Below are positions 1 through 64,000 of a DNA stretch of 64,000 nt, piece by piece. The notes under the pieces are model-generated. The model saw nothing but the letters and a program-made list of their open reading frames with translations. It was not told the origin of the DNA and ran no database searches. The position numbers were made by a program, and so were the translations under genes. Origin of the DNA: Spirochaetaceae bacterium (GTDB lineage Bacteria; Spirochaetota; Spirochaetia; SZUA-6; Bin103); assembly GCA_028821475.1 (NCBI GenBank), contig JAPPGB010000083.1:62001-126000 (forward strand). The letters are read 5' to 3'. How positions within the stretch are numbered: the stretch's first letter is position 1; every line of letters begins with the position of its first letter.

Positions 1-311
1 GTCACCGCCGCCAGCCACGGCTGCGAGTAGCAGTGCAACTCGTGCATCGCCTCCAGGCTCGCCTTCTTCTCGGTCTCCTCGTCCATGTAGACCTTGCGCC
101 AGGGGCCGCTCCAGCGCTTGTCCACGGTCGCCCACTCGCGCGCCAGCCGGTCGAGGTCGTCCGCCTGCGCCTGGCTCTCGGCGGGCGTGAACACCTGTTC
201 GATCCGCAGATAGCCGTGCTCGTGGTAGAACGCCACGGCCGCCTGGGTCAGCGGTCCGGTACCGACGGCGGCGCCATTCGTGGTCGCGCTGACCAGCGTA
301 TCCGTTGCCAT
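1..311 (-). CDS. PhyH-family dioxygenase, N-terminal part (runs off left edge)
   Basis: The reverse strand is open from an ATG at 311 to the window edge, giving about 103 residues with no stop. The product contains FYHEHGYLRIEQVFTPAE, which resembles the start of phytanoyl-CoA dioxygenase (PhyH) family proteins, where the chain must pass a 'GF/GY' motif before the double-stranded beta-helix. These enzymes are non-haem Fe(II)/2-oxoglutarate oxygenases acting on small molecules. The iron ligands lie beyond the edge and cannot be checked. A sulfatase gene is transcribed divergently from about 70 bases away. A second PhyH gene lies at 11954–12799. Confidence 0.6.
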   Translation of the reverse strand, partial: MATDTLVSATTNGAAVGTGPLTQAAVAFYHEHGYLRIEQVFTPAESQAQADDLDRLAREWATVDKRWSGPWRKVYMDEETEKKASLEAMHELHCYSQPWLAAV

Positions 312-382
312 GCCTGCCACCCTATCGCGCTGCCCGCTGCTCGGCAACCGCCGGCGATGGCGCGGCTGGCCGCGGCGGTCCT

Positions 383-1906
383 ATGATGCGCGCCATGACG
401 GCCCGCGCACGCAACATCCTCCTCATCACGTCCGACCAGCAGCACTGGAACACCCTGGGATGCCGCAACGGCGAGATACGCACGCCCAACCTCGACCGCC
501 TGGCGGCGCAGGGCACGCTGTTCAGCCGCGCCTACTGCCCCAACCCCACCTGCACGCCGACGCGCGCCTCGATCATCACCGGCAAGTACCCGAGCCAGCA
601 CGGCGCCTGGTCGCTGGGCACCAAGCTGCTGGAGTCGGAGCACACCGTCGGCGAGGATCTGCAGGCCGCGGGCGTGCGCACCGCGCTGGTCGGCAAGGCG
701 CACTTCCAGCCGCTGGCGGGGACTGCCGAGTTCCCGTCCCTGGAAGCCTACCCCACGCTGCAGGACCTGGCGTTCTGGCGGCGCTTCCACGGCCCGTTCT
801 ACGGCTTCGAGCACGTCGAGCTGGCCCGCAACCACACCGACGAGGCGCACGTCGGCCAGCACTACGCGCTGTGGATGGAAGACCACGGGCTGACCGGCTG
901 GCGCGACTACTTCCGCCCGCCCACCGGCACCAACGACCGCCAGCAGCGCACCTGGGAGATCCCCGAACGCTACCACTACGGGACCTGGATCGCCGAACGC
1001 TCCTGCGACCTGCTGCAGGGTTACGCGCAGAGCGGGGAGCGGTTCTTCCTGTGGGCCAGCTTCTTCGACCCGCACCCCAAGTACCTCGTTCCCGAGCCGT
1101 GGGACCGGATGTACGACCCGGGCGCGGTGACCGTGCCGGCGATGGTGCCCGGTGAGCACGACGCCAACCCGCCGCACTTCCGGCTCACCCAGACCGCGGA
1201 TCCCGATTTCTCACCGTGGCGGGAGAGCGGCCGCGGCCTGCACGGCTTCACATCGCACCTGCACGACCGGGAGGAACTGGCCAGGGACATCGCCTGCTAC
1301 TACGGGATGGTGAGCCTGATGGACCGCCAGATTGGACGCATCCTGGACCGCCTGGACGAGCTCGGACTGGCCGGCGACACGCTGGTGGTGTTCACCTCCG
1401 ACCACGGCCACCTGTTCGGCCAGCACGGCCTCACCGCCAAGGGCCCGTTCCACTACGAGGACCTGGTGCGGGTGCCGCTGATCGTGGCGCAGCCGGGCCG
1501 CGTCCCGGCCGGCCGCCGCTCCCCCGCCCTGCAATCGCTGGTCGACTTCGCGCCGTCGTTCCTGTCGGCGGCCGGGATTCCCGTCCCGACCGCGATGACC
1601 GGCGTAGACCAGACAGACGTCTGGTACGGCGAACGAGAGAGCCTGCGCGACCACGTCCTGGTCGAGAACCGCCACGAGCCCACCACCATCCACCTGCGCA
1701 CCTTCATCGACGAGCGCTACAAGCTGACCGTCTACTACAACCGCGACTACGGCGAGCTGTTCGACCTGGCCGCCGACCCGCACGAGGTCCGCAACCTGTG
1801 GAACGTACCGGCGGCGCGCGAACTGAAGAACGACCTGATCCGCAAGCTGCTGCACGCGGAGCTGGGCCGGGAACCGCTGCCGATGCCGCGCATCGCCGGC
1901 GCGTAG
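383..1906 (+). CDS. sulfatase (arylsulfatase-type, formylglycine-dependent)
   Basis: This is a sulfatase of about 507 residues that should hydrolyse sulfate esters after its cysteine is converted to formylglycine. The signature CTPTRASIITGKYPSQHG begins at residue 57 and fits the C-x-P-x-R activation motif. The N-terminal metal site shows as NILLITSDQQ, and the second metal motif as TSDHGH near residue 338. There is no clear signal peptide, so a cytoplasmic location is likely, as in many soluble bacterial sulfatases and phosphonate or choline hydrolases. Possible starts are 383, 386 and 395, none with a good ribosome binding site; an upstream in-frame ATG at 305 would add residues unlike the family. 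It needs a formylglycine-generating enzyme, which is not seen here. The substrate is unknown. Confidence 0.88.
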   Translation: MMRAMTARARNILLITSDQQHWNTLGCRNGEIRTPNLDRLAAQGTLFSRAYCPNPTCTPTRASIITGKYPSQHGAWSLGTKLLESEHTVGEDLQAAGVRTALVGKAHFQPLAGTAEFPSLEAYPTLQDLAFWRRFHGPFYGFEHVELARNHTDEAHVGQHYALWMEDHGLTGWRDYFRPPTGTNDRQQRTWEIPERYHYGTWIAERSCDLLQGYAQSGERFFLWASFFDPHPKYLVPEPWDRMYDPGAVTVPAMVPGEHDANPPHFRLTQTADPDFSPWRESGRGLHGFTSHLHDREELARDIACYYGMVSLMDRQIGRILDRLDELGLAGDTLVVFTSDHGHLFGQHGLTAKGPFHYEDLVRVPLIVAQPGRVPAGRRSPALQSLVDFAPSFLSAAGIPVPTAMTGVDQTDVWYGERESLRDHVLVENRHEPTTIHLRTFIDERYKLTVYYNRDYGELFDLAADPHEVRNLWNVPAARELKNDLIRKLLHAELGREPLPMPRIAGA

Positions 1907-1933
1907 ACCGCTCCGGTATCCGGCGCGGCGCCG

Positions 1934-3631
1934 TCAGCCATCGCCGCCGTACACGTCGCGGGCGCGCTGTTCGCTGACCAGGCCCTCTTCCACGTCGTGC
2001 TCTACCGCCCCGGCGGGGCGCTGTTTCGGGTCACCCCAGCCACCGCCACCGGGGGTCTCGACGCAGAACAGGTCGCCCCGGCCCAGCTCCGCCACCACCT
2101 TGGTCGGCACCTCGCGTACGCTGCCGTCCGGCGAAGTGACGTAGGCGTGCGCCCCGGCGGCGTGGTGCCCGCCGTCCAGGCCCCAGGGCGTGAAGCGGCG
2201 GCGGTCGGAGCCCATGCTGACCACGGTGCGCTCGGCCAGGCAGCGCAGCTCGCGCATCATGCCGCAGCCGCCGCGGAAGGTGCCGGCGCCCTCGGTGTTG
2301 GGCAGCAGGCCGTAGCGCACCACCTCCAGCGGGTAGGTGCTCTCGATCACCTCCACGGCGGCGTTGCGGGTATTGGTCAGGTGCGTGTGCACGCCGTCGT
2401 CGCCGTCCAGGTCGTGGCAAGCGCCCTGGCCGCCGGCGTAGGTCTCCACGTAGTTGTAGTAGATCCCCTCGCTGGGCCCGGGGCGGCTGTCGATGCCGCC
2501 GATGTTGATCAGATTCATCTCGCCGCTGCAGGCGGCGCACACCCGCTCCGGCACGCACTGCGCGAGCGCGCCCATCAGCACGTCCACCACGCGCTGATCG
2601 GTGAGGATGTTGGCTTGGCCGATCGCCGCCGGATAGGCCGCCTGCAGGATGCTGCCCTCGGGAGCGTGCACGTGAATCGGGCGGTAGGAGCCGGCGCAAG
2701 TGGGCAGGTCGGGGTCGATCACCGCCTTGCAGGTGTAGTAGACCGCGGCCTGTGCGGCACTGATGCGCGCGTTGAGCGGGCCGAGCACCTGCCGGCTGCT
2801 GCCGGTGAAGTTGGCGGTCAGCTCGTCGCCGGTGATGCGCACTTCCACGGCGATCTTCACCGGTTCGTCGGTCACGCCGTCGTCGTCCAGGAAATCCTCG
2901 AACCGGTAGGTGCCGTCCGGCAGTTCCGCGATGCCGGCGCGCATGCAGCGCTCGGCGTGGTCGAGAATCTCCTCCATGTACCGTACCACCTCGCCGGCGT
3001 CGACGTGCTCAAGGAGCTCGGCGACCCGCTGCTCGGCCTTCCTGGCCACCGCGTACTGGGCCATCAGGTCGCCGCGCACCTCGTACTCGGTGCGCACGTT
3101 CTGCTCGATCAGGCGCAGCAGGTTGTCGTCGAAGCGCCCCTCCCGTACCAGCGGCAGCGGCGGGATTTGCAGCCCCTCCTGGTAGATCTCGGTGACGCCG
3201 AACGGCATGCTGCCGGGCGCGTAGCCGCCCATGTCGACGTGGTGGGCGGTGGAGGCGGCGAGCGCGACCGGCTGTCCGTCGTGAAAGATCGGCGACACCA
3301 GCGACAGGTCGGGCAGATGGCCCGGCCCCTCCGGATACGGCAGATTGGTGCCGTAGACATCGCCGGGCCGCATCTGCTGCACCGGGTAGCGCGCCAGGAC
3401 GGCGCGGATCACGCCCGGCATCACGCCCAGGTGCAGCGGTGTGCCCACCTCGGCCTGCGCCACGATCTCGCCGTTCGGCAGCGCCAGCGCCGCCGAGCAG
3501 TCGCGGCGGTCCTTGATGTTGGTGGAGTGGCTGGCGCGCACCAGCGCCGCGCAGCACTCCTCGGCGATCCCCTTCCAGCGGTTGCGCATGATCTCCAGCG
3601 TTACCGGATCGATGCGCCGCGGCGCGCTCAC
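1934..3631 (-). CDS. hyuB: hydantoinase B / N-methylhydantoinase subunit B
   Basis: The product (565 residues) is the B subunit of an ATP-dependent hydantoinase/oxoprolinase-type amidohydrolase, which pairs with HyuA to open cyclic amides. The start of the protein, IDPVTLEIMRNRWKGIAEE, is typical of the family, as is the later sequence SHSTNIKDRRDCSAALALPN. I place the start at a GTG at 3631 because it overlaps the hyuA stop codon in a GTGA arrangement. An in-frame ATG further upstream would only add residues encoded inside hyuA. The two subunits are therefore probably made together from one transcript. The exact substrate (hydantoin, N-methylhydantoin, 5-oxoproline or caprolactam-like) cannot be told from sequence. 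Confidence 0.9.
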   Translation of the reverse strand: MSAPRRIDPVTLEIMRNRWKGIAEECCAALVRASHSTNIKDRRDCSAALALPNGEIVAQAEVGTPLHLGVMPGVIRAVLARYPVQQMRPGDVYGTNLPYPEGPGHLPDLSLVSPIFHDGQPVALAASTAHHVDMGGYAPGSMPFGVTEIYQEGLQIPPLPLVREGRFDDNLLRLIEQNVRTEYEVRGDLMAQYAVARKAEQRVAELLEHVDAGEVVRYMEEILDHAERCMRAGIAELPDGTYRFEDFLDDDGVTDEPVKIAVEVRITGDELTANFTGSSRQVLGPLNARISAAQAAVYYTCKAVIDPDLPTCAGSYRPIHVHAPEGSILQAAYPAAIGQANILTDQRVVDVLMGALAQCVPERVCAACSGEMNLINIGGIDSRPGPSEGIYYNYVETYAGGQGACHDLDGDDGVHTHLTNTRNAAVEVIESTYPLEVVRYGLLPNTEGAGTFRGGCGMMRELRCLAERTVVSMGSDRRRFTPWGLDGGHHAAGAHAYVTSPDGSVREVPTKVVAELGRGDLFCVETPGGGGWGDPKQRPAGAVEHDVEEGLVSEQRARDVYGGDG

Positions 3632-5673
3632 GAGGCGCGCTCCATCGGGCCGAGCACGAGGTGGCCGTGGCCATCCACCTCCAAGCGCTGGCCCGGCCAC
3701 AGCGCCGTGGTGGCGTCAAGTTGCTCGATGATCGCCGGACCGGTCAGCACCGCTCCCGCGGCCAGCGCGTCCCGGTGGTAGATCGGCGTCTCGCGGCGCC
3801 GGCCCCCAAAGACCGCCTGCCGCGCCGCCGCCGGCTCCGGGCTGCTGGTCGCGGACGGTACAGTTGGCAGCTGCAACGGCTGCAGGTCGACCTCGACCGA
3901 CACCCAGGCGCTGTGCGTCTCGACCGGATGATCGCGACGGGCGTAGCCGTACGTGCGCTCGTGCTCGGCGTGAAACTGCTCGGCGATCCGGTCCAACTCG
4001 AGCGGGCCCGATGCCACCGCCACCGGCAGCTCATAGCGCTGGCCCAGGTAGCGCTGGCCGAGGGCACGCGCCAGGCGCACCCCCCCGGCGCCGTTGGCGG
4101 ACCACCGCAGCCGCTCGCGCGCGCTCCGCTCCAGCTCCTTGAACACCTCGTCCAACTCGGTGGCGCTGGTGCGGTCCAACCGGCGCACGAATGTGGCCAG
4201 GCGGTCCTCGCGCAGGTTGGTCATCAGCAGACCGCCGGCGGAATTCACGCCTGGCGCGAGTGGCACGACGGTGCGTTCGATGCCTAGTTCGGCGGCCAGT
4301 TCGGCGCCGTGCAGCGGGCCGGCGCCGCCGAATGGGCACAAGACGAACTCGCGCGGGTCATGTCCCCGTTCCACGGTCAGCTTGCCGATTGCCGCGGTCA
4401 TCGCCGCGTTGACCACCCGGATCATCCCTTCGGCGGCCTGCTCCACGCTCAACCCCAGCGGCGCGGCCAGCCGGTCGTGAATGGCGCGCCGCGCCGCCTC
4501 CCGATCGACCGTCATGCCGCCGCCGAGCAGCGACTCCTCCCCCAGCCGCCCCAGCACCAGGTTGGCGTCGGTCACGGTCGGCTCGCTGCCTCCCGTGCCG
4601 TAGCACGCCGGTCCCGGCGCGGCGCCCGCCGACCGCGGGCCGACGCGCAACGCGCCGCCGGCATCGATCCAGCCGACGCTGCCGCCGCCCGCGCCCACCG
4701 AGTGGATGTCCAGCATCGGTACGCTGATCGCCAGACCGCCCATCTCGGTGTCGCGAGCGAACGCCACTTCGCCCTCGTGTACCACTCCGACATCGAAGCT
4801 CGTGCCGCCCATATCCGCGGTAATCAGGTTGCGGCAACCCTCGGCCGAGCGGGCGGTGGCGGCGCCTGCCACGATGCCGCCCGCGGGCCCCGACATTACC
4901 GTCTCCACCGCGCGGCGGCCGGCGGAGCGCGCCGACATTACGCCGCCGCTCGATTTCATGACGAACAACGGTGCCGCGATGCCCTGGTCCGCCAGCCCTT
5001 GCTCGAGCCGTTCCAGGTAGCGCCCGACCACCGGCTGCACGAATGCGTTCATGACGCAGGTGCTGAATCGCTCGTACTCGCCCTGCTCGCCGGACAACTC
5101 GTGCGAAAGACACACCACGGCACCCGGCAGGTGTTCGGCTAGCACCCGGCCCGCCTCGCGCTCGTGTGCCGGGTTGACGTGGCTGTGCAGCAAGCCCACC
5201 GCCACCGCCTCGACCCGCTCCCGATGCAACCGGTCGATCACGTCGTTGAGCTGCTCGCGGTCGACCGGGGTCTGCACACTGCCGTCGTAGCGCACGCGTT
5301 CGCGCAACTCGAAACGTAGCGCGCGCGGCACCAGCGGGCGGGTGCGGCGCCCGCGCAGGTCGTACAGCCGCGGGCGGTCCTGGCGCTGGATCTGCAGCAC
5401 GTCGCGGAAGCCGGCGGTGGTGATCAGCGCCACGCGCGCCCCGGCGCGCTGCAGCACCGCGTTGGTCGCCACCGTGGTACCGTGGATGAGCAGTTCTACC
5501 TGGTCCGGGGGCGCCCCCACGCGCGCGACAATCTCGTCGGCGCCGCGAACGATCGCACGCGCCGGGTCGTCCGGCGTGGAGGCCACCTTGTGGAACGCCA
5601 GCCGTCCGCCCTCGGGGTCGAACGCCACCAAATCGGTAAACGTGCCCCCGGTATCGATCCCGATCCTGATCAT
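3628..5673 (-). CDS. hyuA: hydantoinase A / N-methylhydantoinase subunit A
   Basis: This is the ATP-binding A subunit (681 residues) of a hydantoinase/oxoprolinase-type enzyme with an actin/Hsp70-like nucleotide fold. The first glycine-rich phosphate loop is seen at the extreme N-terminus as MIRIGIDTGGTFTDLVAF, and later motifs include ITADMGGTSFDVGVV and HSVGAGGGSVGWID. The ATG at 5673 puts the phosphate loop at residues 4–12 as usual for the family, so the longer reading from 5730 is not used. It forms a two-gene operon with hyuB through a 4-base overlap. The full-length product and conserved motifs suggest it is functional. Confidence 0.9.
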   Translation of the reverse strand: MIRIGIDTGGTFTDLVAFDPEGGRLAFHKVASTPDDPARAIVRGADEIVARVGAPPDQVELLIHGTTVATNAVLQRAGARVALITTAGFRDVLQIQRQDRPRLYDLRGRRTRPLVPRALRFELRERVRYDGSVQTPVDREQLNDVIDRLHRERVEAVAVGLLHSHVNPAHEREAGRVLAEHLPGAVVCLSHELSGEQGEYERFSTCVMNAFVQPVVGRYLERLEQGLADQGIAAPLFVMKSSGGVMSARSAGRRAVETVMSGPAGGIVAGAATARSAEGCRNLITADMGGTSFDVGVVHEGEVAFARDTEMGGLAISVPMLDIHSVGAGGGSVGWIDAGGALRVGPRSAGAAPGPACYGTGGSEPTVTDANLVLGRLGEESLLGGGMTVDREAARRAIHDRLAAPLGLSVEQAAEGMIRVVNAAMTAAIGKLTVERGHDPREFVLCPFGGAGPLHGAELAAELGIERTVVPLAPGVNSAGGLLMTNLREDRLATFVRRLDRTSATELDEVFKELERSARERLRWSANGAGGVRLARALGQRYLGQRYELPVAVASGPLELDRIAEQFHAEHERTYGYARRDHPVETHSAWVSVEVDLQPLQLPTVPSATSSPEPAAARQAVFGGRRRETPIYHRDALAAGAVLTGPAIIEQLDATTALWPGQRLEVDGHGHLVLGPMERAS

Positions 5674-5765
5674 GACGCGCCGCCACCCTACCAGGATCCG
5701 GCCCGCCGAAGCACCCCACGTTTCGCTCAATTGACCGCCGCTGAGCTGCCGGCGCGTACGTTCGC

Positions 5766-6275
5766 TTACAGCAGCTTGTCTACGGCAACGAGTACTGCCA
5801 CGGCCGCAGCGATAGCACCCCCCAGGCGTACCGTCATCCGCTCCTGCACCTTGCCGATCTCGGCGCGCAGGCTGGCTCCCATCTCCTTCATCTCGCCGCG
5901 TAGCGTCTCAAGTTCCACCCTGGTGGCAAGGGAGGAGATCCCTTCCTTGGTTGCGAGTTTCGCAATATCTGCCTCGGCAGCTACCTCGCTGCTCAGCACC
6001 GCGAGTTCTTCTTTCGTGGCTACCTCGCTACGCAGCGCCGCGAGTTCTTCCTTCGTGGCTACCTCGCTACGCAGCACCGCGAGTTCTTCCTTCGTGGCAA
6101 GAGTAGCAATCTCGCGTCGGAGAGCCGCGATATCGTCCTTGGTGGCGAGGTTCTCGACCATACCCTCGGCAAAGGTCGACACCAGCACCCGCGCCGTGGT
6201 TTCATCGAAACCTGCTTCCTTCTGCAGCCGAGTGGCCGCCTTGAGTGTGTCGAAGGCTACTGCCACAGCCACCAT
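5766..6275 (-). CDS. DUF1640-like coiled-coil membrane-anchored protein
   Basis: The 169-residue product starts VAFDTLKAATRLQKEAGFDE, resembling the N-terminus of DUF1640 (CCDC90-type) proteins. A long heptad-rich coiled coil follows, including three 13-residue repeats (ATKEELA-x-L-x-SEV) at residues 60–98. The C-terminus is a hydrophobic segment of about 18 residues, so the protein is probably tail-anchored with the coiled coil free to oligomerise. The start at 6275 has a strong ribosome binding site (GGAGGGAG), which the longer reading lacks. In eukaryotes the family includes mitochondrial calcium uniporter regulators; the bacterial role is unknown. Confidence 0.65.
   Translation of the reverse strand: MVAVAVAFDTLKAATRLQKEAGFDETTARVLVSTFAEGMVENLATKDDIAALRREIATLATKEELAVLRSEVATKEELAALRSEVATKEELAVLSSEVAAEADIAKLATKEGISSLATRVELETLRGEMKEMGASLRAEIGKVQERMTVRLGGAIAAAVAVLVAVDKLL
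5982..6098 (-). repeat. three tandem 39-bp repeats inside the coiled-coil gene
   Basis: Three consecutive 39-base units encode ATKEELAVLRSEV, ATKEELAALRSEV and ATKEELAVLSSEV. The units differ by only a few bases, so the expansion is fairly recent. Because 39 is a multiple of three, changes in copy number keep the reading frame and lengthen or shorten the coiled coil. Confidence 0.85.
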
Positions 6276-6488
6276 CCTACTCCCTCCACGGTGATCCGTA
6301 CACCGCAATACGTCGTCACGTCGCTCATGTCACCATGCAATGGGCGGGCGGGCGCTGGCGCTTCAACCCGCGCGCCGGAGGTTGCCGGTTGCGGTGGGGC
6401 GTGGCGCGCGCCGCGCGGAATCCGTAGACTGCCCTTCATGGCAAGCTGCCCCCTACAGCGAATCGGGTAGCGCCTATCGGAGGTGATC

Positions 6489-7136
6489 GTGGCCCCTGTA
6501 CCCAATACACTCGATCTCCAGGTGGTGGATGACCTGCTTACCACCACGCGCGCAGTGCGCCGCCGGCTGGACTACGACCGACCGGTGGAGCGCAGCGTGA
6601 TCCTCGACTGCATCCGCCTGGCGCAGCAGGCGCCCACCGGCGGCAACGCCCAGGGCTGGCGCTGGATCGTGGTTGAGGATGCCGCCACCCGCGCCGCGCT
6701 CGCGGAAATCTACCGGCGCGCCGGAGAGTCGGCTCTGCGCCAGGGCTTGGCGGGCGCGGGCGCCGCGCAGACGCGCCGCGTGTACGCCTCAGCCCTGTTT
6801 CTGATGGAACGGCTCGCGCGCGTGCCGGTGCACGTCATCCCCTGTATCAGCGGGCGCTGGCCGGAACAGCCCACCAACGCCAACCTCGCCGGCCGCTACG
6901 GCTCGATCTTCCCGGCCGTGTGGTCGTTTCAGCTCGCGCTGCGGGCGCGCGGTCTCGGCTCCGTGCTGACCACCGTGCACCTGGGCGCCGAGCGCGAGGC
7001 CGCGGACTTGCTGGGCCTGCCGGACGACGTGCTTCAGGTGTGCCTGCTGCCGGTCGCCTACACCACCGGCGGCGAGTGGCGGCCCGCCGCGCGTCCGCCT
7101 GCCATGGAGATCGTCCACATCGACCGCTGGCAGTAG
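6489..7136 (+). CDS. nitroreductase-family FMN oxidoreductase
   Basis: The 215-residue product belongs to the nitroreductase fold: FMN-dependent, homodimeric enzymes reducing nitro groups, quinones or related acceptors with NAD(P)H. The N-terminal FMN-phosphate region is seen as TRAVRRRLDYDRPV (about residues 20–33), and the second motif as QAPTGGNAQGWRW (about 48–59). The GTG at 6489 is chosen because GGAGG at 6479–6483 sits five bases upstream; the GTG at 6483 would overlap that site. It lies 41 bases before the aldolase gene on the same strand, so the two may be cotranscribed. The physiological substrate is unknown. Confidence 0.85.
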   Translation: MAPVPNTLDLQVVDDLLTTTRAVRRRLDYDRPVERSVILDCIRLAQQAPTGGNAQGWRWIVVEDAATRAALAEIYRRAGESALRQGLAGAGAAQTRRVYASALFLMERLARVPVHVIPCISGRWPEQPTNANLAGRYGSIFPAVWSFQLALRARGLGSVLTTVHLGAEREAADLLGLPDDVLQVCLLPVAYTTGGEWRPAARPPAMEIVHIDRWQ

Positions 7137-7177
7137 CCGTGCTCCCAGCCGCGGCAACCTGATACACTCAGCGCGGC

Positions 7178-8113
7178 ATGGCACAACGCATCAACCGAGC
7201 CATCGAGCTCCTGGCCGGGGGGCAACCGATCTACTATACCGGCGGCCACACCGGCTCGCCCTGGACCGCCGACAGGCGGCCCGCCGCCGCCCTGACCGCG
7301 CACGACAGCCCGGTCCTGACCCACGAACAGGGCACGGTCGACGCCGCCACCTGGGCCGACTACATCAACGTCGGGTTCGAGCATGGCGCGTACGACCTGG
7401 CCGGGCTGCAGCTATACCTGGGCGGCTTGGCAGACGGCGGCCCTACCGCCAGCGGCCACCGCACGCCGCCGATCATCGTGGAGGCGCCGGTGGGCGGCTA
7501 CTCACGCGAGGTGGTGTGGGCCAACCTGTGGCAGTTTCAGCAGATCCTGGGCCGTGGCGCGCACGGCATCATGCTGTGTCAGGCCACCACCGCGGACGCG
7601 GTACGCGCATTCGTGGAGGCGTGCCGCTACCCGGTCAACCGGCTGGGCGTCGGCGCCGGTCTTGGCGTGGGCATGCGCGGCGTCGGGTCGGAGCGCAGCG
7701 CCGCCCACATCTGGGGCGTGGACCGCGCCACCTACCTCGCCAAGGCGGATCCGTGGCCGCTGAACCCCGACGGCGAACTTCTGCTCGGGGTCAAGATCGA
7801 GTCGCGCGCCGCGATTCCGCATATCGAGGAGATCCTGGCCGTGCCGGGCATCGGATACGCCGAAATGGGACCGGGCGACATGAGCCTCTCGCTCGGTTAC
7901 CGCAACCTGCCCGATCCCTGGCCGGACGAAATGGTAGAACTCGACCGGCGCGTGCAGGCGGCGTGCCGCGAGCATGGCGTGGCCTTCCATTGGACCCACG
8001 TCATCGACAACCTTCCTGCCATGATCGACCGCGGCGGCCAGGTCTTCACCTGCCCGAGCCCGGACTTCGCCGCCGCCGGACGCGCCTACACCAATCGAAC
8101 CATGCCGGTCTGA
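7178..8113 (+). CDS. HpcH/HpaI-type aldolase (citrate lyase beta-like family)
   Basis: This 311-residue protein resembles class II pyruvate aldolases of the HpcH/HpaI/CitE superfamily, TIM-barrel enzymes that use a divalent metal to cleave or form C–C bonds with pyruvate or an acyl-CoA. The metal-site motifs are visible: VKIESRAA with the glutamate at residue 208, and GPGDMSLSLG with the aspartate at 234. The N-terminal portion is less typical. The start ATG has no clear ribosome binding site, so coupling to the nitroreductase upstream is plausible. The acceptor substrate cannot be inferred. Confidence 0.78.
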   Translation: MAQRINRAIELLAGGQPIYYTGGHTGSPWTADRRPAAALTAHDSPVLTHEQGTVDAATWADYINVGFEHGAYDLAGLQLYLGGLADGGPTASGHRTPPIIVEAPVGGYSREVVWANLWQFQQILGRGAHGIMLCQATTADAVRAFVEACRYPVNRLGVGAGLGVGMRGVGSERSAAHIWGVDRATYLAKADPWPLNPDGELLLGVKIESRAAIPHIEEILAVPGIGYAEMGPGDMSLSLGYRNLPDPWPDEMVELDRRVQAACREHGVAFHWTHVIDNLPAMIDRGGQVFTCPSPDFAAAGRAYTNRTMPV

Positions 8114-8135
8114 TTGGCAGGGCGAGAGGGCCCGC

Positions 8136-9893
8136 TCACCGCCGCACGGCGTCGCAGTACACCAGTTCCCAGCCGTGGAAGACCACGACCAAACCGGTAA
8201 AGCGCACGCCCGGAAACTGCCGCGCCAGACGCTCGTCCGCCAGATACCGCAGGAGCTGCGCCTGCGCCTCCTCGACCGCCGTCGTGACCGCGGCCTGATC
8301 CGCCGACTCGGAACGCGCGCGATACTTCAGCTCGATCAGGTAGCCGCGTTGCAGATGCGGGTAGCGGGCGATCAGCGGCTCCAGCGCGATATCCGCATGG
8401 CCCTTGCCCAGTTCCGCCTCCGAGCGGAACACGTAGTAGTCGGTCACGCTCAGGTAGGCGGCCAGGAACCCCTGTATGACCTTCTCGCCACTGATGTAGT
8501 CGAGTATCCCGGTCTGCCGCGCGATCGCCTCGCTCAGGAACTCCAGTACCGGTCGCCACTCGCCCGCGTTGGCCATCCGCATCATCAACTGCTCGAACCG
8601 GAACAGGTTGACCGCGAACACCCCCACGTCGCGGTAGGCGTCGCGCAGGTAGCCGTACATCAGCCGCTTCACGGTCTGGTTCGGGATCGCCAGCCGCGGC
8701 ACCCGCTGCACCACGTCGCGGATGCTCAGCAGCCCGAAGTAGTGCAGCAGGGAGAAGAAGTTCTCCTGCTTGGTGAGGTCCTGCAGCGGAAAGCCGGGCC
8801 GAATGCGGGTGTCCACCTGCTCCTCGCCGATGACGTCGCGCAGCAGGTCGAAGTTGCCGTTCAGTTGCCGCCCGGTCACCAGCAGGTGGCGCAGCTTGCC
8901 ATAGTCGATGCGCACGTTGGTGTCGATCAGTTCGTCCGGCACCTCTCGGTTCGGCATCGAGTGCTTCAGGTAGTACAACACCATGTCGGTGTTGTAGAGA
9001 TCGGTCTCGGCCGCCCTGGCGAAGCGGTAGCCGTTGTACCACTCACCCATGATATCCATGGCCGTAGCGGCGTCCTGGTTGAACACGCCCTGCGCTCGGT
9101 ACGTCTCCACTAGGTCCCGTACCTCCGGCTCGGTGAAGCCGACCATCTCGTTGAAGTCCGGTTCCAGGCTGATGTTGGTGCCGATGTTGAAGCCGCTGGT
9201 CACGTCGTCCATGGTGACCGGCGACACCCCGGTGATGAACAGCCGCTCCAGGCCGCCGCCGCTACGGTCCGCGCCGGACTTCAGGGTGGCGAAGAAGTTG
9301 CGGTAGAAGCCGCCGCCGTGGGTGAACGAGTGGTACGCCTCGGCGCCGTGGTACGCCAGCACCGTGTTGGCGAAGTTGTCGTACTCGTCGATCAGCACGT
9401 ACAGCGGGATTTCATGGTCGCCCGCGTACCGGAACAACTCGGAGAGCTTGGTGGCGATGGAGGGCGGCGCGAGGATATCCCGCATCGCCGCTTCCGGAAA
9501 CAGGTCGGGATGGCGACGCAGCGTGCCCCGGAGTTCGATCATGCAGTACGTTTCGAACTCCCGCTCCAGCGTTTCCAGCTTGTCGTTGACCGCCGAGAAG
9601 TTGAAGCGCAGGGTGACGTAGCGGCTCTGTTCCCCGGTCGGCTTCCGCCCGATGTCGGTGCCGGCGAAGGTGCCGTCGAAGTCGTCCGCCCAGAAGCGGT
9701 CGTAGTAGTTCTCCAGCAGGGAGATCCACAGCGACTTGCCGAACCGGCGCGGGCGGATCAGGAAGACGTAGTCCTCCCGCTCCAGGCGCCGCAGGAAGCG
9801 GGTCTTGTCGACGTACAGCCACCGGTTCCGGCGGATGCGCCTGAAGTCGGCCTGACCGTAGGGAATGCGCGGGTGCGTGGGTGGCGTGCTCAC
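8136..9893 (-). CDS. AAA-ATPase-like / PD-(D/E)XK nuclease protein (first of three)
   Basis: The protein (585 residues) has an N-terminal AAA-ATPase-like domain (PF09820 type). Its P-loop is embedded in LIRPRRFGKSLWISLL (GKS at residues 52–54), and a Walker B-like motif reads LIDEYDN. The C-terminal domain is of the PD-(D/E)XK nuclease type, with a conserved Asp in GHADIALEPL and Glu/Lys in YLIELKYRAR. This family is widespread, often in many copies per genome, and its function is not established; a role in defence or as a selfish element has been suggested. It is a more distant relative of the genes at 29719–31266 and 54456–56021. It ends 22 bases from the aldolase gene, which converges on it. 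Confidence 0.82.
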   Translation of the reverse strand: MSTPPTHPRIPYGQADFRRIRRNRWLYVDKTRFLRRLEREDYVFLIRPRRFGKSLWISLLENYYDRFWADDFDGTFAGTDIGRKPTGEQSRYVTLRFNFSAVNDKLETLEREFETYCMIELRGTLRRHPDLFPEAAMRDILAPPSIATKLSELFRYAGDHEIPLYVLIDEYDNFANTVLAYHGAEAYHSFTHGGGFYRNFFATLKSGADRSGGGLERLFITGVSPVTMDDVTSGFNIGTNISLEPDFNEMVGFTEPEVRDLVETYRAQGVFNQDAATAMDIMGEWYNGYRFARAAETDLYNTDMVLYYLKHSMPNREVPDELIDTNVRIDYGKLRHLLVTGRQLNGNFDLLRDVIGEEQVDTRIRPGFPLQDLTKQENFFSLLHYFGLLSIRDVVQRVPRLAIPNQTVKRLMYGYLRDAYRDVGVFAVNLFRFEQLMMRMANAGEWRPVLEFLSEAIARQTGILDYISGEKVIQGFLAAYLSVTDYYVFRSEAELGKGHADIALEPLIARYPHLQRGYLIELKYRARSESADQAAVTTAVEEAQAQLLRYLADERLARQFPGVRFTGLVVVFHGWELVYCDAVRR

Positions 9894-9974
9894 TACTGTA
9901 GCCTGAGCCAGGCTCCGGCACTGACTCTATCGTCTCCAGGTGCGACGCGCAACGGAGCCGCAACGGGGCGGCAC

Positions 9975-10571
9975 GGTCACTCCGCGACACGGAAGACCGA
10001 TTCGGCTGCCGACTTCCTGGGGCGGTCGGTCGCCATCATCGGCCTGGCCACGCCGAACTTCTGGCTGGGAATTATGGTCATGATCTTCCCGGCAATCTGG
10101 TGGGGCTGGGCGCCGCCGCTGGAGCTGGTTTCTTTCACCGAAGACCCGCTGGGGAATCTGGCGGTGTTCTTCATCCCCAGCCTGATTCTGGGGACGGCCT
10201 CGGCAGCCGCCACCATGCGGATGACGCGCACCATGATGCTGGAGGTGCTCCGGCAGGATTTTGTCAGGACGGCCTGGGCGAAGGGCTTGCGGGAGCGGAC
10301 CGTGGTGGTCCGACACGCCGTCAAGAACGCACTCATCCCGGTGGTGTCCCTGATCGGCCTGCAGTTGCCGATCCTGGTCGGGGGCGCCGTGATCATGGAG
10401 AACATCTTCAACCTGCCGGGGCTCGGGCGCCTACTGCTGAATGCCCTCAACGACCGAGACTACCCGATGGTCTCCGGCATCAACCTGTTCTTCGCCACCG
10501 GGGTGGTGGTGATCAATCTGCTCATCGACCTGGTCTACGCGCTCTTGGACCCGAGGGTCCGCTATCACTGA
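9975..10571 (+). pseudogene. 5'-truncated peptide ABC permease (dppB-like remnant)
   Basis: The reading frame from about 9975 encodes the C-terminal half of a DppB/OppB-type permease, beginning near HSATRKTDSAADFLGRSVAI and ending LLDPRVRYH. By alignment with the intact permease at 16057–17046, about 140 N-terminal residues are missing, including the first membrane segments. No suitable start codon or ribosome binding site lies at the new end. The cytoplasmic coupling loop (RTAWAKGLRERTVVVRHAVKNALIP) is kept. The gene is abruptly joined to the flank of the AAA/PD-(D/E)XK gene, so a deletion or rearrangement removed its 5' half. Confidence 0.85.
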
Positions 10572-10793
10572 GTTGTTTCGCAGACTGGTCAGGGACAAGC
10601 CGTTGAGCATCATCGTTGAGGTCGTCATCGATGCCAGGGAGCGCTATGACTGACTTCTTTCGCAGACTGGTCAGGGACAAGCCGTTAAGCATCATCGTTG
10701 GGGTCGTCATCGATGCCAGGGAGCGCTATGACTGACTTCTTTCGCCGGCTGGTCAAGGAGAAGCCACTGAGCATCGTCGCCGGGGTGGTCATC
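10562..10793 (+). repeat. 82-bp tandem repeat at the dppB/dppC junction (two full copies plus a partial)
   Basis: The interval 10562–10643 is repeated at 10644–10725 with five mismatches, and a third, more diverged partial copy starts at 10726 and covers the true dppC start up to about 10793. Each unit contains the first 20 or so codons of dppC followed by codons resembling the last residues of a dppB gene (IDARERYD then stop, compare LLDPRVRYH). The second copy encodes a 29-residue mini-ORF from ATG 10646 that stops at 10733–10735, just past the dppC start at 10728. In the first copy the ATG is ATC. The units look like collapsed dppB–dppC junctions. Confidence 0.9.
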
Positions 10794-11286
10794 CTGCTGT
10801 TGATCCTGGTGGCGATCTTTGCCGATGTGCTGGCGCCTTACTCGCATGATGAAGTCAATATCGTGGACCGGATGCAGGCGCCCTCCAACCGGTACCTGTT
10901 GGGGACCGACCAGTTGGGACGCGACCTGCTGAGCCGCCTCGTGTTCGGGGCCCGAATATCGCTGACCGTCGGTCTGGCGGCGACCACCGTCAACGTCGTG
11001 GTGGCGGTGCTGATCGGCGGCATCTCGGGATTCTTCGGCGGTCGACTCGACCTGGCGATGCAGCGCTTCGTCGACGCCTGGATGGCGTTCCCGGGGCTGC
11101 TGCTGTTGCTCACCATCATGTCGCTGGTGGGGCGGGGGTTGCCGCAGATCATCGTGGTGCTGGGGGTAACGGGCGGCATCGGCGGCTCGCGAGTGGTCCG
11201 CGGCGCGGTGATCGGGGTCAAGGAGAATGCCTACTTTCAGGCGGCCGAGGCGATCGCGCTACGCCGGCCTCATGGGCTGGTACGAC
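10728..11286 (+). pseudogene. 3'-truncated peptide ABC permease (dppC-like remnant)
   Basis: From ATG 10728 the sequence encodes a DppC/OppC-type permease: MTDFFRRLVKEKPLSIVAGV, then the N-terminal membrane segment, LLGTDQLGRDLLSRLVFGAR and SRVVRGAVIGVKENAYFQAA. Homology to the intact permease at 17043–17981 stops soon after AAEAIA (near 11255–11286), with local frame disturbance, so the last 130 or so residues are missing. The frame then runs without a stop into the yefM antitoxin gene, making a 302-codon chimeric ORF. Together with the truncated dppB upstream, this is a dead copy of a peptide-importer operon. Confidence 0.83.
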
Positions 11287-11295
11287 ACGTCGAGA

Positions 11296-11335
11296 TTGAC
11301 AGGCAGGCCGGCTTCTTGTACCGTTTTCCTGTACC
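11296..11335 (+). promoter_or_regulatory. putative promoter and operator of yefM-yoeB
   Basis: A perfect TTGACA lies at 11296–11301, with a weak -10 (TACCGT, 11319–11324) 17 bases downstream. Two TGTACC half-sites at 11317–11322 and 11330–11335 overlap or follow the -10. YefM-type antitoxins are known to bind pairs of TGTACA-like hexamers, so this fits autorepression of the module. It lies 14 bases before the antitoxin start. Confidence 0.5.
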
Positions 11336-11348
11336 AGAGGGACTCCCG

Positions 11349-11633
11349 ATGATCTACGAAACCACCTACAGCAATGCGCGTGCCCACTTGGCGTCGCTTA
11401 TGGATCAGGTTACCGACACCCGCGAACCGATCCTGATTCGCCGGCGTGGGGCGGAACCGGTCGCCCTGGTTGCAGCCGGTGAGCTTGCCGGGTGGATGGA
11501 GACCGCCTACCTGCTCCGCTCTCCCAAGAATGCACAGCGCCTGTTGGACGGCAACCGCCGTGCCGCCGCCGAGGAAGGCATTCCACTCAGCATTGAACAA
11601 CTCCGCGAACGACTCGGCCTCGAAGGCGCGTGA
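11349..11633 (+). CDS. yefM: YefM/Phd-family antitoxin
   Basis: This 94-residue antitoxin starts MIYETTYSNARAHLASLMDQ and contains PILIRRRGAEPVALVAAGEL, the N-terminal DNA-binding dimer of the Phd/YefM fold. The charged C-terminal tail should wrap around the toxin. The ATG at 11349 is chosen because it matches the family N-terminus and has its own regulatory site upstream. The same frame is open back into the decayed dppC gene, which is a coincidence of the fusion point. The antitoxin stop overlaps the toxin start by 4 bases. It should neutralise YoeB and repress the operon. Confidence 0.9.
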   Translation: MIYETTYSNARAHLASLMDQVTDTREPILIRRRGAEPVALVAAGELAGWMETAYLLRSPKNAQRLLDGNRRAAAEEGIPLSIEQLRERLGLEGA

Positions 11634-11908
11634 GGGAGGCTCGCCGCCGGAATGCGCTCTTCGACCAGAACTGCCTGCACGAATTGGAGCACCGGGTCCG
11701 CACCGACCGGCGGCGCGCGCTGCGCATCCTCAAACTGATCGAAGCGGTACTCCGGGACCCCTTCGGCGGACCGGGTAAACCGGAACCGCTCCGAGGACAG
11801 CTCGCCGGCTCCTGGTCCCGGCGCATCGACCAGGAACACCGTCTGGTCTATCGAGTCGACACAGCGACCGTGCGATTTATCGCGGCACGGTACCACTACG
11901 GATCGTAA
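11630..11908 (+). CDS. yoeB: YoeB/Txe-family mRNA interferase toxin
   Basis: The 92-residue product has the RelE-like fold of YoeB, a ribosome-dependent mRNA endonuclease. The family motif is clear in GKPEPLRGQLAGSWSRRIDQ followed by EHRLVYRVD, and the C-terminus ends AARYHYGS, which carries the conserved His-Tyr pair of the active site. It starts with GTG at 11630, overlapping the antitoxin stop (GTGA), so the two are translationally coupled with antitoxin first. All expected regions are present, so the toxin looks intact. Confidence 0.92.
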   Translation: MREARRRNALFDQNCLHELEHRVRTDRRRALRILKLIEAVLRDPFGGPGKPEPLRGQLAGSWSRRIDQEHRLVYRVDTATVRFIAARYHYGS

Positions 11909-11953
11909 CGGCATCGACGATGCCGAACGCCCCGACCGGGCCCGCTCGCCGGG

Positions 11954-12799
11954 TCAGGTGCGCCGGGCGTGGCGGTTCGGGTCGGCGCCGGCGAACAGCG
12001 TCCGGCGCCTGACGGCGGCGTCGCGCCGGCAGCGCTCGAAGTCCGCCTCGTGCAACCGGCCCCGCGGTGGATCAGCGAGGTCGAAGTGCCCGTGGCGGTC
12101 CTCGCCGCACGCCAGCCGGACCATCCAGCGTTCGCCGGTGCGCTGCCGCATTGTGGGCTTGATGTAGCGAATGGCCACGCCGATGCGGCGGTCGTCGGTA
12201 CCGTTGGGACCCGAGGCGTGAAACAGGTGGCCGTGGTGCAGCGAGGCCTGGCCGGTGTGCAGTTCCACGGCCACGCCATCGGCCTCGTCCACGTCGACGG
12301 CGATCTCCTGGCCGCGGCTAAGCTGGTTGTCGGCGGCGAAGGTGTCGACGTGCGGGACGATTGGGCGCCGGTGACTGCCGGGCACGAACCGCATGCAGCC
12401 GCTGGCGATGGTCGCCGGCGACAGCGCCACCCAGCCGGTGGTTTCCTCCACGTCGTCCAGGCCCCAGTAGGTCAGGTCCTGGTGCCAGGTAACGACCTTG
12501 GCCGACTGCGCCTCCTTGGTGAACAGGTTTGCGCTCCACACCAGGAGGTCTGGCCCGAGCACCTGGGCCACCGCCGCCAGCAGCTTCTCGTTACGGACCA
12601 GCGCGTCGAACGACGGCAGCAGTTGGTTCACGCTGCCGCGCAGGAGCCCACTCCGCTCGGAATCGTCCGCCAACTCCGCCTCGGCCGCCTCCAGGTCGGC
12701 GCGGATCGACCGTGCCTCGGCCTCGCTGAGCACGTCGATCGGAAACACGAATCCGTCCCGCCGGTAGGTCTCGGCCAAGCCGTTAGCGCCGTCACCCAT
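11954..12799 (-). CDS. PhyH-family Fe(II)/2-oxoglutarate dioxygenase
   Basis: This 281-residue protein belongs to the phytanoyl-CoA dioxygenase (PhyH) family, related to ectoine hydroxylase. It begins LAETYRRDGFVFPIDVLSEA. The iron-binding H-x-D pair is seen in TWHQDLTYWG (His106 and Asp108), and the distal histidine in HHGHLFHASGPN (about residue 194), followed by an arginine (RIGVAIRYI) suited to binding 2-oxoglutarate. The ATG at 12799 is preferred; another in-frame ATG at 12826 is possible. The substrate is unknown. It is divergent from the VOC gene and may share its control region. Confidence 0.85.
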   Translation of the reverse strand: MGDGANGLAETYRRDGFVFPIDVLSEAEARSIRADLEAAEAELADDSERSGLLRGSVNQLLPSFDALVRNEKLLAAVAQVLGPDLLVWSANLFTKEAQSAKVVTWHQDLTYWGLDDVEETTGWVALSPATIASGCMRFVPGSHRRPIVPHVDTFAADNQLSRGQEIAVDVDEADGVAVELHTGQASLHHGHLFHASGPNGTDDRRIGVAIRYIKPTMRQRTGERWMVRLACGEDRHGHFDLADPPRGRLHEADFERCRRDAAVRRRTLFAGADPNRHARRT

Positions 12800-12959
12800 A
12801 TTCCTGATACCTCGCAGACTGGACATTCGCCGCCCGCCGCGGCGGCGATCCCGTATCATAGCACCCAATCGGGACACCGGCCGGCCGACACCGGAGGTGA
12901 TCGCGGGTGCGATTGCGGGTGCCGCCGGCCGATAACAAGAACCAACAGGGGGCGCTGCC

Positions 12960-13331
12960 ATGATCAAGGGCGTACATACGATGTTCTTCTCGTCTGAGCC
13001 GGAAGCGTTGCGCGAGTTCCTGCGCGACAAGCTGGGCTTCGACTCGTTTACCGACGTCGGCGGCGGCTGGCTGATCTTCGACCTGCCGGAAGCGGACATG
13101 GGGGTGCATCCCGCCGATCCCGCCGGAACTCACGGCCAGCCCGCCGGCACCCACGATATCTCGTTCTACTGCGACGATATCCAGGCTACGGTGGCGGACC
13201 TGAAGCGCCGTGGCGTGGTGTTCGAAGAAGAGGTGGTCGACGCCGGATTCGGCTTCACGACCCGGTTCGCGATGCCGGGCGGCGTAAGCGTGCAACTCTA
13301 CCAGCCGCACTACCAGAAGGGCACCGGCTAA
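12960..13331 (+). CDS. VOC-superfamily (glyoxalase-like) protein
   Basis: The 123-residue product shows the paired beta-alpha-beta-beta-beta modules of the vicinal oxygen chelate superfamily: LREFLRDKLGFDSFTDVGGG in the first half and HDISFYCDDIQATVADLKRR in the second. Such small proteins act as dioxygenases, lyases or drug-binding resistance proteins. Potential metal ligands include His7 and later glutamate or aspartate residues, but I cannot confirm a full metal site. An AGGGGG ribosome binding site lies seven bases before the start. Function remains open. Confidence 0.8.
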   Translation: MIKGVHTMFFSSEPEALREFLRDKLGFDSFTDVGGGWLIFDLPEADMGVHPADPAGTHGQPAGTHDISFYCDDIQATVADLKRRGVVFEEEVVDAGFGFTTRFAMPGGVSVQLYQPHYQKGTG

Positions 13332-13371
13332 CGCGCGGCACCGGAGAGACGGACCCGCCACCGGACATCAT

Positions 13372-13721
13372 TTACCGGTGGGGCACCCGTGTGTGGCGCG
13401 CCGGGAGCCGGCGGACGCTGATCTCCGACACCAGCGCCGCGCCGCCGTGGGCGGATAAGAGCAGTTCGGAACCGGCGGGGCCGGCGCGCCGCGCGGCAAC
13501 CGTGTAGCGTTCGTCGACGCACAGGTCGACGATGCCGCCAACGACCAACAGGTAGATGGTGTAAGGACGATCGATGCATCCCGCTCTGCCCCGTGCAGCG
13601 GAACGCCAAGCTGCACCGCACCCTGGACCGCCGGCTCGGCGGTTGTCTCGCCCTCACTCCCGCTCATGTGCCAGGCTACCAGCGCATCGGCGAGCGGGCC
13701 GGAGTCGAGCTTCGATCTCAT
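13372..13721 (-). pseudogene. decayed glycosidase-like gene with the middle deleted
   Basis: A good ribosome binding site (GGAGGTGA) precedes ATG 13721, which starts MRSKLDSGPLADALVAWHMS. This frame runs about 50 residues (through GAVQLGVPLHGAERDASI) and then a different frame continues as IVDLCVDERYTVAARR and SEISVRRLP, ending in TAA at 13372–13374. The second part resembles the C-terminal beta-sandwich of GH32-like glycosidases. I infer that the central propeller has been deleted, leaving the two ends joined out of frame. Little else lies between the VOC gene and vapB. Confidence 0.42.
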
Positions 13722-13849
13722 TTTCGTCACCTCCAACATGCGGCGGGCAACCGGCCAAGACGCGCGATCTTCGTACGCATAACATGCGGAAGATGGCGCG
13801 GCCGCGCAACGGCAGCTTCCGTAGTCTCGGTACGCAGTCCGCATGGTAT

Positions 13850-13867
13850 TGCATGCACGTGCATGCA
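13850..13867. promoter_or_regulatory. 18-bp perfect palindrome upstream of vapBC (probable operator)
   Basis: The sequence TGCATGCACGTGCATGCA at 13850–13867 is its own reverse complement. It lies 17 bases before the antitoxin ATG, and a possible extended -10 (TGTCATATG, around 13868–13876) sits immediately after it. Ribbon-helix-helix antitoxins bind such palindromes as dimers of dimers, so this is the likely autoregulatory operator. Confidence 0.65.
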
Positions 13868-13884
13868 TGTCATATGGTTCCCGC

Positions 13885-14121
13885 ATGCGTACCACCATCG
13901 AACTGCCAGACGACCTTCGCCGGCGAGTCGTGTCGGAGGCGGCGGCACGCAACCTCAAGGGCTACTCGCAGGTCGTTGTGGACGCGCTGCGCGCCTACTT
14001 CGACGGCGGACAGGATGAACGGCAAAACGTGCTATCCCGGGTGCGTGGCTCGCTCGACCCGCGAGCTGCCGAGATCGAGACCCGCCGTCTGGCCGAACTG
14101 AGGGCCAACTGGCGCACGTGA
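13885..14121 (+). CDS. vapB: ribbon-helix-helix antitoxin (VapB-type)
   Basis: This 78-residue protein starts MRTTIELPDDLRRRVVSEAA, the beta-strand plus helix pattern of Arc/CopG ribbon-helix-helix DNA-binding proteins. The C-terminal half (RGSLDPRAAEIETRRLAELR) is charged and should form the toxin-binding tail. The ATG at 13885 is chosen over one at 13843, since the extra residues would lie across the palindromic operator. Its stop overlaps the VapC start by 4 bases. It should neutralise the PIN toxin and repress the operon. Confidence 0.85.
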   Translation: MRTTIELPDDLRRRVVSEAAARNLKGYSQVVVDALRAYFDGGQDERQNVLSRVRGSLDPRAAEIETRRLAELRANWRT

Positions 14122-14504
14122 TCGTTCTCGACACCAGCGTAGTCATCGATCTGTTCATCGACGGCGATGCCGCCGACGCAACCGATGCGATCATTGGGCT
14201 CGGTGAAGGCGCGCTATCCGCCATCACGGTGTTCGAACTGCTCTCCGGCGTGCGCGATCCCGCACACCTGCACCAGCGGCGCGAACTGATCGACACCTGC
14301 CACGTGCTGGAGGTGTCTCGTGAAGTGTCGTTCCGCGCGGCGGAGCTCTATTCCCACCTGCGCGATGCCGGACAACTGATTCAAAACGAGGATCTGCTTA
14401 TCGCCGCCACGGCACTGGTGCGACGCTGTCCACTTCACACCCTCAACCGCAGGCACTACCAGAGAGTCCCCTCACTCAGGCTGCACGAGTGGAGCGCGGG
14501 ATGA
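14118..14504 (+). CDS. vapC: VapC-family PIN-domain ribonuclease toxin
   Basis: The 128-residue product is a PIN-domain endoribonuclease. It begins MIVLDTSVVIDLFIDG with the first catalytic aspartate at residue 5. The mid-domain glutamate lies in SAITVFELLSGV and the later acidic residue in IQNEDLLIAATAL, so the acidic cluster that binds magnesium is intact. It starts with GTG overlapping the antitoxin stop. The stop in turn overlaps the start of the glycosidase-like gene (ATGA at 14501), so the latter may be read through from the TA transcript. Such toxins cleave tRNA or rRNA; the target is unknown. Confidence 0.9.
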   Translation: MIVLDTSVVIDLFIDGDAADATDAIIGLGEGALSAITVFELLSGVRDPAHLHQRRELIDTCHVLEVSREVSFRAAELYSHLRDAGQLIQNEDLLIAATALVRRCPLHTLNRRHYQRVPSLRLHEWSAG

Positions 14505-15940
14505 GCATGAAACAACGGCACCTGGTGCTCGATTCGCGGTTGATCGAACGCGCCGACAACGCAACGCTGTGCGTCGCCGAGGCGGCCAAGAGTGCGGCGA
14601 ACCCGCTGTTCGGGGAGGATCGGCCGTGGGAGATGCGCTTCGACAACCTGTATCCCAACGTGCTGTGGGACGCCGAGGAGCAGCTCTACAAGTGCTGGTA
14701 CAGCCCGTTCTGCGTCGACTTCCGGTCAGGAGGCATGACCCTCGAACAGCGGCAAGCCACCCTCTACAGCGGCCCACCCGACCGCGATATGGCACTCTGC
14801 TATGCCACCTCGCGCGACGGCATCGCGTGGCAGAAGCCGGAACTCGGCCTGGTCGACTACCGGGGCAGCCGGGCCAACAACATCGTGCTGCGCGGGCCGC
14901 ACGGCGCCGGGTTGGTCAAGGATGCGCACGAAACCGATCCCGCCCGGCGCTACAAGATGTTCACTTCGCTCGATGAGCAGGAGCTGGCGGTGGCGTTCTC
15001 TGCGGACGGCATTCGCTGGGGCCGGTTCCACCCCTGCCCCGCCGTCAACCCGTACCAGGTGGACGGCACCCACTACCACGCGCTGTGGGTGGAGGAGCGC
15101 GGCGAGTACGTCGGCTTTACGCGGCTGCGCGACCCGCGCACCGCCGGCGCCGCCGCGGTCGACGGCATCCGCGGCGCCTGGCCGCCGCGCCAGGTGGGCC
15201 GCACCGCGAGCACCGACTTCCTGCACTGGAGCCCGGCCACGGCCGTGCTGGAGGGCACCGACGAGAACCTGCAGATCTACTCGATGCCGGTGTTCCGACA
15301 CGGCAACCTGTATCTCGGCCTGCCGGCGATCCACGACCAGCACACCGACCGGGTGTGGACCGAGCTCGCCTGGAGCCCCGACACCGTCACCTGGCACCGC
15401 GTCTGCCCCGGCTCGCCGCTCATCGCCAACGCCAACCTGACCGGCAGTTATGATTGGGGCTGCGCCTACGCCGCCGCCTACCCGGTGATCCTGCACGACG
15501 AGATCCGCCTCTACTACGGCGCCAGCAACTTTCAGCACACGAGCTGGCGCGACGGCTTCCTGTGCCTGGCGACGCTGCGTCCCGACGGGTTCGCATACTA
15601 CGAGCAGGCCCGCGGCGACCGTCCTGCCGTCCTGGAAACCGCCCCGTTGTCCTCCAGCGGCGCCGCCCTGCGCGTCACCGCCGACGTGTCGCCGATCGGC
15701 TCGCTCGACATCGCCGTGCTCGAATCCGAGGCAAACCACATCCTCGCCCAAGGACAGGTAACCGGCACCGCCACCGACGGCACCGTGACCTGGAGCGACC
15801 CGCCCGCCGGTGTGCTGGCGGGCCGCGCCGTCCGCCTCCGCTTCACGCTTAACGGCGCCCGCCTCTACTCGTTCAGCTTCGAGTCCGACACCGCCCGCGC
15901 GCTCGATTCACCGGTTGTGCGCCGCAATGCCGGCCGTTAA
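14501..15940 (+). CDS. GH32/43-like beta-propeller glycosidase family protein
   Basis: The protein (479 residues) has recurring sequence blocks typical of five-bladed beta-propeller glycosidases and related proteins, such as LYKCWYSPFC, DMALCYATSRDGIAWQKPEL, ELAVAFSADGIRWGRFHPCP and TELAWSPDTVTWHR, where an aspartate-glycine turn and tryptophan recur once per blade. The C-terminal 100 residues look like a beta-sandwich (RAVRLRFTLNGARLYSFSFE). No signal peptide is seen. I cannot identify the catalytic acids with confidence. The ATG overlaps the vapC stop by 4 bases. It may process a sugar taken up by a nearby transporter, but this is speculation. Confidence 0.65.
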   Translation: MSMKQRHLVLDSRLIERADNATLCVAEAAKSAANPLFGEDRPWEMRFDNLYPNVLWDAEEQLYKCWYSPFCVDFRSGGMTLEQRQATLYSGPPDRDMALCYATSRDGIAWQKPELGLVDYRGSRANNIVLRGPHGAGLVKDAHETDPARRYKMFTSLDEQELAVAFSADGIRWGRFHPCPAVNPYQVDGTHYHALWVEERGEYVGFTRLRDPRTAGAAAVDGIRGAWPPRQVGRTASTDFLHWSPATAVLEGTDENLQIYSMPVFRHGNLYLGLPAIHDQHTDRVWTELAWSPDTVTWHRVCPGSPLIANANLTGSYDWGCAYAAAYPVILHDEIRLYYGASNFQHTSWRDGFLCLATLRPDGFAYYEQARGDRPAVLETAPLSSSGAALRVTADVSPIGSLDIAVLESEANHILAQGQVTGTATDGTVTWSDPPAGVLAGRAVRLRFTLNGARLYSFSFESDTARALDSPVVRRNAGR

Positions 15941-15964
15941 GATCGGCCTGCCCCTCGGGGACCG

Positions 15965-16121
15965 AAGGATGGAAGGTTGCGCGCATACATAATTCGGCGG
16001 CTGCTGCTGATGATCCCGACGGCGTTCCTTATCAGCGTGATACCAAGGATGGAAGGTTGCGCGCGTACATAATCCGCCGGCTACTGCTTATGATCCCGAC
16101 GGCGTTCCTCATCAGCGTGAT
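15965..16121 (+). repeat. 80-bp tandem duplication of the dppB 5' end
   Basis: A 77-base segment at 15965–16041 is repeated at 16045–16121 (period 80). Each copy has an AAGGA ribosome binding site, a TTG start and the next 20 codons, encoding MRAYIIRRLLLMIPTAFLIS. The six differences (in the codons for Ala, Ile, Arg, Leu, Leu, Leu) are all synonymous third-position changes. The first copy continues to a stop at 16070–16072, giving a 31-codon mini-ORF that overlaps the true start at 16057. Confidence 0.93.
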
Positions 16122-17046
16122 GTTGTTTCTGCTCATGCGCCTCGTCCCCGGGGACGTGATCGACGTGATGATCGCCCAGTTGGCCGAATCGGCAGAGGAG
16201 ATCGAGCTCGACCGCGAGGATCTGGAACGCAAGCTCGGCCTCGACGCGCCGCTGATCGTCCAGTACGGACGATTTCTCGGCGTGGCGCCCAACGTGGACG
16301 GCCAGGTCAGCGGCGTGCTGCAGGGCGACTTCGGCACCTCCTGGCGGGAGCGCCTGACCGTGACCGAGCTGCTGTTCAAGAAGATACCGGTAACCATGGA
16401 GCTCGGGCTGATGGGCCTGATCATCGCGCAGCTCATCGCCATCCCGATCGGCGTCTACTCCGCCCTGCGGCAGGATACCTGGGGCGACTACGTGGGGCGC
16501 AGCTTCGCGATCCTGTCGATCTCGGTGCCCGGCTTCTGGCTGGCGACGATGGTGATCGTGTACCCGTCGATCTGGTGGGGCTACATGCCTTCCATCTGGC
16601 TGATCAAGTTCGCCGACGACCCGATGGGCAACATCAAGATGTTCATCGTGCCCGCCATCGTGCTGGCGCTGGCCATGGCCGGCGGCACCATGCGCATGAC
16701 CCGGACCATGACCCTGGAGGTGATCCGCAACGACTACATCAGGACGGCGTGGGCGAAGGGGCTGGCCGAGGCCCTGGTGGTGAGCCGGCACGCGCTCAAG
16801 AACGCGTTCATCCCCGTGGTCACCATCGTCGGCCTGCAGATACCGATCCTGATCGGCGGCACGGTGATCATCGAGCAGATCTTCATGCTGCCCGGCATGG
16901 GGCGGCTGATCGTGGAGTCGCTGCTGGTGCGCGATTACCCGGTGGTAATGGGCATCATGCTGTTCTTCAGCATCGGCCTGATGCTGACCAACCTGGTGGT
17001 GGATCTCACCTACGGCTTCCTGGACCCGAGGATCCGCTCGTCATGA
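16057..17046 (+). CDS. peptide/nickel-type ABC transporter permease (DppB family)
   Basis: This 329-residue inner-membrane permease is of the DppB/OppB type, half of the channel of a binding-protein-dependent importer for peptides or other amphipathic solutes. The first membrane helix begins at MRAYIIRRLLLMIPTAFLIS, and the coupling loop that contacts the ATPase is seen in AKGLAEALVVSRHALKNAFI. The start is TTG at 16057 with AAGGA seven bases upstream; no better start exists. A tandem copy of this start region lies just upstream. The stop overlaps the next gene (ATGA at 17043). It is intact, unlike the remnant at 9975–10571. Confidence 0.9.
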   Translation: MRAYIIRRLLLMIPTAFLISVMLFLLMRLVPGDVIDVMIAQLAESAEEIELDREDLERKLGLDAPLIVQYGRFLGVAPNVDGQVSGVLQGDFGTSWRERLTVTELLFKKIPVTMELGLMGLIIAQLIAIPIGVYSALRQDTWGDYVGRSFAILSISVPGFWLATMVIVYPSIWWGYMPSIWLIKFADDPMGNIKMFIVPAIVLALAMAGGTMRMTRTMTLEVIRNDYIRTAWAKGLAEALVVSRHALKNAFIPVVTIVGLQIPILIGGTVIIEQIFMLPGMGRLIVESLLVRDYPVVMGIMLFFSIGLMLTNLVVDLTYGFLDPRIRSS

Positions 17047-17981
17047 GCAGTGTCGGGATGCCGGAGAGCGTGCGCCGGTCGGCCGTGGTCACATTCTTCC
17101 GGCGCATCGGCAAGGAGAAGCCGCTCGGCACCGTGGGTGCCGTGATCACCGCGCTGCTGCTGCTGGTCGGGATTTTCGCCGACGTGCTGGCGCCGTACGG
17201 GATGAACGAAACCAACATGGAGCAGCCGTTGGCCTCCCCCTCCGACAGCAACTGGCTGGGCACCGACGACCTGGGCCGCGACGTGTTGACGCGGGTCATC
17301 TACGGCGCGCGGGTGTCGGTGATCGTGGGCCTGGCGGGCGCCACCCTTGCCACTTTGATCTCCCTCCTGATCGGTCTCATATCGGGTTACCTGGGCGGCA
17401 CCTTCGACCTGCTGACCCAGCGGCTGGTCGACGCCTGGATGTCGCTGCCGGACCTGATCGTGCTGATGGTGATCATCGCGTTCCTCGGCGGCGGCATGGT
17501 GCCGATCATCGTGGTGCTCGGCGTGGCGGGGGGCATCACCGGCTCGCGCATCATCCGCGGCGCGGTGATCAGCACCAAGGAGGACGCCTACGTGACCGCG
17601 GCGTCGGCGATCGGCGGGCGCACCAGCCGGGTTCTGCTGCGCCACATTCTGCCCAACGTGCTCGCGCCCGCGGTGATCCTGCTCACGCTGCGCATTCCGG
17701 CGATCATCCTCTCCGAGGCCAGCCTCAGCTTCCTCGGCTTCGGCATCCAGCCGCCGTTCCCGAGTTGGGGTGCCATGCTCAGCGGCCGCAGCCGCGAGTT
17801 CATGTTCGTGGCGCCGTGGACGGTGCTGTGGCCGGGCCTCGCCCTCGCCACCGTCGTGTACGGCACCAACATGTTCGGCGACGCCGCCCGCGACATCCTC
17901 GACCCCAAGCTGCGCGGCGGCGTCGGCCGCTTCAGCGCCAAGGTGGTCAGGACGGCCCGGCGCGTCCGGTCCAAGCGCTGA
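17043..17981 (+). CDS. peptide/nickel-type ABC transporter permease (DppC family)
   Basis: The 312-residue product is the second permease, of the DppC/OppC type. It shows the N-terminal segment TFFRRIGKEKPLGTVGAVIT, the periplasmic motif WLGTDDLGRDVLTRVIYGAR and the cytoplasmic coupling region (AIGGRTSRVLLRHILPNVLA) followed by SEASLSFLGFGIQPPFPSWG. The ATG at 17043 overlaps the dppB stop by 4 bases. With DppB it forms the membrane channel. No ATPase gene follows, so the energising subunits must be encoded elsewhere. Confidence 0.92.
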   Translation: MSSVGMPESVRRSAVVTFFRRIGKEKPLGTVGAVITALLLLVGIFADVLAPYGMNETNMEQPLASPSDSNWLGTDDLGRDVLTRVIYGARVSVIVGLAGATLATLISLLIGLISGYLGGTFDLLTQRLVDAWMSLPDLIVLMVIIAFLGGGMVPIIVVLGVAGGITGSRIIRGAVISTKEDAYVTAASAIGGRTSRVLLRHILPNVLAPAVILLTLRIPAIILSEASLSFLGFGIQPPFPSWGAMLSGRSREFMFVAPWTVLWPGLALATVVYGTNMFGDAARDILDPKLRGGVGRFSAKVVRTARRVRSKR

Positions 17982-18009
17982 CCCGCGCCACGGGCGCCGC
18001 CCGGCGAGT

Positions 18010-18039
18010 TTGACAGGAGGCGCCGGCGGCCGGTAGCTT
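18010..18039 (+). promoter_or_regulatory. possible promoter for the binding-protein gene
   Basis: A perfect TTGACA at 18010–18015 is followed after 18 bases by TAGCTT (18034–18039), a weak -10. It would let the binding protein be made in excess over the permeases, as is usual for such importers. A short GC-rich inverted repeat lies between it and the start codon. Confidence 0.35.
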
Positions 18040-18082
18040 CCCCATGCGGCCGTTTCGGCCGGAATTCAACAGGAGGTATTGC

Positions 18083-19798
18083 ATGAACAAGACCCATGCG
18101 ATTGCCGCGGTGCTTCTCGCCGCCGCGGCAATGTGGCTCTCCGCGGCCGGAGAGCAAGATAGCGAGATGGCGGCCGCCGGCGACGGCAGCCCGCAGTACG
18201 GGGGCACCCTGACCGCGGTCAGCGCCGCCTTCGTGATCGGCCCGGAGAGCCCCGACCCGGCTGACGGTCAGGGCCACTCGACGCTCTTTCTGTCGCTGAT
18301 CCAGGAGCGCCCGCGGTTCGGCGACCACGAGAAATTCGGTCCCAAGGGCACCGGCGAGTATCCCTTTACCCTGGTCGGCCCGATGCCCGACAAGTACGCT
18401 CGCGGGCTGCTGCTGGAGAGTTGGGACGTCACGCCCGAGCAACACACCTGGCACCTGCGCAAGGGCGTCATGTGGGCGGCGGACAACGTCGACTTCATGG
18501 AGAACCGCGAGATGGTCGCCGACGACGTGGTAGCCGACCTGAAGTACTACCGCGAGTCGCCCGCCGGGGCGCGCTTCAAGGGCGTGTCCGGCGACATCAC
18601 CGCCACCGACAGCCACACCGTGGTGATCGAGTTCACCGAACTCGACATCGGCATGCTGAACATCCTCACGATGGGCGGGACGACCGCCATTTCGCCCCCC
18701 GAGATGGAGGCCGCGGGCATGGACAAGTGGGCAAACCAGGTGGGCACCGGACCGTTCATGTTCGACGACTACGAGATCGACTCGCACATGACCTACGAGC
18801 GCAATCCGAACTACTGGGACAAGACCACCATCGATGGACAGGAGTACCAGCTCCCGTTCGTGGACAAGGTAATCGTCCCGATTATTGCCGACGAGGCGTC
18901 TATGGTCGCCGCGCTGCGCACCGGCAGGGCGGACATGGCCAGCTCGGTGTTCGCCGTGCACTGGCAGACGCTCGACGAGACGGCGCCCGACCTGAACTCG
19001 CACCGGTTTCCGATCTCGTTCGGGTCGACGGCCTACCTGAAGACCACCGAGCCGCCATTCGACAACCGCGACGTGCGCCGCGCCATGATGATCGGCACCG
19101 ACCTGACCGGCTTCCAGAAGCTGCGCCAGGCGGGCGACCTGGAGCTGCCCACGCACTGGTTCCCGGTCGACCCGATCATGCCCTCCTACACGCCGATGGA
19201 CGAGCTGCCGGAAGAGACCCGCATGCTGTACGACTACGACCCGGAGAAGGCGAAGCAGATGCTCGCCGACGCCGGCTACCCGAATGGCTTCACCATCGAC
19301 TACACCACCCTGGGCTGGCCCGAGTTCATGACCGACGGGGCGCTGCTCAAGGACCAGTGGGAGAAGATCGGCGTCACGGTAAACCTGCAGGGCTTCGAGG
19401 CGGCGGTGTGGAGCGCGCACGCGCGCGAGCGCACCTACACCGGCTCGGTCCGGCAGGGCCACTGCGGCGGCTGCCCGGTGACCACGCTGCCGCGGTTCAC
19501 CACCGGGCACACCCGCAACTACACCGACTGGTCCGACCCCAAGTTCGACGCGATGGTGGAGGAACTGACGAAGGAGCTGGATCCGGACCGGCGCAACGAG
19601 ATGATCAAGGAAGCGTCGATCTACCTGCTGAACGAGGTGATCGCGGTTCCGCAGGCAGTCAAGGTGCAGGGCCGCTTCTGGTGGCCGTGGATTCAGAATT
19701 ATTACGGCGAGACCTACCTCGCGAGCACCAACACCTGGCTGGAGCCCTCCGCCTGGGTGTGGATCGACCAGGGCCTGAAGAAGGAGATGGGTTACTAA
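18083..19798 (+). CDS. extracellular solute-binding protein, family 5 (DppA/OppA-like)
   Basis: This 571-residue periplasmic binding protein belongs to the peptide/nickel family 5. A signal peptide (MNKTHAIAAVLLAAAAMWLS, then AAGEQD) precedes the mature domain and has no lipobox cysteine. Family features include LLLESWDVTPEQHTWHLRKG and the closing hinge region near DYDPEKAKQMLADAGYPNGF. The ATG at 18083 has a near-perfect AGGAGG six bases upstream, so the longer reading is rejected. It supplies substrate to the two permeases upstream. The ligand could be an oligopeptide, but family 5 also binds sugars and metals. A strong terminator follows. Confidence 0.92.
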   Translation: MNKTHAIAAVLLAAAAMWLSAAGEQDSEMAAAGDGSPQYGGTLTAVSAAFVIGPESPDPADGQGHSTLFLSLIQERPRFGDHEKFGPKGTGEYPFTLVGPMPDKYARGLLLESWDVTPEQHTWHLRKGVMWAADNVDFMENREMVADDVVADLKYYRESPAGARFKGVSGDITATDSHTVVIEFTELDIGMLNILTMGGTTAISPPEMEAAGMDKWANQVGTGPFMFDDYEIDSHMTYERNPNYWDKTTIDGQEYQLPFVDKVIVPIIADEASMVAALRTGRADMASSVFAVHWQTLDETAPDLNSHRFPISFGSTAYLKTTEPPFDNRDVRRAMMIGTDLTGFQKLRQAGDLELPTHWFPVDPIMPSYTPMDELPEETRMLYDYDPEKAKQMLADAGYPNGFTIDYTTLGWPEFMTDGALLKDQWEKIGVTVNLQGFEAAVWSAHARERTYTGSVRQGHCGGCPVTTLPRFTTGHTRNYTDWSDPKFDAMVEELTKELDPDRRNEMIKEASIYLLNEVIAVPQAVKVQGRFWWPWIQNYYGETYLASTNTWLEPSAWVWIDQGLKKEMGY

Positions 19799-19828
19799 CG
19801 CTCGGATCCCTCGACCAGGGCAATTACG

Positions 19829-19862
19829 CGGCCACGGGAGCGCATCCCGTGGCCGTTTTTTT
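19829..19862 (+). terminator. strong Rho-independent terminator after the dpp-like operon
   Basis: A perfect 10-bp stem (CGGCCACGGG at 19829–19838 with CCCGTGGCCG at 19846–19855) with a 7-base loop is followed by seven T residues (19856–19862). It lies about 30 bases after the binding-protein stop and directly before the convergent ABC ATPase gene. It is the clearest terminator in the window. Confidence 0.93.
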
Positions 19863-19865
19863 GGC

Positions 19866-20892
19866 TCATCCGGCCTCGGCGTTCCAGTCCTGGTAGATGT
19901 CGGCGATCACGTCGTCGATGCGCGAGCGGTGCGTCTCCACGTCGTGGATGGCGCTCTGTGCGGCTGCCTCCTGCAGCAGCGCGGTGATCGGGGTGCGGGC
20001 GGCGTCGAAGGTGTAGTGGTGGCGCCCTCCCTCGCTGCCGGTGAGCCGGACGCCGCCAAGCCGTGGCGGTTCGGCGGTGCCGGTCTCGATGGTCAGGTGG
20101 CGGCGGTCGCCGAAGCGGCGGCGCAGTTCCGTGAAGTCGCCGTCGTAGGCAATGCGGCCGCGGTCGATCAGCACGATGCGCCCGGCGAGCTGCTCCAACT
20201 CGTCCATGTCGTGGCTGGTAAGCATCACGGTGACGCCGCGTTCGCGGTTCAAGGTCTTGATGAAGTCGAGGATGTTGCGCTTGGCGAGCACGTCCAGGCC
20301 GATGGTGGGTTCGTCCAGGAACAGGATCTCCGGCTCGTGCAGCAGCATCAGCGCGATGTCGGCGCGCATCTTCTGGCCCAGGCTGAGCTGGCGCGCCAGG
20401 GTGTGGAAGAACTCGCCGATGCCGAGCAGCTCCTTCACGAAGGCGAGCATCTCCTGGTAGCGCGGGCGCGGGATCTCCCACACCACCCGCTTCCACTCGA
20501 AGCTGGCCGCCACCGGCTGGTCCCACCACAGCTCGGTACGCTGGGCCGAATACCACGCCGATGCGGCGCACGTACGACACGCGCTCGGTCATCGGGTCCA
20601 TGCCGAGGCAGCGCACGGTGCCGGCGCTGGGCGCGAGCACGCTGGACAGCAGTTTGACGGTGGTGGACTTGCCGGCGCCGTTGGGCCCGGCGTAGGCGAC
20701 GATCTCGCCGCTGCGGATCGCCAGGTTCACCCCGCGCAGGGCGTGGATCTCGCGGATCGTGGGCCGGAACAGGTTGGTCAGGACGTCGCGGAACCGCTCC
20801 GAGCGCTGGCGCTGGAAGAAGGTCTTGTCGACCTCCCGCAGCTCAACCGCGATGTCCCCAGGCGATGTAGCGCTGCGATCCGGTCTGTGCAT
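19866..20892 (-). pseudogene. ABC-2 type exporter ATPase gene, interrupted by a frameshift
   Basis: The first frame (from ATG 20892) encodes an ABC ATPase N-terminus with Walker A in YAGPNGAGKSTTVKLLSSVL and continues to RRIGVVFG. A second frame carries the rest: VAASFEWKRV, the signature region RQLSLGQKMRADIALMLL, Walker B in ILFLDEPTIGLD, the switch histidine in MLTSHDMDEL, ending at 19866. Removing one G from the GGG at 20543–20545 (plus strand) would join them as VVFGQRTELWWDQPV, matching the family. The gene is otherwise complete (about 340 residues). Either the exporter is inactive or this is a sequence error. Its 5' end overlaps the permease gene upstream by 50 bases. Confidence 0.85.
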
Positions 20893-21676
20893 AGTGCTCC
20901 ATACCCTTCTTGAATACGAATCCCGCCACCAGCGTCAGCAGCAGCGCGGCCGCCGGCGTGTGCCACAGCCGCGGGGCGGCGATGCCGAGCAGTTGGCGGC
21001 AGGGATACCAGGCGACGAAGCCGACCGGCAGGATGGTGAGCATGCCGGTCAGCGCCACGGCGCTCAAGCCGTCGAGCGGGAACGCCTTGAGCTGGTACAG
21101 GAAGTTCACTGCGCGGCTGCTGATCTCCTCGGCCGCGGCCGGCGCCCAGAACGCCAGCGCACCCCACAGGAACGAGAACGCCAGCGCCACGGTGCAGGAT
21201 GCGAGCAGGTTGGCGCCGAACAGCAGCCACCAATGCACCGGGAAGCCGGCGCCGAGCTGGACGACCGCCCAGGCGGTGATGCCGGCGCCGGTAAGCAGCG
21301 ACCAAGCCCCCGAGAACGGCATGAACCCCTCGGTCAGCAGGCCCATCCACAGCGGCTGGGGTTGCACCAGCAGGTGGTCGAACTGCCCGCGCCCGATGCG
21401 GCGGCTGACGTGCAGCACGTTGTAGCTGAAACCCACGTCCAGGAAGCCGCGCACCAGCGCCGCGTAACCGAGCATGAAGATGACCTGGTCGCGCGACCAC
21501 AGGCCGATGCCCCCGAACCGCTCGGCGAGCAGAAACACCGCGGTGACGCCGGCCAGATTGAGGATCACGTCGGAGACCACGTTGATCAGGAAAAAGCGCA
21601 CGTCCTTGGTCATCCACATGAAGTCGAGGTGAGCCTGCACCCGCCAGCGCGCAAACAAGGTGCGTAATCGAGCCAT
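20843..21676 (-). CDS. ABC-2 family permease (PF06182-like)
   Basis: The 277-residue inner-membrane protein has about six hydrophobic segments and begins with a short cytoplasmic tail (MARLRTLFARWRVQAHLDFM), the pattern of ABC-2 family transporter proteins that act in pairs with a dedicated ATPase. Motifs such as GYAALVRGFLDVGFSYNVLH and RGQFDHLLVQPQP match this group. It lies between the second permease (upstream) and the ATPase gene (overlapping by 50 bases), so the three form one operon. The exported substrate is unknown. Confidence 0.83.
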   Translation of the reverse strand: MARLRTLFARWRVQAHLDFMWMTKDVRFFLINVVSDVILNLAGVTAVFLLAERFGGIGLWSRDQVIFMLGYAALVRGFLDVGFSYNVLHVSRRIGRGQFDHLLVQPQPLWMGLLTEGFMPFSGAWSLLTGAGITAWAVVQLGAGFPVHWWLLFGANLLASCTVALAFSFLWGALAFWAPAAAEEISSRAVNFLYQLKAFPLDGLSAVALTGMLTILPVGFVAWYPCRQLLGIAAPRLWHTPAAALLLTLVAGFVFKKGMEHYAQTGSQRYIAWGHRG

Positions 21677-21699
21677 CGCCGCTCAACCGCCGTGGGCGG

Positions 21700-21744
21700 T
21701 GTTGGCCTGTCGGCCAACAACCGCGGTTCGGCTTGCGCCGAACT
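21700..21744. other. twin tetraloop hairpins between the two exporter permease genes
   Basis: Two back-to-back inverted repeats occupy the gap: TGTTGGCC–tgtc–GGCCAACA (21700–21719) and GTTCGGC–ttgc–GCCGAAC (21726–21743). Each has a 7–8 bp stem and a 4-base loop. Neither is followed by a T-run on the minus strand, so they are not classical terminators. They may stabilise the mRNA or set the ratio of the two permeases. Confidence 0.5.
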
Positions 21745-21789
21745 GCATCGTGTGGGTGTTTACGCCCTTGCTGCCAGCCGCCAAGTCGT

Positions 21790-22599
21790 TCAGCCTCCGT
21801 GGGTTACCAGGCGCTCGCGGTTGCCGCGCCACGTCAGGTGGGCCAGCGGCCACAGGACGGCGGCCCACGCGGCCTGCAGCACGAGCAGGGCCAGCGCATC
21901 GCCGGTGCCGGTGTAGATGCGCAACGGGGCGGAGGCCAGCGCAGCGAACGGCAGGTAACCGAGCACCTCGCCGATTCCCCACGGCATCAGGGAGAGCGGG
22001 ATGACGGCCCCCGACAGCAGCACGCTCAACGCATTGCGGATCTGCATCAGCGCGTACACGTTCTGTTCCAGAACCACCATCAAGCTGGAGAAAAGAAATG
22101 CCAGCGCCGACCCAACGAGGATCGACAGGGCAAGGCTGCAGACGAAAAGCAGCAACGCGCCCGCGCTCGCCGGAAACGGATTGACGCCGAGGAGCGGCGC
22201 GAGACAAATCAACGGCAACGAGACCAGCAGCAGATCGCGCAGTCGGGTCCCGAGCATTTCCGCCGTGAACTGACCGTAAACACTCGCCGGGCGCAGAAAG
22301 CGATTCGCGATGTCGCCGCGCCAGAGCGCATCGTCGAGACTGTTGTTGACCGAGAACTGGCCGGAAAACACCTCCGAAATCAGTGTGTAGGTCAGCACCG
22401 CCGCGCGCGTCATGCCCGACGTCGCTCCGGTCTCCGGCAGCACCGTACGCCACAGCGACAACAGCAGCACCACGCGCAGCAGGCGCAGCCCGAAGTCGCC
22501 CGCCAGCACCCAGCCGCGGTCGTCCAGTGACCGCACCGCCGCCGTGGTCAGCGTCTTGAGATGTTTCCGTGCCGAGCGGAGGTCGATCACTCCTGCCAT
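21790..22599 (-). CDS. ABC-2 family permease, second subunit
   Basis: The 269-residue product (from ATG 22599) is a six-helix membrane protein of the ABC-2 exporter type, with SLWRTVLPETGATSGMTRAA, GQFSVNNSLDDALWRGDIAN and RFLRPASVYGQFTAEMLGTR, features shared with the PF06182-like permease group. It is the first gene of the exporter operon. No good ribosome binding site is seen before the ATG; a GTG at 22590 is an alternative. An inverted repeat (GTTCGT–tcg–ACGAAC, 22610–22624) lies directly upstream and could be an operator. Confidence 0.78.
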   Translation of the reverse strand: MAGVIDLRSARKHLKTLTTAAVRSLDDRGWVLAGDFGLRLLRVVLLLSLWRTVLPETGATSGMTRAAVLTYTLISEVFSGQFSVNNSLDDALWRGDIANRFLRPASVYGQFTAEMLGTRLRDLLLVSLPLICLAPLLGVNPFPASAGALLLFVCSLALSILVGSALAFLFSSLMVVLEQNVYALMQIRNALSVLLSGAVIPLSLMPWGIGEVLGYLPFAALASAPLRIYTGTGDALALLVLQAAWAAVLWPLAHLTWRGNRERLVTHGG

Positions 22600-22741
22600 G
22601 GCGCGCGAAGTTCGTTCGACGAACAGCCGAAAGTCAAGACTGCTGCCCGTCCGCACCTACTCCCAACTGGTTTGGGCATGGGCGCGAGGGCGCGGGGCGA
22701 TCGACTTGACCGCAGCGTGGCGGGGTAGCTACCGTGAACGG

Positions 22742-22948
22742 ATGAAGAACGCTGCGGAGGAGACCCCGTTCGAGCGGCTTCGCCGCGAGGAGCGCGAGTT
22801 GCGGGAACGCCTGCGCAGCCGTGGCTTCAGGTTCGCGGCATCCGACCGGCTGTCACGGGAGGCGCTGCACGACCGCAAACGGCGCGAGCGCTCGACTGTG
22901 ACCAGCTTCTCACGGAGGTCTGGCTCTTCGCCTACACGGAGCGAGTGA
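22742..22948 (+). CDS. small charged hypothetical protein
   Basis: This 68-residue ORF starts MKNAAEETPFERLRREEREL and is rich in arginine and glutamate, predicting a single long helix or coiled coil. I do not recognise the family. A palindrome (GGTAGCTACC, 22724–22733) and a TTGACC box (22706–22711) lie upstream, but spacing to a -10 is poor. The last 17 bases overlap the convergent SDR gene. It may not be a real gene. Confidence 0.3.
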   Translation: MKNAAEETPFERLRREERELRERLRSRGFRFAASDRLSREALHDRKRRERSTVTSFSRRSGSSPTRSE

Positions 22949-23633
22949 TACCGCCATCGACACGGATGTTCTGGCCGGTAATGTAGGCGGCGTCGTCCGA
23001 AGCCAGGAAAGCGATCAACGCGGATACTTCCCGGACCCGGCCGTAGCGTCCGAGCGGAATGCGCTCGCGCCGCGCGGCCGCTTCCGGCAGGCTGTCGATG
23101 AAGCCGGGCAGCACGTTGTTCATCCGAATGCCGTCACTCGCATGCTGATCCGCGAACAGTTTCGCATACGCCGCGAGCCCGGCGCGGAACACCGCCGAGG
23201 TGGGAAAGTCCGCATCCGGCTCGACGGCGGCAAAAGACGAGATGTTGATGATCGATCCACCACCTCCGCGCGCCATGACCGGCGCCGCCAGCCTCGCTGC
23301 CCGCACGGCGGCGAGAAAGTACACTTCCATGCCCTCGCGCCACTGGTGGTCGCTCAGTTCCGACACCGGGCCGCGCGGCCCGTGCCCGGCGGAGTTCACC
23401 AGCACGTCGATGCGTCCCCAGCGCGCGACCGCGGCGTCGACGAGACGCCGGAGATCCTCGTTCGAGCGGTTCGACCCCGTGACCCCAACACCGCCGAGCT
23501 CGCGCGCCAGCGCTTCACCCTTTCCCGACGAGGAAAGGACGGCCACCGAATGCCCCTCCCCGGCAAGAGTCCGTGCCGCGTCGGCACCCATGCCGCTGCC
23601 CGCCGCAGTCAGCACCGCCACCCTTGAAGCCAT
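22932..23633 (-). CDS. SDR-fold oxidoreductase lacking the Tyr/Lys catalytic pair
   Basis: The 233-residue protein has the Rossmann fold of short-chain dehydrogenases: AVLTAAGSGMGADAARTLAG at the cofactor site, IDVLVNSAGHGPRG, and the C-terminal VLPGFIDSLPEAAA and AAYITGQNIRVDGG. The catalytic Ser region is INISSFAAVEP (132–133). At the usual Y-x-x-x-K position it reads S-A-V-F-R (146–150), so Tyr is replaced by Ser and Lys by Arg before AGLAAYAK. Divergent SDRs with such changes exist and may bind ligands or use other chemistry. The length is normal for the family. Confidence 0.85.
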   Translation of the reverse strand: MASRVAVLTAAGSGMGADAARTLAGEGHSVAVLSSSGKGEALARELGGVGVTGSNRSNEDLRRLVDAAVARWGRIDVLVNSAGHGPRGPVSELSDHQWREGMEVYFLAAVRAARLAAPVMARGGGGSIINISSFAAVEPDADFPTSAVFRAGLAAYAKLFADQHASDGIRMNNVLPGFIDSLPEAAARRERIPLGRYGRVREVSALIAFLASDDAAYITGQNIRVDGGITRSV

Positions 23634-23721
23634 CGACCCGACGATACCTCCCGTCAGGACGAGCGTTCAATGGTCCCGCGGTACCGTCGCGGTGTCAGTC
23701 TGGTTGTCACGGTCCGGGGAC

Positions 23722-24771
23722 TCACACTTGCGGCGGCAGAGGCACTCTGATCTCCTGGTCCTCTACGCCCGCCGCTTCACTGTGGAAATACAGGATGAAG
23801 GTTCCCAGCCAATGGCTCACGTCGTAGCCGCCGGTGAACGCGGCCGATACCGCGGCCTGCGCCTCGCGCCGCGCGCGGCCGGCCGCGGCGCGCCACCGCG
23901 GGCTCGCTGCCGCGCCGTGGCGGGCAATGGCGTGCAGGCACCAGGCACGATGGAACGCAAGTCCCAGCAGGTGCGCCGATTGCGGGTCGCCGGCGGCCGG
24001 CGCCGGCAGCGCGGCCAGCAACGGCTCCAGCGCCGCCGGCGGCAGGAAGCGGTGCAGCCAGGTGCGGTAGACGCCGGGCCTCAGAACCCGTCTCATCAGG
24101 TCGGCCTCGGCCAGGCAGGGCGACAGGAAGTCGCTTCCGGACGGCTCGTAGCGCGTCGGACAGGCCGTGTCCGCGAGAAACAGCCGCCGTGCCGCGGCGG
24201 CCAGCTTCTCGGCAGCGGCCTCGTCCCCCAAGGTGCCGAGGGCATCCAGCATCAACGCCAGCGAGAACGCGGAGTTGGCGTGCAGCCCGTTCCGGATCGG
24301 CGCCGGCAGGCGCCGGAAGTAGGTCACCGCGCGCGTTGCCAGCAACCTGGCCAGGGGAGCCAATGCCGCCCGCCAACGCGCCGCGGCGGACGTGTCGAGC
24401 CGCGCCAGCTCCGCCGCCAGCGCCAGCAGCCACGCCCAGCCGTAGGGCGCCTCGAAGAACAGCGCCTCGGGCCGGTGCAGGTAGGCGACTTCCGCGGCAA
24501 CGGCGGCGGGGGTCAGGTGTCGGTTCAGCACCGCGGCGGAGCGCGCGTTGACCTCGGCGTGCGGCTGCAGGCGCATCACTCGCGCCAGGCACCAGTGCGC
24601 GTGCACCGCGGAGTGCCAGTCGAAGCAGCCGCCGAATGCCGGGTGCAACCCCATACCGCGGTCGGTCGGCGCCGTGTACACGTGGTGCGGTGCGTACGGG
24701 TAGGCACGGTCGACGCAGGCCAGCGCCAGGCGCGCAAGCCGTGGATACAGCGTAACGGCGTCCAGGCTCAC
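23722..24771 (-). CDS. DUF2891-family protein
   Basis: The 349-residue product matches the DUF2891 pattern: YPYAPHHVYTAPTDRGMGLH near the start followed by PAFGGCFDWHSAVHAHWCLA, then all-helical repeats such as EAPYGWAWLLALAAELARLD and NGLHANSAFSLALMLDAL. The alternating helices suggest an alpha/alpha-toroid, possibly a carbohydrate-active or glycan-binding fold. Its function is unknown. The start is GTG at 24771. It lies 69 bases after the TIM-barrel gene on the same strand and may share its transcript. Confidence 0.83.
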   Translation of the reverse strand: MSLDAVTLYPRLARLALACVDRAYPYAPHHVYTAPTDRGMGLHPAFGGCFDWHSAVHAHWCLARVMRLQPHAEVNARSAAVLNRHLTPAAVAAEVAYLHRPEALFFEAPYGWAWLLALAAELARLDTSAAARWRAALAPLARLLATRAVTYFRRLPAPIRNGLHANSAFSLALMLDALGTLGDEAAAEKLAAAARRLFLADTACPTRYEPSGSDFLSPCLAEADLMRRVLRPGVYRTWLHRFLPPAALEPLLAALPAPAAGDPQSAHLLGLAFHRAWCLHAIARHGAAASPRWRAAAGRARREAQAAVSAAFTGGYDVSHWLGTFILYFHSEAAGVEDQEIRVPLPPQV

Positions 24772-24840
24772 CGTGCATCCACGCGGCGCTCCTCGCCCGC
24801 GGGCAGACGACGGTCGAACGGCCGCGCCGCCACCGCGAAC

Positions 24841-25620
24841 CTACACGGAGGCAAGTTGGCGGCGCAGTTCCGCTACGCCGGGCGGCGCCTGCGCGAGCTG
24901 GTCCTGCCAGCGGCACTCCAGCGAGTAGGCGCCGTCGTAGCCGATGCGGGCCAGGGCACGCAGAAACGGCCGAAAGTCGTCGCCGGCAACGCCGGGCGGC
25001 GTGCGCTCGGCCTCTTCGGCCACGTGCACGTGCCGGATCAGCGCGCCGGCGCGTTCGATGGCGTCGGGGCCCTCGTCCTCGCGCAGCATGTGGTACAGGT
25101 CCGCGAGCAGCATGACGTGCGGATGATCCGCGGCGCGCACCGCCTCCGCGCCCTCGGTCACGCTGTTGATCAGGTTGCACTCTGCGGTATTGAGCGGCTC
25201 CACCACCACGGTGACGCCGGCCTCGGCCGCCGGCGGACCGACGGTCCTGAGCGCGTCCACGAACTGCTGCTCGGCGCGTGCCCGGTCGAAGCCCTCGTCG
25301 ACCTGACGCGATCCGCCGCTGCCGTACACGACGATGCCGACCCCCACCTGGCGGGCGCGCCGGAACGCGGTCCGCGCGTAGCGCCGCAGCCGCTCCAGGT
25401 CCACCTCCGGTCCGGTCGAGCGCAGGTCGCGCGGCAGGAACACGTTGACCGCCGGGATCGGCAGCGCGGCCAGCGCGGCGCCGTCCGGGGGCCGGAACGC
25501 CGCGTCGGGCTGCTCGGGCACCAGCAGCCTCAGTACCGTCTCTTCGGCGAAGTCGATCGAATCCGCGACGGCGCGCAACACCGCGTGCGCGCCGCACACG
25601 CCTACCCGTGGCTCGTCCAT
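24841..25620 (-). CDS. sugar phosphate isomerase/epimerase family protein (TIM barrel)
   Basis: This 259-residue protein resembles xylose isomerase-like TIM-barrel (AP endonuclease 2) proteins, which isomerise or epimerise sugars using a divalent metal. Typical ligands appear as VVVEPLNTAECNLIN (Glu), LLADLYHMLRED (Asp/His), RHVHVAEEAERT (His) and GAYSLECRW (Glu) near the C-terminus. The start ATG at 25620 is preceded by a GGAGGGGGC ribosome binding site. With DUF2891 downstream it may form a small sugar-metabolism operon; substrates are unknown. Confidence 0.82.
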   Translation of the reverse strand: MDEPRVGVCGAHAVLRAVADSIDFAEETVLRLLVPEQPDAAFRPPDGAALAALPIPAVNVFLPRDLRSTGPEVDLERLRRYARTAFRRARQVGVGIVVYGSGGSRQVDEGFDRARAEQQFVDALRTVGPPAAEAGVTVVVEPLNTAECNLINSVTEGAEAVRAADHPHVMLLADLYHMLREDEGPDAIERAGALIRHVHVAEEAERTPPGVAGDDFRPFLRALARIGYDGAYSLECRWQDQLAQAPPGVAELRRQLASV

Positions 25621-25847
25621 GCCCCCTCCTCAGCAGTCGCCTGCATGGTTGTGCGCGAGTGTAGCGCGTTGCCGACCCCGCGTCTCGCCTATCTGCGCCT
25701 CGGCAGGCAGTGGCGAGTGTGAAGCCGGCCAGTCGCCGTCACGGTCGACTGCGCGCCGGGGCAGCCCACGGCCACCCGGACCGCGGCCGGAGGTTGCCGG
25801 CCAATGTCGGCGCGGCCAGCCGGCCTGCCTGGCGACCGTCTCTCCGT

Positions 25848-26828
25848 TTACGGTACTGGAGAGCCGCGGCTCGCGTTGAACAGCCGGTACCACTCGCCGC
25901 GGGTCAGCGCGACGTTCACCCCATCGGCCGCCTGCCGGATCTCTGCCGGCGTCCTGCCGCCCAGGATCGGCTGTATGCCGGCCGGGTGGCGCAGGATCCA
26001 CGCGATGGCGATGGCGGCGGGATGGACACCGCGCTTCCGCGCCACGGAAGCCAGTTCGCGCCGCACCGCGAGCAGGCGGGAGTCGGCGCCCGCGGCGTCG
26101 GCCCGCACCAGCCGGCCGGCGCCGAGCGGCGCCCACGCCTGCACCGTGATACTCCGTTGCATGCAGTACGCCAGGGTACCGAAGCCGCGTACCGGGCGGT
26201 CCGGCTGTGCGTCGTTGACCACCACGGCGTCGTCGATCAGGTCGGGATGCGCCAGGCTCACCTGGAGCTGATTCACCAGCAACGGCCGGCCCAGCGCCGC
26301 CTGCAGCAACTCGACCTGTCCCGGGGCGTAGTTGCTGACCCCGAAGTGGCGCACGTCGCCGGCCTCGTGCAGGCGGTCGAACGCCGCCGCCACCTCTTCC
26401 GGCTCCAGCAGCACGTCCGGCCGGTGCAGCACGAGCAGGTCCAGGTACTCGACCCGCAGGCGCGCCATGCTGCCGCGCGCGGCCGCCAGGATGTGCTCGC
26501 GGCTCGAATCATAGCAGGTCCCCGCCCGGGAGGTGTCATCGGCGGAGCGCACCACGCCGCACTTGGATTGCACCGCCACCCGCGAGCGCAGCGTTGCATC
26601 CAATTGCCAGATCTCCGAGAACGCCTGCTCCGCCTTCCCGAACGCGTATACGTCGGCCAGGTCGAAGTGGTCGATACCGGCGTCCAGCGCCGCTTCCAGT
26701 GCCGCGCGAGCCTTCCTCCGGCGTTCGGGAGTCAACTCTCCCGCATCCCACGGTCCGCCCAGCGCCGCGCAGCCGTAGGCCAGCCGGCTCACCAGCGGCC
26801 CGCCCCGGCCCAACTGCATCCGTTCCAT
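25848..26828 (-). CDS. aldo/keto reductase
   Basis: The 326-residue protein is an NAD(P)H-dependent aldo/keto reductase with a TIM barrel. It begins MERMQLGRGGPLVSRLAYGC and shows IDHFDLADVYAFGKAEQAFS (catalytic Asp and Tyr), RSRVAVQSKCGV (Lys), DLLVLHRPDVL (His) and GVSNYAPGQVELLQ. The ATG at 26828 has GAGGAGG five bases upstream; the much longer open frame continuing upstream is antisense to the Uma2 gene and not coding. A second aldo/keto reductase lies at 49726–50676. The roughly 230 bases between this gene and the TIM-barrel gene hold nothing I can recognise. Confidence 0.9.
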   Translation of the reverse strand: MERMQLGRGGPLVSRLAYGCAALGGPWDAGELTPERRRKARAALEAALDAGIDHFDLADVYAFGKAEQAFSEIWQLDATLRSRVAVQSKCGVVRSADDTSRAGTCYDSSREHILAAARGSMARLRVEYLDLLVLHRPDVLLEPEEVAAAFDRLHEAGDVRHFGVSNYAPGQVELLQAALGRPLLVNQLQVSLAHPDLIDDAVVVNDAQPDRPVRGFGTLAYCMQRSITVQAWAPLGAGRLVRADAAGADSRLLAVRRELASVARKRGVHPAAIAIAWILRHPAGIQPILGGRTPAEIRQAADGVNVALTRGEWYRLFNASRGSPVP

Positions 26829-27041
26829 CACGCCTCCTCTGCCGTCATCCCGGAGACGGCGACCCAATGATGACACATCTGAACCACCGCAGGATCCGGA
26901 CCCCGCAGTGCGTAGCTTTCTGTCGGGCTTCCTCCAACGTCGACGGCGTACGCAGGATTCGCCGTCGCCGGCCGGTGCGGATTCGCAGGTTGTTGACATG
27001 CAAATCGGGCGCACGGACATTGTAAAGCCAAGGAAGCTGGC

Positions 27042-27689
27042 ATGGACACGGCGGTTGCCTCCGAACAGACCGATCGACTGCGGGTCGTCACGTCCGACGA
27101 CTGCACGCTCGCCGACCTGTCCGCGTTGCAGGGGCACTGGACGCAGGCGCAGTATCTGAAGCTGACCAATGAAGGTAATCGCCTGATCGAGTTTACCGAC
27201 GGACGCATCGAGTTTTTGCCCATGCCTACCCAACGACATCAAGCGATTTCGCGTTTCCTGTTCCGTGCCCTGGATTCGTTCGTTCGCGACATCGGCGGGG
27301 AGGTATTCTACGCGCCCCTGCGGCTGCGTATCCGCGACGGCAAGTTTCGCGAGCCGGATCTGCTGCTCGTCCGCGACGCCGACGACCCTCGCTGTCGGGA
27401 CGACTATTGGCTTGGTGCGGATCTGGTCATGGAGGTGGTCAGTCCGCACAATCCCGACCGGGACATGGTGGACAAGCGCTTCGACTACGCAGAGGCGGGC
27501 ATCCTCGAGTATTGGATTGTCAACCCGCTGGACGAGACCGTTACGGTGCTCGTCCTTGCGGACGGCGCATACCGGGAACACGGCGTGTTCCGACCGGGCG
27601 CTCACGCCGGTTCGACGGTGCTGTCCGGGCTCTCGGTCAACGTCCGGGAGTCATTCGACGCGGCGCGGACGCGTCAACCCGACCCATGA
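27042..27689 (+). CDS. Uma2-family (DUF820) putative restriction-like nuclease
   Basis: This 215-residue protein belongs to the Uma2 family, with a restriction endonuclease-like PD-(D/E)XK fold. Conserved elements are LIEFTDGRIEFLPMPTQRHQ, APLRLRIRDGKFREPDLLLV (with the Asp), GADLVMEVVSPHNPDRDMVD (Glu) and KRFDYAEAGILEYWIVNPLD (Lys). Such genes are numerous in some genomes and are not linked to methylases; their role is not known. The start has AAGGAAG six bases upstream. A TTGACA box lies at 26993–26998 without a good -10. It begins an accessory patch of nuclease and ATPase genes. Confidence 0.88.
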   Translation: MDTAVASEQTDRLRVVTSDDCTLADLSALQGHWTQAQYLKLTNEGNRLIEFTDGRIEFLPMPTQRHQAISRFLFRALDSFVRDIGGEVFYAPLRLRIRDGKFREPDLLLVRDADDPRCRDDYWLGADLVMEVVSPHNPDRDMVDKRFDYAEAGILEYWIVNPLDETVTVLVLADGAYREHGVFRPGAHAGSTVLSGLSVNVRESFDAARTRQPDP

Positions 27690-27753
27690 GGCTCAGCATT
27701 CCCCAGGCAGGGAGAGCGACTCCGTCGACGTGTATCGACCGGACGTGCGTGTG

Positions 27754-27795
27754 ACCCGATAATTCGGCGCAGGCTGCCCACCGGCGTGCCGACCG
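27754..27795 (+). pseudogene. orphan 5' fragment of an AAA/PD-(D/E)XK gene
   Basis: About 40 bases here match the start of the gene at 29719 at roughly 36 of 40 positions. The fragment would encode IIRRRLPTGVPT where the gene encodes MIRRRLPTGVQT. The start ATG is ATA, and two further changes (Ile and Arg codons) are synonymous. The match ends after about 13 codons, so it is a truncated relic about 2 kb upstream of the intact copy. The rest of the gap 27690–27905 holds no other gene. Confidence 0.7.
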
Positions 27796-27865
27796 TTGGC
27801 GCTACCGGCCATCCGCTGCTCCTGTCGGAACCCGACTCCGAAACATCCGTTGGTTTAAATTGACC

Positions 27866-27893
27866 TTTACAGAGTGACAGATTTTCCCATATT
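27866..27893 (+). promoter_or_regulatory. possible promoter of the DUF4143 ATPase gene
   Basis: In a short AT-rich stretch, TTTACA (27866–27871) and CATATT (27888–27893) are spaced by 16 bases, each close to sigma-70 consensus. Transcription would start near 27900, leaving almost no leader before the ATG at 27906, which also lacks a ribosome binding site. Confidence 0.35.
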
Positions 27894-27905
27894 GTCCCTT
27901 TTGAA

Positions 27906-29222
27906 ATGACAATTTCCCGAGAGCTCCTGCGCTCCAAGCTGGACGAGTCGCTGTTCCTTCCGCCGCGCCGACTCACCCGCCGCGACGTGCGGCTTCCCGC
28001 CATCGCCGGGAAGGCGTTCGCGGTCATCGGCGTGCGGCGCAGCGGCAAGACCTCCTACCTTGCCGAGCACCGCTCCCGGAACCTGCACGCCGGCGTACCC
28101 CCTGAGTCCCAGTTGCTGCTTCTGCTCGAGGACGAGCGGCTCGCCGGTATCACCGTAGACGACCTGGGTTGGATGCTCGAGGAGCACGCCCGCCGCTTTC
28201 CGCAGTCGTACGTGCGCGAGGAGGTCACCCTGTACCTGGATGAGGTCCAGTACGTTCCGGGCTGGGAGGGACTCGTACGCCGGTTGATCGACACCGGCGG
28301 CGTACAGGTGTTCGTGACCGGCTCTTCTGCACGCCTGCTGAGCAGAGAGGTAGCGACCAGCCTCCGCGGCCGCGCGATGGAGGTGCTGATCCACCCCTTC
28401 AGCTTCCGCGAATCGTTGCGCCACGCCGGCGCGGCGCCGGCTCCGCGCCACGCGCCGGACACGGGTCCGGAGGCGGCAGTACTGCACCAGCGCCTGCGGC
28501 GCTACCTGGTCGAGGGCGGCTTTCCCGAGGCGCAGGGCGCCGAGCCGCGCGACCGCGCGGCGCTGCTCGCGGGTTATGTCGACGTGGTCGTGCTGCGCGA
28601 CGTGATCGACCGCCACGCGGTGTCGAATCCGCTCGCCCTGCGCTGGTTGCAGCGGCAGTTGCTGGCCAACCCCGGAGGCAGCTTCTCGGTGAAGAAGCAG
28701 TACGACACCCTGCGCTCCCAGGGGGTGCGCGTCGGCAAGGACACCCTGCACGAGTACCTCGGCTACCTGGAGGATGCCTTCCTGATCCGCACCGTCTCGC
28801 TGCACACCGCCTCCGAGCGCCGGCGCATGGTGAATCCGCGCAAGGCATACCCGGTGGACCCGGACTTGATCGCCCTGTTCGCGCGCAGCGGTCGCAGCCA
28901 CCACGGCCGCGCCCTGGAGACCGCCGTGCTGCTGGAGTTGGAACGGCGCGGCTGGGAGGTATCCTACCTGCGCACCGAACAGGGCTGGGAGGTCGACTTC
29001 TTCGCTCACCGCGCGGGAGAGGCGCCGATGCTGGTCCAGGTGTGCCTGGAGACCAGCCAGGATGCGACCTGGGAGCGGGAACTGCGCGCCCTCCAGGCCG
29101 CTGGGGAAATGTACCAGGATGCCAGCCGCTGGCTGGTCACGCTCGACCCGTCGCCGCCGCGGCGCCTCCCGGAAGGTGTGACGTGGGCTTCCGCCGCGCA
29201 CTGGCTGTTGGGCGACTGGTAG
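27906..29222 (+). CDS. ATP-binding protein with AAA and DUF4143 domains
   Basis: The 438-residue product has an N-terminal AAA (AAA_14-like) domain with Walker A in AVIGVRRSGKTSYLAEHRSR, a Walker B-like VTLYLDEVQYVPGW, and sensor motif QVFVTGSSARLLSREVATSL. The C-terminal DUF4143 domain includes GKDTLHEYLGYLEDAFLIRT and a nuclease-like core (ERRGWEVSYLRTEQGWEVDF). Such proteins are common accessory ATPases of unknown function; a link to defence or mobile elements is often suggested but unproven. It is full length. Confidence 0.85.
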   Translation: MTISRELLRSKLDESLFLPPRRLTRRDVRLPAIAGKAFAVIGVRRSGKTSYLAEHRSRNLHAGVPPESQLLLLLEDERLAGITVDDLGWMLEEHARRFPQSYVREEVTLYLDEVQYVPGWEGLVRRLIDTGGVQVFVTGSSARLLSREVATSLRGRAMEVLIHPFSFRESLRHAGAAPAPRHAPDTGPEAAVLHQRLRRYLVEGGFPEAQGAEPRDRAALLAGYVDVVVLRDVIDRHAVSNPLALRWLQRQLLANPGGSFSVKKQYDTLRSQGVRVGKDTLHEYLGYLEDAFLIRTVSLHTASERRRMVNPRKAYPVDPDLIALFARSGRSHHGRALETAVLLELERRGWEVSYLRTEQGWEVDFFAHRAGEAPMLVQVCLETSQDATWERELRALQAAGEMYQDASRWLVTLDPSPPRRLPEGVTWASAAHWLLGDW

Positions 29223-29253
29223 CGTCCGGGCTCTTCGTGATGCCGGCTCCGGT

Positions 29254-29568
29254 TTACCGGTCTCGTTGCCGGCGGCGGGAGTGCGATGCGCGACCACTGC
29301 CGCCGAGCATGACGGAGGCGCCGATCAGGAAGCCAAGGTTGTACCAGCCGCCGTTGTTGTGGGCTTCGTAGATGCCCACGCCGGAGGAGAACAACGAGAT
29401 GACGAACGTGACCGGGGTAATGAACCCGTGCCAGAGCCCCAGCCAGAACCCGGCGACCGAACCTTCGAGATCCGCGCTGTCCTGCAGCTCGTTGGGCTGC
29501 GGCGCGCAGGAGGCGAGCGCAAACAGAACGATCGCGGCGAGCGAAAGGAGCCTACCGTTGCGTACCAA
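29254..29568 (-). CDS. small predicted lipoprotein with a membrane segment
   Basis: This 104-residue protein starts with a signal peptide and lipobox (AAIVLFALASCAPQP, cysteine at about residue 21), followed by GFWLGLWHGFITPVTFVISL and GIYEAHNNGGWYNLGFLIGA, motifs of a widespread family of small membrane proteins with unknown function. The TTG start at 29568 has GGAGG nine bases upstream. It converges on the DUF4143 gene and is divergent from the leader ORF and AAA/PD-(D/E)XK gene. Confidence 0.72.
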   Translation of the reverse strand: MVRNGRLLSLAAIVLFALASCAPQPNELQDSADLEGSVAGFWLGLWHGFITPVTFVISLFSSGVGIYEAHNNGGWYNLGFLIGASVMLGGSGRASHSRRRQRDR

Positions 29569-29594
29569 GGGTGATTACCTCCCCGATCCGATAA

Positions 29595-29621
29595 TTGACC
29601 GATTGGTTCGTATGCTACCAT
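29595..29621 (+). promoter_or_regulatory. possible extended -10 promoter for the leader ORF and AAA/PD-(D/E)XK gene
   Basis: TTGACC (29595–29600) is followed 15 bases later by TACCAT (29616–29621), preceded by TG one base upstream (TGcTACCAT), the extended -10 pattern. Transcription would start near 29628, about 20 bases before the leader ORF. Confidence 0.45.
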
Positions 29622-29647
29622 GCTTCCACGCAGGGGAGGAACCAGAG

Positions 29648-29722
29648 ATGACCAATTACCGCCGTCCACGCTCGCGAGGGCGGTTTGAGAGCCTGCCGCG
29701 AACGGTTAAGATGGCCCGATGA
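29648..29722 (+). CDS. 24-residue leader peptide overlapping the AAA/PD-(D/E)XK gene
   Basis: ATG 29648 has a strong GGGGAGGAACC ribosome binding site. It encodes MTNYRRPRSRGRFESLPRTV then KMAR and stops at 29722. The stop overlaps the ATG of the next gene (ATGA at 29719). That gene has no ribosome binding site of its own, so the leader probably delivers ribosomes to it by translational coupling. The peptide is very basic and I know no relative. Confidence 0.5.
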   Translation: MTNYRRPRSRGRFESLPRTVKMAR

Positions 29723-31266
29723 TCAGGCGCAGGCTGCCCACCGGCGTGCAGACCTTCCGCGAACTCCGCGAGCGGGACTGCTATTACGTGGACAAGACCG
29801 CCTACGTCGAACGGCTGCTCGACGACGGCAAGCACTACTTCCTGTCCCGGCCGCGCCGGTTCGGCAAGAGCCTGTTCCTGGACACGCTGAAGGAGCTGTT
29901 CGAGGGCAACCAGGCGCTGTTCGAAGGACTGCACATTCACGACCGCCACGACTGGTCGCAGCGCCATCCGGTAGTGCGGCTGGACTTCGCCCGCGGCCAC
30001 TTCGTGGAGCCCGGCTCCTTGCACACCAACGTGGCGGCGCAGTTGGACGGCATGGAGGTGCAGGCCGGCGTGCGTCCCCGCTACGAAACGACGCCGGAAC
30101 GGTTTGGTTACCTGATCAGTTCGCTGCACGAGCGCACCGGGCAGCGGGTCGTGGTGCTGGTCGACGAATACGACAAGCCGATCCTGGATGCGCTGGAGCA
30201 ACGCGGCATCGCCCGCGCGAACCGCGACTACCTGCGCGGCCTGTACGGCGTGATCAAGGCAAGCGACGCGCACGTCCGGTTCACGTTCCTCACCGGAGTG
30301 AGCAAGTTCTCCAAGGTCAGCGTGTTCTCGGTACTGAACAACCTTACCGACCTCACCCTCGACCGGCGCTACTCGGCGATCTGCGGGTACACGGAACATG
30401 ACCTGGACACGGTGTTCGCGCCCGAGCTCGCCGGCCTGGACCGGGAGCAGGTGCGCGAGTGGTACAACGGCTACCGCTGGCGCGGCGATGAGAAGGTGTA
30501 CAACCCCTACGACGTGCTGCTGCTGTTCGACAGCCGCGAGTTCGAGGCGCACTGGTTCGAGACCGGCACGCCGGCGTTCCTGGTGGACACCCTGGTCAGA
30601 CGCCGGGTCGCGTCGGTGTCATTGGACCGGACCGTGAGCACCGCAGATCTGCTGGCGGCGTTTGACGTGGAGCACATCGGCACCGAGGCGCTGCTGTTCC
30701 AGACCGGCTACCTGACGATCACGGGAGAGGAGAAGCTGGGCGGCATGCCCCTGTACCACCTAGGCTATCCGAACCGGGAGGTTCGCCAGAGCCTGAACCA
30801 AGTCCTACTGCGTCACCTGGTGCAGGACACCGGACAGCAGATGCAGAACAGCATCCGCTTGGCGCGCCTGCTGGAGAGCGGCGATTGCGAAGGCCTGCGT
30901 GATCTGTTCCACGCCTTCTTCGCGGGCATCCCGTACGAATGGCACACCAACAACGACATCGCGAGATACGAGGGCTACTACGCGAGTGTGTTCTACTCCT
31001 ACTTCGCGGCGCTCGGCTACGAGGTCGCGGTGGAGGAGTCCAGCAGCCATGGCCGCCTGGACATGGCGGTGCGCACCGGCGGGCACGTCTACCTGTTCGA
31101 GCTCAAGGTGGTGGAGATGACCCCGCCGGGCTCCGCGCTGGCGCAACTGCGCGAGCGCCGTTACGCCGACAAGTACCGCGGCCGCGACGAGCCGATCCAC
31201 CTTATCGGAGTGGAGATCAGCCGCGAGACGCGCAACGTAACCGCCTTCGAGGTCGCCGACGGCTGA
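29719..31266 (+). CDS. AAA-ATPase-like / PD-(D/E)XK nuclease protein (second of three)
   Basis: The 515-residue protein starts MIRRRLPTGVQTFRELRERD, with CYYVDKTAYVERLL and a P-loop in FLSRPRRFGKSLFLDTLKEL (GKS 49–51), Walker B-like VVLVDEYDKPILDAL, and GVSKFSKVSVFS. The C-terminal PD-(D/E)XK domain keeps SSHGRLDMAVRTGGH (Asp) and VYLFELKVVE (Glu, Lys). It is very similar over its whole length to the gene at 54456–56021 on the other strand, so the two form a long-range inverted repeat. Family function is unknown. Its start codon overlaps a short leader ORF. Confidence 0.87.
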   Translation: MIRRRLPTGVQTFRELRERDCYYVDKTAYVERLLDDGKHYFLSRPRRFGKSLFLDTLKELFEGNQALFEGLHIHDRHDWSQRHPVVRLDFARGHFVEPGSLHTNVAAQLDGMEVQAGVRPRYETTPERFGYLISSLHERTGQRVVVLVDEYDKPILDALEQRGIARANRDYLRGLYGVIKASDAHVRFTFLTGVSKFSKVSVFSVLNNLTDLTLDRRYSAICGYTEHDLDTVFAPELAGLDREQVREWYNGYRWRGDEKVYNPYDVLLLFDSREFEAHWFETGTPAFLVDTLVRRRVASVSLDRTVSTADLLAAFDVEHIGTEALLFQTGYLTITGEEKLGGMPLYHLGYPNREVRQSLNQVLLRHLVQDTGQQMQNSIRLARLLESGDCEGLRDLFHAFFAGIPYEWHTNNDIARYEGYYASVFYSYFAALGYEVAVEESSSHGRLDMAVRTGGHVYLFELKVVEMTPPGSALAQLRERRYADKYRGRDEPIHLIGVEISRETRNVTAFEVADG

Positions 31267-31328
31267 CGTCGCTCCGACATTCCGCGAATCCGGCGTCAGC
31301 GGCATGAGCGGCGGCTGCTTCGAGGGCG

Positions 31329-34300
31329 CTACTTGCGGCCCTCCACGGCCATCACCAGCGCGGGGAGAATGAACAGGGTGAACACTCCCGACAGGACCAG
31401 CCCGCCGACCATGCTGACCACGAACGGCACCAGGAAGATCAGCAGGTCGCTACGCTCGTAGAGCAGGGGGCAGAGGCCTACCAGCGTGGTGACGCTGGTC
31501 AGGAACACGGCGCGGAACCGGCTGCGGGTGGCCACCGCCACCGCGGCGATCGCCGGCAGATCGCTGCGCTCGCGCCGTATCCTGTTGTAGCGGTCCAGCA
31601 GCACCAGCGCGTCGTTCACGACGACGCCGGAGACCGCCACCACGCCGAAGAACGAGCTGCCGCCGAAGTCCCAGCCCAGCACCCAATGGGCGAACACGGC
31701 GCCGGCGAAGGCCAGCGGAAAGCCGAGCACCGCGGCCACCGGCTTCCAGTAGCTGCGCAGGAACGCCGCGATGAGCGCATACATCGCCAGCAACACCGCC
31801 GGCACCGTCACGGCTGCCGTGGCCAGCAGCCTGCGCTCCTGCCGGCCGTAGCCATCCTCCTCGAACCGCAGTCCGGGATGCGCGGCCAGCAGCGTGGGCA
31901 GCAGCTCCTCTTCGATCCGCGCCTGCACCTGCCTGATGGTCAGCACGGCCGTGTCGATGTTGGCGCTCACCCGGGCGGCCCGCTCGCCGTCGATGCGCGT
32001 CAGCGTCGCCGGCTCGCGCCGCTCCACCAGGGTGGCGGCGGTGCTCAGAGGCATCTCCACGTACCCGGACGGGGTCTGCACGTGAATGCGCTCGGCGGAC
32101 AGTTCCCGCAGGCTGCGCCGCCGTTCCGGCGGGTAGCGCAGCACGACCTCGACCTCGTCCGGCCCGCGCTGCAGTTCCTGGATCTCCAGTCCGTGATAGT
32201 TCGCCCGCAACTGCCGGCCGATGGCCTCCGGCGTGAGGCCGGCCGCCTGTCCTGCGGGCGTGACCTGGATGTCGATGTGGCGCTTGCCGGGGGCCAGGCT
32301 GTCCCAGATTCCGGTAACGCCCGCGATGGAGGCCATGAAGGACTTCAACTGGTCGGTAGCGCTGCGCAGGGTCGGCTCGTCGTCGTGGAGCAGCGCGTAG
32401 CCGATCGTATCGCCCAGGGTCGAGACATGGGCGCCCACCGCGAATCGCTCCAGGAGCGGCACGTTGCCGAGCCTTCGGGCCCACGCGTCCTCGATGTCGG
32501 TCGCCGAGGCGGTCCGCTCCGGCTTGTCGGCCATGTGCAGCATGACGGACGCCAGGTGGCCGACGTGCACTTCGTCCTCGTCGGTGGGGGCCGAGAAGAG
32601 GTTGCCGACAAACATGCTGACGCCGTGCACGGTGCTGCCGCCGAACGCATCGTCCAGCGCGGCGGCCTCGTCCGCGGCCCGCCGGGCCGTCGCCAGCGTC
32701 GTCTCGAATGGCGTCCCGACGGGGAGGTACAGGTCGGCGCGAATGCTCGTCAGCACGCTGCTGGAGCCGGTGAAGGTGATGAGCCGGACCGCTCCCGTGG
32801 CCAGGAGCAGGACCGCGGCCAGGAACACCAGCGCCGCCGCGGCGAACGTGGTCCAGACGTGGCGCACCGCCCACGATACGGCGGGCGCCACCGTGCGTTC
32901 GCGGAGCCGATCCAGCAGACCGCTCACGGAGCGCTGCAGTTCGCGCAGCGGCGACAGCGTCCAGTTGCCCGGGTGCGACAGGTGTGCCGGCAGGATCAGG
33001 AACGCCTCCAGCAGCGACACGGCCAGGACGCAGATCAGGACGGGCGGCAACTCCCTCAGGACCTGGATCGAGCCCACCACGAACAGCAGCGGCAGGAACG
33101 CCATGGCGGTGGTGATCGCACCCACCGTGACCGGGCCGCGGACTTCCCGGACGCCGCGTATGGCCGCAGCCAGGGGCTGCCGCGGATTGGCGGCGCGTTC
33201 GGTGTCGATGTTCTCGGCGACGATCAGGGCGTCGTCCACGACCAGGCCGACCACGAGAAAGAACGCGGAGATGGTCACCACGTTGACGGTGAGGCCCAAC
33301 GGGGCGACCAGCGCCAGTGAGCCGACGAATGCCAGGGGAATGCCGAGCGCGACCCACACCGCGACGCGCAGGTCGAGCACCAGGATCAGGAGGGCGAACA
33401 CCAGCACCACGCCGATCACCACGTTGCGCAGGATGGTTCGCATCCGTTTCAGGGCGAGGCCGGCCGTGTCGTCCCACACCGATACGGTTACTTCCGGTGG
33501 TGGGGAGTACGCCGCCAACCACTCCCGTACCTCGGCGGCGACGTCGGTGAGCGATTGCCAGTCCGCAACGCCCACCGTGACCAGCAACGCCGGGATGCCG
33601 TTGACGGTCAGGACCACCCGGTCGTCCGGCGCGAAGGCGTCCCGAATCTCCGCGACGTCGCCCAACCGGATGATCGTGCCGTCGGCGTTCGTGACCAGGG
33701 GGATGTCGGCGAACTGCGCCCCGCTCTGCCGCTTGGACACCATGTGGAGCGCCACCTGGCCGGACTCCGTCTCGAGCTCCCCGAACGACAGGTTGAGCGA
33801 AGAGCGCTGCACGCGGGTGGCGATCGTCTCGAACGAAAGCCCGTACCGGCGCAGTTGCTCTTCATCGAGTTCGATGGACACCTCGCGATCACGGGCGCCG
33901 CGCAGGCTCACGTCGGAGATGCCGGGCAGTCGCAGCAATTCGCCGCGGATGGTCTCTGCCGTACGCTGCAGCGATTCCCCGCTCAGATGCGCGGACGACA
34001 CCGCCACGGTCAGGGCCGTGACCTCGAACCGCACCGGTTCGATCGCCGGCTCCTTGGCGTTCGGCGGCGGGAAGTTGTCGATGCCGTCGACCGCGTTCTC
34101 GACGTCGTGCAGCACGGCGTCGCCGTCGGACAGCGGCGAGTACTCCACGAGGATGGTGCCGAGGTCCGCGGCGGCGGTGCCCAGGACGCGTTCCACCCCC
34201 GAGATGCCGATCACCGCTTCCTCGACGCGGCGGACGATGTCTTCCTCCACCTCGCGTGCCGACGACCCGGGCGACTCGACCGCGACTTCAACGATGTACG

Positions 34301-34499
34301 GCACGTTCAGCGGAACGTCCCGCACCACGAGCGTCGCCCCCGCCAGCAGTCCGATGACAGCGACCCCGGCCATCAGCAGGTTGGCCGCCACCGGGTTGCC
34401 GGCGAAGTAGGAGATCAGCCCCGCCTTGATGCCGGCCATGCCCGCAGTGCCGCCGTCGCCGGTCGTCCGGGGTTCGGTCGCCGAGTGCTCGGCGTTCAC
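31329..34499 (-). CDS. RND-family efflux transporter permease (AcrB/HAE1-like)
   Basis: The 1056-residue inner-membrane pump has the two-fold RND architecture: one membrane helix, a periplasmic porter domain, six helices, then the same again. The N-terminus reads AGLISYFAGNPVAANLLMAG, the first helix group includes AFFLVVGLVVDDALIVAENI (acidic proton-relay residues) and the second EDGYGRQERRL to SGVVVNDALVLLDRYNRIRR. It should export drugs, metals or lipids by proton antiport. The adaptor gene lies seven bases upstream in the same operon; no outer-membrane channel gene is nearby. The substrate is unknown. Confidence 0.92.
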   Translation of the reverse strand: MNAEHSATEPRTTGDGGTAGMAGIKAGLISYFAGNPVAANLLMAGVAVIGLLAGATLVVRDVPLNVPYIVEVAVESPGSSAREVEEDIVRRVEEAVIGISGVERVLGTAAADLGTILVEYSPLSDGDAVLHDVENAVDGIDNFPPPNAKEPAIEPVRFEVTALTVAVSSAHLSGESLQRTAETIRGELLRLPGISDVSLRGARDREVSIELDEEQLRRYGLSFETIATRVQRSSLNLSFGELETESGQVALHMVSKRQSGAQFADIPLVTNADGTIIRLGDVAEIRDAFAPDDRVVLTVNGIPALLVTVGVADWQSLTDVAAEVREWLAAYSPPPEVTVSVWDDTAGLALKRMRTILRNVVIGVVLVFALLILVLDLRVAVWVALGIPLAFVGSLALVAPLGLTVNVVTISAFFLVVGLVVDDALIVAENIDTERAANPRQPLAAAIRGVREVRGPVTVGAITTAMAFLPLLFVVGSIQVLRELPPVLICVLAVSLLEAFLILPAHLSHPGNWTLSPLRELQRSVSGLLDRLRERTVAPAVSWAVRHVWTTFAAAALVFLAAVLLLATGAVRLITFTGSSSVLTSIRADLYLPVGTPFETTLATARRAADEAAALDDAFGGSTVHGVSMFVGNLFSAPTDEDEVHVGHLASVMLHMADKPERTASATDIEDAWARRLGNVPLLERFAVGAHVSTLGDTIGYALLHDDEPTLRSATDQLKSFMASIAGVTGIWDSLAPGKRHIDIQVTPAGQAAGLTPEAIGRQLRANYHGLEIQELQRGPDEVEVVLRYPPERRRSLRELSAERIHVQTPSGYVEMPLSTAATLVERREPATLTRIDGERAARVSANIDTAVLTIRQVQARIEEELLPTLLAAHPGLRFEEDGYGRQERRLLATAAVTVPAVLLAMYALIAAFLRSYWKPVAAVLGFPLAFAGAVFAHWVLGWDFGGSSFFGVVAVSGVVVNDALVLLDRYNRIRRERSDLPAIAAVAVATRSRFRAVFLTSVTTLVGLCPLLYERSDLLIFLVPFVVSMVGGLVLSGVFTLFILPALVMAVEGRK

Positions 34500-34506
34500 G
34501 GTGCCA

Positions 34507-35664
34507 TCAGGGAGCGTCGGCGGCGGTCACCGCCAGTCCGTCGCGGGCGCGCGGCGGCGTGCCGACCACCACCCCCGCGCCGGTGTCGAACGCTTCCACC
34601 ACCCAGCCGTCCGCCGTATCGCCGACGACCGCTGGCCCTACCGAGCGCAGCACGCCGTCGTCGACGATCCACACCGTGTCACCGTCCTGACGCACGGCGT
34701 GCGGCAACCGGTACACGTTCTCCCGCACAGGGCCGACGATGTCGATCTCGGCGAACATGCCCGGCATCGGCGACGCACCCGCTTCGTCGGCCTGCAGTTC
34801 GAGGTGCAGCGTCGCCATCCGGCTGTTCGGGTCTACCTGCGAGGACACTCTGGTCACCACGGCGGTGCGGACGCCGCCTTCGGTCCGCACCTGCGCGGCC
34901 CGCCCGATCACCGGCTCCAGAAGCGCCAGATCGCGCGGATGGACCTGGGCGGCGACCTCCAGCGCGCCATCCCGGTACACCTGACCCAGCGGCAGACGCA
35001 ACGGCCCGACGAGCTGCCCGACCTCCGCCCCGGCACGGATCACCCGACTCGCGAACGGCAACGAAACGCTGGTCTTGTCGTGCGCTCGCTCCGCCAACGT
35101 GAGGGCGGTCCGCGCCTGGTCGAGGCGTGCCTCGGCGGCGGTGACCGCCTCGTCGCGGCCGACCCAATCGAAACCGTCCACTTCCGGCTGGCCGGCGGCG
35201 AACAGCCGCCGCGCGGCGTCGGCGCGCGCCTTCTGAAAGCGCACCATCGCCTCGGCCGCCCGCACGCCGGCAACCGCGGCCTGCACGCGCAACGCCGCGT
35301 CCTCCGGGTCGATCCTGACGATCACCTCGTCCGCCGCCAGCGCGCCGCCGTCGCGAAAGTTGGGCGACACCCAGACGATGCGCCCGCCGGCCTCGGCGCG
35401 CACGCTGACCTGCACCTGCGCCTCGACCGTACCGGTCAGCGCCACCGGCAGCGCCACCGCCGTGACGGCCGGCCGCACCACCTGCACCTGCATCGGGCCT
35501 TCCGCCGCCGGCTGAGGCAGCACGCCCCCCGCCGATCGGCTCGGCGCCTGGGCAAAGTACACCGCGGCAGCGAGCGCCAGCAGGATCAGCGCGAGCTGGG
35601 CGTAGCCGCGCCAACGCGGCCGCCGGCCGTCGCTTGCGGATGGTGCGGGTTTCGAGTCGCTCAT
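34507..35664 (-). CDS. RND efflux periplasmic adaptor (membrane fusion protein)
   Basis: This 385-residue protein is the membrane fusion partner of the RND pump. After a short cytoplasmic tail, a hydrophobic anchor (GYAQLALILLALAAAVYFAQ) leads to the lipoyl/barrel-sandwich region (LTGTVEAQVQVSVRAEAGGR), a coiled-coil hairpin (residues about 110–180, QKARADAARRLFAAGQPEVD), and the beta-barrel and membrane-proximal parts (DSR-type MPGMFAEIDIVGP). It links the pump to an outer-membrane channel. It is first in the operon and has a good promoter just upstream. Confidence 0.9.
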   Translation of the reverse strand: MSDSKPAPSASDGRRPRWRGYAQLALILLALAAAVYFAQAPSRSAGGVLPQPAAEGPMQVQVVRPAVTAVALPVALTGTVEAQVQVSVRAEAGGRIVWVSPNFRDGGALAADEVIVRIDPEDAALRVQAAVAGVRAAEAMVRFQKARADAARRLFAAGQPEVDGFDWVGRDEAVTAAEARLDQARTALTLAERAHDKTSVSLPFASRVIRAGAEVGQLVGPLRLPLGQVYRDGALEVAAQVHPRDLALLEPVIGRAAQVRTEGGVRTAVVTRVSSQVDPNSRMATLHLELQADEAGASPMPGMFAEIDIVGPVRENVYRLPHAVRQDGDTVWIVDDGVLRSVGPAVVGDTADGWVVEAFDTGAGVVVGTPPRARDGLAVTAADAP

Positions 35665-35681
35665 CGGAAGTTATCAAAGTA

Positions 35682-35710
35682 CTTATAGCACGACGCGTTA
35701 GATACGTCAA
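35682..35710 (-). promoter_or_regulatory. sigma-70-type promoter of the RND operon
   Basis: On the minus strand, TTGACG (35710–35705) and TATAAG (35687–35682) are spaced by exactly 17 bases, each one base off consensus. Transcription should start near 35675, leaving an 11-base leader before the ATG at 35664. The surrounding 100 bases are unusually AT-rich for this window. No obvious ribosome binding site fits in the leader. The remainder of the gap to 35845 holds no gene. Confidence 0.72.
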
Positions 35711-35844
35711 ATACCCGATAATCCAGGTAGTATATCTATTTGAGCTATTCTGCCGGGAACTATACCGATGGGACAGGAGAAACGGGATGCTACGGCTGTC
35801 CGCTGCCGCCGGCCTTTCCCCTGCTCACGTCAGGGAATCAGAGA

Positions 35845-36708
35845 TCAGGCCTGCCCGGAATCGGACTCCGCGGCGAGCCAGCGCACCGCGTTTTCCATGA
35901 TGCGCAGCGGGATCGGCAGGTGGTAGATCGGATAGGTCTCGTGGCCGGGGCGGAAGTAGAACAGCCGCCCGCGCCCGATTCGCCACACCATGCCGCTGCG
36001 GAACCACTCGCCGGTGGGCCAGCGGTCCTCGAATACCACCTCGTCCGGATCGGGGACGTGCAGCGGCTCGTCGTACATCTCCGACTGCGGCAGCGAGAAC
36101 TCCGCGGGTATGCCCTGCGCGATCGCGTGGTCGGGCAGCAGGGTGCGCGAGAAGCTCGGCTCGCCGTCGGCGCGCCATGCCGGGAAGCAGCAGATGGGAA
36201 GCCCGACGCGGACGCGGGTGACGCCGTCGGGAAACTTGCGCACGCGGTAGGAGGGCGTGACCACGGCATCCGCCGCGGGAGCTTGGTAGCGGTTCTCGGG
36301 AGGGACGAACTCCAGTTCGACCCGCTCGCCGCCGCCGGTGTCCGGGAACAGCCGCCGCGCGTCTTCGCGGGTGCGGTGGTCCATCGCCGCGATGAACGGG
36401 GTGGCCCAGTGCGCCGAGTGCAGCACGATGAGGGACAGCCGCCCCGCGATTACCCGATCGAGAATTCGCCTGCCGGTTTCGGCGGGAACGTCGCGGTGGC
36501 GCACGTGGCCCCACCACACCAGCACGCGGCTGTCATCGAGCGCGGCGTCGGACAGACCCTGGTCGGCGTCGTCCAGCCCGGCCGACCGCACCGCCAGACC
36601 GCCCTGCGCGCGCAGATGATCGGCGATCGCGTTGCCCAGGAAATTGTCGTACGCCTCCTGCTGGCGCGGCTGGCGTTCGTCCCACACCAGCACCCCGAAA
36701 TCACTCAT
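35845..36708 (-). CDS. ThuA-like domain protein
   Basis: The 287-residue protein resembles ThuA/trehalose-utilisation-type proteins, with a glutamine amidotransferase-like flavodoxin fold lacking the catalytic triad. It begins MSDFGVLVWDERQPRQQEAY, and contains SDAALDDSRVLVWWGHVRHR, SLIVLHSAHWATPF and RIGRGRLFYFRPGHETYPIY, all typical. Family members are often found with sugar oxidoreductases and importers, which fits the sugar ABC operon next door. Its biochemical role is not established. Confidence 0.82.
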   Translation of the reverse strand: MSDFGVLVWDERQPRQQEAYDNFLGNAIADHLRAQGGLAVRSAGLDDADQGLSDAALDDSRVLVWWGHVRHRDVPAETGRRILDRVIAGRLSLIVLHSAHWATPFIAAMDHRTREDARRLFPDTGGGERVELEFVPPENRYQAPAADAVVTPSYRVRKFPDGVTRVRVGLPICCFPAWRADGEPSFSRTLLPDHAIAQGIPAEFSLPQSEMYDEPLHVPDPDEVVFEDRWPTGEWFRSGMVWRIGRGRLFYFRPGHETYPIYHLPIPLRIMENAVRWLAAESDSGQA

Positions 36709-36789
36709 GCGCGCCAGTAAAGATCATCCGCCCGGCCCATGACAAGCCCGCCGTCCAGCCACCCGTCCCACAAACGCGCTGCCGTCGCG

Positions 36790-36819
36790 TTGACATTACA
36801 GCCTCCATTCGCCTAGAGT
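36790..36819 (+). promoter_or_regulatory. probable promoter of the sugar importer operon
   Basis: A perfect TTGACA (36790–36795) is followed 18 bases later by TAGAGT (36814–36819, four of six matches). Transcription would begin near 36826, leaving a long leader of about 168 bases before the GTG at 36994. I see no recognisable riboswitch in that leader. Confidence 0.5.
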
Positions 36820-36993
36820 CGGGTGCGGATGTGCGCTGAGTCGCGCACGCCCCCGTGCTCCCACTGAACGCGTGCGCGACTCGCAAGCAGGGAGGTGAGA
36901 CGACCGCAGACTCAAGGATGTTGGGCCGAACATGCATAATGCCGGCACCATCTCGAAACGTACTCCATGACACACTTTACAAGGAGAATAGAA

Positions 36994-38328
36994 GTGAAAA
37001 AGAGGTTCTACATAACCTCGATTGTAGCGCTTGCCGGGATGCTTCTCCCGCTTGCGCTGTTTGCAACCGCCGAAGCGGAAAGCGCCATGACGATTCCCGA
37101 GGGCATCGACCTGGTGACGCCGGAGCGGATCGGCAACCCGAACGCCGAGATCACCCTGGTGTGGTCTCCGCAGCAGGTTTATGGGCCGTTCTCGGACATT
37201 CCGGCGCGTACCTCGTACCTGAGGGAGAAGCTGGAAGAGTGGACGCGGGCACACCCGAACGTCAAGATAGAGCCGGTAGTCTGGGGTGGGGACGCCAACG
37301 CGTTCTATGCCAAGCTGGCCGCCGAAGCTGCCTCCGGCAGGGCGCCCGACGCCGTCCAGATGCCCGACCTTCCCATCTACAACCAGTGGCTGCAGCCGAT
37401 CGATCAATTCATCCGCGACGAGCTTGACGACTTCTTCCCATGGACGCACGAGATCATGATCGATCCGGCGGACGGCAAGATAAAGCGAATCAAGTTCAAC
37501 ACCGGCACCGGCGGCCTTTGGTACCGCCGCGACCTCACGCCGGACCCGCCGCGTTCCTTCGACGAGTTGATAGCGGCTGCCAAGAAGCTGCAGGCGGAAG
37601 GCATGGAGAGTCCGATCGGCGGGGTCAGCGCGCCGATATACCACCTGATTTTCCCGATGTGGTCTTCGCAGGGCAGATCCTGGTACGACGAGAACGAGCA
37701 ACCGACCTTCGGGAACATTCCGGAGGACCGGCAGGCCATGATCGACATCTTCGCGGTCTACCGGAGGCTCATCGACGAAGGCTTGATGTCGTTGAACGTC
37801 CTCGAGTTGAAGAACAACATGGACTGGGCCACCGAGATGGGCAGGGGAACGGTCGCGTTCTTCCTGGGCAACATGTGGACCAGTCAACTGGAGCAGGCGA
37901 TGTCCCCGGAGGAGGTCGACAACTGGGCCCTGACCCACTACCCGCAGATGACCGCGGACGCTCCGCGCAGTGCGGCCGCCGGTGGCTGGAACTACGGTTT
38001 CTTCTCCGACGATCCCGAGAAACTGGAACTCGCGGTGGACCTCGTGATGCACCTGTATGCCAGTGCCGACGGCATGGCGGGCTGGTGTGAAGCAGGCGGC
38101 TATCCGCCTTCGCGGGCAAGCGTCTACGACTATCCCGCCTTCCAGAGCAGATTCTTCCAGGAACTGTCCGCGGTTCTTGCGGTAGCGAGACCGTGGCCTT
38201 CGAGCCCCACCATGCAGGTCATGTGGGGCGAAGCGACCAACGCCTACGAGGCGATGCTGCTTGGCCAGATGACGCCCGAGGAAGCGGTGGATGCCTTCTG
38301 GGAGGGCACTCTCGACCAGATGAAATAG
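36994..38328 (+). CDS. extracellular sugar-binding protein (family 1)
   Basis: This 444-residue periplasmic protein starts with a signal peptide (VKKRFYITSIVALAGMLLPL, then ALFATAEAES) and has the family 1 (MalE/UgpB-like) solute-binding fold, with EITLVWSPQQ, YAKLAAEAASGRAPDAVQMP, FNTGTGGLWYRRDLTPDPPR and TVAFFLGNMW. The GTG at 36994 has AAGGAGA seven bases upstream, so the earlier ATG at 36967 is not used. It delivers a sugar or polyol to the two permeases downstream. A hairpin after the stop probably lowers expression of the permeases. Confidence 0.92.
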   Translation: MKKRFYITSIVALAGMLLPLALFATAEAESAMTIPEGIDLVTPERIGNPNAEITLVWSPQQVYGPFSDIPARTSYLREKLEEWTRAHPNVKIEPVVWGGDANAFYAKLAAEAASGRAPDAVQMPDLPIYNQWLQPIDQFIRDELDDFFPWTHEIMIDPADGKIKRIKFNTGTGGLWYRRDLTPDPPRSFDELIAAAKKLQAEGMESPIGGVSAPIYHLIFPMWSSQGRSWYDENEQPTFGNIPEDRQAMIDIFAVYRRLIDEGLMSLNVLELKNNMDWATEMGRGTVAFFLGNMWTSQLEQAMSPEEVDNWALTHYPQMTADAPRSAAAGGWNYGFFSDDPEKLELAVDLVMHLYASADGMAGWCEAGGYPPSRASVYDYPAFQSRFFQELSAVLAVARPWPSSPTMQVMWGEATNAYEAMLLGQMTPEEAVDAFWEGTLDQMK

Positions 38329-38330
38329 GT

Positions 38331-38363
38331 AGAGGGGGCTTCGGGACATTCGGGGCCCCCTCT
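38331..38363 (+). terminator. intercistronic hairpin (partial terminator/attenuator)
   Basis: A perfect 9-bp stem (AGAGGGGGC, 38331–38339; GCCCCCTCT, 38355–38363) with a 15-base loop is followed by only two T residues. It lies directly between the binding-protein stop and the first permease gene. Such hairpins commonly stabilise the upstream mRNA and reduce read-through. Confidence 0.6.
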
Positions 38364-38386
38364 TTCGAGTTTCGGGGGGAGGGACT

Positions 38387-39286
38387 GTGACAAGAATCGG
38401 AGCCGCGCGTGAATTGGGATCGCGCATGGCGTGGCTCGCGCCGGCCATCATGTTCCTTGCGGTGTTCATGGTCCTTCCCCTGTTCGACGTAATCCGGCTC
38501 AGTTTCACCACCGCATCCATCATCGAGCCGGAGTATTCGTATACCCTGTCGTCCTATGCCAAGGTATTCGGAGACAAGGATTTCCTCTGGTCGCTGTCCA
38601 TTACCTTCATCTTCGTTGCCGCCAACTGCGTCCTGCAAATTCCACTGGGTCTGCTCATCGCCCTGGCCGTCCACGCCGGCAAGGACAAGAAGGTACATGG
38701 CAGCATCCTGGCCAGAACTGCCGTCCTCACCGCTTGGATCATACCCGGCGTACTGGTCGGCATCCTGTGGAAAACGCTGCTGTCGAGTGCCAGCTCCGGC
38801 ATCATCAACCACTTCGTGCAATCGCTGGGCATGGAGCGCATTCCGTTTCTCCTCGATCCACTGTATGCGGTCATCTCCATCATTGGTGCCAACGTGTGGG
38901 GAGGAGCCGCCTTCTGCATGATCCTGCAGTACGCGGGGCTGCAACGGATTCCCGCCGAACTGTACGAGGTCTCGCGGGTGGACGGCGCGCGCGCCTGGCC
39001 GCAGTTTTTGCACATAACGTTGCCGCAACTGAAGCCGATCCTGTTCATCAACCTGGTGCTGATCACGATTTCCAGCTTCAACACGTTCGACATGATCGCG
39101 ACGCTCACCTCGGGCGGGCCCGCCGGCACCACCGAAGTATTGACCCTGGCCGCCTACATTCAGGTGTTTACCTACTGGAACATGGGCAGAGGCTCCGCCA
39201 TCGCGGTCCTGCTGCTCGCCATTACCGTGGTCATGACCATCGTCTACTACAAGCTGTTCCAGTTGGACGAAGACATTGCCGAATAG
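38387..39286 (+). CDS. sugar ABC transporter permease (MalF/UgpA type)
   Basis: The 299-residue inner-membrane permease has six hydrophobic segments and begins with a short cytoplasmic tail then MAWLAPAIMFLAVFMVLPLF. The coupling (EAA) loop is seen in ELYEVSRVDGARAWPQFLHI followed by TLPQLKPI, which docks on the ATPase. The GTG start at 38387 follows a GGGGGGAGGG site. With the next gene it forms the channel of a carbohydrate importer fed by the binding protein upstream. Confidence 0.92.
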   Translation: MTRIGAARELGSRMAWLAPAIMFLAVFMVLPLFDVIRLSFTTASIIEPEYSYTLSSYAKVFGDKDFLWSLSITFIFVAANCVLQIPLGLLIALAVHAGKDKKVHGSILARTAVLTAWIIPGVLVGILWKTLLSSASSGIINHFVQSLGMERIPFLLDPLYAVISIIGANVWGGAAFCMILQYAGLQRIPAELYEVSRVDGARAWPQFLHITLPQLKPILFINLVLITISSFNTFDMIATLTSGGPAGTTEVLTLAAYIQVFTYWNMGRGSAIAVLLLAITVVMTIVYYKLFQLDEDIAE

Positions 39287-39305
39287 GATGGCGGAGTAGC
39301 CCGGA

Positions 39306-40157
39306 ATGACGCCGACCGGCAAGCGCCTGGATGCAACGAGGATCCTGATCTACGCGTCCTACCTGATCGTCATAGTGGTGTTCTGGGGACCGGTAACCTG
39401 GATGATATCGTTGTCTCTCAAGACCATTCCGGACATCCTCGCCTACCCCCCGAGGCTGTTTCCCAGCCGCCCCGCGATAGAGAACTACGGCACCATTTTC
39501 GTGCAGTCAACCATTCCCCGCAACATGGTCAACTCGGCCAAGATCACGGTCATCACGGTGGTCGGGACCCTGCTCGTGACGGTGCCCGCGGCGTACGGTT
39601 TTTCGCGGTTCAGATTCAGGGGCCGGACGCAGATCTTGATGGCGATCCTGCTGTTTCAGATGATTTCGACGCTGATCATCATCCTGCCGCTGTACCGCTA
39701 CTTCATCGTGCTGGACCTGTTGGATACTCATCACGGACTGATCATGATTTACATTACCGTGCAGATTCCCTTTACCGTGTGGCTGTTGAAGGGTTTCTTC
39801 GATTCCATACCCAAGAGCCTGGACGATGCGGCCCGTATCGACGGAGCATCGCGGCTGCAAAGCGTGATTCGGGTGATCGTGCCGGTCGCCATGCCGGGGA
39901 TCGCCGCCGCGGTGCTGTTCAACACCATAAACGCCTGGTCGCAGTTCCTGATTCCGTTCATCCTGATCGGCAAGGGCCGCCTGCAACCGATCTCGGTCGG
40001 GGTCGCCAAGTACGCCGAAACGGTGGGCGAAGCGATCGTCACCACGCACCTGCTGGCCGCGGCAAGCCTGATGGCGATGCTGCCGGCGATCGCCATCTTC
40101 ATCGCCCTGCAGCGGTTCATCGTCAGAATATTGATCTCCGGCGCCGTGAAGGGCTAG
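39306..40157 (+). CDS. sugar ABC transporter permease (MalG/UgpE type)
   Basis: This 283-residue permease is the partner subunit. It shows SLSLKTIPDILAYPPRLFPS and IENYGTIFVQ near the N-terminus, AYGFSRFRFRGRTQILMAIL, and the EAA loop SLDDAARIDGASRLQSVIRV followed by IVPVAMPGI. It starts 19 bases after the first permease. No ATPase gene follows: a convergent oxidoreductase gene begins four bases after its stop, so the importer probably uses a shared multi-sugar ATPase (MsmK/UgpC type) encoded elsewhere. Confidence 0.92.
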   Translation: MTPTGKRLDATRILIYASYLIVIVVFWGPVTWMISLSLKTIPDILAYPPRLFPSRPAIENYGTIFVQSTIPRNMVNSAKITVITVVGTLLVTVPAAYGFSRFRFRGRTQILMAILLFQMISTLIIILPLYRYFIVLDLLDTHHGLIMIYITVQIPFTVWLLKGFFDSIPKSLDDAARIDGASRLQSVIRVIVPVAMPGIAAAVLFNTINAWSQFLIPFILIGKGRLQPISVGVAKYAETVGEAIVTTHLLAAASLMAMLPAIAIFIALQRFIVRILISGAVKG

Positions 40158-40161
40158 TAGC

Positions 40162-40791
40162 CTAGGGCGCGACCAGAAAGTCTCTTCCCAGGCGGTGTGC
40201 GGTAGCGAGATTGCGCGTCCTGGCCTGCGCCGCCGCCTGGGGATCTTCGGTACCGGGCAGGAGGACGAACTCGCAGTGGCCGACACCGACCGCGGGCTGC
40301 AGGCGGTCGTGGGCAAAGATCCGGCGCATGCCCTCGGCAACGCCCGATTGTTGGAAGGCATCGCCCGTGTTGCCGCCGGGACACAGCACCAGCGCCCTGG
40401 CGATCGACAGCCGCGGATAGGGGAAGGTTTCGTCCGGAAGGCCGTAGTCGTAGGCGTAGCCGCACACCCAGACGCGGTCGAACCATCCCTTCAGCTTGGC
40501 GGGGCAGTCGCTCCACCACACCGGGAACACGAACGCCAGGCCATCGGCGCGGCCGATCTTGTCGTGCTCGGCCCTCACGTCGGCGGGCAGCGGGCTGTGC
40601 GCGCGGTTGCCGTGCACCTTGGTCTCGCGCTCGTACTCGGCGAGCGTCATGTCGGATCGGAAACCCATCGCGTACAGATCCCCGACCTCGAACGTGTGCC
40701 CGCCCTCCTCAAGGCCGCGGCAGAGTGCATCCAGCACGGCCCCGGTAAACGACCGCCTGGTCGGGTGCGCGAACACGATGTAGGCATGCAT
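40162..40791 (-). CDS. NAD(P)H dehydrogenase (quinone)-like flavoprotein
   Basis: The 209-residue protein has the flavodoxin-like fold of NQO1/MdaB/KefF-type NAD(P)H oxidoreductases. The FMN/FAD phosphate region is HAYIVFAHPTRRSFTGAVLD, and the substrate-side loops include GLAFVFPVWWSDCPAKLKGW followed by FDRVWVCGYAYDY. The ATG at 40791 has GGAGG six bases upstream, preferred over an earlier start at 40854. It likely reduces quinones or similar compounds by two electrons. Confidence 0.86.
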   Translation of the reverse strand: MHAYIVFAHPTRRSFTGAVLDALCRGLEEGGHTFEVGDLYAMGFRSDMTLAEYERETKVHGNRAHSPLPADVRAEHDKIGRADGLAFVFPVWWSDCPAKLKGWFDRVWVCGYAYDYGLPDETFPYPRLSIARALVLCPGGNTGDAFQQSGVAEGMRRIFAHDRLQPAVGVGHCEFVLLPGTEDPQAAAQARTRNLATAHRLGRDFLVAP

Positions 40792-40920
40792 GGCGACCTC
40801 CGGAGCGGAATCGTTGCCGATGCGCGCCCGGTCACGCAACAGGTGCCGCCGCACGCCGGCGGCGCCGGAGCGGCAGGCCTGGTGGCACGTCAGGAGCGAG
40901 AGGGGTGTCGGCTGCCGGTA

Positions 40921-42444
40921 TCAACCCGGAGCCGCCGGCACCGGGAAGCGTGCGTTGCGGTCGAGGGGGTAGAGGCCGGGGCGCAGGCGGCGGTAGCGGC
41001 AGGCGGCGAAGTCGGGGCGGTGCACGCCCGGCGTGTCGAGGTCGAAGATGCGTTGGGCGATCTGCTGGTAGGTGCTGCGGAAGTGAACGGCCGACTTGAG
41101 CGCCACCACGCGCTGCCTGCGCGGCTCGATGCCGACGCTGCGCAGCAGCTCCGCGTCGAGCGGCTGCACCCGGCGCTCGGTCACCACCACCCGCACGCCC
41201 CCGCACTGCAGCACCGCGGTGCGGCCCATCTCGGTAACCCCGCCCGCACCCATGCGGCTGCGGGTCACGAAGCGGCCGTCCGACAGCAGGCGCACCACCG
41301 CGCGCAGTGCCACCGGCTCGCCGTGGCGGCGGTCGGTCTTGCCGCCGAGGCGTATTTCGATCGCCTCCCCTACTCCGGCCGCGGCGGCCACGCCTACTGC
41401 TTCGGGGTCGGCGATCACTGCCACCACCGCGTCCTGGGCGCCGGTCGCGAGCAGCTCGCGCAGCACCACGGTGCCGTCGCACGGCCCGCCGCCGCCCGGG
41501 TTGTCGGAGCCGTCGGCAAGCACTACCAGGCCGGTCGCCTGCTCGCGGGCGAAGCGTACCGCCTCCGCGACCGGCGTCAGGGTCACGTCGAAGTCGCGCC
41601 GGCGCCGCCAGATGGCGCGCGCCAGTTCGTCCGCGTGCGCCGCGGCCAGCTCCGCCGAGCCGTCCGCGGTGACCAGTACCGACGTGCCGGCGTCGCGGAT
41701 GTCCGCGAACGGGAAGCCGTAGGCGATCGAGGCGTCCAGCACGCCCGGCTGCCGCGCCGTCTCCTGCGCCCGGTGCAGCAGGTCACGGGCCGGCGGGGTC
41801 AGGGTGCATTGCTTCGGCGGCATGGTGACCAGCGGCAACTGCACGTACGCAAGCCGCGGCCGCACCGTCCCGGCCGCGGTTGCGTGGATCAGCCGGCCCG
41901 CTTGCGCGCCGCGCTCGAACGCGTCCACGTGCGGGTACTCCTCGAACGCGATGATGGCGTCGGCGTAGGCGGCCATACGCTCGGTGACGTTGGCGTGCAG
42001 GTCGATGGTGACCACCAGCGGCACCCCGGCGCCCAGCACGGCGCGCGTGCGCTCGATCAGGTCGCCCTCGACGTCCTCACGGTGCTCGCTCACCATGGCG
42101 CCGTGCAGGTCGAGCAGCACCCCGCGGCAGCCGGCCTCCCGCCGCCGCCGGACGAGCCGCTCCAGCAGCACCGCGGCGAGTGCCTCGTACGCCGCCCGTT
42201 CCACTACGCCCGACGGGGTGGCGTACGCCCACAGCAGCGGCTCCAGCTCGAAGCCCAGCTCTTCGGCGGCGGCCAGGTAGCCGCCGTGCACGGTGCGGGT
42301 GCCGCGGAACCGGCGGCGTATCCGATCCGGCGAGGCATCCGCGGCCGGTGCTCCGGCGAAGTCGAAGTCCGCCAGCCGCGTCGGCGTGACGGCAAAGGTG
42401 TTGGTCTCGTGGCCGATGGCGGCGCTGAAGAAACGGGCGGCCAT
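40921..42444 (-). CDS. M81-family metallopeptidase (MlrC-like, DUF1485)
   Basis: The 507-residue protein matches the M81/MlrC family, named for an enzyme of microcystin degradation. The start ARFFSAAIGHETNTFAVTPT is diagnostic, followed by GVLLDLHGAMVSEHREDVEG and VVTIDLHANVTERMAAYADA, which carry likely zinc ligands, and in the second domain VVLADGSDNPGGGGPCDG. The ATG at 42444 gives the family N-terminus. Most members are in bacteria that never meet microcystin, so the real substrate is probably another small peptide or cyclic amide. It is divergent from the ABC exporter operon. Confidence 0.9.
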   Translation of the reverse strand: MAARFFSAAIGHETNTFAVTPTRLADFDFAGAPAADASPDRIRRRFRGTRTVHGGYLAAAEELGFELEPLLWAYATPSGVVERAAYEALAAVLLERLVRRRREAGCRGVLLDLHGAMVSEHREDVEGDLIERTRAVLGAGVPLVVTIDLHANVTERMAAYADAIIAFEEYPHVDAFERGAQAGRLIHATAAGTVRPRLAYVQLPLVTMPPKQCTLTPPARDLLHRAQETARQPGVLDASIAYGFPFADIRDAGTSVLVTADGSAELAAAHADELARAIWRRRRDFDVTLTPVAEAVRFAREQATGLVVLADGSDNPGGGGPCDGTVVLRELLATGAQDAVVAVIADPEAVGVAAAAGVGEAIEIRLGGKTDRRHGEPVALRAVVRLLSDGRFVTRSRMGAGGVTEMGRTAVLQCGGVRVVVTERRVQPLDAELLRSVGIEPRRQRVVALKSAVHFRSTYQQIAQRIFDLDTPGVHRPDFAACRYRRLRPGLYPLDRNARFPVPAAPG

Positions 42445-42492
42445 GTGTCCAATATCGGCAGCCGCCGGAGGCCGCCGCATGCCGCCGGCTGT

Positions 42493-42501
42493 TGTTATAT
42501 T
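42493..42501 (+). promoter_or_regulatory. extended -10 promoter of the ABC–DUF1854–ABC operon
   Basis: The sequence TGTTATATT gives an extended -10 (TG-n-TATATT, 42493–42501) with no clear -35. It lies 17 bases before the ATG at 42518, in the short AT-rich gap between divergent genes. Confidence 0.5.
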
Positions 42502-42517
42502 GGAATCTCCGGTAGAC

Positions 42518-44896
42518 ATGGAGCAGACCTTTCCGCAGCACATCCGCGACCGGCTCGCGGCGGCAGGAGTACGCCCCGAGGAGGTACGCCACGCGGTGCG
42601 TTCCGACCTCGGCGCGGACGGCCGCTACGGGTCGCAGTGGGCGCTGGCCACGGACACCGCCCTGCACCTGGTGAACGCCGAGCGCATAGACTCGCACGCG
42701 CTGGCGGATCTCGGCGAGATGCAGGTGCAGGCGCTGGTCACCGGCGGTCTGCTCATGACGAGCCCCGGGGCCACCGGCACGGACGGTGTGGCATCTGCCA
42801 CCGTCGCGGCGGAACACGGCGCCGAGGCGGCCGCGCCGCCTGCCGATCCGGCCGGCACGGACGGCGCGCTCTCCGAACCCGCTCCGGCGGGCCCTGGTGA
42901 CGGCGCGGCCACGCCGGCGCCGGCCGCCGCGGACGGCGCCGAGCTGGATCGCCTGCTGCTGCGCTTCACCAACAGCGAGGCGCAGCGGTTCGAGACGTTC
43001 GCCCGCGCGGTGGCCGCCCTGCAGAAGGGCGAGCGGGCACAGGCGGTCGAGGCGGAGCGGGAGCGCCACTGCCCGCGCTGCGGGCTGCGCTACCCCGACC
43101 AGCACCGCAACGTGTGTCCGCGCTGCATAGACAAGCGCGGCCTGTTTCTGCGCGTGCTCGGCTACCTGACCCCCTACCGCGGCTGGGTGGCGCTGATCGC
43201 CGCCGCCATGGTCGCGGCCGCCGGTCTGCGCACCGCGGCGCCGCTGCTCAGCGGGCGGGTGCTGTTCGACGACGTGCTCGACCCGGCGGGGCGCTTCCAC
43301 GGCCGCCTCGCCGAGCTGATCGCGGTGCTGGTCGCGGTCCACCTGCTCGGCGTGCTGGCCGAGGTGGTGCACATGCGCATTACCGCGCGCGTCTCGGTGA
43401 GCATGATCTACGACCTCAAGAACGAGATCTTCGCGGCACTGCAGCGGTTGTCGCTCGGGTTCTTCACCCGCAAGCAGACCGGCGGGCTGATGGTGCGGGT
43501 CAATCACGACACGGACAACCTCGACTACTTCTTCATCGACGGCCTGCCCTACTTCATCGTCAACATGGTGCAGATCGCGGCGATCGTGTCGGCCATGGCG
43601 GTCCTGCACTGGCCTCTCGCGCTGCTGCTCCTGATCCCGGCGCCGCTGGTAATACTGATCATTCGGCGGCTGGTTCCGCAGATCTGGCGCCTGTTCGGGC
43701 GGCAGTACCGTTCGCTGGCAGTCCTGAACGGCGTGGTCGAGGACTCCCTGAGCGGCGTGCGCGTGGTCAAGGCGTTCGGCAAGGAGCAGGAGGAAATCGA
43801 GCGGTTCGGGCCGGTCAACGACGAGGTGTTCCGCGCCCACCGCCGCACCCAGCGCACGCTGGCCACCCTGTTCCCGTCCGTGGCCTTCCTGACCCAGGTG
43901 GGCGGCCTGGTGGTGTGGGCGGTAGGCGGCTGGCAGGTGGTGGCCGGCAACCTGACGTTCGGCGTGCTGATGAGCTTCGTCGGCTTCGTGGCGTTGTTGT
44001 ATGAGCCGTTGCGATTCATGACCAAGGTGGTGGAGTGGTGGTCGGCTGCCATGAACTCCGCGCAGCGCATCTTCGAGATCCTCGATACGGTGCCCGAGGT
44101 CGCCGAACGCGCCGACCCGGTGCCGCTGCCAGAGATGCGGGGCGCCGTCGAATTGCGCGGTGTAACGTTCGGCTACGAACCCAACAAGCCGGTGCTGCAC
44201 GAGATCGACCTGCGCGTGGCCGCGGGCGAGACGGTCGGGCTGGTGGGGCGTACCGGCGCCGGCAAGTCGACGCTGATCAACCTGATGACGCGGTTGTACG
44301 ACACCGGCTCCGGCCAGGTGCTGATCGACGGCATCGACGTGCGTGACCTGCGCACCGCCGACCTGCGCCGCCAGGTGGGCATCATCCTGCAGGATCCCTA
44401 CCTGTTCGCCGGCAGCGTGGCGGACAACATCGCCTACGGCCGTCCCGGCGCCGGCCGCGCGGAAGTGGTCGCCGCGGCGCGGGCGGCGTTCGCGCACGAC
44501 TTCATCACCGCGCTGCCCAACGGCTACGACACCGTGATCGGCAGCCGCGGCCACGGACTCTCCGGCGGCGAGCGGCAGCGCCTGTCGATCGCCCGCGCGG
44601 TGCTGCTCGATCCGCGCATCCTGATCCTGGACGAGGCGACCTCCTCGGTCGACTCGGCCACCGAGGAGATGATCCAGCATGCCCTGGAGCGCCTGGTCCA
44701 CGGCCGCACCACCATCGCCATCGCCCACCGGCTGTCCACGCTGCGCATGGCGGACCGGCTGGTGGTGGTGGAGCAGGGCCGCCTGGTGGAGCAGGGCACG
44801 CACGACGAGTTGATGGCACGCGGCGGCGTCTACTGCCGGCTGGCACGCAAGCAGCAGGACGCCCTGGCGGTGATCGGGATCGGCGCCGAGCGATGA
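42518..44896 (+). CDS. ABC exporter half-transporter with N-terminal domain and zinc ribbon
   Basis: The 792-residue protein fuses an unusual N-terminal domain (1–75, MEQTFPQHIRDRLAAAGVRP onward), an Ala/Pro-rich linker, a two-CxxC zinc ribbon (CPRCGLRYPDQHRNVCPRC, about 186–204), a six-helix exporter membrane domain (about 210–490) and an ABC ATPase: Walker A GRTGAGKST (about 576), signature LSGGERQRLS (about 681), Walker B ILILDEATSSVDS (about 700). It is the first gene of a coupled operon and should pair with the third gene as a heterodimeric exporter. This gene arrangement resembles the ABC transporters annotated beside cyanophycin genes in other bacteria; no cyanophycin gene is seen here. 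Substrate unknown. Confidence 0.88.
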   Translation: MEQTFPQHIRDRLAAAGVRPEEVRHAVRSDLGADGRYGSQWALATDTALHLVNAERIDSHALADLGEMQVQALVTGGLLMTSPGATGTDGVASATVAAEHGAEAAAPPADPAGTDGALSEPAPAGPGDGAATPAPAAADGAELDRLLLRFTNSEAQRFETFARAVAALQKGERAQAVEAERERHCPRCGLRYPDQHRNVCPRCIDKRGLFLRVLGYLTPYRGWVALIAAAMVAAAGLRTAAPLLSGRVLFDDVLDPAGRFHGRLAELIAVLVAVHLLGVLAEVVHMRITARVSVSMIYDLKNEIFAALQRLSLGFFTRKQTGGLMVRVNHDTDNLDYFFIDGLPYFIVNMVQIAAIVSAMAVLHWPLALLLLIPAPLVILIIRRLVPQIWRLFGRQYRSLAVLNGVVEDSLSGVRVVKAFGKEQEEIERFGPVNDEVFRAHRRTQRTLATLFPSVAFLTQVGGLVVWAVGGWQVVAGNLTFGVLMSFVGFVALLYEPLRFMTKVVEWWSAAMNSAQRIFEILDTVPEVAERADPVPLPEMRGAVELRGVTFGYEPNKPVLHEIDLRVAAGETVGLVGRTGAGKSTLINLMTRLYDTGSGQVLIDGIDVRDLRTADLRRQVGIILQDPYLFAGSVADNIAYGRPGAGRAEVVAAARAAFAHDFITALPNGYDTVIGSRGHGLSGGERQRLSIARAVLLDPRILILDEATSSVDSATEEMIQHALERLVHGRTTIAIAHRLSTLRMADRLVVVEQGRLVEQGTHDELMARGGVYCRLARKQQDALAVIGIGAER

Positions 44897-45474
44897 GCGA
44901 CGAGCTGTCAACAATGAACGACCGGGCTCAGGGCGCCAACGGCAGTGGAGCATCGGACGCATCGGACGGGTACGCTGCCGAGGTGCGCATGCTGGACCCG
45001 CGAGCGCTGCGCTTTACCGCTACCGACGGTGGCTTCCTGGCGCTGACCGTGACCGGAGATACGGGCGCCGAGCACTACCCGCGCATCAATGCCTTCCGAA
45101 CGTTTCCGCTGAGCGCCGCCGACCACTACCTCTCGTTGCGTGCCCCCGACGGTAACGAGATCGGCATGCTCGAGTCGCTCGCCGACTTGCGCTCGGACCA
45201 GGCGGCGCTGCTGCGCCACGAATTGGAGCGGCGCTACTTCACCCCGGTGATCGAGCGGATACGCTCCCTGAAAGAGGAATTCGGCTACTCCTACTGGCTG
45301 GTCGATACCGATGCCGGGCAGCGGCGGTTCACGGTGCAGAGCGGCAAGAACAACGTCACCGCGGTCAGCGACACCCGCCTGCTGATCGTCGACGTCGACG
45401 GCAACCGCTTCTTCGTGGACGACTACCGCAGCCTCGACCGCAACGTGCTGCGCACCCTGGAGACGCTGCTGTGA
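44893..45474 (+). CDS. DUF1854-family protein
   Basis: The 193-residue product matches DUF1854: LDPRALRFTATDGGFLALTV, HYPRINAFRTFPLSAADHYL, GNEIGMLESLADLRSDQAAL, then LRHELERRYFTPVIERI and VDVDGNRFFVDDYRSLDR. It is a soluble beta-rich protein with no signal peptide. Its ATG overlaps the upstream ABC gene (ATGA) and its stop overlaps the next ABC gene (GTGA), so the three are translated as a unit and probably in fixed proportion. In other bacteria the same domain sits between the same two ABC genes. I infer it is an accessory or regulatory subunit of the exporter. Confidence 0.87.
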   Translation: MSDELSTMNDRAQGANGSGASDASDGYAAEVRMLDPRALRFTATDGGFLALTVTGDTGAEHYPRINAFRTFPLSAADHYLSLRAPDGNEIGMLESLADLRSDQAALLRHELERRYFTPVIERIRSLKEEFGYSYWLVDTDAGQRRFTVQSGKNNVTAVSDTRLLIVDVDGNRFFVDDYRSLDRNVLRTLETLL

Positions 45475-47936
45475 GGCTGCGCTTCGAGCTCCCCGCCGAG
45501 GCCGCGGCCGAGCTGGCCGGGATTCTCGGTGCGGAAGTGCACGACGCGGACGAGCTCGGCGCGGTGGCCGCTCAGTCCGCACCCGGGGCGCAAGCCGTAC
45601 CGATGGTGCAGGGAGCACCGGTGGTTCACGCCGATGCGGGGGTGCAGGCCGTCCCCGAGGAGCACGCCGCACCTTCCGAGCAGGCCGCACCTATGGCGCA
45701 GGCCACACTCTCGGAGCATACGGCACCGTTGGAGCAGGCCGCACCCTCGGAGCAGGGCGAACCTGTGGAGCAGGCCGCACCTTTGGTGCGGTACGCGGTG
45801 CCGGCGGACCTGACCGCGGACGGCGTGTTCGGCGACGGCTGGACGGTTGCCACCGACTTGCTGGTGGCGGTGCAGGCGCCCGGCACGCGCGGCTGGCGCA
45901 CCCTGCCCCTGCGCCGGGTGGCGCGATTCCGTGCCGACAACATGGTGGGCAGCGGGCGCCTGGTGGCGGAGCCGGCGACCAACGGCACCGGCGGCGCGGA
46001 CGGCCACGAGCAGATCCTGGCGCACTACTCCATGAGCCATGCGCCGCGCTATGCCACCCTCGCGCGCGGCCTCAACCTGCTGCTGGCCGGCAAGCGTCCC
46101 GCGGTCGACGACGCGCCGGACGAAGGCGTGTGCCCCACCTGCGGCCGCCGCCGCGCGCCGGGCACCCGCGTGTGCCGCGCGTGCACCAACCGCGCCGCCA
46201 TGATGCGCCGGCTGTGGACCCTGGCCCGCGGCCACCTGCGCTGGGTGGTTGCCGCGGTGGCGCTGTTCGCGGCCTTCACCCTGCTGTCGCTGCTGCCGCC
46301 GCAGCTCACCCGGGTGCTGATCGACAACCACTTGGTGCCGCGGCGCGCCGACCTGGCGCCGATTCTGCTGCTGATCGCGGCGCTGGCCGCCACCTACGGG
46401 CTGACCGCCCTCACCGACGCCCTGCGCGGGCGCGCCATGGCGCAGCTCTCCAATGCGCTGGCGCGCGACCTGCGCGGCATGGTGTACACCAACGTGCAGA
46501 AGCTGTCGCTCGGCTACCTGGGCACGCGCGACGCCGGCGACATCCTCAACCGGGTCAGCAAGGACACGCGCAACATCCAGCAGTTCATCAACTTCTGGCT
46601 CACCGACAGCGTCGCGCAGGGGCTGTTCCTGGTCGGCGTGGCGGTGATCCTGTTCCTGCGCGAGTGGCGGCTGGCGGTGCTGGTATTGGCGCCGATCCCG
46701 GTCGTGGTTCTGCTCGCCGGCGCGGTGTGGGGCCACGTCCGCTTCCTGTTTCGCCGGCAGGAGCGGCTGTTCGACAAGGTGGACACCCTGCTGCAGGACA
46801 TCCTGTCCGGCATCCGCGTGGTCAAGGCGTTCGGGCGTGAGCGCGCCGAGGTGGACCGCTTCCGCGCCCGCAGCGCCGAACTGCGCGACGTGATGCGCGT
46901 CAACGAGCGCACCTGGGCCAACATGATGCCGCTGTGGAGCTTCGTGATGCGCGCCGGCGAGTTCCTGGTGTTTGCCGTCGGCGGCTACCTGGTGCTGGGC
47001 GAGCGGATGAAGCTGGGCGAGCTGGTGCAATTCGTTCAGTACGCGATGCTGCTCTACGGTCCGCTGGTCTGGATCGCCGGCCTGCCGCGCCGCTTCGCCG
47101 AGTCGATGACGGCCGCCGAGCGGATATTCGAGGTGATCGACGAGCAGCCGGCGGTGGCCGACGGCGCCCGCCCGCGCCGCCTGGCGATCGCGGGGCGCGT
47201 GCGGTTCGAGGACGTGGTATTCGGCTACAAGAGTCACGATCCGGTGCTGCACGACGTGTCGCTGGAGGTGGCGCCGGGCGAGATGATCGGCATCGTCGGC
47301 CACTCCGGCTCCGGCAAGTCGACGCTGATCAACCTGCTGCTGCGCCTGTATGATCCGGACGAGGGCCGCATCACCATCGACGGCGTCGACCTGCGCGCCA
47401 TCGAGTTGCGCGACCTGCACCGGCAACTCGGCGTGGTGCTGCAGGAGACCTTCCTGTTCGCCGGCAGCATCGCCGACAACATCGCCTACGCACGGCCCGG
47501 CGCCACGCCGCGTGAGCTCATCGCCGCCGCCAGAGTGGCCGGCGCACACGACTTCATTTGCGCCTTCCCGGACGGCTACGACACGCGCGTCGGGGAGCGC
47601 GGCCAGCGCCTGTCCGGGGGCGAGCGCCAGCGCGTCGCCATCGCCCGCGCCATCCTGCACGACCCGCGCATCCTGATCCTGGACGAGGCCACCGCCGCGG
47701 TGGACACCGAGACCGAGGAACTGATCCAGGCCGGCCTGTTCGCGCTGATGCAGGGACGCACCACCTTCGCCATCGCCCACCGACTGTCCACCCTGCGCCA
47801 CGCCGACCGGCTGCTGGTGCTCGACAAGGGCCGCATCGCCGAAGTGGGCAGCCACGCCGAACTGATGGCAGCCGGCGGCATCTACCACGGCCTGGTGCAG
47901 TCGCAGCGCCGCATGAACCGCCGCCACGCACTGTAG
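45471..47936 (+). CDS. ABC exporter half-transporter with hexapeptide repeats and zinc ribbon
   Basis: This 821-residue protein is the partner of the first ABC gene. After MRLRFELPAEAAAELAGILG comes a stretch of eleven hexapeptide repeats (residues 40–105, consensus E-Q-A-A-P-x), a further N-terminal region, and a zinc ribbon (CPTCGRRRAPGTRVCRAC, about 221–238). The membrane domain has six helices, and the ATPase has Walker A GHSGSGKST (about 610), signature LSGGERQRVA (about 713) and Walker B ILILDEATAAVDTETEE (about 733). Both halves keep complete ATPase motifs, so both sites may be active. The GTG start overlaps the DUF1854 stop. Confidence 0.88.
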   Translation: MRLRFELPAEAAAELAGILGAEVHDADELGAVAAQSAPGAQAVPMVQGAPVVHADAGVQAVPEEHAAPSEQAAPMAQATLSEHTAPLEQAAPSEQGEPVEQAAPLVRYAVPADLTADGVFGDGWTVATDLLVAVQAPGTRGWRTLPLRRVARFRADNMVGSGRLVAEPATNGTGGADGHEQILAHYSMSHAPRYATLARGLNLLLAGKRPAVDDAPDEGVCPTCGRRRAPGTRVCRACTNRAAMMRRLWTLARGHLRWVVAAVALFAAFTLLSLLPPQLTRVLIDNHLVPRRADLAPILLLIAALAATYGLTALTDALRGRAMAQLSNALARDLRGMVYTNVQKLSLGYLGTRDAGDILNRVSKDTRNIQQFINFWLTDSVAQGLFLVGVAVILFLREWRLAVLVLAPIPVVVLLAGAVWGHVRFLFRRQERLFDKVDTLLQDILSGIRVVKAFGRERAEVDRFRARSAELRDVMRVNERTWANMMPLWSFVMRAGEFLVFAVGGYLVLGERMKLGELVQFVQYAMLLYGPLVWIAGLPRRFAESMTAAERIFEVIDEQPAVADGARPRRLAIAGRVRFEDVVFGYKSHDPVLHDVSLEVAPGEMIGIVGHSGSGKSTLINLLLRLYDPDEGRITIDGVDLRAIELRDLHRQLGVVLQETFLFAGSIADNIAYARPGATPRELIAAARVAGAHDFICAFPDGYDTRVGERGQRLSGGERQRVAIARAILHDPRILILDEATAAVDTETEELIQAGLFALMQGRTTFAIAHRLSTLRHADRLLVLDKGRIAEVGSHAELMAAGGIYHGLVQSQRRMNRRHAL
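45588..45785 (+). repeat. 18-bp minisatellite (11 units) inside the second ABC gene
   Basis: Eleven consecutive 18-base units encode hexapeptides such as AQAVPM, EHAAPS, EQAAPM, EQAAPS, EQGEPV and EQAAPL. The later units are closest to the consensus GAGCAGGCCGCACC plus four variable bases. The period keeps the frame, so the number of units can vary without breaking the gene. Confidence 0.88.
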
Positions 47937-47954
47937 GCGGCTTCCTGATAGCAG

Positions 47955-49088
47955 CTACGCGATGCGTTCGCCGTACTTGGCCAGGGCGGCGGCGGACAGG
48001 GACAGGCCCAGGCCCGGCTGCTCCTTGAGGGTGAGCCGGCCGCCGGCGATGCGCGGCGGGTCCTCGAACAGCTCCGCCTGCAGCGGATCGCGCTCCGGAT
48101 CGGTAAAGCTCTCCACGATACACCCTGCGGGGCTGCCGGCAACGACGTGGGCGTGGATGAAGCAGTCATGGTGCGGCGCCACCTGCACGTGGTTCAGCTC
48201 GCACAGGGCGGCCAGCTTGCGTCCCTCGGTGAAGCCGCCCATCATGGTGCAGTCGAACTGCAGGATGCGGATCGCCTGCTCGTCCAGCAGGGCGCGGCAG
48301 CCGTAGCTCGTCAGCTCGCTCTCGCCGGCGGACAGCGGAATGGTGGTGCGCGTGGACAGCAGCTTCAGTTCGCGGCGGTCGTCGGCCCAGCGCACCGGCT
48401 CTTCCAGCCAGCGCGGGCGCAGCGGCTCCAGCAGCCGCGCCGCCTCGGTGGCGGTGTCCAGGTCCCAGGCGCGATTCACGTCCACCATCAGGTCGGCCTC
48501 GTCGCCGATCACCTCGCGCACCAGCGCCAAGCGCTCCAGGTCGTGCGACAGCGAGACGCCGCCCGCCTTCGCCTTGAAGCCGGTGTGGCCCTGCGCCCGC
48601 AGCATCTCCATCTCGTCGCGCAACTCGGCAAGGTCCTTGCCGTCCCGGTAGTAGGCGCAGGTCACGTAGCACGGCACCACGCTGCGGTAGCCGCCGAACA
48701 GCCGGTACAGCGGCAGCCCGGCGCGCTTGCCGACGACATCCCAGGCGGCGATGTCCACCGCGGCGGAGATCCGCACCAGCGCATCCCGCGACCAGCCACG
48801 CTCGTGGGCAAGGCGCTGCCAGGTCAACGAGAACAGCTTCTCGTACAGCGCCTCGGGCGCCAGCGGATCGGAGCCCACGATCAGGTCGCAGATGCCGCCG
48901 CGAATCGCGTGGATCACCGCCTCGATCGGCGTGTAGCTGGTGGCCAGCCCGATGCCGTCGATGCCGTCGTCGGTGCGCAGGACGACAAGCAGTTCATTTG
49001 CCTTCGGGACCGTGAAGTGGCTGACCCAGTGCGGGCGCCCGCCTTCCGGGGCTCTCAGAATGTAAGCTTCGACCGACCTGATCTTCAT
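47955..49088 (-). CDS. mandelate racemase / muconate lactonising enzyme family protein
   Basis: The 377-residue product is of the enolase superfamily, which removes a proton alpha to a carboxylate with magnesium. The capping domain begins MKIRSVEAYILRAPEGGRPH. The catalytic lysine motif is GFKAKAGG (K-x-K). The metal ligands follow as LMVDVNRAWDLDTA (Asp), WLEEPVRWAD (Glu) and IPLSAGESELTSYG (Glu), and a histidine-rich stretch VQVAPHHDCF is near the C-terminus. The ATG at 49088 gives the family N-terminus. It is probably a sugar acid dehydratase or racemase; the substrate cannot be told. It converges on the ABC operon 18 bases away. Confidence 0.9.
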   Translation of the reverse strand: MKIRSVEAYILRAPEGGRPHWVSHFTVPKANELLVVLRTDDGIDGIGLATSYTPIEAVIHAIRGGICDLIVGSDPLAPEALYEKLFSLTWQRLAHERGWSRDALVRISAAVDIAAWDVVGKRAGLPLYRLFGGYRSVVPCYVTCAYYRDGKDLAELRDEMEMLRAQGHTGFKAKAGGVSLSHDLERLALVREVIGDEADLMVDVNRAWDLDTATEAARLLEPLRPRWLEEPVRWADDRRELKLLSTRTTIPLSAGESELTSYGCRALLDEQAIRILQFDCTMMGGFTEGRKLAALCELNHVQVAPHHDCFIHAHVVAGSPAGCIVESFTDPERDPLQAELFEDPPRIAGGRLTLKEQPGLGLSLSAAALAKYGERIA

Positions 49089-49243
49089 GACATCGCGCGC
49101 GTCCCGTAGCGTGCGCCAAATCCCCGACCGCGACAAGCCACCCCGCATTGCGGCTCCATGGCCGCCCGCGGTGGCCGAACATCGCCGGGAGTGCTGCCAA
49201 TGAGCCAAAGGACATCGCAGCCTGCGCGCCACAGTGGAGAACG

Positions 49244-49500
49244 ATGGCATTTGAAGTCTTCGGCGAAATCAGGGATATTGAGACGATCGCCACGGGACGG
49301 GGAGTGTATATCCGGCGCTACCTGAATCGGAGCTACGGCCGGGGCCGTTGGCGCAAGCGAAAAGGATCGCGACCGTGAGACTCGGGATCGCCACGGTGAG
49401 GCTTAAGGACGGCACGATGTGCGAGGCGGAGATCCACTGGTTCGAGGCGCACGGAATCGGGCGCCGCGACATGAAGATCAAGAGGGCGTTCTTTGAGTGA
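49244..49500 (+). pseudogene. small conserved protein gene split by a frameshift and a 21-bp duplication
   Basis: ATG 49244 (GGAGA upstream) encodes a 44-residue ORF, MAFEVFGEIRDIETIATGRG to GRGRWRKRKGSRP. A second ORF from GTG 49375, overlapping it (GTGA), encodes MRLGIATVRLKDGTMCEAEI and HWFEAHGIGRRDMKIKRAFF. In the homologues I recall these are one protein of about 80 residues. Here one base has been lost near 49363–49365, and IATVRL is encoded twice (21-bp tandem copies at about 49364–49384 and 49385–49405). Whether the two halves still work as separate peptides is unknown. The family function is not known. Confidence 0.55.
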
Positions 49501-49720
49501 GTTTGTGATCTGCTTGGACAACGGGGGTTCGGCTGCCAGCCTGACCGTAGGCAAAGTGTACCGCACCCTGCCCGACCCCAAGGCCGCCGGCCACGAATTG
49601 CTGCGCGTCCTTGATGAAGACCGGTCGGAGCGGGATGGCTACCTCTACCCCGCAACCATGTTTACCGCCATCGAACTGCCCGACGCAGCACGTCGGGCTC
49701 TGACGGCCGCCGGGCTCTGA
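49493..49720 (+). CDS. small conserved hypothetical protein, partner of the split gene
   Basis: The 75-residue product reads MSEFVICLDNGGSAASLTVG, KVYRTLPDPKAAGHELLRVL, DEDRSERDGYLYPATMFTAI, ELPDAARRALTAAGL. Short proteins of this type (an SH3-like small barrel would fit the beta-rich pattern) often follow the gene that is split here. The TTG start at 49493 has GAGGG five bases upstream and overlaps the end of the preceding ORF by 8 bases. Function is unknown; the pair may be a toxin–antitoxin-like or stress module, but I see no catalytic motif. Confidence 0.6.
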   Translation: MSEFVICLDNGGSAASLTVGKVYRTLPDPKAAGHELLRVLDEDRSERDGYLYPATMFTAIELPDAARRALTAAGL

Positions 49721-49725
49721 ACACC

Positions 49726-50676
49726 ATGCAGCTACGGCGATTCGGGAACACCGACCTGGAGGTGTCGCCCATCTGTTTCGGGCCGATGCGCTTCGCCGCC
49801 AAGGACGGCAGCGACGACGACGCGTCGCGGGCCGGGCGGCGCGCCCTGGAGCGGGCGCTGGAGCGCGGCGTCAACTTCGTTCACTCCAGCTACGAGTACG
49901 GCACGCGCTGGTCGATGGCCAAGATGCTCGCCGGCCATCCGCGCCGGCACGACATTCACCACGTCATCAAGGTGCCGGTCCCCGATTTCGACGACGGCGG
50001 CCGGTTCGACGCCGCCAAGTTCCGCCGGCGCGTCGAGGAGGCGCTCACCGACCTGCACACCGACCGCATCGCCGTCCTCCAGCACCTGCAGCGGGCGCAC
50101 CCGAACAGCGACGAGCAGCGGTTGCCGGACGTCGCCGCCGTCGACGAGCCGCTGCGCGAAGTGTTCGAGACGCTGCGCGCCGAGGGCAAGGTGGGTTACC
50201 TCACCTCGTTCCCCTACACGCCCGGATTCGCCGAGGCGGCGCTCGCCACCGGCTCGTTCTCGGGGCTGGTCGCCTACTACAACGCCGTCGAACTGGAGAT
50301 GGCGCGCTTCTTTCCGGCGCTGGAGCGGAGCGGCGGCGGCTTTCTGTGCATCAGGCCGTTCCTGGCCGGCCTGCTCACCGACCGGCGCGCCGACCGCGCG
50401 GCCCTGCCCGCCGGAGACCGCATGCGCGCGGCCGCCTGGGACGCCGCCTACCGGCGGCTGGCGGTGCTGCGCGAGCGGTTGCAACCGGCCTCGGTCACCG
50501 CCTTCGCCATCCAGTTCGCGCTCGCCCACCCGATCGTCGCCAGCCTGATCGTGGGGCTGAACACGGTCGAGCAGGTCGACCAGGTGATCGACGCCGCGGC
50601 CGACCCGGCGCCGCGCCGCGTGTTCGATGAGGCGCTGTCCATCTTCGACGAGTCAGGCCCGATCACGACCGCGTAG
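49726..50676 (+). CDS. aldo/keto reductase
   Basis: The 316-residue protein is an aldo/keto reductase. It starts MQLRRFGNTDLEVSPICFGP, has a variant active-site segment GVNFVHSSYEYGTRWSMAKM in which the usual Asp before the Tyr motif is His-Ser-Ser, then HVIKVPVPDFDDG (Lys), RIAVLQHLQRAHPNSD and a late cofactor motif LIVGLNTVEQVDQVIDA. It begins five bases after the small hypothetical gene. The lost aspartate makes normal reductase chemistry less certain. The substrate is unknown. Confidence 0.83.
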   Translation: MQLRRFGNTDLEVSPICFGPMRFAAKDGSDDDASRAGRRALERALERGVNFVHSSYEYGTRWSMAKMLAGHPRRHDIHHVIKVPVPDFDDGGRFDAAKFRRRVEEALTDLHTDRIAVLQHLQRAHPNSDEQRLPDVAAVDEPLREVFETLRAEGKVGYLTSFPYTPGFAEAALATGSFSGLVAYYNAVELEMARFFPALERSGGGFLCIRPFLAGLLTDRRADRAALPAGDRMRAAAWDAAYRRLAVLRERLQPASVTAFAIQFALAHPIVASLIVGLNTVEQVDQVIDAAADPAPRRVFDEALSIFDESGPITTA

Positions 50677-50703
50677 CGGCGCGCCGCAATCGATTCCGGG
50701 CGA

Positions 50704-50905
50704 TCAGCCCTTCGGCACCAGGCAGGCCGCGGCCTTCCGGTAGACGGGGAAGTCCACGGTGGGCCATCGGTGAGCAGTCCCGGGGACGCAATGTGCCCGT
50801 GGCGGCGGAGTTTGCGATCCGGTGGCCGAGCACGATGGTGCGGACCACCGCCTCCCGAAACATTGCCTGCGCAACAACGCCCAGCGTGACCACGTCCAGT
50901 CCGTC
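50704..50905 (-). pseudogene. possible frameshifted 3' remnant of an unrecognised gene
   Basis: On the minus strand one frame reads VTLGVVAQAMFREAVVRTIV and LGHRIANSAATG, and after a frame change TVDFPVYRKAAACLVPKG is followed by TGA at 50706–50704. Both stretches have protein-like composition, but neither is long enough to name. It looks like the tail of a gene disrupted by a shift near 50770–50800. The rest of the 50677–50908 gap holds nothing else. Confidence 0.22.
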
Positions 50906-50908
50906 ATG

Positions 50909-52342
50909 TCACTGGCGATCACGCCACGGGTCGTAGTCCGGGTCGGGCGCCTCGGCAACAGGGCGTTCCGCCTCCGGTACGTGACGCAGATTGAGGCGGA
51001 TCCGGGTCCAGGTTGAGGAGCGTCCGCGCATCGCGTCGGTGAGCACGTCCGCCGCCTGCAGGTGAGCCGCGGCATCCGGATGGCGCTGCTTCCAGCGCTC
51101 CAGGCCGGCAATGGCGTCGGCCTCGGTGCGCGCCTTGGCCACCACGATCAGCGGCATCTTCGAGCGCCGCCGCCCAGTGGCGCGGGCGGCCGGCGTGCCA
51201 GCCGGCGCCGGCGACTCCGTTGCTGCGCGTGCCGACGCTCCAGCGGCACCGGTCCCTGCGGGGGCTCCGATCCCGCCCCGAGCGGCGTCGGCTGCCGGCG
51301 CTCCGTTGCCGGACTCGGCGGCATCCGGGCCGGCCGCGCGTGACGGCGCTACCCGCTTCGGTTCGCCGCGGTGGCGGCGGAAGTGGGGCGGCCACGGCGC
51401 GTCGCCGCCGAGTCCCTCCGCCTCGTGGCGCTTGGCCAACTCCAGCAGGCCGGCGAGACTGCCGGGGGTGGCGTCGAGCCCGGCCGCCAGGTCGCCGCGC
51501 TCGGCGAGCCGGCCCGGCATCGAGCGGATCGTGAAGTTGGCCGGCTCGCAGTCGGGCACCTCGTCCCAGGTCAGCGGCGCGGACACGCGCGCCTCCGGCA
51601 GCGGGCGCACCGAGTAGGCGGCGGCCACGGTGCGGTCCTTGGCGTTCTGGTTGTAGTCCAGGAACACCCCCTCGCGCTCCTCCTTCCACCACTTGCTGGT
51701 CGCCCGCCCGGGCGCCCGCCGCTCCACCTCGCGCGACACCGCCAGCGCCGCCCGGCGCACCTCGCCGAAGCCCCACTCGCGGTGCAGCCGGACGTACACG
51801 TGCAGGCCGCGCGAGCCGGTGGTCTTCGGCCAGCCGGTCAGTTCGTGCTCGGCCAGCACTTCGCGTACGATCTGCGCCACCTCGCGCACCGTCTGCCAGC
51901 TCACGCCGGGCCCCGGGTCCAGGTCGATGCGCAACTCGTCGGGGTGGTCGAGGTCATCCTCGCGCACCGGGTGGGGGTGCAGGTCGATGTTGCCCAGGTT
52001 GGTGATCCACACCAGTTGCGCGCGCTCGCTGATTACCAGTTCGTGCGCGGTGCGCCCGGAGGGGAACGTCAGTTCCACGGTGCGCACCCAATCGGGTCGC
52101 TTCGCCGGAGCACGCTTCTGGTAGAACCCCTCGCCCTCGATACCGTTGACGTAGCGCTTCAGCACCAGCGGGCGCCGCCCGATCGCCCGCAACGCCCCCT
52201 CGGCCACGGCCAGGTAGTAGCTCACCAGGTCGAGCTTGGTCACCCCGGCAGCCGGGAAATACACCTTGTGCGGATTGGTCACCCGCACCTCGCGCCCATC
52301 AATGTCGAGTAGCTCGGCAGCCGCAGCCTTCGCCGCCATCAC
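50909..52342 (-). CDS. stand-alone LigD-type DNA polymerase/primase domain protein
   Basis: The 477-residue protein matches the primase-polymerase (PolDom) domain of bacterial LigD, which fills gaps with ribo- or deoxynucleotides in non-homologous end joining. The domain starts LLDIDGREVRVTNPHKVYFP. The first two catalytic aspartates are in DELRIDLDPGPG (140 and 142); WPKTTGSRGLHVYVRLHREW and EGVFLDYNQNAKDRTVAAAY follow, the latter carrying the third acidic residue. An Ala/Pro-rich linker then joins a C-terminal region of unknown role (about 390–477). No ligase or nuclease domain is fused and no Ku gene is nearby. It is divergent from polX. Confidence 0.9.
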   Translation of the reverse strand: MMAAKAAAAELLDIDGREVRVTNPHKVYFPAAGVTKLDLVSYYLAVAEGALRAIGRRPLVLKRYVNGIEGEGFYQKRAPAKRPDWVRTVELTFPSGRTAHELVISERAQLVWITNLGNIDLHPHPVREDDLDHPDELRIDLDPGPGVSWQTVREVAQIVREVLAEHELTGWPKTTGSRGLHVYVRLHREWGFGEVRRAALAVSREVERRAPGRATSKWWKEEREGVFLDYNQNAKDRTVAAAYSVRPLPEARVSAPLTWDEVPDCEPANFTIRSMPGRLAERGDLAAGLDATPGSLAGLLELAKRHEAEGLGGDAPWPPHFRRHRGEPKRVAPSRAAGPDAAESGNGAPAADAARGGIGAPAGTGAAGASARAATESPAPAGTPAARATGRRRSKMPLIVVAKARTEADAIAGLERWKQRHPDAAAHLQAADVLTDAMRGRSSTWTRIRLNLRHVPEAERPVAEAPDPDYDPWRDRQ

Positions 52343-52535
52343 GTCCCCCTGCTACCAGTGTCGGCGCCACGGTCGCGTGCCGCAAGCGGCTGCACAGGCT
52401 GGCAGTCATCGTCACCAGCGCAAGGTGGTCGCAGGTAGCCACATTATGAGGCAAGCCTTCCGTCCGAACGAAGCGGGCACGATCGCCCGCGCAATCGCCC
52501 TTGCCGCGCATCGGTCATACGCGTAGGGTTGCGCC

Positions 52536-54320
52536 ATGGCCGGCACGTCCAACCCGCGTCGCCCCGGCATTGCGTTGCAGATGCACGAACTGGTTGCGCA
52601 GCTCGACGAGTTGCGGCGGCTGACCATTCTCGACGATCAGAACCCGCAGTCGTTCCGGGCGCGTGCCTACGACCGCGCCGTGCGCCGGTTGCGCGACAGC
52701 AACGAGGACCTGGCCGCCCTGCCGGAAGCGGAACTGCTGCGCCGGGACGGTATCGGCAAGGCGATTGCCGCCAAGATGCGGGAATTCTTCGACACCGGGC
52801 GCATCGCCAAGCTGGAGACGCTGCGCGAGCGGTTTCCGCCGGCCGTGCAACAACTCGCGCAAGTACCCGGAGTCGGTCCCAAGACCCTCGCCCGGCTGCG
52901 CGCCGAACTGGGCATCGAAGACGTCGAGGCGCTGCGCGCCGCCGTCGAGCAGGGTGCGCTGCGCAACGTTACCGGACTCGGTCACAAGAGCGAGCAGATG
53001 CTGCGGCGCGGAGTGCAGCGCGTCGGGGCCGCCGGAAAGGATCGGCGCCAGCCGATAGCACGCGTGCTCCCGGAGGCCGAGCTGCTGGTCGCGGAGCTCG
53101 CGGGGCTGCCGGGCGTGGCGGCCGCAAGCTATTGCGGCAGCCTGCGCCGGCTGCGGTCCACGATCGCCGACCTCGACATCCTGGTGGCGGCGTCCGACCC
53201 GCGTCCGGTGATGGCGCATGCCGCGGCCCTGCCGGTGATTGATGCGGCGCGGCCGGCGCACGGCGGCGACACCCGCGCCGCGCTGACCACGCGGCGCGGC
53301 CTGCACGTCGACCTGCGCGTGGTGGCGCCCGATCAATACGGCGCCGCCGCGCTCTACTTCACCGGATCGCAGGCGCACAACATCAGGCTGCGCGGGCTGG
53401 CCGCCGCGCGCGGCTGGCTGCTGAACGAGTACGGCCTGTGGAACAAGCGGCGCGAGCTGATCGCCGCCGACACCGAGGAGGCGATCTACGCCGCGCTTGG
53501 CCTGCCGCTCATCGCGCCGACCTTGCGCGAGGACCGCGGCGAGATCGAGGCCGCGCAACGCGGAGAGCTGCCGGCGCCGGTGACCGTGGCCGACCTGCGC
53601 GGCGACCTGCACCTGCATACCGATGCCTCCGGCGACGGGCGCAGCACCCTTGGGGAGATGGTAGCCGCGGCCGCGCGGCGCGATTTCTCGTACCTCGCGA
53701 TAACCGACCACGGCGAGGACAGCATGAACGGCGTCAACCGGGAACGGCTGCTGGCCCAGCGCGCGGCGCTGCGCACACTGGACGCCGCCCACCCTCGCCT
53801 GCGCCTGCTGCACGGCGTGGAGTTGAACATCGGCCCGAACGGCTCGCTCGACTACGACGCCGCCTTCCGGGCGTCGTTCGATTGGTGCGTGGCGGCCGTG
53901 CACTCCGCCTTCGACCTGGACCGCGCCGCGCAGACGCGGCGCATCATCGCCGCCATGGAAGATCCGTCCGTGAACGTGATAGGCCACCTGTGCGGACGCA
54001 TGATAGGACGCCGGCCCGGCATCGAGCTGGACATTGACGCCATCCTGGCCGCGGCAGCGCGCACCGGCACCGCGATCGAGGTCAACAGCAGCCTGAGCCG
54101 CCTCGACGCCGCCGCGGACGTATTGCGCAGGGCGCGCGCCCTGCCGGTGACCATCGTCGTGAACAGCGACGCCCACCACCAGCGCGAGTTCGACCGGCTG
54201 CACTGGGGAGCCCTGCACGCCCAGCGCGGCTGGGTGGACCGCGAACGCATCGCCAACACCTGGCCTACGGAACGGTTCCTGGCGTGGGCGGCGCACGCGA
54301 GAAGCGCGGCGCCGGCGTAG
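52536..54320 (+). CDS. polX: family X DNA polymerase with PHP domain (PolX)
   Basis: The 594-residue protein has the bacterial PolX layout: helix-hairpin-helix region (LAALPEAELLRRDGIGKAIA and LAQVPGVGPKTLARLRAELG, residues about 60–125), polymerase X palm with YCGSLRRLRSTIADLDILVA (about 198–217; catalytic Asp pair in DLD) and the third acidic residue in LHVDLRVVAP, then a C-terminal PHP phosphoesterase with DLRGDLHLHTDASGDG (about 354), AITDHGED and VNSDAHH. It fills short gaps and has 3'-5' exonuclease activity in base excision or end-joining repair. It is divergent from the LigD-type polymerase, suggesting a repair pair. Confidence 0.92.
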   Translation: MAGTSNPRRPGIALQMHELVAQLDELRRLTILDDQNPQSFRARAYDRAVRRLRDSNEDLAALPEAELLRRDGIGKAIAAKMREFFDTGRIAKLETLRERFPPAVQQLAQVPGVGPKTLARLRAELGIEDVEALRAAVEQGALRNVTGLGHKSEQMLRRGVQRVGAAGKDRRQPIARVLPEAELLVAELAGLPGVAAASYCGSLRRLRSTIADLDILVAASDPRPVMAHAAALPVIDAARPAHGGDTRAALTTRRGLHVDLRVVAPDQYGAAALYFTGSQAHNIRLRGLAAARGWLLNEYGLWNKRRELIAADTEEAIYAALGLPLIAPTLREDRGEIEAAQRGELPAPVTVADLRGDLHLHTDASGDGRSTLGEMVAAAARRDFSYLAITDHGEDSMNGVNRERLLAQRAALRTLDAAHPRLRLLHGVELNIGPNGSLDYDAAFRASFDWCVAAVHSAFDLDRAAQTRRIIAAMEDPSVNVIGHLCGRMIGRRPGIELDIDAILAAAARTGTAIEVNSSLSRLDAAADVLRRARALPVTIVVNSDAHHQREFDRLHWGALHAQRGWVDRERIANTWPTERFLAWAAHARSAAPA

Positions 54321-54455
54321 CGAAAACGCAGCCGGTGCGAGCTTGTCCAGGGTGGCGAGGTCAAACCCCATCGAGCGCGTCGCGAACCTTGAGGGCGCGC
54401 AGCAGGTGCTCGACCATGAGCGGGAAGGCGACCCGGCACAAGGATCGGCTGGCCG

Positions 54456-56021
54456 TCAGGCGTCGGCGGCCTCGAAGGCCGTGACGTTGCGGGTGGCGCG
54501 GCTGAACTCGACGCCCACGAGGTGGATCGGCTCGCCTCCGGCGCGGTACTTGTCGGCGTAGCGGCGCTCCCGCAACTGCGCGAGCGCCGATCCCGGCGGC
54601 GCCATCTCCGCCACCTTGAACTCGAACAGGTAGACGTGGCCGGCGGCGCGCACCGCCATGTCCAGCCGCCCGTGGCTGCTCGACTCCTCCACCGCGATGT
54701 CGTAGCCGAGCGCGGCGAAGTAGGAGTAGAACACGCTCGCGTAGAATCCTTCGTAGTCCGCGATGTCGTTGTTCGTGTACCAGTGATACGGGATGCTGGC
54801 GAAGAAGGCGCCGAACAGCTCCTTCAGGCCGGCGCAGTCGTGCGCCTGCAGCAGGCGCGCCAGGCGGATGCTGTTGGCGGTCTGCTGCGCCGTATCCTGC
54901 ACCAGGTGGCGCAGCAGCACCCGGTTCAAGCTCTGCCGCACCTGCCGGTTGGGATAGCCGAGCCGGTACAACGCCTCGCCGCCGAGCCGTTCCTCCCCGG
55001 CGATGGTCAGGTAGCCGGTCTGGAACAGGAGCGCCTCGGTGCCGATGTGGTCAGCGGCGGAGCGGCCGCCGACGTCGAACGCCGACAGCAGCTCCGCCGG
55101 GCTCACCATGTCGTCCAACGCCACCGACGACACCCGGCGTTCGAACAGGGTGTCCACCAGGAACGCCGGCGTTCCGGTCTCGAACCAGTGCGCGGCGAAC
55201 TCTCCGCGGCGCAGCAGCAGCAGCACGTCGTAGGGGTTGTACACCTTCTCGGCGCCGCGCCAGCTATAGCCGTTGTACCACTCCCGCACCTGTTCCCGGT
55301 CCAGCCCGGCCATCTCCGGCGCGAACACCGTGTCCAGGTCCTGTTCCGTGTAGCCGCAGACCGACGAGTACGCGGCATCGAGCGTGAGGTCGGTGAGGTT
55401 GTTCAGTTGGGAGAACAGATTGACCTTCGAGAACTTGGTGATGCCGGTCAGGAACGTGAACCGCACGTGGGCGTCGTTGTCCTTGATCACGCCGTACAAC
55501 CCGCGCAGGTAGTCACGGTTGGCGCGCGCCGCCTCGCGGTCCTCCAGTACGTCCAGGATCGGCTTGTCGTACTCGTCCACCAGCACCGCCGCCCGCTGTC
55601 CGGTCTGCTGGTGCAGGGCTTCCAGCAGGTAGGCGAAGCGTCCGGCCGCTGTCAGGTACTCCGATTCCACCCCCAGGCGCCGTTCGGCGGCGGCGAGCTG
55701 CTCCATGACGTTCGCTTCCAGCGCGTCCGGTCCCGTGAAGCTGCCGCCGCCGAAGCTCAGCCGCACCACCGGATGGCGCTGCGACCAGTCATGACCGGCG
55801 TGGATGTGCAGGCCCTCGAACAACTCCTCGCTACCCTCGAATAACTCCTTGAGCGTGTCCAGGAACAGGCTCTTGCCGAACCGGCGGGGACGCGACAGGA
55901 AGTAGTGCTTGCCTTCGCGGAGCAACCGCTCTATGTAGCCGGTCTTGTCGACGTAGTAGCAGTCCTGCTCGCGCAGTTCGCGAAAGGTCTGCATGCCGAT
56001 CGGCAGCCTGCGTCTCGCCAC
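54456..56021 (-). CDS. AAA-ATPase-like / PD-(D/E)XK nuclease protein (third of three)
   Basis: The 521-residue protein is a close paralogue of the gene at 29719–31266: VARRRLPIGMQTFRELREQD, P-loop in FLSRPRRFGKSLFLDTLKEL, AVLVDEYDKPILDVLEDREA and the nuclease core SSHGRLDMAVRAAGHVYLFE followed by FKV. I place the start at GTG 56021 because it aligns with the paralogue's start; the open frame continues 500 bases upstream but is antisense to the LarA-like gene there. The 135 bases between polX and its stop hold nothing clear. Function is unknown. Confidence 0.85.
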   Translation of the reverse strand: MARRRLPIGMQTFRELREQDCYYVDKTGYIERLLREGKHYFLSRPRRFGKSLFLDTLKELFEGSEELFEGLHIHAGHDWSQRHPVVRLSFGGGSFTGPDALEANVMEQLAAAERRLGVESEYLTAAGRFAYLLEALHQQTGQRAAVLVDEYDKPILDVLEDREAARANRDYLRGLYGVIKDNDAHVRFTFLTGITKFSKVNLFSQLNNLTDLTLDAAYSSVCGYTEQDLDTVFAPEMAGLDREQVREWYNGYSWRGAEKVYNPYDVLLLLRRGEFAAHWFETGTPAFLVDTLFERRVSSVALDDMVSPAELLSAFDVGGRSAADHIGTEALLFQTGYLTIAGEERLGGEALYRLGYPNRQVRQSLNRVLLRHLVQDTAQQTANSIRLARLLQAHDCAGLKELFGAFFASIPYHWYTNNDIADYEGFYASVFYSYFAALGYDIAVEESSSHGRLDMAVRAAGHVYLFEFKVAEMAPPGSALAQLRERRYADKYRAGGEPIHLVGVEFSRATRNVTAFEAADA

Positions 56022-56160
56022 CAGTTCATCATACCTGCATGGCGCAGTCACGCAAAACCGCGTCAGAACGCTGGCTAGCCACAGACCGACGGGCAAGAGG
56101 GTCATCGGTTGACTCGCAGGGTCGCCACGATCGCCGTCGTGGCGCATAATCGGCCCCGCG

Positions 56161-57408
56161 ATGGACAACGCCCCGATTCGGATCCCCACCCACGCCTGGT
56201 ACGGCGACCGCGAGATGGAGTTGCCGTTTCCCGCGTCATGGCAGGTCGAGGAGTGCCGCATGGCCGGCCACGACACGCCCGCCCTCGACGACGAGCAACT
56301 CCGCGAACAGCTCGACGCGCCGCTCGGCACGCCGCCGCTTCGCGAGCTGGCCCAGGGGCGCAAGCAGGCCGTGATCCTGTTCGACGACCTCACCCGGCCG
56401 GCGCCGACTTGGCGCATCCTGCCTCTGGTGCTCGCGGAGCTGCACGCGGCGGGATTCACCGAGGACCGGATCCGCTTCGTGGGCGCGTTCGCCAACCATG
56501 CCGTGATGTCGCACGAGGACTTCGCCAAGAAGCTCGGCGCCGACGTGGTGCGCCGCTACCGGGTATACAACCACAACCCGTTCGACCACCTGGTGGAGGT
56601 GGGCACCACCAGCCGCGGCACGCGCGTCGAGATCAACCGCGAGGTGATGGCGTGCGACCTGCGCATCGGCATCGGCGGCCTCATCCCGCACCTGGCGGCG
56701 GGCTTCGGCGGCGGCGCCAAGCTGGTGGTTCCGGGAGTGGCCGGCATCGCCACCGTCGACCACAACCACCGCGTCCTCGGCCGCCGCAGCGCCGCCTCCC
56801 GTTCGGCCGGCCCCGCCCGGTTGCTGGGCAACGTCGACGACAGCGTGGTACGCCAGGACCTGGAGGAGGCGGTCGCCATGGTGGGCCTGGACTTCAAGGT
56901 GGACCTGCTGATCAACCAGCGGCGCGATGTGGTGCAGGTGTTCGCCGGCCAGTTCATGGAGCAACACCGCGCCGGCGTGGCGGCGGCCAAGCGCCTCTAC
57001 ACCACCCCGCTCGCACAGGAGTGCGACGTGGCCGTGGTCAACACCTACCCGATCGAGAACCAGGCGGCCAAGGGAATCTGGCCCGCCGACCTGTCGCTGA
57101 AGGAGGGCGGCGTCGCCGTGGTGGTGTCGGAGAGCGTCGAGGGGCAGGCGCCGCACTACCTGGTGGGCCGGTTCGGCAGCGACTACGGCGGCGCGATCTG
57201 GTCGCCGGTCAAGGAGAGCCCGATCCGCAAGGCGGGCCTGGTGCTGGTGTGCTCGCGCTACCAGTCACGGGTCGACCTGGACGTCTACGGCCCCGACGCG
57301 GTGGCATGCCGCGACTGGAGCGAAGTGCTGATTCACCTCTCGCAACGGTATCCGCAGGGCGCCAGGGCGGCGGTGTACCCGTACGCGGCGATTCAACTGC
57401 CGGGGTAG
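56161..57408 (+). CDS. LarA-like nickel-dependent racemase (DUF2088 family)
   Basis: The 415-residue protein resembles lactate racemase LarA, whose active site uses a nickel-pincer nucleotide bound to a lysine. Seen here are VILFDDLTRPAPTWRILPLV (DLTRP motif), VGAFANHAVMSHEDF (first histidine region) and IGGLIPHLAAGFGGGAKLVV (histidine and the cofactor-binding lysine), with VDHNHRV a few residues later. Many relatives racemise or epimerise 2-hydroxy acids other than lactate. The cofactor biosynthesis genes larB, larC and larE are not in this window. The ATG at 56161 is the natural start. It is transcribed toward the tRNA. Confidence 0.85.
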   Translation: MDNAPIRIPTHAWYGDREMELPFPASWQVEECRMAGHDTPALDDEQLREQLDAPLGTPPLRELAQGRKQAVILFDDLTRPAPTWRILPLVLAELHAAGFTEDRIRFVGAFANHAVMSHEDFAKKLGADVVRRYRVYNHNPFDHLVEVGTTSRGTRVEINREVMACDLRIGIGGLIPHLAAGFGGGAKLVVPGVAGIATVDHNHRVLGRRSAASRSAGPARLLGNVDDSVVRQDLEEAVAMVGLDFKVDLLINQRRDVVQVFAGQFMEQHRAGVAAAKRLYTTPLAQECDVAVVNTYPIENQAAKGIWPADLSLKEGGVAVVVSESVEGQAPHYLVGRFGSDYGGAIWSPVKESPIRKAGLVLVCSRYQSRVDLDVYGPDAVACRDWSEVLIHLSQRYPQGARAAVYPYAAIQLPG

Positions 57409-57418
57409 CGGGCCGGGA

Positions 57419-57490
57419 AGCGAGCGAAGGGAATCGAACCCTCGTCACGAGCTTGGGAAGCTCGGGTAATAACCATTATACGACGCTCGC
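57419..57490 (-). tRNA. tRNA-Gly (anticodon CCC)
   Basis: The reverse strand folds as a tRNA: acceptor GCGAGCG paired with CGCTCGC, a D arm around TATAATGGTTATTA, an anticodon stem CGAGC/GCTCG with loop TTCCCAA (anticodon CCC), and a T arm GAGGG–TTCGATT–CCCTT. The 3' CCA is not encoded. It reads GGG glycine codons. Immediately beyond it is an antitoxin gene; tRNA genes are common integration sites, but no integrase is seen. Confidence 0.93.
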
Positions 57491-57612
57491 CGGACTTTCC
57501 TCTACCCTACCGCACTCCCGCTGCGGCTGTCCACCCCTCGACCGGACATCCGTCCGACACCCGGAGTTGCCTGACCGCATCGCGTTGACTGGATCGCGCC
57601 GACATCACAACT

Positions 57613-57632
57613 TGTGTCGCAGATGCGATACA
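57613..57632. promoter_or_regulatory. imperfect palindrome, probable operator of the RelB-like antitoxin
   Basis: The half-sites TGTGTCGCA (57613–57621) and TGCGATACA (57624–57632) match as inverted repeats at eight of nine positions with a 2-base spacer. They end at the first base of the AGGAGG ribosome binding site, ideal for autorepression by a ribbon-helix-helix antitoxin. Confidence 0.55.
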
Positions 57633-57642
57633 GGAGGCTCGA

Positions 57643-57924
57643 ATGAAGACACAGAGTTCGATGCTGCACGTCCGCATGGACACCGAGATGAAGCGAAAGG
57701 CGACGACGGCGCTCGCGGCGATGGGCCTGACTCCCTCGGAGGCCGTACGGTTGCTCTTCCATCGCATCGCGGTCGATCAGGCCTTCCCACTCGAACTCAA
57801 GGTGCCGAACGCGCAGACCCGCGCGGCCATGGCCGAGGTAGACGAGATGGTGAAGAAGCGCACGGCACGATTCGCGAGCGCGGACAAGATGTTCGCGGAA
57901 CTTGAAGAAGCCGGCGGCCGGTAA
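57643..57924 (+). CDS. RelB/DinJ-family antitoxin
   Basis: The 93-residue product begins MKTQSSMLHVRMDTEMKRKA and contains TTALAAMGLTPSEAVRLLFH, the ribbon-helix-helix dimer typical of RelB/DinJ antitoxins, followed by an acidic, helical toxin-binding tail. A strong AGGAGG lies six bases before the ATG. It overlaps the first 23 bases of the toxin gene, which is disrupted. The antitoxin appears intact and could still repress its operon or counter a toxin from another locus. Confidence 0.88.
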   Translation: MKTQSSMLHVRMDTEMKRKATTALAAMGLTPSEAVRLLFHRIAVDQAFPLELKVPNAQTRAAMAEVDEMVKKRTARFASADKMFAELEEAGGR

Positions 57925-58226
57925 ACGAGCCACCCTGCCGCGCCGGATCGACTACGCCCGGCAATTCCTCAAGGACTGGCAGCGGCTCTCGCGCTCCGGC
58001 CGATACGACATGAATCGGCTGAAGGCGGTCATGCTCCTCCTCATCGCCAACGAGGCGCCGCTCGGTGCCGAGTGGCGAGACCACGCACTCAAGGGCCCGT
58101 GGGCGCGCTACCGGGAGTGCCATGTCGGTGGTTAATTCCTTCTGATCTATCGCCTCGACGACACGGGCGGGCCGAGCGGGTCCATCCACTTCCCGCGTCG
58201 GCACCCATGCCGAATTGTTCGAATGA
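57902..58226 (+). pseudogene. inactivated YafQ-family toxin
   Basis: From TTG 57902 the product reads DYARQFLKDWQRLSRSGRYD, then EAPLGAEWRDHALKGPWARY and RECHVGG, and meets TAA at 58133–58135. In YafQ toxins the next residues are D-x-LLIYR; here the bases after the stop still encode FLLIYRLDDTGG in the same frame. A second lesion near 58190 shifts the frame, and the end VGTHAELFE with TGA at 58224–58226 is in another frame. Two lesions show that the toxin is dead, while the antitoxin survives. Confidence 0.88.
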
Positions 58227-58284
58227 CCACTTGGCCGGACATCGCGCTGGCGGACATCCAGAAACTCCTACGCACGACGCTCGG

Positions 58285-59475
58285 TCAGTTGGCTGCTCGT
58301 GTCATGGTGAGCCAGTAGTTTCCGTACGGATGACGAGGATTGCCATCGTCGGTATGCTGACGCTTGTCCGGGTTCCAGCCGTGTTCGTCCCAATAGACCG
58401 ATACCTGTATTTTGTTGGCCTTGTCCGTGGGTGCGTATGACCACCGCAGCACTTGTCCACGCCAGTGGGACAGGTCCTCGGGTTCGCCATACTCGGTCTT
58501 GAAGACGCTCTCGACCGTCACCAGGAAACCGAAATCGCGATCCGGGTCGGGCGCCCACGTGCCGGCAATCCTGAACACTTCCTCGTGGCCACCGGTATAC
58601 TCAAGGTCAAATCGGAACGAGTTATCGGATTCGAACGCCAGGTTGAACACCTGATGTACGGTTTCGCCATTGTCGTCGTTCTCGTATTCATTGTCACCGG
58701 TCCACATACCGGCAAGCGACGGCACGCGCGTTACCCGTTCGTGCCTGTCGCACTCGGCTGAATCCAATTCCTCTTGATCGTGTTCCCAATGTTGCACACA
58801 CAGAATGGTTCGCTCTTCGTTCCACAGGTAGTGCTTTCGCACCCTGGTAAGAACGTCGGGCGCATCATCGTCGTCATCCTGATTGTGCATCCATATCCTG
58901 GTCAGGGTCGTGTCCGTGGACTCCCACGTTCCCGATCCCGCCCACTCGTATTCTACCGATGTGCTTCCTGTCCGGTAGTGCGCCCGGTGCAGGATATATC
59001 GGCTCTCGGTGAACGTCAGCGTGTCAATGTACGTGCCGACCATGGCATCTTCTTCCCACCACTCGGTACGTCTTTGCCAAGTTCCATCGAACGAAGACGC
59101 CACGTCGACGGTGAACGTCAGGGCTGCGCTCTTGCCACCGGAAGTTGTCGCAGTGTAAGTCAGCGGGTAGGTGCCGGCCGCGGTCGGCGTGCCGCTGTAT
59201 ACGCGCGTGGCCGGATTGAACGACAGCCCGGGAACTTCCGGCGTCACGCTGTACGTCAACGTGTCCGATCCCGCCGTTGCCTCCGGCAGGGTCACGGCGG
59301 CCATCGGCATCGCTTCGGTCAGCGTCGGAACCAGCGCCACCGACAGGTCCGCCGTCGGGAACACGACGTCTTTCGTAGTTCTTGCTGCCTCCGTACAACC
59401 GGCCAGTACGACTACCAGTGCCGCCGCGGCCACCGCCGCCGGCACCCTTGAAAGTGCGACAAGTTTGCGATTCAC
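58285..59475 (-). CDS. lipoprotein with putative Ig-like (He_PIG) domain
   Basis: The 396-residue product starts with a lipoprotein signal (ALSRVPAAVAAAALVVVLAG, cysteine next). The mature region opens with an Ig-like module of the He_PIG type (LTYSVTPEVPGLSFNPATRV then YSGTPTAAGTYPLTYTATTS, about residues 70–115). Two lipocalin-like or beta-rich repeats follow, each starting near SFDGTWQRRTEWWEED or SLAGMWTGDNEYENDDNG. The GTG at 59475 has AAGGAG upstream. It is a cell-envelope protein of unknown role. Acidic patches (NQDDDDDAPD) may bind calcium. Confidence 0.78.
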   Translation of the reverse strand: MNRKLVALSRVPAAVAAAALVVVLAGCTEAARTTKDVVFPTADLSVALVPTLTEAMPMAAVTLPEATAGSDTLTYSVTPEVPGLSFNPATRVYSGTPTAAGTYPLTYTATTSGGKSAALTFTVDVASSFDGTWQRRTEWWEEDAMVGTYIDTLTFTESRYILHRAHYRTGSTSVEYEWAGSGTWESTDTTLTRIWMHNQDDDDDAPDVLTRVRKHYLWNEERTILCVQHWEHDQEELDSAECDRHERVTRVPSLAGMWTGDNEYENDDNGETVHQVFNLAFESDNSFRFDLEYTGGHEEVFRIAGTWAPDPDRDFGFLVTVESVFKTEYGEPEDLSHWRGQVLRWSYAPTDKANKIQVSVYWDEHGWNPDKRQHTDDGNPRHPYGNYWLTMTRAAN

Positions 59476-59570
59476 TTGTTCTCCTTCGCCTCCTCTGAAT
59501 TCGGTTCCATGGTCAGAACGAACTGCGCGTGACGATCTCGTCCGAGCCGTACTCCGTGAAGTGACTCTTC

Positions 59571-59873
59571 TCATGCCGTGTCTCGTTGCCTTGCCGGAGG
59601 TGTGGCTCCAGCCGCACGGCTGCTTCCCGCCACCGGGAGCGGCGCCGGCCGCGGCACCTCGCCGGGCCATGCCAGGCCCACCGGCCAGTGGTCGGAGAAC
59701 CACTGCAGCACGCGGCTGTAGGTGTTCGTCTGGCAGTGGCGGCGGCCGTCTCGCAGGTCTACGAAGAACGAGCCGCGGCCCGCCGCAAGGTGTCCGACAC
59801 GCCAGAGGCTCACTCCGCGCCAGCGCGCGTATCCATCGGCAAGTGTAACCAGTATTCGATCCGGGGCAATCAT
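59571..59873 (-). CDS. conserved hypothetical small protein
   Basis: The 100-residue ORF reads MIAPDRILVTLADGYARWRG, VSLWRVGHLAAGRGSFFVDL, RDGRRHCQTNTYSRVLQWFS, DHWPVGLAWPGEVPRP. The composition and internal pattern (W-R-x-G-H-x-x-A-G-x-G-x-F) look like a real protein family of the kind found beside phage-like regulators, but I cannot name it. It is divergent from the S24-type regulator and may share its control region. It has no signal peptide or membrane segment. The 95 bases between this gene and the lipoprotein hold no clear feature. Confidence 0.45.
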   Translation of the reverse strand: MIAPDRILVTLADGYARWRGVSLWRVGHLAAGRGSFFVDLRDGRRHCQTNTYSRVLQWFSDHWPVGLAWPGEVPRPAPLPVAGSSRAAGATPPARQRDTA

Positions 59874-59916
59874 GCCTCATGTTGAGGCACATAAACCACG
59901 CTCGTCAATAGGGCAC

Positions 59917-59927
59917 GTGTACTACAC
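59917..59927. promoter_or_regulatory. inverted repeat at the regulator promoter (possible operator)
   Basis: GTGTA–c–TACAC (59917–59927) is an inverted repeat overlapping a possible -10 (TACACT, 59923–59928) and lies 13 bases before the regulator's ATG. It is a plausible self-operator for the repressor-like protein encoded downstream and could also affect the divergent gene. Confidence 0.4.
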
Positions 59928-59939
59928 TACAGGGAACGT

Positions 59940-60725
59940 ATGACCTACTCGGATACCATACTGGCCGCCCTGGCTCGTAGCGGGCGCTCGGGCCGGGAAG
60001 TGTCGTTGGCCGCCGTAGGTCATGAGAGCGCGATACGCAGCATCAAGCGCGGCATGGACGTGCGCGCCTCCACTCTCGCGGCGTTGTGCGACGAGTTGGG
60101 GTTGGAGTTCTACGTCGGTCCGCCACGGCCCCGCGAGGCACGCGGCTATGACGCCGCCATCCGCGAGCGGGAGCCGCCGCCGCCGTGGCTGACGCAACTC
60201 ACCAACGACCTGCACAACGAGATCGAATCGCTCCGCGATGCCCTCGTCGGTGTCCCGACCGCGTTCCGGGATGACGGCCGCGCCGTCGACGTGGCGTGGC
60301 TGGCGGAGGCACGCGACGTGCCCGGCGTACGCTGCCTCGCCTGTTACGACGTGCACGCGGGCGACGGCGGCGCTGCGCTGCTCGACGACTCCACGCTGGT
60401 CGGCTTCCTTGCCTTCCACCGGAGCTGGCTCGACCGCCATCGGCTCGACGCCGCGCAGTGCGCAATCGTGCGGGTGCGCGGGGAGTCGATGGCTCCCTCG
60501 TTGAACGAAGGCTCGACCATCCTGGTCAACCTGGCGCAGCGTCGGCGGCAGCCGGACGGCGTGTTCCTGATCCGTACCGCCGACGGGCTGGTCGTCCGGC
60601 AAATCCGCCGCGGGGACGACGGCGGGTGGCAGATTGCCCGCAACCACCCCACTCACGCGGCACGGGCATGGCCCGCGGGCGCCAAGGTCGTCGGGCAGGT
60701 GCGATGGGGCACGAGAACCTTCTGA
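59940..60725 (+). CDS. HTH regulator with S24 peptidase-like domain (catalytic Lys replaced)
   Basis: The 261-residue protein has an N-terminal helix-turn-helix region (SGREVSLAAVGHESAIRSIK, then RGMDVRASTLAALCDELGLE) and a C-terminal LexA/CI-type S24 domain (VRVRGESMAPSLNEGSTILV). The nucleophile Ser183 is present in GESM. The general-base lysine expected in the segment DGLVVRQI is arginine (residue 220). In S24 proteins Lys is needed for self-cleavage, so this is probably a repressor that cannot autoproteolyse, or that senses something else. It resembles phage CI/C2 repressors; an inverted repeat lies at its promoter. Confidence 0.82.
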   Translation: MTYSDTILAALARSGRSGREVSLAAVGHESAIRSIKRGMDVRASTLAALCDELGLEFYVGPPRPREARGYDAAIREREPPPPWLTQLTNDLHNEIESLRDALVGVPTAFRDDGRAVDVAWLAEARDVPGVRCLACYDVHAGDGGAALLDDSTLVGFLAFHRSWLDRHRLDAAQCAIVRVRGESMAPSLNEGSTILVNLAQRRRQPDGVFLIRTADGLVVRQIRRGDDGGWQIARNHPTHAARAWPAGAKVVGQVRWGTRTF

Positions 60726-60831
60726 TGAGCGGTATCCTCTCCGGTCGTTGCATCCCGTAGCGGTAACCCGCCCTTGCCGGGCGACCGGCGCGGGTAGATG
60801 CGGCACGCCGTTTCGGCTGATGCTGGCGGCC

Positions 60832-61095
60832 ATGGAAGCGCGATTGCTCCTCGACGTGGCGGGCTGGATCGGCATGGCCGGCCTGCTGTCCGCCTACTGG
60901 CTGGTATCGACGAACCGGGTGCGCGGCACCTCGCGCCTGTACCAGACGCTGAACGTGATCGGCGCCGGCGGCCTGCTGGCCAACACCTTCTACTACCGCG
61001 CCTACCCCGCGGCCGCACTGAATTCCGTGTGGCTGGCCATCGCGGTCATCGCCTACGTGCGCGCGGTCGTGCGCCGCCGCGGCGGTCTGACCTGA
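60832..61095 (+). CDS. small membrane protein, CBU_0592-like
   Basis: This 87-residue product has three hydrophobic segments: LLLDVAGWIGMAGLLSAYWL, LYQTLNVIGAGGLLANTFYY and AALNSVWLAIAVIAYVRAVV. The pattern matches a widespread family of small membrane proteins (CBU_0592-like) of unknown function. The ATG at 60832 is used; 60820 is also possible. No ribosome binding site is obvious for either. It is convergent with the PASTA gene. Confidence 0.7.
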   Translation: MEARLLLDVAGWIGMAGLLSAYWLVSTNRVRGTSRLYQTLNVIGAGGLLANTFYYRAYPAAALNSVWLAIAVIAYVRAVVRRRGGLT

Positions 61096-61137
61096 GAAAC
61101 GAACGGAGGGTGGGCCCGGCGCCGGCGGTTGCGGGCG

Positions 61138-62115
61138 CTACCGGGTCGGCTGCGTCAGGATCTCGTCGCCGAACATCGACAGCACGAGTTGCCCGTCCTC
61201 CGGCTCCACGTACGGAATGGCGATCGGGCCGCCGGGGTGTTTGGTCTGCAGTACCGTGCGCGTCTCTCCCGGAGTGATCACCTCCAGCTTCAGGTCCACC
61301 AGGATGGGGTACTTCGGCAGCGAAGACTCCACCAGGCCGAACACCATCCCCTCCTCGACCTCGCCGGGCACCGTCATCTCCAGTTGCACAATGGAGCTGT
61401 AGGGTATCTCCTGGCCTGCCGGCGGCGACTGCGAGACGATGCTGCCGGGCGGGTCGCCTTCGCGCGCCGCCCGCATCCGGAACACGAACGGCAGGTTGAG
61501 CGCGGCCAGCTCGTCGCGCACCTCCAATGCGGGCCGCCCCACGTAGTCGCCCAGTTCGATCAGGTCTCCGCCCGGGCCCTTGCTCACCACCAGTTCCAGC
61601 ATCATCTCGCCCACCACCGGCGTGTCGGCGGGCGGGTTCTGCACCAGGATGGTGCCCGCGGGCGCGGGGTCGGTGATCCGGGCCACCGGTTCGCGAATCT
61701 TGATCAGCGCCCGATAGGAGGCGAACGCGGTCTGCAGCTCCAGGCGCACCTCCTCCAGGTCGCGCCCGACGTAGTGGCCGACCCGGTCGACGATGGGACC
61801 CTGGCTGACCACCAGCAGCACGGGCCGGCCCGCCTTCACCAGCGTCCCGGCCTGCGGATCCTGTTCGATAACCTGCCACTTCGGGTGATCGGAGGAAAAC
61901 CGTCCCTCCACCCGGGGCGCCAACGCCTTCTCCTGCAGCAACACCAGCGCATCGAGCAGGTCGTCGGCGATCACGTCGGGCACCAGGGTCTGCTCCTCTC
62001 CGCGCACCACGACGAAGAACGCTACCAGTCCGCTGGCCACCAGCAGCGCGCTGACCGCAACGGTGAACAGGAACCCGCCCCGACCGGAACGGCGGCGATC
62101 CGGCGCGCTACTCAC
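61138..62115 (-). CDS. PASTA-domain membrane protein
   Basis: The 325-residue protein has a short cytoplasmic tail, one membrane anchor (GFLFTVAVSALLVASGLVAF), and several extracytoplasmic PASTA domains: VPDVIADDLLDALVLLQEKA with VIEQDPQAGTLVKAGRPVLL; VGRDLEEVRLELQTAFASYR with LVQNPPADTPVVGEMMLELV; and VGRPALEVRDELAALNLPFV with SIVSQSPPAGQEIPYSSIVQ. PASTA domains bind peptidoglycan fragments and in Firmicutes and Actinobacteria cap Ser/Thr kinases; here no kinase is fused. The GTG at 62115 overlaps the fmt stop by 8 bases, so it is the last gene of the priA–def–fmt operon. It may sense or scaffold the cell wall. Confidence 0.9.
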   Translation of the reverse strand: MSSAPDRRRSGRGGFLFTVAVSALLVASGLVAFFVVVRGEEQTLVPDVIADDLLDALVLLQEKALAPRVEGRFSSDHPKWQVIEQDPQAGTLVKAGRPVLLVVSQGPIVDRVGHYVGRDLEEVRLELQTAFASYRALIKIREPVARITDPAPAGTILVQNPPADTPVVGEMMLELVVSKGPGGDLIELGDYVGRPALEVRDELAALNLPFVFRMRAAREGDPPGSIVSQSPPAGQEIPYSSIVQLEMTVPGEVEEGMVFGLVESSLPKYPILVDLKLEVITPGETRTVLQTKHPGGPIAIPYVEPEDGQLVLSMFGDEILTQPTR

Positions 62116-63043
62116 CGAGCCGTGCACCGGCGATGCCGGGATGGCCGTTGGCGAATGCCTGCCAGTGCAGCGGCTTCTTGCCGTGGAGCTGCAATTCCCG
62201 CACCCACAGGCCCTGCCGCCCGGCGCGCACCAGGATACCGCGCCGCTTGTCCACGGCCACCACCTCGCCCGGCGCACCGGCGGGCAGCGCCGTACCACTC
62301 TCGGCGGGCGCCGCCGCCAGGATGGTCAGCCCGCGGCCCGACCAGGTGGTGTACGCCCGCGGCCACGGCTGGTACGCGCGCACCGCCCGCTCGATCGCCG
62401 TCGCCGGCTGCCGCCAGTCGATCCGCCCCTGTTCCTTGGCCAGCAGTCCGCACCAGGTCGCCGCCGACTCGTCCTGCGGACGCGCCCTCTCGCGTCCCGC
62501 GGCTATCGCGTCCACCGCCTCGCGCAGGAGTTCCGCGCCGATGCGCGCCAGCCGCGTCGCCAGCGACGCGCTGGTGTCGGTCGGCCGCAACGCGACCTCG
62601 CGCTGCACGAGTATGTCGCCCGCGTCCACCGCGGCGGCCAGGCGCTGCACCGTGACGCCGGTACGCTCCATGCCGGCGAGAATGGCCGCGGGAATGGGCG
62701 CGGGACCGCGCAGCTCCGGGAGCAGCGACGGATGCACGTTGACGCCGCCGCGGGGGAACAGGTCCAGGAAGTAGGGACGGAAGATCTTGCCATACGCCAC
62801 TGCCACCAGGAGGTCGGGCTGCAGCGCGGAGAGCTCGGCACTGAACGAGCGACCGATGCGGTCCGGCTGCAGCACCGGCAGCCCGCGTTCGGCGGCGCGC
62901 CGCTTCACCGGCGGCGCCTGCGGCGTGCCGCGCCGCCCGGCGGGCCGGTCGGGGGCGGTCAGGACGGCACACAGCTCTTCGCGGGCGAGGACATCGAACG
63001 CCGGGACGGCGAATTCCGGCGTGCCGGCAAACACGATACGCAC
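62108..63043 (-). CDS. fmt: methionyl-tRNA formyltransferase
   Basis: The 311-residue enzyme transfers a formyl group from 10-formyltetrahydrofolate to initiator methionyl-tRNA. Seen are VRIVFAGTPEFAVPAFDVLA at the start, APDRPAGRRGTPQAPPVKRR, GGVNVHPSLLPELRGPAPIP (the catalytic Asn-His with Pro-Ser-Leu-Leu) and AGDILVQREVAL; the C-terminal oligonucleotide-binding domain follows (WPRAYTTWSGRGLTILAAAP). The GTG at 63043 is four bases after the def stop and begins the family N-terminus. It works with Def, encoded next to it. Confidence 0.94.
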   Translation of the reverse strand: MRIVFAGTPEFAVPAFDVLAREELCAVLTAPDRPAGRRGTPQAPPVKRRAAERGLPVLQPDRIGRSFSAELSALQPDLLVAVAYGKIFRPYFLDLFPRGGVNVHPSLLPELRGPAPIPAAILAGMERTGVTVQRLAAAVDAGDILVQREVALRPTDTSASLATRLARIGAELLREAVDAIAAGRERARPQDESAATWCGLLAKEQGRIDWRQPATAIERAVRAYQPWPRAYTTWSGRGLTILAAAPAESGTALPAGAPGEVVAVDKRRGILVRAGRQGLWVRELQLHGKKPLHWQAFANGHPGIAGARLGE

Positions 63044-63047
63044 CGCG

Positions 63048-63554
63048 TCAGTCAGCGTCCTCGACACTCGCCTCCGCGCCCTCGGCGTACTCCCGGCACA
63101 CCCGCTCGCGTTCCTCGTCGCTGAGGTGGTCAATGAACAAGGTGCCGTTCAGATGATCGAGTTCGTGCTGGATCACGCGCGCGAGCATCCCCTCGGCCTC
63201 CAGGGAAAACAACCGCCCGCGCCGGTTGCGCGCCTGCACGCGGACATGGGCCGGCCGCTCCACGTCGGCGCGCGGACCGGGGATACTCAGGCAGCCTTCT
63301 TCGCGGCTCTCGATCTCGATGCCGGTGCGGACGATCTCGGGGTTGATGAATACCCGTTCGCGATCTTCGGGCGCCCGGGTCACGAACAGCCGCACCATCC
63401 GGTTCACCTGGGTCGCGGCGAGACCGATGCCTTCATGGTGCTTCATCACGGCCAGCATGTCGTCGGCGAGGCGGCGCAACTCGGGAGTCACCTCCGGCAC
63501 CGGATCGGCACGCCGGCGGAGCGCCGGATGGCCAAGCGTGACAACTTCAAGCAT
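63048..63554 (-). CDS. def: peptide deformylase
   Basis: The 168-residue metalloenzyme removes the formyl group from new proteins. The three motifs are complete: GIGLAATQV (G-x-G-x-A-A-x-Q), EEGCLSIPG (with the metal-binding Cys) and QHELDHLNGTLF (H-E-x-x-H). The family start LEVVTLGHPALRRRADPVPE fits ATG 63554. A 16-bp duplication of this start region lies just upstream and creates a competing 7-codon mini-ORF. It is followed by fmt and preceded by priA in the same direction. Confidence 0.95.
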   Translation of the reverse strand: MLEVVTLGHPALRRRADPVPEVTPELRRLADDMLAVMKHHEGIGLAATQVNRMVRLFVTRAPEDRERVFINPEIVRTGIEIESREEGCLSIPGPRADVERPAHVRVQARNRRGRLFSLEAEGMLARVIQHELDHLNGTLFIDHLSDEERERVCREYAEGAEASVEDAD

Positions 63555-63572
63555 GGACAACTTCAAGCATGG
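63541..63572 (-). repeat. 16-bp tandem duplication of the def start region
   Basis: ACAACTTCAAGCATGG (plus strand) occurs at 63541–63556 and again at 63557–63572 without a mismatch. On the minus strand the upstream copy gives a second ATG at 63570, which starts MLEVVHA and stops at 63547, seven bases past the true start at 63554. The duplication is not a multiple of three, so the two ATGs are out of frame. Confidence 0.92.
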
Positions 63573-63629
63573 ACGAGCGATAACATGGCGAACGCGCGCC
63601 GCGATTGTCAAACGGGGAGTCCACACGCG

Positions 63630-64000
63630 CTACAGCACCGACGTCGGATCCACGTCGATCTCCAGGTGGGTGCCGGCGGGTGATTTGAAGGTGAGCCACG
63701 CGCGCTTCACCCACCGGTGCAGCGGGCCGATGGTGCGATGGCGCAGCAGCAGGTGGAACCGGTAGCTGCCGGCAATGCGCTCGATCGGGCACTCTACCGG
63801 ACCGAGCATCTCGCCATCCGCGGCCGCGCCGCGGCCACGTTCCAGGTGCTCGGAGAAGCTGGTGGCCGCGGCATGCGCGCGCTGCTTGCTGCGCGACCGG
63901 AACACCAGCCGGATGAGGCGGGCGAACGGCGGGAACCCGGTGTCGCGGCGCGTGGCGATCTCGCGCCGGTAGAACTCGTCGCTGCGTCCCTCCACCGCCA
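63630..64000 (-). CDS. priA: primosomal protein N' (PriA), C-terminal part (runs off right edge)
   Basis: The minus-strand frame open to the window edge and ending at TAG 63632–63630 encodes about 123 residues: RREIATRRDTGFPPFARLIR then LVFRSRSKQRAHAAATSFSE, VECPIERIAGSYRFHLLLRH and ending PAGTHLEIDVDPTSVL. This matches the C-terminal domain of PriA, the helicase that restarts stalled replication forks (E-x-x-x-R near YPPF, and the closing VDVDP). The helicase and zinc-binding parts lie beyond the edge. It precedes def in a common bacterial gene order. Confidence 0.85.
   Translation of the reverse strand, partial: AVEGRSDEFYRREIATRRDTGFPPFARLIRLVFRSRSKQRAHAAATSFSEHLERGRGAAADGEMLGPVECPIERIAGSYRFHLLLRHRTIGPLHRWVKRAWLTFKSPAGTHLEIDVDPTSVL

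Follow-up and report, generated by a model that had tools for sequence, protein, structure and literature searches.

Short local tandem duplications of bacterial genomes place tens of bases head-to-tail, are lineage-specific, and sit at the edges of genes, where the damage is least. Two described regulatory arrangements use a short open reading frame (ORF) ahead of a gene: in termination-reinitiation translational coupling (e.g. PMC6728339, PMC12548453) the short upstream ORF ends near the live start, and in leader-peptide or uORF attenuators it stands ahead of a transport gene. In the window analyzed here (the whole stretch of 64,000 nt), the start of a dppB-type permease gene is duplicated in front of itself, and the locus resembles each of these systems in the features just named. 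Our literature searches listed no paper describing such gene-start echoes.

A tandem copy of the dppB start differs from the live gene only synonymously

Repeat search and TRF identified a head-to-tail repeat of period 80, comprising an upstream copy (c1, 15965..16041, + strand) and a downstream copy (c2, 16045..16121, + strand) of 77 nt each, identical at 71 of 77 positions (92%). This tandem is beyond chance; the same methods, applied around 15965-16121, found no third copy nearby. c1 contains a leader and the dppB start, and c2 contains the leader and start of the live gene. The leader, AAGGATGGAAGG (15965..15976, + strand in c1), carries a Shine-Dalgarno-like AAGGA 7 nt before the TTG and is unchanged between the copies. 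Among the loci compared, a 20-mer common to the two copies is present at c1 and c2 only. The join is occupied by ACC (16042..16044, + strand), such that the c2 leader reads ACC-AAGG and that of c1 ACCG-AAGG.

From TTG to GTG, the in-frame part spans 21 full codons and two bases and encodes MRAYIIRRLLLMIPTAFLISV in both copies. All six differences are synonymous third-position changes within the dppB start (c1/c2: GCA/GCG, ATT/ATC, CGG/CGC, CTG/CTA, CTG/CTT and CTT/CTC). c1 opens a 31-codon TTG ORF, MRAYIIRRLLLMIPTAFLISVIPRMEGCART (15977..16072, + strand), whose stop begins 13 nt past the live dppB TTG at 16057, inside dppB. The repeat search and codon comparison thereby confirm the two period-80 copies and six synonymous differences of the original prediction, and the ORF list and identical leader confirm its mini-ORF, with the same ribosome-binding site and TTG and a stop 13 bases past the true start.

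The live dppB-type gene (16057..17046, + strand; PF00528, 9e-33; PF19300, 3e-9) encodes a protein 95% identical to that of the closest relative described below. It overlaps by ATGA a dppC-type permease gene (17043..17981, + strand; PF00528, PF12911), after which a Pfam search places a gene for an SBP_bac_5 (family-5 solute-binding) protein. The ORF upstream of the tandem (14489..15940, + strand) had no match in the Pfam search.

The duplication is specific to this lineage and derives from the same gene

The window belongs to an assembly, presumably a metagenome bin, of 5.73 Mb in 183 contigs with some 10-N and 100-N gaps. Among the genomes compared, the closest relative is G002, Spirochaetaceae bacterium bin103 (matching contig MPNH01000032.1; locus L027), which PMC5649159 describes as a Spirochaetaceae bin of the sponge Aplysina aerophoba. 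bin103 has a single dppB start and the same gene order as the window, including the gene upstream of the tandem (aligned to L027 at 87%). By BLAST, window positions 14503-16041 align to L027 3525-5065 and positions 16042-21990 to L027 4986-10980, with the breakpoint at exactly 16041/16042. Because these segments overlap by 80 bp on L027, the extra copy is the only local structural difference. Given the single copy and shared gene order in bin103, the tandem is specific to the window's lineage, having arisen or been acquired since that lineage and bin103 diverged. This is the synteny comparison that the original prediction had proposed; in it, the bin103 start lies about equally far from c1 and c2.

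Both copies carry the same leader and two codon states (CGG and ACG) that bin103 lacks, and they group together against bin103, a weak grouping since it uses 75 sites only. Because bin103 is single-copy and the two copies share these differences from it, c1 is well supported as a copy of the same dppB gene. Using bin103 as the outgroup, GCA, ATT and CGG are private to c1 and CTT to c2, with two sites left without assignment; at least three changes are thus private to c1, none of them nonsynonymous. Synonymous divergence between c1 and c2 is 0.45 (few sites), versus 0.37 between c2 and bin103.

The original prediction envisaged recombination between two dpp-like operons at short shared homology, which would make c1 the stump of a distinct paralogous operon. 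dpp paralogues are indeed numerous, with 16 further dppB-start matches in the same genome. However, the best of these are only ~77% identical to c2 over the start region and have different leaders, as against 92% between c1 and c2, and c1 shares states with c2 against bin103. A donor search across this genome and three related genomes returned no paralogue nearer to c1 than c2 is. At the join (GTGAT|ACCAAGG), comparison with the expected flanks revealed no microhomology. We consequently rejected a distinct paralogous operon as the donor, a history that we now find barely credible.

Probable constraint on the upstream copy

In simulations of an in-situ duplicate with an extra copy free to drift, zero nonsynonymous changes out of six arose with P = 0.004-0.008, or 0.002-0.003 if the 12-nt leader must also stay unchanged; these values apply to a pair chosen for this very pattern and to few codons (21). 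Counting all changes as though in a non-coding copy gives a naive P of ~0.0005. That value overlooks the live copy's own contribution, which is limited to synonymous changes and which our simulated null includes. The absence of nonsynonymous differences is therefore unusual for a neutrally decaying duplicate and not what drift free of coding constraint would be expected to leave, and c1 has probably been coding-constrained for much of its life.

A second gene-start duplicate in this genome serves as an internal control. On contig C172 (L255:18408-18573), Pfam and DNA scans identified an 83-bp duplicate of the start of a PEP_hydrolase-family gene, located after a UPF0261 gene and present as a single copy in bin103. 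Polarized by bin103, this echo has private nonsynonymous changes in five codons versus one synonymous change; the extra copy is thus a decaying duplicate and a good control. The original argument that a non-coding duplicate should not show the c1/c2 pattern therefore holds in direction, supported by the simulation and this control, with less force than the naive value would imply. Its corollary, that the upstream copy evolved as part of a working permease, keeps the element of coding constraint and loses the distinct paralogous operon; that c1 recently lost its body, as the remnant of a tandem copy, is possible.

Other tandems of about 80 bp lie at gene edges

Our tandem scan covered 2.16 Mb of this genome and 0.4 Mb of bin103, such that its period statistics describe part of the genome. 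Seven of 17 array periods fall within 78-83 (P = 0.0005-0.005, depending on the null). This clustering is suggestive only: the sample is small, the same data first drew attention to the class, and some of these seven arrays are wholly or partly within reading frames. Beyond the C172 duplicate, two tandem arrays lie at 3′ gene ends: one of 78/79 bp on a dppC-type gene (C86, L118:5073-5324) and one of 81 bp, with about four copies, on a gene named by eye as selD-like (C5, L131:13441-13764). Neither is repeated in bin103, which matches the gene part or flanks only (for C5, the flanks only).

Within the window, TRF identified 2.9 copies of period 82 where the end of dppB meets the start of dppC in an older, decayed dpp operon (10560..10793, + strand; also L188 and L189). 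Related copies occur in a paralogous operon on contig C96 of the same genome and in bin103 (C81), indicating that this array is older and real. By eye, its copies differ mostly nonsynonymously, and a mini-ORF, MTDFFRRLVRDKPLSIIVGVVIDARERYD, overlaps the dppC start. The mini-ORFs of this array and of C172 terminate at a duplicated stop codon overlapping the start that follows, which periods of 82 and 83 with ATGACTGA and ATGA overlaps, respectively, would predict.

Two further observations concern the surrounding sequence. The decayed dppBC (window 8136-11634) has a dppB without its start, adjoining a multi-copy AAA-ATPase_like/PDDEXK_9 gene, and its dppC frame continues into a short ORF resembling a putative Phd/YefM-type antitoxin. 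Separately, contig C50 (L217:1-10250) holds a CRISPR-like array of ~137 repeats of 36 nt (GTTTCCGCCGGTGAATTCCGGCGGCCTCATTGAAGC) at a spacing of 72-77.

Origin of the upstream copy

Taken as a whole, these results fit three identities for c1: a leader ORF kept by selection, what remains of a tandem operon copy or of an allele from a sister lineage, or, with lower likelihood, a chimera of the assembly. We tentatively favor, at a little short of an even chance, an in-place tandem duplicate of ~80 bp of the gene's own dppB start, arising after the split from bin103 and followed by constraint on c1. The presence of other gene-edge tandems in the same period class and the lack of an N-gap at the join speak for such an event. 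A plain in-place duplication nevertheless requires either selection on c1 or luck, because a freely drifting echo should gain nonsynonymous changes. Also against it are the join without microhomology and a synonymous divergence between c1 and c2 that, at the between-species level, seems old for a lineage-specific duplicate. If luck alone were responsible, c1 would be a functionless 80-bp duplicate; such duplicates do originate and persist, as at C172 and dppC, but the simulated probabilities above make this quite improbable for c1. A direct account of the synonymous-only differences is offered instead by two diverged full operon copies, whether a local tandem or a sister-lineage allele brought in by recombination, with the junction placed 22 codons into one dppB and immediately upstream of the other. 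c1 would then be the stump of a gene working until recently, as in the original prediction except that the donor is the same operon rather than a distant paralogue. Local gene duplications at 85-97% identity are common in this genome, and C136 and C96 carry dpp regions, separated by 7-10 kb, that are 87-91% identical. Yet this assembly contains no second dppB body above 70% identity, it would take coincidence for the 80-bp offset to fall in the period class of the other gene-edge tandems, and the history requires illegitimate joins, as homologous collapse would leave no stump. We regard it as somewhat unlikely.

Alternatively, contigs from two co-occurring strains or species with an overlap of ~80 bp may have been concatenated, in which case the tandem would exist in no cell. 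The fragmentation and N-gaps of the assembly are compatible with such a chimera, and the bin103 assembly (SPAdes 3.5.0 hybrid) contains end-to-end joins with duplicated 73-121 bp overlaps (L160:631 and 3404, L157:2396, L149:16995) suggestive of unresolved contig-end joins in the deposited sequence. Those joins, however, carry error-rich G/C runs, whereas the differences between c1 and c2 are spread and synonymous, and sequence inspection and an N-gap scan detected neither an N-run nor an error signature at the c1/c2 join. The strains would also need near-species-level differences, and no second dppB-body allele was found in the bin. Self-BLAST returned intragenomic duplicates and no clear strain redundancy. 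Moreover, other arrays in the genome have three or four diverged copies or are common to two genomes, and hence are real. A chimera is accordingly unlikely in our judgment, more so than the joining of two operon copies.

Under the in-place duplication that we favor, the most economical event would be one of the ~80-bp tandem duplications recurring at gene edges in this genome, copying the translation-start region of dppB head-to-tail in front of itself after the bin103 split. Both copies would thereafter have accepted synonymous changes only, with c1 probably either translated under constraint or descended from a copy under such constraint. From the geometry of the copies, a possible effect on translation can be proposed: ribosomes could load at the c1 Shine-Dalgarno and TTG, produce a 31-residue peptide that includes the initial hydrophobic segment of DppB, and terminate at 16072, which is 13 nt into dppB. 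They may then reinitiate at the nearby live TTG or compete with the identical ribosome-binding site of the live gene. More speculatively, and as something of a long shot, the lineage may repeatedly make ~80-bp tandems that are kept at gene starts where the mini-ORF feeds the live start, with the dppB mini-ORF under amino-acid selection as a membrane-directed leader tuning permease translation.

If real and not an assembly join, the locus is a modest natural example of a gene whose start has been duplicated in front of it, accompanied by an in-genome control that decays normally, and it hints that ~80-bp duplications recur as a class at the gene edges of this sponge-type spirochaete. It also carries two warnings: gene callers may choose the wrong start at such loci, and the similar-looking echoes in the related bin103 assembly appear to be artefacts.

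Comparison with known systems

Relative to leader-peptide and uORF attenuators, c1 has no regulatory codon run and is absent from bin103. RNA structure at the tandem is less stable than in shuffles (z +1.95), and promoter and terminator scans found no promoter or terminator-like site there; with neither structure beyond shuffles nor a terminator, we rejected an attenuator. Termination-reinitiation coupling is matched more closely by the C172 and dppC echoes, which retain the stop/start overlap (ATGA, and ATGACTGA for dppC). At dppB, in contrast, the c1 stop lies 13 nt inside the gene. The live gene also possesses a complete ribosome-binding site, and the leader ORF ahead of it duplicates its own start. 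From other short local tandem duplications of bacterial genomes, the locus is set apart by the period class of 78-83 in this genome and by differences between c1 and c2 that are all synonymous.
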